DNA from: Isotricha intestinalis
Taxonomy: Eukaryota > Ciliophora > Litostomatea > Vestibuliferida > Isotrichidae
Assembly: GCA_023807065.1 (NCBI GenBank)
Contig: JAJJLU010000746.1
Location: 1-20,290 of the forward strand
Length of the DNA: 20,290 bases
Direction of reading: 5' to 3'
In this document: piece after piece, positions 1 through 20,290 of the stretch
Position numbering within the stretch: position 1 is the first letter of the stretch
How the letters are laid out: each line of letters opens with the position of its first letter
Position numbers and translations under genes: made by a program
Notes under the pieces: generated by a model
The model's database searches: none
Seen by the model: the letters and a program-made list of their open reading frames with translations, nothing else
Told to the model about the DNA's origin: nothing

Positions 1-35
1 CCCCAATCCCCAATCCCCAATCCCCAATCCCCAAT
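1..35. repeat. Telomeric repeat, five CCCCAAT units
   Basis: Five perfect head-to-tail copies of CCCCAAT start at base 1; the sequence then changes to unique AT-rich DNA. On the other strand this is ATTGGGG, a G-rich repeat running outward, so the left edge of the window is a chromosome end. The unit is one base longer than the Tetrahymena CCCCAA repeat and differs from the CCCCAAAA of Oxytricha and Euplotes. A heptamer of this kind is, as far as I recall, what rumen litostome ciliates carry; that attribution is from memory. Only 35 bases are present, so the true telomere length cannot be read here. Confidence 0.95.
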
Positions 36-177
36 AGTAAAAGATATAATTTATTATATATTAAAATATTTTTATTTATTTATAAAATATTAATAAATTC
101 TTCGACATTTAAAAAATTAAATTATAAAATAGATTAATTTTTTTTGACATATAAATAAATAAATTATGAGAGACTTA
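36..177. other. Subtelomeric spacer and 3' flank of the single-codon-exon gene
   Basis: About 140 bases of unique AT-rich sequence separate the telomere from the stop codon of the minus-strand gene ending at 178. No open frame or repeat is visible. The 3' untranslated region and polyadenylation site of that gene must lie here, so its transcript runs toward the chromosome end and has very little room before the telomere. Confidence 0.6.
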
Positions 178-2328
178 TCATTTTTGAGTCAATAATTTAT
201 TTTCTGTTTTTATCTTAAATAAATGAAAAATACTTTCTGACCAATTAATATAAATTTCACTTTTTTTGTTTCTCTCTTTTTTTATAATAGAAATAATACC
301 TTCTAATTTAAATAATATTTACTTCTCTTTATGTTTTACTTTCTAAAAATCAAAAAAATTTTACTTTCTTAAAATAAATATAAATTTATACTTTCTTTGT
401 ATTCATAAAATTATAATAATACTTTCTATATATTTATTAAATTTAGATTTAATTCCTAAATATAATTAAATATGAATGACTTTCTTTGTTTATGATTATT
501 TATTTGTACTTTCTATTTTATATTAAAAAATTAAAAATACTTTCTTTAAAATATAATAAAACTATTTTTTTATACATCCTAAATATTAAACAAATAATTT
601 ACTTCCTTATTTAATTATTTATTTTTGAATGATATTACTTTCTATATAATTAATCACACACTATTACTTTCTAAAAAATATAATAAAATAATACAGGCTA
701 TAATTAAAATATTTTTTATTACCTCCTAAATTTTAAGTTATTATTAAAAAACTCCCTATTATTAATTTAATAATTTATACTATCTAATTTTATAATCAAT
801 GAATTACAATCTAAATTTCTATTAATTATATTATTAACTTCCTTTCAATTATTTTAAAAATTTACAAACTTATTCAATATTTTATATTATTTACTTCCTT
901 TAATATCATAAATATAATTACAGCCTAAATAAATTTTTTTAATTACTTCCTTCATATTATATTATAAAAATACATTCTTTTTTCATTTTAAGGAAAAGTA
1001 TTACTGTCTTTTCATGAAAAATTAAATTACTTGCTATAAGAATAATGAATATTATGACTTCCTAAAAATCATTAATAGTGCAATTACTAACTAAAAATAT
1101 AATCAATTATTTTACTGGCTATAATTATTATTTATTTTTTACATACTAGAATAAAAAATTTAAATAAATTAATTGATGTACTTTCTGTAAATAAAAATTT
1201 ATGTAAATATTACTTCCTTAAATTGTATATTATTATATATATACAAGCTATATTTTATAATGATTATTATTACAAGCTTATTTATTATAATAATTTTATT
1301 CACTTCCTATAATTAAAATTCAAAATATTTTTACTTCCTATTTTTTAATTTAAATATATACAATCTAAATGTCAATTAATTCATAACTTACTCTCTATTA
1401 AATCAGGTAATTTGATTACTTTCTAAAATATAATTAATATTTACTTTCTATATTTTATTATTAAATTTATAAATAACTCTCTATAATTATTATTTATATT
1501 ATTAACTCTCTATTAGAATAAGTATTTAAAAAACATCCTATTTTATCAAAAATTTTTTTAACCTCCTTTTTTTTAAAAAATAGTTTTACTTCCTAAATAT
1601 TTTATGGCATTTAAATGTTTTTTACTGTCTGTTTGTAAAAAAATATTATTTACTTCCTATTAATTTAATATTATTTTATTTACAGCCTAAATTTTAAAAA
1701 AGAATATACTCTCTTTTTTTCAAATATTTAGATTACTCCCTTAGAATAAAATGATATTAAATACATTCTTTTCATGTTATAAATTTTTTTACAATCTTAA
1801 ATTTTATTTTTATTGAAATTTATTTACAACCAATATTTATTATCAAAATAATTACATCCTATTAATTTTATTTAATTTTTTTACTCTCTACAAAAGTAAT
1901 TAATGATATTTACTAACTAATATTAATTAAATAAATTATTACAATCTAAATTAATTTTAATGAAATACTTTCTTTGAGTAAAAATTTTTTTATTACATAC
2001 TAAATAATTATTGTTTTTTTGTACATACTATATATTAATATTATTTCATTTACAAACTAAAAAATTAAAGTTTCATAAACCAACTATAATTTATTAATAT
2101 TTAATTTATTCTCTATAATTTATTATTAATGATTTACTCTCTAAATTTAATCATCTTTTTATTTACAGACTATATTTCATAGTTAAAAATTATACAGGCT
2201 TGAATTTTCATTAATATTTCTTACTTGCTATTTTTTTAAATCAATTTATTTACCATCTATAATATTATTATAAATAAATTTAACTTCCTATTTTCCATAA
2301 TATAACTTTTATTAACATTTGATGCCAT
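178..2328 (-). CDS. Gene split into 73 exons, 70 of them one codon long; 90-aa basic protein of unknown function
   Basis: I do not recognise the protein. On the minus strand the motif AG-NNN-GT recurs about every 29 bases from 2287 to 234. Treating each AG as an intron end and each GT as the next intron start leaves three-base exons. Exon 1 (2328-2317) reads ATG GCA TCA AAT. Then come 69 single-codon exons, a 15-nt exon (275-261, RETKK), one more single codon (236-234) and a last exon (213-178) coding IKTENKLLTQK and TGA. The 72 introns are all phase 0, 20-37 nt, and 69 are GT...AG. None of the 70 codons is a stop; AAA (14), GAA (12) and AGA (7) lead, as in neighbouring genes. The product begins MASNEMQPSRRLFYY, looks helical and charged up to about residue 45, and ends in a lysine-rich tail. 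The introns resemble two unambiguous ones at 18784 and 18930. Splicing itself is inferred; no transcript data were available. Confidence 0.85.
234..2287 (-). other. Exon map of the single-codon exons
   Basis: Each number is the first base (highest coordinate) of a three-base minus-strand exon: 2287, 2256, 2227, 2198, 2169, 2140, 2112, 2083, 2056, 2027, 1999, 1971, 1945, 1916, 1887, 1858, 1830, 1795, 1767, 1739, 1712, 1686, 1656, 1628, 1592, 1565, 1537, 1509, 1480, 1447, 1422, 1394, 1364, 1337, 1306, 1276, 1247, 1216, 1184, 1145, 1118, 1090, 1061, 1033, 1007, 976, 949, 924, 897, 868, 841, 810, 783, 755, 725, 697, 670, 641, 605, 578, 543, 512, 483, 455, 425, 394, 367, 342, 302 and, after the 15-nt exon 275-261, 236. 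Exons total 273 nt including the stop; introns total 1878 nt. Intron interiors share no common sequence beyond AT-richness and their ends, so this is not a tandem repeat. Confidence 0.82.
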
Positions 2329-2472
2329 TTTTGATTTAAAAATAAAAACAAAAAAAAAATAATATTAGAACAACCTTTTCCTTAATACAAAAAAACCTTG
2401 GCCTAAAAAATTTTTTAAAAAAATAATAGAAAATAAAAAAAAAATTAAAAAAAATATAAAAAAACAAAAAAA
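2329..2472. promoter_or_regulatory. Shared upstream region between two divergent genes
   Basis: These 144 bases lie between the start codon of the single-codon-exon gene (minus, 2328) and that of the 278-aa gene (plus, 2473), so both promoters must be here or overlap the genes. The half next to the plus-strand gene is almost pure A on the plus strand, a common feature upstream of start codons in AT-rich protists. No specific element can be named. Confidence 0.5.
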
Positions 2473-3309
2473 ATGTTCTTCAAACCATTCCACCAAACTA
2501 CATATACAATAGACTCAATTCCAGCATACAAATATGGTGAATGGCCAGGAATAAAATCAAGTCATTGGAATAGTAGTCTTCGAGTATATCGTCGTAACAT
2601 TCCAAGTGAATTATTTACTGAGACATCAACAAATAAAATTTTTCCAAGAAGAATTCAACAAAAATATTCTTTAGAAGAAAAATATCGTCCTGGAAAAAAT
2701 ATATTACCTCAAAGACCATCATTAACAGATCCTCCAATAGTAAAAAAAGAAGGAAAAAAGAGAATAAATATAATTTACCCAGAAATAAAATCAACTAATG
2801 AAAGAAGACATTATTCACCTAAATTTGGTTTTGAAAAAATACCAGAACCTCCTTTTCAAATAAAAACTTTTAGACCAGATGGAAATTATTGTACAGATAA
2901 AGAAACTTTAATAGAAAAAGAATTAGGAGGTAAAATGAGAATATGGAATATATTTCAACAAAGAAATAATTTTCTTTTAAAAAATCCTGGAGATAAAAGT
3001 TATAATGCAGTTGAATATTTACCTAATTTTTTTTTGGATGGTGGTTTAATACCTGGAAGTACTAATACTATTAATAATAAAAAAAATCATAGTAAAAAAG
3101 CAAATGACTTTTATGATACTCTTAATTTAAATTGTACTGTTTTAAGTAAGGATAAATTGTGGAAAAGTAAAGAAAAAAAAGATATTTTGGATTTTGATAA
3201 AAATTATGTTAGTAAAACTATTTCAAGTTGGGAAACTTCTATTTTAAAAGAATTTGATCCTAGTTATTTAAAAACAAAAAATGAAGAGGAAAAAGAAAAA
3301 AAAAAATAA
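2473..3309 (+). CDS. Hypothetical 278-aa basic protein
   Basis: This is a single uninterrupted frame from an ATG after an A-rich leader to TAA. The family is not recognised. The N-terminal half is rich in proline, aromatic residues and arginine, for example IKSSHWNSSLRVYRRNIPSE near residues 27-46 and a PQRPSLTDPP stretch near 79-88. It looks like an ordered, conserved region without obvious helical repeats. The C-terminal third is Asn/Lys-rich and ends in a run of Glu and Lys. There is no signal peptide or membrane segment. Short proline- and aromatic-rich basic proteins of this kind are frequent among axonemal microtubule inner proteins, but that is only a resemblance in style. It is divergent from the single-codon-exon gene and convergent with the large gene at 3535. 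Confidence 0.8.
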   Translation: MFFKPFHQTTYTIDSIPAYKYGEWPGIKSSHWNSSLRVYRRNIPSELFTETSTNKIFPRRIQQKYSLEEKYRPGKNILPQRPSLTDPPIVKKEGKKRINIIYPEIKSTNERRHYSPKFGFEKIPEPPFQIKTFRPDGNYCTDKETLIEKELGGKMRIWNIFQQRNNFLLKNPGDKSYNAVEYLPNFFLDGGLIPGSTNTINNKKNHSKKANDFYDTLNLNCTVLSKDKLWKSKEKKDILDFDKNYVSKTISSWETSILKEFDPSYLKTKNEEEKEKKK

Positions 3310-3534
3310 GATATTATTTAATATTTTTTTTTTTTCATATAGCTTTTTTTAATTAGTTAATTTTTATATTTTTTTTGATTCGAAGGAAAAATAATGGTCA
3401 GTTATTATAAAAAGAATAATAATAAAACAACAATTTTTAAAAAAATTATGTCATAGTAAATCAAAAAAAAATTATTAAATTATTTCATAAAAATAAAAAA
3501 TAAAATTTAATATATTTAAATATTTGAAAGGTTT
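3310..3534. other. Spacer between two convergent genes
   Basis: The stops of the plus-strand gene ending at 3309 and the minus-strand gene ending at 3535 face each other across 225 bases. No open frame or AG-NNN-GT pattern is present. It probably carries both polyadenylation regions; no site can be picked out because A and T runs are everywhere. Confidence 0.5.
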
Positions 3535-6500
3535 TTAATTATTAATCTTTCTTCCTAAGTCAATATAAGGAGTCATTTCTTCATATTTTCCAATGAAATT
3601 TATTTGACTCCTAGAAATTTCACTCATAGAAAAAGGTTTAAAAATAGAATTATTAATAACTTGTTCATAATTTACTTTATTCATTTTACCACTTTTGTCA
3701 TATTTTAAAGCACTTGTAATTAAGTTATTTCTATCTTCAATTACTTTTAAATCTGTTGTAATTTTTGTTGGATCGTTGACGTCATATTTGAATTTTTCTG
3801 CAAATAAAACGGCATAAATTCTATTATTAAACATAACAAATTTATTTTTTAAAAAAACTTCATTTTTTCTCTCGCTTGAAGTAGCACCATCAATAATTAA
3901 TTCTTTCCATAATTCAATAAATTTTTTAAATGAATCTTGACAATCACAAATTTTTCCAAAAGAATTAATTAAATTAATATTTGTATCTAGAATTTTAGTT
4001 CCATAACCTTCATTATTTAAAAAATATTCTCCTATAATTTTTCTGTATAAAGAAATCAAATGTATTCCTGCTCTATGACAAACTATATTTTGAGGTAAAA
4101 AATCAATAACTTTTCTATCTTCTGAATTTAATTCTTTAAAAGGTTTAATTTTTATTTTTAATTCTGATTTATCATCTCCTGAAAGTTTAGAAGATAAACC
4201 AGTAATAACTCCTCCTTTTTTTAATATATCATTTACAGAGATTTTTTCTGGATTTAAAGGATTTCCTCCATTAATTTCTAATTTATGTTCCTTCTCCTTC
4301 ATAAATTCTTTTAAAGAAATATAAGCCCATCCACAAGAAATTTCAATTGAATCGTTAGAACTTATATCATTACTATTTTTTATTACTAATACAAATTCAA
4401 ATATTGCATTAATATTATCACTGTCATTATCATTATATCTTATAATAATATTGTTGTTAAATTTTGTTCTATCTTCTTCAAATACCCATCTATTAGGTCT
4501 TTCTTTATTTGAATTACATTCAATTGAAATTGCATTACCTATAAAAGTTTTAGTTACAGTATTATATAATCCTATTTTTAATAATCTATGACATATTTCT
4601 AAAGTAGGTTTTTCTACAAAAAATAAATTTATTCCTGGAATTGGAATTCCAGTTGCATATTTAACAAATGAAATTTTACTATCTATTTTACAACTTACTG
4701 GATTTAAAGTTTTTTTTTTATTTTGTGGATTTTTATCAATTAATGGTTTAATATCACTAAAGAATATTCCGTTTGTTTCTTTCTTTGGTTTTAATGCTGA
4801 TGATAATAATAAATTTAATTTTTTTTGCTCTTCTCTTATAAACGATGGTGTAAAAGTTAAAGGATACATTTCAAAAATTGAATTATAATGTTTTGGATGA
4901 AATTTTGAAAAAGAATTTAAACCTAAATTATTTACAATTAAATCATTTTCATTATTATTTGGTTGATTATATACATTTAAATTTTCAAGAATATTTACAA
5001 ATTCATTATAATCAATTAAATCATTATAAACAATAGATGCTTTATCACATAAATTATTAATATCTTCTTCAGTATAATCAGTATTAAACTTATTTTTTAA
5101 AATATATTTTAATTGTTTACTCGTTAAATAACCATTTTTTTCAGTATCACAATCTTTAAAAATTTGAGTAATTTGTTCTCTTTCTCTTTGTTGATTTCCT
5201 AATTCATTATAAACAAATTTAGAAACTAATGTATTAAAATCTTTTTTTGCAATAGAAGTATTATTATTATTATATTTTTGTAAAATTGTATTTGAATCAT
5301 TTTTTGAAATTTTTTTATTTAAAATTTGTAAACATTTATGAAAATCATCTCCAGAAATCATTTCATCATGATCAAGGTCACTACTTTCAAATAAGGAATG
5401 TATTATTTCTTGCATTGATTTATTATAATTCTGACTAAAATTTTTATTATTCATTATAAAGTAATTCATTAATTGACTAAATTCAATTTGTTTATCTTTA
5501 TCATTATCAATTATATCAAAAATTTGATTTACTTCTTCTTCTTTTAAATCATTTATTGAGTTTCTTAAAGCAGAAGAAAATTCTTCTTTTCCAATTAAAT
5601 CACTCATATTATTTTTGTTAAGAATTTTTGAGAAAAAAGCATTTGGTTGTAATTTATTATTATTTATATAACTTTTTATTTTTTTAATTCCATTAATTGC
5701 AATATTAGTTTTAAAGTTTTGATTAACTGGTAAATTACTTTGAGCTAAAGCACTTGTTCCCATTGATTTATTTTGATAAGGTTCATCAAAATAATTAGGA
5801 GAATATTTTTTAATTATATTAATTAAATCAATAACTCTAATATTATTTCTATTAACTGGATCAAATTTATTTAATAAAATATTAATTTGATTTTGTTCAA
5901 TTGGATAAGATGCATTTTGAAAACCTTTTTGTAATTCAAATGAAGAAATCATTTGTTTATCATTTACTTTATGAATATAAATAGAAGGAAAAATTTGTCC
6001 AAATCTAATTTTATTTTTTGTAATAAAATCAGAAAAAGACTTCATTATTTTTTCCCATTCTGGAATTTGAATTGGAGCAGATTGAGTTTGATTATTATTT
6101 TTTTCTTCTTTAGTATTATTGTTTTGATTTGATAATTCATATAAATTTACTTTTTCAAAACTTTTAACATAACTTCCTTCTAAATTTGCTATTTTTGGTC
6201 CTGATCTTCCACCATATTGAATTAAGGTTTGAATTAATCTATTTGTATTTACTATATATTCATCATTCATTTTCTCATCTGAAATTATAAAATCAAAAAA
6301 ATCTTTCATTGAATCATTATCATCAATTTCAATCTCTAAATCATTTCTAAATATTGATTTTACTTTTTCTAGTGTTATATATCCTTTATTTTCATTATCC
6401 AATGGCCTAATAAAATTTTCTATACTCTTATGTTTTTCATCAATTATTATATCTGCAACAAATTGACTTAATTCTCGAACATGATCTATATCTTCTTGAG

Positions 6501-9186
6501 TAAATTCTATATTTTTTGTTTTATATACTATTTTTTTATTTTTATCATCAATAATTGAATCTTTCACTTTATCTTTTTTTGATGTTGAAATTTCTTCTGA
6601 TTTATTTTCATTGTTTTTATTGTTGTTTTGTAAATTATTTGTAACATTATTATTTTTTGGTGGTTCATCAAATAACTTATATACCCAAACAAATTCAGCT
6701 AATTTAACTTTTGAACCAGGTCCTTTTTGTTTGTTTGTAAAATCATTTAATAATTTAAAAAAATGCAAATTTTCACTGATGTCAATATTTCTCATTAATT
6801 TTTTAAATGATTCAACGTCTATTTCACCTTCATCTGTTATATCTTCATTTGAGTTTTCAAAATAATCAACAATATCATTAATTTGAAATTTTTTAAGATT
6901 AGTTTTAATATTTTTAAATAAAAATTCATGTTGTTTATATTCATTTGAATATAAATTTTTGTTTTCTTCAGGACCATCTTGAAATTTTTTTAAATTTTTT
7001 ATTAAATTTCCTTTAGTTGAAGAATCTTTTATCATTTTTCCTTTTTTAATAAAATCTTCTTCAGTCATTTCATTTAAATCAATACAATTAAATAAATTTT
7101 GTTGATTTATAGGTTTTATTATATCATTTAAAACATTATCCCATTGATAATTTTGATCACAAATATTAGAATATAAATATTTTATTTCCTCGTCATGAGG
7201 TAAAGTAAAGTTAATTTTATTTAAAAATTTTTTAAAAATTTCAAAATTAATATTTAGCATATTTGAACAAGCTATTGAATATTCATTTTTATAATTAATA
7301 TTATTATCTTTAATATATCTTCTAAAATCAATTAAATAATCATTAAAATTATAATTACAATCATGAAAAATATTCCATAAAGTTCCATTATCTTTTTGTT
7401 GAACTGAAACAACATTTTTTAGAAATTCATCATAATTATATTGACCATTTACTTTAGAATTTAAAGTTTGTATAATTAAATTTAATTCTTCTGGATTTAA
7501 ATTAACTCCAAAATTACTTAAAACTGAAGAAAAATCAAATAAATTTATATGAAGAGTTTTATTAGGATCTCTTTGTGAAAAAAATCTTTTTGGTTCTTCT
7601 CCAAAAGGTCTTAATATACTAAATATTTTATAATAAATTTTAAAATAATTATATTTTTGATGATTTGATAAAATTGTATTTATTTTTTTCTTTTGTTCAT
7701 TTATTCTATTTTGAATATCAAAAAATAAATTTTGAGAATTTTTAATTGAAGAAAAACGAAGCTCAGAACGTGTGTCTATATGTGGTTGAGGTGTATATTT
7801 TTTATTTTCGTTTTCTTTTGGAATTTGAGAAATATTATTTTGATTTATTGTATTAGTATTTTCTTGAGAAATTTGATTAGAAGAATTTAAGTTTTGATTT
7901 AACTCAGGTTTTGGTTGATATAAGGAATTTGATGTTTGATTAAAAATATTTGAGGATTGTGTTTGATTAAAATTATTTGTTGATTGATTAAAATTTTTTG
8001 TTTGTTCAAAATTATTTTGACTTTGATTAAAATTATTTGGTTGATTGAAATTATTTTGACTTTGATTAAAATTATTTTGATTAAAATTATTTTGATTTTG
8101 GTTAAAATTATTTTGGCTTTGATTAAAATTATTTTGACTTTGATTGAAATTATTTGATTGATTAAAATTATTTTGGCTTTGATTAAAATCATTCGGTTGA
8201 TTAAAATTATTTTGACTTTGATTAAAATTTTTTGTTTGTTCAAAATTATTTTGACTTTGATTAAAATAATTTGTTTGATTAAAATTATTTTGACTTTGAT
8301 TAAAATTATTTTGATTTTGATTAAAATTATTTTGACTTTGATTAAAATTATTTTGACTTTGATTAAAAGTATTTTGATTTTGATTATAATTATTAAAAGT
8401 ATTTTGATTTTGATTAAAATTATTTGTTTGATCAAAATTATTTTGACTTTGATTAAAATTATTTTGACTTTGATTGAAATTATTTTGACTTTGATTAAAA
8501 TTATTTTGACTTTGATTGAAATTATTTTGACTTTGATTAAAAGTATTTTGACTTTGATTAAAATTATTTGTTTGATCAAAATTATTTTGACTTTGATTAA
8601 AATAATTTGTTTGATTAAAATTATTTTGGCTTTGATTAAAATCATTTGTTTGATTAAAATTATTTTGACTTTGATTAAAATTATTTTGGCTTTGATTAAA
8701 ATTATTTTGACTTTGATTGAAATTATTTTGGCTTTGATTAAAATTATTTTGACTTTGATTAAAATTATTTTGACTTTGATTAAAATTATTTTGACTTTGA
8801 TTAAAATTATTCGTTTGCTCAAAATTTTGTGATTCTATTGGCTGATCAAAATTTTGTGTTTGAACAAAGTCTTTTTTTTGAAAGTTATTATTTGTTTGAT
8901 TGATCGTATTATATTGACTTTGATTAAAAGTACTGGAAGCAAAATTATTAGGAAAACCATCTTTTGAATTCATATTATTTCTTTCATTAGAAAACTGAGA
9001 ATTTTCATTATTACCTTGTATTGAATTTGACATTGGAATTGTGTCAATATTTTGATTTGTTCTTGTGAATGATGGTGTTAGGCCACTATTATTCAATTGA
9101 CTTTGATTTTGTTCAAAATCTATTCCTGGATTTTCAGGATTATTAATTGAATCATTTATGTTTTCTTTTGGAAACTCATTTTCCAT
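3535..9186 (-). CDS. Gln/Asn-rich, EF-hand and nephrocystin-1-like protein (1883 aa)
   Basis: It is probably a ciliary or basal-body protein. Residues 1-120 are Asn/Gln/Ser-rich. About 120-425 is an array of heptapeptides close to NQSQNNF. About 480-1450 is a helical region with EF-hand-like loops: DNENKGYITLEK (930-941), DNDKDKQIEFSQ (1227-1238), DLDHDEMISGDD (1270-1281) and DTEKNGYLTSKQ (1347-1358). The last position is Q, D or K instead of Glu, so calcium binding is doubtful at some sites. From about 1490 to the end the pattern matches nephrocystin-1: SCGW (1617-1620), EINGGNPLNPE, FLPQNIVCHRAGIHLISLYR, and a terminal FSMSEISRSQINFIGK resembling the FDLSEQ..DFLGEM end of NPHP1 as I recall it. 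The SH3 domain of animal NPHP1 is not visible. In animals NPHP1 acts in the transition-zone gate. The start is the first ATG of an uninterrupted frame. Confidence 0.85.
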   Translation of the reverse strand: MENEFPKENINDSINNPENPGIDFEQNQSQLNNSGLTPSFTRTNQNIDTIPMSNSIQGNNENSQFSNERNNMNSKDGFPNNFASSTFNQSQYNTINQTNNNFQKKDFVQTQNFDQPIESQNFEQTNNFNQSQNNFNQSQNNFNQSQNNFNQSQNNFNQSQNNFNQSQNNFNQSQNNFNQTNDFNQSQNNFNQTNYFNQSQNNFDQTNNFNQSQNTFNQSQNNFNQSQNNFNQSQNNFNQSQNNFNQSQNNFDQTNNFNQNQNTFNNYNQNQNTFNQSQNNFNQSQNNFNQNQNNFNQSQNNFNQTNYFNQSQNNFEQTKNFNQSQNNFNQPNDFNQSQNNFNQSNNFNQSQNNFNQSQNNFNQNQNNFNQNNFNQSQNNFNQPNNFNQSQNNFEQTKNFNQSTNNFNQTQSSNIFNQTSNSLYQPKPELNQNLNSSNQISQENTNTINQNNISQIPKENENKKYTPQPHIDTRSELRFSSIKNSQNLFFDIQNRINEQKKKINTILSNHQKYNYFKIYYKIFSILRPFGEEPKRFFSQRDPNKTLHINLFDFSSVLSNFGVNLNPEELNLIIQTLNSKVNGQYNYDEFLKNVVSVQQKDNGTLWNIFHDCNYNFNDYLIDFRRYIKDNNINYKNEYSIACSNMLNINFEIFKKFLNKINFTLPHDEEIKYLYSNICDQNYQWDNVLNDIIKPINQQNLFNCIDLNEMTEEDFIKKGKMIKDSSTKGNLIKNLKKFQDGPEENKNLYSNEYKQHEFLFKNIKTNLKKFQINDIVDYFENSNEDITDEGEIDVESFKKLMRNIDISENLHFFKLLNDFTNKQKGPGSKVKLAEFVWVYKLFDEPPKNNNVTNNLQNNNKNNENKSEEISTSKKDKVKDSIIDDKNKKIVYKTKNIEFTQEDIDHVRELSQFVADIIIDEKHKSIENFIRPLDNENKGYITLEKVKSIFRNDLEIEIDDNDSMKDFFDFIISDEKMNDEYIVNTNRLIQTLIQYGGRSGPKIANLEGSYVKSFEKVNLYELSNQNNNTKEEKNNNQTQSAPIQIPEWEKIMKSFSDFITKNKIRFGQIFPSIYIHKVNDKQMISSFELQKGFQNASYPIEQNQINILLNKFDPVNRNNIRVIDLINIIKKYSPNYFDEPYQNKSMGTSALAQSNLPVNQNFKTNIAINGIKKIKSYINNNKLQPNAFFSKILNKNNMSDLIGKEEFSSALRNSINDLKEEEVNQIFDIIDNDKDKQIEFSQLMNYFIMNNKNFSQNYNKSMQEIIHSLFESSDLDHDEMISGDDFHKCLQILNKKISKNDSNTILQKYNNNNTSIAKKDFNTLVSKFVYNELGNQQREREQITQIFKDCDTEKNGYLTSKQLKYILKNKFNTDYTEEDINNLCDKASIVYNDLIDYNEFVNILENLNVYNQPNNNENDLIVNNLGLNSFSKFHPKHYNSIFEMYPLTFTPSFIREEQKKLNLLLSSALKPKKETNGIFFSDIKPLIDKNPQNKKKTLNPVSCKIDSKISFVKYATGIPIPGINLFFVEKPTLEICHRLLKIGLYNTVTKTFIGNAISIECNSNKERPNRWVFEEDRTKFNNNIIIRYNDNDSDNINAIFEFVLVIKNSNDISSNDSIEISCGWAYISLKEFMKEKEHKLEINGGNPLNPEKISVNDILKKGGVITGLSSKLSGDDKSELKIKIKPFKELNSEDRKVIDFLPQNIVCHRAGIHLISLYRKIIGEYFLNNEGYGTKILDTNINLINSFGKICDCQDSFKKFIELWKELIIDGATSSERKNEVFLKNKFVMFNNRIYAVLFAEKFKYDVNDPTKITTDLKVIEDRNNLITSALKYDKSGKMNKVNYEQVINNSIFKPFSMSEISRSQINFIGKYEEMTPYIDLGRKINN
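7921..8829 (-). repeat. 21-nt coding repeat array (heptapeptide NQSQNNF type)
   Basis: About 40 imperfect 21-nt units lie in frame inside the 1883-aa gene, each coding a variant of NQSQNNF with substitutions such as NQTN-F, DQTNNF or EQTKNF. Because the unit is a multiple of three, open frames also persist in other frames and on the plus strand; those are shadows. Such Gln/Asn arrays resemble prion-like, phase-separating segments. Copy number is likely to vary between cells and may be collapsed in assemblies. Confidence 0.93.
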
Positions 9187-9863
9187 TTTTATGTTAATTA
9201 AAGTTATTTTTTAATTTATAATTTTGATTTTAATTATAAAAAAATGATTTAAATATTATTAATAATTATAATCCAATTTTCAAAATAATGGTGAAAAAAG
9301 ATTTAAAGAAGAAATTAATATTTCAAAAGGTCAAATCTAAAAATTTCATTGTTTGAATAGAATTCATCAATAAAACAAATTAATTAAATCATTATTTCAA
9401 ATTTAAGATTCATAAAATAAAGAATATTTTTTATTCATAAAAAGAATTATTATATATCAAAAATGAAATGATTATAATTTTATAATCAAAATATTTAATT
9501 GGAAATCATAAATTAATTTTTTAAATAAAGAATATTTTCGAATTTTTTAAAAATTCATTGAATAAATGATGGAATTATATATAAATATTTAATTATTTTA
9601 TTTGAATGATTGTTTTAATTAATAGTGAAACTAAAAAATTATTTTTTAAATTAGATTTTATTCTTTTATATTTAAATTATAATCAATTTAAATTCCAATT
9701 AAAAATGCTCATAAAAATTAAAAAATAATATAATGAAATACAATTTATTTATCAAAATGTATTAAATGTGAATTAAATTTGACATTTTATTTAAAGATTT
9801 TTAAAAAAATTTAATTTACTTAATATTCGTTTTGATTTTTCTGATTATTAAATAATCAATTTT
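9187..9863. other. 677-base intergenic region
   Basis: It lies between the stop of the NTPase gene (upstream on the minus strand) and the start of the 1883-aa gene, so it holds the 3' end of one and the promoter of the other. I searched both strands for the AG-NNN-GT pattern and found no series. A 22-codon plus-strand frame starts near 9288 (MVKKDLKKK...) but has nothing to support it. No RNA gene or repeat is visible. Confidence 0.6.
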
Positions 9864-12482
9864 TTATTTTTTTCTGTTTTGTGGTTGTTTTCTATATCTT
9901 TGTTTATTTTTATATTTCTCTTTTTCTATTTTTTTTCTCTCTTCTTTATAACCACTTTCAACTTTTCTTTTCTTAATTTTATTCAATTCTATTTTTTCAT
10001 TTTCTATCTTTTGTTCTTCAAAAAATAAATTTTCTTCTTCTTCTTTAAATATTTTCTCACATAAAAATATTTCTTTTTTATTATCTTGAATGGTTTTTAA
10101 AAATTTATTTTGAGTTAAAGATTCAAAATATTTTTTATTATTATATAATAGATATTGTTTTTCTTTTTTTTCTTTATTTATTATTAATATTGCATCATTC
10201 AAAATAAAAATAATTAGAAAAATTTGTGATAAATCATTTAATATATTTCTATAATCACTTATTTCAAATAGAATTTTAATTTCAAATATATTTTCATAAT
10301 AAAAATATTTTATCAAATTATCTGAAAATTCTTTATAATCTATAGATAATAATTTATCAATTTTATGATTCATATATCCTTGATAATTAATAATTGGCCA
10401 AAATGATTTTAAAAATTGTTCTTTATCATCAATAATATTTTTTTCTAAATATAATTGTTTATTTTTATTTGAAAATTCTAAATAAGGAATAAAAAACTCT
10501 TTTGTATATTCTTTTCCAATATAAATATATTGTTTTATTTTATTTTTTTTATTGTCTTTTAATTGTTTTAATAGATTATCTTGTTTTTCTTTATTAAAAA
10601 TAAATAATAATGAAAGAAAATCAATATTTTTACCAATTAATTTATTTAATCCTTTAATTAATGTTTCATAATTTAAAGAAGTATATGAAAAAATTGTTGA
10701 AATATCAGTTTTTTTCTTATTTAATCCTATTTGAATTAATATTCCATAAATTTTTTTATCTTTTTCTATTATTAATGCAAAATCATAATAAGCTCCTTCT
10801 TTATTTTGTTTAATTAAAATAGGACAATTATCAATAATATTTTCTTTCTTATCAATATTATTTTCATTTATATTATATATTTCTTCAACTTTTATTATAT
10901 TTTCATTTGGAATAAACATATTTTTTAAAAAAGAATTTGTTTCAATTGAAAGTATAATAAGTCTTTCAAAAATACATTCTTCAAGTTTTGATAATTTTCT
11001 TAAATGTTCATCTAAATTTATATTAATCTCTGCTTTTTTAGTTACCAATGATTGAATTTCTTGATTTGATGTATTTATTTCCTCTTCATATAAATAATTA
11101 ACATAAAAAATGTTTTTTTCTTTATTGTAAATTATTTTAAAAAATTGAATTGGTAATTCGTTTAATAAAATATCATTTAATTTAAATTCATGATTCATTC
11201 TTATTAACTCTTCAAAAGTAATTAATTTTAATAACAATTCATTTTTATTATTATTATATTTTTTCTCAAAATATCTTTTAAATTCTTCTTCACACTTCTT
11301 TTTATCCACTTCATATAATAAATTAGTCACTTTTTTATTATTTATTTTAATTTCAAAATCATTATAATAAAGAATTACATAATTATACGAATTAAATTTA
11401 TAATAATCATTTATTCCAGTTAAAGAAGTTAATACTAAATTATTTATTAATTTTCCATTTCCACATATAATATATTTCAATTTAGAAAATTTTAAGAGAG
11501 AATTAATAATATTTTCATTCATTATTTCATTTTCATCCATATATATATCATCATAATCATCTAAAACAATTGTTGGTTTATATATATTTTTATTATTGTT
11601 AATATATTCACAATATTTTAAAAGCAAATCAAAAATATTTTTTTTATATCCTTTGATCGATTCAATTTTTTTGAAAAATTCATAAAAATTATTATAAGTA
11701 TTATCATTAAATAAATTCATACATTCACGAAATATTATTTTTTTTATATCACTTGAATGATTTTTTGATTTAATTATCTTAAAATTAAAATAAAAAAAAT
11801 TTGAATATTTTATAGAAAATTTTATTGTTATAGTTTTTCCTATTTTTTTTCCTCCAGACAACCAAAACAATTTATTTTTTTCTTTTTCATCTTTCAAAAT
11901 AAATAGCAATAATTTTTTTAAAACTTTACTTCTTTCATTAGTTTCTAAAAATGTATCATTATTTAATGATTGAGAAATATTATCTTCTGGAATATTTGAA
12001 TAAATATCAGAAATTTTTTTCCCTTCACTTGATTTAAATTGTATAAATTCATTTTTAGATATTAAACTAGAATATTCATCATCTGATATTTCAATAATAG
12101 ATTCATCTGTAAAAATTTGTTCATAATCTTCAGAACGAATAGATTCACTTTTTTTTTTTTCTTTATTAAAAATTGTGGGATGAATCAAACCAAATTTATC
12201 TATATATTTACCTATATCATTTTTATTAAAAACTATTTTCCAATTATCTTTTTTTGATTTTTTAAAATTTATTTTTCTTGAATATTTTGAAATGCAAATA
12301 TTATAAATTTCATTAGTTTCATTATCATGAAATTTAATAAAATATTTAAAGTTTTCGTAATATATTTTAAAGACAAAATTTTGAATCTGAAAAGTTAAGG
12401 TATTTCCTGGGTTTTTTTTAATTTGTTTAAATTTATTATCAAATTTATCCCAATTTTTTGAAATGAAATCTCTTAATTCCAT
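9864..12482 (-). CDS. P-loop NTPase with putative PD-(D/E)XK-type nuclease region, Crinkler/RHS-like (872 aa)
   Basis: The start is the ATG at 12482 (MELRDFISKN); the frame extends 27 bases further only to a TTG. Walker A is GGKKIGKT at residues 210-217. Walker B is TIVLDDYDD, with the acidic pair at 308-309, followed by a sensor-like strand YIICGNGK. After a helical lid region, residues about 560-590 read YYDFALIIEKDKKIYGILIQ, with Asp 567 and Gln 584. This strand-Asp-strand-Gln layout resembles the degenerate restriction-endonuclease module fused to NTPases in Crinkler and trypanosome RHS proteins. The rest is Lys/Asn-rich, and the C-terminus is strongly basic with KKRKV (about 836-840), a likely nuclear signal. 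The NTPase is clear. The nuclease reading is my inference, and another STAND/AAA-like ATPase remains possible. The nearby telomere fits a family known to favour subtelomeres. Confidence 0.75.
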   Translation of the reverse strand: MELRDFISKNWDKFDNKFKQIKKNPGNTLTFQIQNFVFKIYYENFKYFIKFHDNETNEIYNICISKYSRKINFKKSKKDNWKIVFNKNDIGKYIDKFGLIHPTIFNKEKKKSESIRSEDYEQIFTDESIIEISDDEYSSLISKNEFIQFKSSEGKKISDIYSNIPEDNISQSLNNDTFLETNERSKVLKKLLLFILKDEKEKNKLFWLSGGKKIGKTITIKFSIKYSNFFYFNFKIIKSKNHSSDIKKIIFRECMNLFNDNTYNNFYEFFKKIESIKGYKKNIFDLLLKYCEYINNNKNIYKPTIVLDDYDDIYMDENEIMNENIINSLLKFSKLKYIICGNGKLINNLVLTSLTGINDYYKFNSYNYVILYYNDFEIKINNKKVTNLLYEVDKKKCEEEFKRYFEKKYNNNKNELLLKLITFEELIRMNHEFKLNDILLNELPIQFFKIIYNKEKNIFYVNYLYEEEINTSNQEIQSLVTKKAEININLDEHLRKLSKLEECIFERLIILSIETNSFLKNMFIPNENIIKVEEIYNINENNIDKKENIIDNCPILIKQNKEGAYYDFALIIEKDKKIYGILIQIGLNKKKTDISTIFSYTSLNYETLIKGLNKLIGKNIDFLSLLFIFNKEKQDNLLKQLKDNKKNKIKQYIYIGKEYTKEFFIPYLEFSNKNKQLYLEKNIIDDKEQFLKSFWPIINYQGYMNHKIDKLLSIDYKEFSDNLIKYFYYENIFEIKILFEISDYRNILNDLSQIFLIIFILNDAILIINKEKKEKQYLLYNNKKYFESLTQNKFLKTIQDNKKEIFLCEKIFKEEEENLFFEEQKIENEKIELNKIKKRKVESGYKEERKKIEKEKYKNKQRYRKQPQNRKK

Positions 12483-12942
12483 TAATAAATATTTTATTAA
12501 AATATTCAAAAAATGTAATACATTTAAGTTATCAAAAAAATGTTTTAATAATTTATTATATTCTTAGTAAAAAAATCTTTTTTTCTCAATTAATTTAAAT
12601 ATCTTTTTGAAAATACAATTCTTAATAATTTAAGATTGTTTATTAGAGAATAATACAGGTTTTTTTTTAATCATTTATCCTTTTTTATTTTCAAATTAAT
12701 TGTATGAATATCAATTAAATGAGAGAAATTAGAAATTTTTCTCAGTAATATATGAGATTCCTCCATTTTTAAATAGATATATTGTATCTTCATAATTCTT
12801 TTTTCACTTATTATTAAATTAATTGATTTTAATTTTAAATTCTATAATCCTAAATCTCATTAATTTTAAACATAAAGATTTAATTAATAAAAAAATTTAT
12901 TCATATAATAGTCATTCAAAAAGGATAATATTAATAAAATAA
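12483..12942. other. 460-base divergent intergenic region
   Basis: It holds the promoters of two genes that start at either side (minus at 12482, plus at 12943). Base composition is AT-rich with no long open frame, no spliced-microexon pattern on either strand and no recognisable RNA gene. No regulatory element can be named. Confidence 0.55.
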
Positions 12943-15081
12943 ATGTTTTCTTCAACATCATCAACTTTTTATTCAAATAAAAATAATAACGAAGAAGAAA
13001 ATAAAAAAATTCAAATAAGTTTAACAAGTGAAAATAAAACAAATTATATTTCCAGAAATAAAGAAGCATTATATGATTATGGTAAATTATTAAAAAAAAT
13101 GAAAGATGAAAATTTCATAAAAGGAAAATATATAAATTACCAAGAAACAAAAGATATTTTTAATATAACTTATAATACACCAAATTTTAAAAAAAATCCA
13201 AAAAAAATAATAAAATCATATAATATAGAATTAATAGGTAAAAATTTCAATAAGAAAAAAATATATAAAAGTAGAGTTTTAGGAGTTGATGAAGGTTTAA
13301 TAGAACTACCAAAAGTGTTTAGTGAGCCAAATATAAATTATACTGAAAAAAATGATGAAAAAAAAAAAAAAATAAAAATAAAAAGAAGTTCACTTTCTGA
13401 AAATTTTCAAAAAAAAGAATTCTTATCAAAAAATGAGGAAAAAAAAAAGAAAGAAAATAATGATGAAGAATTAAATAAAATAGAAAAATATGAAAATTCA
13501 ATACAAATGATAAATGAAATAAAAAAATTAGATTCATGGGATATGAAACATGCATATAGAGGAATAAGAAGATATATTACTTATGGAACAATGAATAGAG
13601 TTTTAAGTTCTTTAGGACAAGGAAATATGAGATGGTTATTAGATATTAAACATGATCCTCAAAAATTAAAAATTATTTCAAGAAATTCTTATTTGAAAAA
13701 TTTCTTTAATAAAATTGATCAAAATCAAAAAGCTATTTATCAACAAAATTTAAAAACTCATAAAGGAAATTTTAATTTTGATATTTTTGATAATGATAAT
13801 ATTAATAATAATATAAAAAAGAATAGTAAAGAAAAAAATAAAAAAAGAGAAAGTCAAATTGAATTTTATAAAGATGCTGTTAAAGAAAAAATTAAAATGG
13901 AAGATATTTTAAAAAATGAATTAAGTAATATTGCTCAAGAAATTTATGAAATGAAATTAGAGAAAAAAAAATTAATTATTCAATTATATGATGAATCATT
14001 AAAAATAAGTAAAATTTATCAAGAAAAAATAAAATCAAAAGAAGAATTTAATGATAAAATGGATGAATTAAAAAAATTTTTTTCAAATGAAAACAATTAT
14101 TCTAATCATAAGAAAGATATAATTCAAAAAAGTGAAATGTTAAAAAAGAAAAATGAAGCATTATCAAAACAAAAAGAATTAAAGAAAAATATAGAAGAAA
14201 AATTTGAAGAATTAGAAAATGAAAAAAATGAAATTGAATCAAATATAGAAGATATAAATAAAGGAATATTAGGAATAAAAGAAGAAATAAAAAGAGGAAA
14301 AATGAAGTTAAATCAAAGAATTCAAATAATGAGACAATATTATTTTGATATATTAAAAAATGGAATTGATGTAAGAAGAAATGGTTTAAATTGGGTAATA
14401 ATAGAATTAATTAATTTAAAATCAATTATTGAAAAATCTAATTTTCCAGTTTTTTTAACAGATTCTCAAATTGATTATTTATTAACGATATCATATAAAC
14501 AATATGATTTAAGTGAATTAATTAAATTATTTCAAATTTTAAAAGAAAAACAAAAAAGTTTCAGAGAAGATTTTATTAAACAAGAAAATAAAAATAAAGA
14601 AAAACAAAAAAAACAATTTATTCAAAAAAGAAATTCTGTTAGAAAAAGTGGAGGTGATTTTACTCAATTTATTGAAGAAATTGCTAAACAATATGAAAAT
14701 GTTATTAATATTTGTTTAAATGAAACTAAAGAAGAAAAATATATTAATGAAATTTCTGATAAATTAAAAAAAGATATTTTAAATATTTATAAAGATGAAG
14801 AAGAAGAAAATTTAAATAATAAAAAAGAAGTTAATGAATTATATTTTTTACCTGGTTCTCTTGCTGAATTTTTTAATAAAAATCAAAAATTTAGAATTTA
14901 TTTTGATGATATTGTTTATTTAAATAGTGAAATTATTAAAAGAGAAAAAGAATTAAAAGAATTAAGAGAAAATCAAATAAAAAATTTTAAAGCTAATTTA
15001 AGAGAAGAAAAATCTAAAAAAGAATCTATGGAAAATCAATTAATTTTTTCTGCTTTATTTGGAAATGGTATATCTCTATAA
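12943..15081 (+). CDS. Coiled-coil protein, probably cytoskeletal or ciliary (712 aa)
   Basis: I cannot name the family. Residues 1-195 are Lys/Asn/Glu-rich and poorly ordered. A better-ordered stretch at about 197-260 contains WDMKHAYRGIRRYITYGTMN and GQGNMRWLLDIKHDP. From about 290 to 460 the sequence is a long coiled coil rich in Lys, Glu, Ile and Leu. A second ordered segment at 470-540 (GIDVRRNGLNWVIIELINLK, then an LTDSQIDYLLTISYKQYDL stretch) looks like a small globular module between coils, and a last helix covers 675-712. There is no signal peptide or membrane segment. The two ordered segments have the feel of protist coiled-coil proteins conserved in ciliates, but this is recollection without a search. 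No intron is needed. The 119-aa gene follows 54 bases downstream on the same strand. Confidence 0.85.
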   Translation: MFSSTSSTFYSNKNNNEEENKKIQISLTSENKTNYISRNKEALYDYGKLLKKMKDENFIKGKYINYQETKDIFNITYNTPNFKKNPKKIIKSYNIELIGKNFNKKKIYKSRVLGVDEGLIELPKVFSEPNINYTEKNDEKKKKIKIKRSSLSENFQKKEFLSKNEEKKKKENNDEELNKIEKYENSIQMINEIKKLDSWDMKHAYRGIRRYITYGTMNRVLSSLGQGNMRWLLDIKHDPQKLKIISRNSYLKNFFNKIDQNQKAIYQQNLKTHKGNFNFDIFDNDNINNNIKKNSKEKNKKRESQIEFYKDAVKEKIKMEDILKNELSNIAQEIYEMKLEKKKLIIQLYDESLKISKIYQEKIKSKEEFNDKMDELKKFFSNENNYSNHKKDIIQKSEMLKKKNEALSKQKELKKNIEEKFEELENEKNEIESNIEDINKGILGIKEEIKRGKMKLNQRIQIMRQYYFDILKNGIDVRRNGLNWVIIELINLKSIIEKSNFPVFLTDSQIDYLLTISYKQYDLSELIKLFQILKEKQKSFREDFIKQENKNKEKQKKQFIQKRNSVRKSGGDFTQFIEEIAKQYENVINICLNETKEEKYINEISDKLKKDILNIYKDEEEENLNNKKEVNELYFLPGSLAEFFNKNQKFRIYFDDIVYLNSEIIKREKELKELRENQIKNFKANLREEKSKKESMENQLIFSALFGNGISL

Positions 15082-15135
15082 AATATTTTTTTATATTATT
15101 ATTTATAAATTGATTTTTAAATAATTAATTTATTA

Positions 15136-15495
15136 ATGAATTCAAATGAAGTTTTTACTCAAAATGAAAATAATGAAAGTGATTATGATAATTTAAATTT
15201 AAGTAATTTAAGTGAATTAAGTTTAAGTGATGATGAGAAAAAAGAAAAAATTAATTCTTTACAAATTGAAATTTCAATTATTAAAAATAATCACAATAAA
15301 AAAATAAAAGATGAAGCAGATTTAATTTTTGGAAATTATTCTGATGAGGAAGAAAATAATAAAAATAAAAATAAAAAGGAATTTATTCATAAAAGAATGA
15401 GTTCAAATTTAGAATATATGTTAAATCAAAGAAAATGGAAAGAAACATATAAAATAAGAAGAAAAATAGTAAAAAGAATTAAAAAGAAGAAATGA
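15136..15495 (+). CDS. Hypothetical 119-aa charged protein
   Basis: This short frame is not recognised. The N-terminal third is acidic and Ser/Asn/Leu-rich (LNLSNLSELSLSDDEKKE); a second acidic patch (YSDEEENNK) follows; the C-terminus is strongly basic and ends RKIVKRIKKKK. The start ATG sits in a TTATTAATG context like that of its neighbours. It ends in TGA, one of two genes here that use this stop. It could be a real small nuclear or cytoskeletal protein. A link to the 712-aa gene by an intron across the 54-base gap was considered, but no good acceptor is present. Confidence 0.65.
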   Translation: MNSNEVFTQNENNESDYDNLNLSNLSELSLSDDEKKEKINSLQIEISIIKNNHNKKIKDEADLIFGNYSDEEENNKNKNKKEFIHKRMSSNLEYMLNQRKWKETYKIRRKIVKRIKKKK

Positions 15496-15548
15496 TTATA
15501 TTTAAAGAAATAATTTACATTTTTTATTAATTTTTTAATTATATTCAT

Positions 15549-16484
15549 TTAAATATTTTCAAAATATTCTCCATCTTCATCTAATAAAGCATAACCATCT
15601 TTATCAATTCTATTTTTTGAATTTGTGTTGATTTCATTTTGTTCATTATTATTATTATTTGTATACATTAAATAAATAATTATACTTATAAAACTAAACA
15701 TACATATATTTTCAAAATTTCTAAAAAATCTACTTATTATATTTGAATTTTCATTCATTTTTTCTTTTGTCATATCACTTTCATTTTCTTTCATATTTTC
15801 ATTTTTTTTATTATTTTCAATATTATTGTTGTTATTTTCATTATTAACATTCTCATTATTTTTATTATTAACATTCTCATTATTTTCATTATTAACATTC
15901 TCATTATTTTTATTATTAACATTCTCATTATTTTTATTATTAACATTCTCATTATTGTTATTATTGTTTTCTATTTCTTTTTTTTCTTCATTATTAGAAT
16001 CTTTATTTTCTTCAATTTCCTTATTATTTTCATTTATATTTTCTTTATTTTCATTCTGTTTTGAATTATCATTTGTTTTCGTTTCATTTGAATCATTTTC
16101 GTTTATTTCTTGAGTTTTTTCTATTTGTGGATTATTTGGTTTTAAAATTACTACTTCATCATCATCATCATCACCATCATCATTCTTTTTTTCATCTTCA
16201 TTATTATTATTATCATTTTCAACATAATTTTCATTCTCATTATTTTTTTCATCTTCATTTTTGTTGTTTTCTTTTGAAAGAGGAATTTGATTTTCAGAAT
16301 TTTGAATGTTATTATTTATAGATGATGGTGAAATTGGATTTTCATTCTGATTTTCAGGTAATGAAATTATTCCTTCAGTTGATTTCGGAAGGAAAAATAA
16401 ATTAATAATAATAAAAAATAAAATTGTAGCATATATTATATATTTTTTTTCTCCTGGAATTCTCTTTGAATTATATTTCTCCAT
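15549..16484 (-). CDS. Asn/Glu-rich protein with two membrane segments (311 aa)
   Basis: A short basic N-terminus is followed by a hydrophobic segment at about 14-34 (IIYATILFFIIINLFFLP) that can serve as a signal anchor. Residues 35-245 are low-complexity Asn/Glu/Lys with an acidic run of Asp and five ENVNN(K/E)NN units. A second hydrophobic segment near the C-terminus (CMFSFISIIIYLMY) precedes a tail of about 38 residues ending in RIDKDGYALLDEDGEYFENI. The layout suggests a disordered loop between two membrane helices, or a cleaved signal peptide followed by a single-span protein with an ordered acidic tail. The family is unknown. It is head-to-head with the 16548 gene and tail-to-tail with the 119-aa gene. 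Confidence 0.78.
   Translation of the reverse strand: MEKYNSKRIPGEKKYIIYATILFFIIINLFFLPKSTEGIISLPENQNENPISPSSINNNIQNSENQIPLSKENNKNEDEKNNENENYVENDNNNNEDEKKNDDGDDDDDEVVILKPNNPQIEKTQEINENDSNETKTNDNSKQNENKENINENNKEIEENKDSNNEEKKEIENNNNNNENVNNKNNENVNNKNNENVNNENNENVNNKNNENVNNENNNNNIENNKKNENMKENESDMTKEKMNENSNIISRFFRNFENICMFSFISIIIYLMYTNNNNNEQNEINTNSKNRIDKDGYALLDEDGEYFENI
15840..15959 (-). repeat. 24-nt coding tandem repeat, five units
   Basis: Five units of 24 bases (phase marks at 15846, 15870, 15894, 15918 and 15942 on the plus strand) encode the octapeptide ENVNN(K/E)NN in the lumenal or loop part of the 311-aa protein. The units are nearly identical at DNA level, differing mainly at the K/E codon, which suggests recent slippage or unequal exchange. 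Confidence 0.9.
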
Positions 16485-16547
16485 TTTATAAATATAATTA
16501 AATATTAAAAAAAATCATAAATATTTAATTTTGTTTTTTTTATTAAT
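16485..16547. promoter_or_regulatory. 63-base divergent promoter region
   Basis: The start codons at 16484 (minus) and 16548 (plus) are only 63 bases apart, so both genes must be driven from this AT-only stretch or from within each other. No element is recognisable. It shows how compact the chromosome is. Confidence 0.5.
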
Positions 16548-19034
16548 ATGTCAAATAATAAAAAATCAAAAGAGAATTTAAAAAAGAAAGAAAATAAAAA
16601 AGAAAATATAAATGAAGAAGATATTCCAAATCATAAAGTTGAATTTGTTCATATTCCTGGAAAACAATTATTAGATACTTTAGATAGTTTTGATAATTTT
16701 AATGATATTGATTTAGGCTCAATGAATGAACAAGATATAGAAAAGATTATGAAAAAAGAAAAAAATAAACAAATGAATGATGAAGAATTATTAAATTATT
16801 TATTAAGAAATGAAGAAATTGAAAAAGAAGAAAATGAAGAAAATAATATTGTAAAAATTCATCGTTTTAAAGAAAAAGAAAATAAAGAAAAAATAAATGA
16901 ATTAAATAAAATAGATGAATATTTAGAAAGAAGAAATAAAAAATTAGAAATAATTCAAGAAAAAATAGATGAAGAAAAAAATAAAAATAAAAAGAGAAAT
17001 AAAATATCAAATAATATATTAAATTATTCAAATAATCAAAATAATACAAATTCATATAATTTAAATAAAAAAAATAAAAATAAATTAAATACATTTGAGC
17101 AATTTATTCAAAATCAAAAAACTCATATTGAAAAAGTGAAAGAGAAAGTATCAAAATTAAAAAATGAGCAAAACAATTTATATAATAATTTATGTTATAA
17201 TATTCCAGAAATTTGTAATGGTTCAAAAAAAATAATGGAAAAAAATAATAAAAATGTAGTTGATAGATTATATAATACAAAAAAAGAGCTTCCTCTTTCT
17301 TTTAATCATGAAACTATAATTTCTGCTACCACTAGATTAAGTAAAGATAAACAAAAATATTTGTTTAATCTTTATAATGATGCTCAAAAAAGGAAAGAAA
17401 AAATAAAAGAAAAAGAAAATGAAATTTATAATAAAGAATTAATGAATTCTTCAAAAATTTCTCATAACTCTAATAAAATCTTATATAAGAAATTTAAAGA
17501 TAAATTCCAATATGAAATTAATAATAATAATGATTTTAATGATAATTCAATTACTTTTAAAGATTTAGAAAAAATTTTTATTAATTTAAAATTTATTAAA
17601 GGAAATCAAATTTCAAATGAAGAATTTATTTTAATTAATGAAATTTATGAAAGTTTAACAAATGAAAAAGATATAAATGAGAATACTAATTATATTAAAT
17701 ATTCTAAATCAATAAATTTAGATCATTTATATATTTTTTGTTTATCTATTATTGGTCTTTTAAATTATTATATTTTAACTTCTTATTCTAATAATGATAA
17801 AAAATTATCAGATAATGAAATATTATTAAAAGTAAATGAAGAATTAAATTCTAAAATAAAAATACATAAAAAATTTGGTGGCTTTGATGAAAATAATAAT
17901 TATATTATTACACCAAATCAATCAAAAATAATATTTTCTCGTTTTATCTTTTTTTATCAAAATTGGAAAAATTCATTAACAGAAAATAAAAAAATTCAAA
18001 ATAAAGAAATAATAAATTCAAATAATACAACAAATGTAAATATAAATACTTTAAATATAAATCAAAATATTAGAACTTCGAAAATAAATTTAAATAAAGG
18101 TAATATTATTAATCATAAAACATATTATTCAAATACAGAAGGAAATTTATTTCAACATATTAATCAAGGTTTAATGAGAAAAACAGAAATTGAAAAAAAT
18201 ATAAATGAACAAAAGAAAAAAAAAGAATTAGAAGAAATGGCAAATTGTACTTTTATGCCAAAAATAAATAAATATAAAAATGAAGATAATATAATATCAT
18301 TAGATAATAATAATAAATTAAATAATTCTGAAAAAGATATTTATAAAAAAGAAAGAGCAATTTTACAAAAAGCAGAATATGAAAAAAAAGAAAAAGAAGA
18401 ATTTACTTTTAAACCAAAAATAAATAAAATTGAAAATATACAAAAATATTATTCTGAAAATAAAGTTCCAAAAGATGAATTTGAAGAAAATTTTGCTAAA
18501 AGATTAGAAAAAGGAAGAAAAGAAAGAGCTTTAATTGATAATGCTTTTAAATTAAGAGAATATAATAATACTATGAGTAATAATTCTAAAAATTTAGAAA
18601 GAAATAAATCTGTTGGAATTTTAAATAATATTCCTAGATATAGTTTTAAACCAAGAAAAAAAGTAACTAGTTTAGAAAAAAATTATTTTAGTTCTAAAGA
18701 AAACAATATTATTAATTATTCTGGAAATTTTGAAAATGAAAATAAGTCTTTTGGATTTAAAAAATTTCAGAAGAAAAAAAAAAGTATTTTTTAATTTTTT
18801 TATAATTTTTTTATTTAGAAATGATTATTTCTTTGGATGTTGGATTAAAAAATGGAGTGAAAAAAAAATTAAATATATTTGAAGGAGATAATCCTGAAGA
18901 ATTAAGTGAAAAATTTGCAAAAGAATTTAGTAAAATATATATTTTATTTATTTTTAGATATTAATTTTCAAAAACAACAAAAATTAAAAGATATGATAGA
19001 AAAAGAAATGGATAAATATAAAGAAAATCACTAA
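16548..19034 (+). CDS. Three-exon protist protein with FTFKPKIN motifs and a C-terminal NGxK/EGD domain (807 aa)
   Basis: The coding sequence joins 16548-18783, 18819-18929 and 18958-19034. Unspliced, the first exon runs into a stop after 748 residues. Removing a 35-nt and a 28-nt GT...AG intron keeps the frame and adds a compact domain: SLDVGLKNGVKKKLNIFEGD, then NPEELSEKFAKEF, then a helix with KLKDMIEKEMDKY. Upstream are Lys/Glu-rich coils, a helical segment at about 335-480, and the motifs CTFMPKIN (about 566), FTFKPKIN (about 618) and YSFKPRKK (about 698). Proteins combining such T-F-x-P-K-I-N motifs with this domain recur in ciliates and other flagellated protists. I recall them as uncharacterised, probably cytoskeletal or ciliary. 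Without splicing the last domain would be lost or appear as a tiny separate gene at 18821. Confidence 0.85.
18784..18818 (+). other. Intron 1 of the 807-aa gene (35 nt)
   Basis: It starts GTATTT and ends TTTATTTAG, is made only of A and T apart from the ends, and contains the in-frame TAA that would otherwise stop translation. Its removal splits an AAA codon (phase 1) and continues directly into the conserved C-terminal domain. Confidence 0.8.
18930..18957 (+). other. Intron 2 of the 807-aa gene (28 nt)
   Basis: It starts GTAAAATA and ends ATTTTTAG, 28 bases. Removal restores the helix KEFNINFQKQQKLKDMIEK that belongs to the C-terminal domain; retention gives ten unrelated residues and a stop. 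Its size and ends match the introns of the minus-strand gene at 178-2328. Confidence 0.85.
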
Positions 19035-19193
19035 AACCAAAATACAATAAAAAAATATAATATAATACTATTTATAATTTATAAATAAAAAAAAAATAAA
19101 ATAAAAAATCTTAAAAAAAAAATTTGTAATTCAAAAACCCAAAAACAATTAAATAAAAATAAAAAATAATATTATCCCAAAAATAAATAAAAT

Positions 19194-19805
19194 TTAAACA
19201 CCCACACAAACAGAAGTAATAAATTCATGATGTTGTAAACCTAATAAATCAGCAAAAAATTTTCCATCACATAAAGCTCTACAAACAATTTTCAACCCTT
19301 CATTTTCACAATATAAATAAGCATTTTCAGAAATACAACCAGCTTCAATGCAAGCAGATTTAATTTTTAAATTAGGATTTTTTTTTACAAATTCATCATA
19401 TTTTTCATTTCCAGAATTTTTATTTAAATTAGTATAAATTAATATATTTAAAGCTGAATTATTAACATAATTTTGTATTCCCATTGAAACTTTATCATAA
19501 TAATTACCTTGTTTTAAAGGAATTAATTCATTTGCTTCAGGATTATATTTAAATATAGAATCTTTAAATACTATATATAATTCTAAAGGATAAACTGCTA
19601 ATCCTGATGGTACTGTTTTATTTTTATTTTCATTGTGACTTTGACCATAACATACCCATAATAATTCTGATATTTGTTTTAATGTTAAATTTTTCCCTGA
19701 ATATTCTCTTTCACTATGTCTTTTACTTAATATTTCCATAAAGTTTTTACCCTTTTTTGTATCTGGTTCTAATAATTTTATTGTTTCAAATTTTAGGGAA
19801 TCCAT
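19194..19805 (-). CDS. Nitroreductase of the SagB type, likely of bacterial origin (203 aa)
   Basis: This is a predicted FMN-dependent oxidoreductase of the nitroreductase fold, acting on nitro compounds, quinones or similar acceptors with NAD(P)H. Visible family marks are the N-terminal IKLLEPDTKKGK, the phosphate-contacting SKRHSEREYSGKNLTLKQIS (about 27-46), ELLWVCYGQS, TVPSGLAVYPLELYIVFKDS and, near the end, CISENAYLYCENEGLKIVCR followed by GLQHHEFITSVCVGV. This order and length (about 200 residues) match bacterial single-domain SagB-like nitroreductases, so the gene looks complete; the C-terminal Gly-Tyr-Pro-type end is slightly shortened. It has no intron and no targeting peptide. Such genes are widespread in anaerobic protists after transfer from gut bacteria. 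Transfer here is inferred from family distribution; codon use is already as AT-rich as the rest. Confidence 0.88.
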   Translation of the reverse strand: MDSLKFETIKLLEPDTKKGKNFMEILSKRHSEREYSGKNLTLKQISELLWVCYGQSHNENKNKTVPSGLAVYPLELYIVFKDSIFKYNPEANELIPLKQGNYYDKVSMGIQNYVNNSALNILIYTNLNKNSGNEKYDEFVKKNPNLKIKSACIEAGCISENAYLYCENEGLKIVCRALCDGKFFADLLGLQHHEFITSVCVGV

Positions 19806-19939
19806 TTTTTCTATTTTAATTTTATATATTTTTATAATAATGTAAGTATAATATTTATAATATAGTAATTTTTATTTATTTAATAAAAAACAAAAATATT
19901 TAATTAAACAAAGAATAAAAATAATAAAATAATTTTTAT

Positions 19940-20290
19940 CTAATTACCATTTAATTTATTTATAATATCTAATTTAGACTGAATACTTTCAATTAACATA
20001 CTTCCTAACTGATCTCCAATTTTAGGATTTTTTTGATATCCTCCATTTAATTTCATAAATTCTTTTTTTTGTTGAAGTTCATTATCTAAAGCTTCAGTTT
20101 GAATTTTAACTAATTTAATATTTTCATAAATATCACCTGTTTGAATTTGAGTAGAGTTTAATTTAATTTTTTTTTTTTTAATAATTTTTTTTCCTTCTTC
20201 TTCTCTGTTTTTAATAAAATCAGATAAATAATTTGGTAATTTTTCAGGTTTAGGATGAAGAATATGAATTGGTTTTAAATATTTTTTTGG
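19940..20290 (-). CDS. 3' part of a charged, coiled-coil-like gene, cut by the window edge
   Basis: On the minus strand a frame is open from the right edge (first codon CCA) to TAG at 19942-19940, giving the last 116 residues. It begins PKKYLKPIHILHPKPEKLPN, continues with NYLSDFIKNREEEGKKI and a lysine run, then KLVKIQTEALDNELQQKKEF and a final helix GSMLIESIQSKLDIINKLNGN-like end. The P-x-YL, helix, ELQ-helix, SKLDII-helix order is faintly like the enkurin domain of axonemal proteins. That is a weak guess from memory. Codon use is normal for the window, and the start lies outside it. The 134-base gap to the nitroreductase start (19805) must hold that gene's promoter. Confidence 0.75.
   Translation of the reverse strand, partial: PKKYLKPIHILHPKPEKLPNYLSDFIKNREEEGKKIIKKKKIKLNSTQIQTGDIYENIKLVKIQTEALDNELQQKKEFMKLNGGYQKNPKIGDQLGSMLIESIQSKLDIINKLNGN

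Follow-up and report, generated by a model that had tools for sequence, protein, structure and literature searches.

A likely protein-coding gene of three-base exons beside a telomere of the ciliate Isotricha intestinalis

Introners are mobile introns of some protists. Genes with many very short exons are described in Schistosoma mansoni, whose micro-exon genes (MEGs) have 10-20 exons per gene, of 6-81 bp in the text of the source and 3-81 bp in its abstract, separated by introns of 0.1-5 kb (PMC10526429). Isolated microexons of 3 nt and 1 nt are reported in Drosophila homothorax (PMC7392893) and Arabidopsis APC11 (PMC4674806), and for Nyctotherus ovalis introns of 21-29 nt with GTA...TAG borders are reported in ordinary genes (PMC2633312).

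The locus analysed here lies next to the telomere of a 20,290-nt stretch of DNA, hereafter the window, which is an entire contig (working label C546) of a genome assembly of 57.3 Mb in 2153 contigs. Its minus strand very probably carries a protein-coding gene whose message is split into mostly 3-nt exons by 72 introns of 20-37 nt, with the introns predicted to be removed by the spliceosome in order, 5'-most first. As in MEGs, there are many very short exons, and MEG exons are mostly multiples of three (PMC10526429); unlike in MEGs, nearly all exons of the arrays found here are of 3 nt, the introns are about 26 nt long, and no window intron approaches the schistosome-type length of at least 0.1 kb. 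The exon sizes are the same as those of the microexons reported as spliced in homothorax and APC11, but the latter stand singly between ordinary exons whereas here they follow one another without a break. Length range and border consensus resemble those of the tiny introns of N. ovalis, but the introns here lie 3 nt apart and none were detected in ordinary genes in a 220-kb sample. Among open-licence PMC papers, the literature on 3-nt, one-codon and 1-nt exons, on ciliate microexons and introners and on rumen-ciliate introns yielded no such gene. The features of the window, as read, are as follows.

1..35, plus strand: telomere, five CCCCAAT repeats
178..2328, minus strand: whole likely gene, 73 exons and 72 introns, 90-residue product
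2317..2328, minus strand: first exon, 12 nt, ATGGCATCAAAT (MASN)
302..2287, minus strand: array of 69 three-base exons, AG-NNN-GT, with introns of 22-37 nt between them
2110..2112, minus strand: triplet AGA; its donor is a non-canonical AT
1828..1830, minus strand: triplet GTT; its acceptor is a non-canonical TG
453..455, minus strand: triplet GAA; its donor is a non-canonical TT
261..275, minus strand: 15-nt exon AGAGAAACAAAAAAA (RETKK)
234..236, minus strand: seventieth three-base exon, AAA
178..213, minus strand: last exon, 36 nt, with TGA at its end

Two litostome ciliates, Muniziella cunhai and Balantidium ctenopharyngodoni, are reported to have telomeres of the motif CCCCAAT; as the window starts with a telomere, its start is a macronuclear chromosome end. 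Around 178-2328, a stretch of 2170 bases holds 69 AG-NNN-GT sites on the minus strand, compared with a mean of 5.7 (s.d. 2.3, maximum 15) in 1000 dinucleotide shuffles of these bases, which bears out the near-regular spacing noticed in an earlier, sequence-only reading of this DNA. Other gaps between AG and GT (0-2 and 4-23 bases) were not enriched in the same 2170 bases, with 0-7 occurrences each. Gap 3 was absent from the opposite strand of the array region, and the remainder of the window held at most 6 AG-NNN-GT sites per 2170 bases. Counts rose at gaps of about 28-34, which corresponds to one intron plus the exons on either side of it. The regular three-base array next to the telomere is real and far beyond chance.

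When the predicted exons (one of 12 nt, 70 of 3 nt, one of 15 nt and one of 36 nt) are joined, the resulting 273 nt form an open frame of 90 codons from ATG to TGA, the same as the one first proposed. The coordinates 302..2287 of the array mark where its last and its first triplet begin when read on the minus strand; the last one covers 302-300. Strict AG-NNN-GT borders flank 67 of the 70 triplets, and the other three have one non-canonical border each; the GAA at 453..455, with its TT donor, was skipped by the gene finder described below. Of the 69 strict sites, TAA at 1390 and TGT at 660 were left out of the gene, since both fall within introns, 1 and 7 nt past the preceding exon. The donor is GT in 70 of the 72 putative introns, AT in one and TT in one, and the acceptor is AG in 71 and TG in one. 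Intron length has its mode at 25-26 nt, and 42 of the 72 would, if retained, bring in an in-frame stop. The gene may also end differently, with a last exon AAAATAA behind a nearby ACAG.

Scored by the codon usage of this genome, the window triplets have a log-odds of +16.8, compared with a mean of -51.5 (s.d. 12.9, maximum -13.7; n=5000) when their letters are shuffled, and they contain no stop where shuffled letters average 7.3. The sequence-only reading had pointed out both that none of the 70 triplets is a stop and that they are codons preferred in the neighbouring genes. Rotated and reversed readings scored -43 to -56. The reverse complement scored +12.2 with 2 stops and is thus also fairly codon-like, so codon usage alone is no proof of coding. 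The product had no homologue in Pfam (best 0.59) or PDB (best 0.07) and none among 91 candidates from a large protein set at E<=10; within its own genome there were weak matches only (best 0.19) and no relative of the window gene. As no relative was found, the case for this gene rests on its own statistics together with the genome-wide pattern.

Used as a DNA query, the window array matched other parts of the genome at 65-69% identity, and further DNA searches with other arrays, in each of which the best 40 of 99-558 candidates were scored, found more arrays. Counting the window, 26 contigs carry strict AG-NNN-GT runs of at least 10 (59 loci read). No run of at least 10 was present in 20 contig starts sampled irrespective of arrays or in four weak protein matches (L001-L004). 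On 24 contigs including the window, L015 and L017 being left aside, the strict triplets contain 4 stops in 905 when read in register, and the same 905 joined triplets contain 58 and 121 when read one or two bases off. Triplets of relatives drifting into stops had been named at the outset as an outcome that would speak against a gene, and these counts favour coding. By a gene finder whose splice-site and codon tables were derived from the window, the longest uninterrupted row of 3-nt exons has about 88 members; since this program admits no stops and gives preference to 3-nt exons, and since its settings were altered after inspection of its output, only the strict triplet reading is independent.

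On 15 array contigs besides the window, all from the window-array search, the match lay at most about 4 kb from a contig end. This closeness may reflect subtelomeric placing or assembly breaks; the arrays of C453, C1349 and C741 are internal. At L031 (C7, ~2581-2690), a RING-finger-like reading seems to require a frame change, which could be an assembly error.

The triplets of independent arrays spell one protein motif, KWELR-CTxCxYxFWKGEEKP, and in several arrays ICxxxACPxCG follows further downstream. Common to nine aligned loci is C-x2-C-x-Y-x-F-W-K-G-E-x-x-P, with exchanges of TGT/TGC, GGA/GGG/GGT and CCA/CCT among them. Of 49 pairwise codon differences between the nine loci in six columns selected as conserved, 41 are synonymous; over all 15 columns, 56 codon differences are synonymous versus 195 non-synonymous. 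Triplet bases differ by 21% (0.214) between these loci, compared with 66% if shuffled within loci. The introns mismatch by 17% (0.167) in a gapped alignment with gaps left out, and are no more diverged than the triplets.

Several arrays would encode a C-terminal tail behind an ordinary long 5' exon. At L010 the gene finder joins the array in frame to a protein kinase exon (5.6e-49; B-box below cut-off) and at L009 it is in frame with a trypsin-like peptidase exon (1.8e-8), while the matches of L019 to a trypsin-like peptidase (4e-5) and of L007 to a B-box protein (0.0057) are below cut-off. Pfam searches with the triplet-coded tails gave zinc-ribbon matches all below cut-off (best 16.7 bits), and CxxC...CPxCG in the tails is only a resemblance to zinc-ribbon or rubredoxin-like proteins. 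A tail alignment (A1) had no match outside this genome at E<=1 (426 candidates). Uninterrupted tail copies were not found in the genome itself with a composite 37-residue query or with the L046 tail, an empty result of little weight. At L010 and L007, AT-AG introns stand beside near-identical GT-AG introns, and a SWVKDLGDEE repeat of L010 has a GT donor after D in one copy and an AT donor in another.

Outside this genome, the kinase had 23 homologues at E<=0.01 (911 candidates), of which 16 were inspected as full sequences. KW[EG][LY]R is reached in 20 of the 23, with 15 continuing into Y and a few residues and 5 ending at R; two others end earlier and one differs. Reading through AG|GTAT or AG|GTAA would give such ends, which support a conserved donor in the relatives but do not in themselves show arrays there. 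None of the 23 has the tail in one frame, and DNA of kinase relatives was not found in viral or GTDB contigs.

Two arrays, L015 (C570) and L017 (C1592), follow a different register. Their 66 triplets contain 21 stops in register 0, none in register 1 and 3 in register 2; their introns would be in phase 1, with each codon split over two neighbouring 3-nt exons. Read in register 1, L017 continues into ...RCCTECGYKFW, which is the shared motif, and the L015 array bridges two ordinary exons. One codon per exon with introns in phase 0, as the sequence-only reading had it, therefore describes the window gene but is not general: as read across loci, the constant is the 3-nt exon and not the codon. 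Some arrays can split every codon because an exon length of 3 is the apparent constraint and keeps the frame in any phase. A putative 1-nt exon precedes the CTxC motif in 11 of the 14 loci examined (L006, L007, L009, L010, L022, L045, L047, L051, L052, L053 and L055); it is A in 8 and G in 3 and always completes an R or K codon.

One locus was chosen by its ordinary exon. With only the exon before KWELR as query, the genome gave 60 matches, and C741, which the array searches had not listed, was picked for a frame ending soon after that exon; 531 nt downstream were examined. Its triplets read CRKCDHQFWKGNEEP and agree with 7 of 9 conserved motif columns, the misses being H for Y and N for E. 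The chance of such agreement is about 2e-7, and in a control with other arrays outside their motif copies no offset exceeded 4 of 9. Resemblance of its introns to those of other loci was 0.034 at the same positions and 0.022 at other positions, and its first donor is GA. By this comparison, the triplets of C741 are kept as protein while its introns have drifted; clear intron divergence with the motif kept was seen at C741 alone. That one protein motif is preserved in the triplets of many loci, among them C741 with introns diverged beyond recognition, likewise speaks against triplets that drift freely. The 60 kinase/B-box paralogue matches have frames of about 390-450 or about 680-990 residues, with a few shorter; since several short ones lie on array contigs, many more triplet-coded tails may exist.

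These results bear on whether the arrays could be decayed genes, in which introns invaded unimportant coding ends and left pseudogenes, or junk C-termini for which proper splicing never takes place. Such decay would agree with the non-canonical borders, of which the window gene has 3 in 72 introns and other loci have more, with the position of many arrays at chromosome or contig ends, and with two copies of the motif array, L047 (C1349) and L048 (C88), in which triplets or borders are lost and in-frame stops appear. These two copies are probably decaying. The presence of just 4 stops in 905 triplets, the motif columns conserved through synonymous exchanges, and a motif kept at C741 amid wholly diverged introns argue against decay as the explanation, and we consider it unlikely.

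Ciliates delete thousands of short DNA sequences, and the spacers seen here, at lengths near 26-28 nt, resemble the smallest eliminated sequences of Paramecium. The intervening pieces could then be internal eliminated sequences, cut from the DNA in macronucleus formation, with the contigs as unprocessed copies. However, the telomere of the window marks a macronuclear chromosome end, and the pieces run from GTA to AG in the orientation that introns would have. Eliminated sequences would also be flanked by direct repeats (TA or pointers), whereas repeats of at least 2 nt are present in just 1 of 72 pairs on the right side and 3 of 72 on the left in the window gene. Together this makes DNA elimination quite improbable.

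A 27-nt intron is found exactly 30 times on 8 contigs (C275, C1083, C1364 and others) and a 28-nt intron exactly 37 times on 14 contigs (C1349, C1460, C538 and others), with no occurrence of either in reversed controls. Introns are alike within many arrays, while those of the window gene are unlike each other. Near-identical spacers in several arrays, with the 27-nt spacer 30 times on 8 contigs, would also be produced by non-coding DNA repeated in tandem around a conserved AG-NNN-GT, such as a subtelomeric satellite or serial binding sites for a protein. Against this, stops are avoided in one register only, the arrays share a motif and continue the frame of ordinary exons, and the phase-1 arrays are meaningful only when joined; a repeat of this kind is very improbable.

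The recurring introns sit between quite different triplets, coiled-coil-like at L014 and cysteine-rich at L046. This suggests that introns multiplied as units, by duplication or by spread. Near-identical introns at many loci are the mark of introners and are found in these arrays (27-nt, 30 times; 28-nt, 37 times), not in the window gene; unlike introners, the introns here are very short, lie side by side and are confined to arrays as far as seen, with no insertion mechanism shown. As to a target-site duplication, the window gene has short direct repeats in the 1 and 3 of 72 pairs given above, though old introns may have lost theirs. Neighbouring triplets are identical more often than under permutation (P<0.05) in 3 of 14 arrays (window, 0.006; L014, 0.03; L012, 0.04). 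The most-alike introns share their triplet more often than the least-alike in 11 of the 14, equally often at L006 and less often at L013 and L021. The test is mixed, with some support for duplication of intron-plus-triplet units, and leans slightly towards it.

The genome contains matches to U1 snRNA (72.6 bits; Rfam cut-off 69.5) and U6 snRNA (108 bits; cut-off 44), the U1 match having ACTTACCTG near its 5' end, three bases from the match start. GT-AG borders, an open frame restored by joining and the presence of U1 and U6 are as expected of U2-type spliceosomal introns. Stop avoidance and the kept motif support the sequence-only reading of a gene of three-base exons, whose splicing we infer from sequence. 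Ordinary GT-AG introns numbered 36 candidates versus 27-82 for six other dinucleotide pairs, with no excess at 20-29 nt, in a 220-kb sample (the window plus 20 contig starts), by thresholds that 671 of 1000 planted introns passed, so introns seem to be concentrated in arrays. Ribosomes that skip the spacers in translation, for which the bypassed elements of some yeast mitochondria have similar spacer lengths, are a scarcely credible explanation, given borders of spliceosomal introns and the presence of U1 and U6.

In the gene as we read it, the spliceosome would remove introns with GTA...AG borders in order from the 5' exon downstream. Each intron would have to go after its upstream neighbour because a 3-nt exon cannot hold two spliceosomes at once. 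Once the upstream intron is gone, the triplet would end a longer exon and the next GTA would be an ordinary donor. The arrays are continuous in frame with ordinary exons, and the layout with the long exon first fits ordered removal. We tentatively suggest, as a possibility that we hold with less than even confidence, that this is an undescribed gene format, in which introner-like introns multiplied until exon borders came at every third base. The spliceosome would then act as a stepping reader that takes three bases per cycle, mostly in phase 0 and otherwise in phase 1, and skips, being frame-neutral, could vary transcripts residue by residue.

If the arrays are spliced as read, there would be no practical lower limit on exon size for this spliceosome, and exon definition could not operate. 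Splice sites 3 nt apart would force the ordered removal of dozens of introns, and this forced order would open splicing order, and what the exon itself contributes, to direct test. Standard gene prediction and RNA-seq mapping would overlook such genes, so more of them may lie unnoticed elsewhere. This one genome has both an array of dissimilar introns (the window) and one of near-identical introns (L014), a setting in which intron multiplication could be studied. Elsewhere in the window, the minus-strand frame at 3451-9279 contains a 21- and 39-base tandem repeat at 7962-8811, about 850 bases in all, which codes for FNQSQNN-type repeats.
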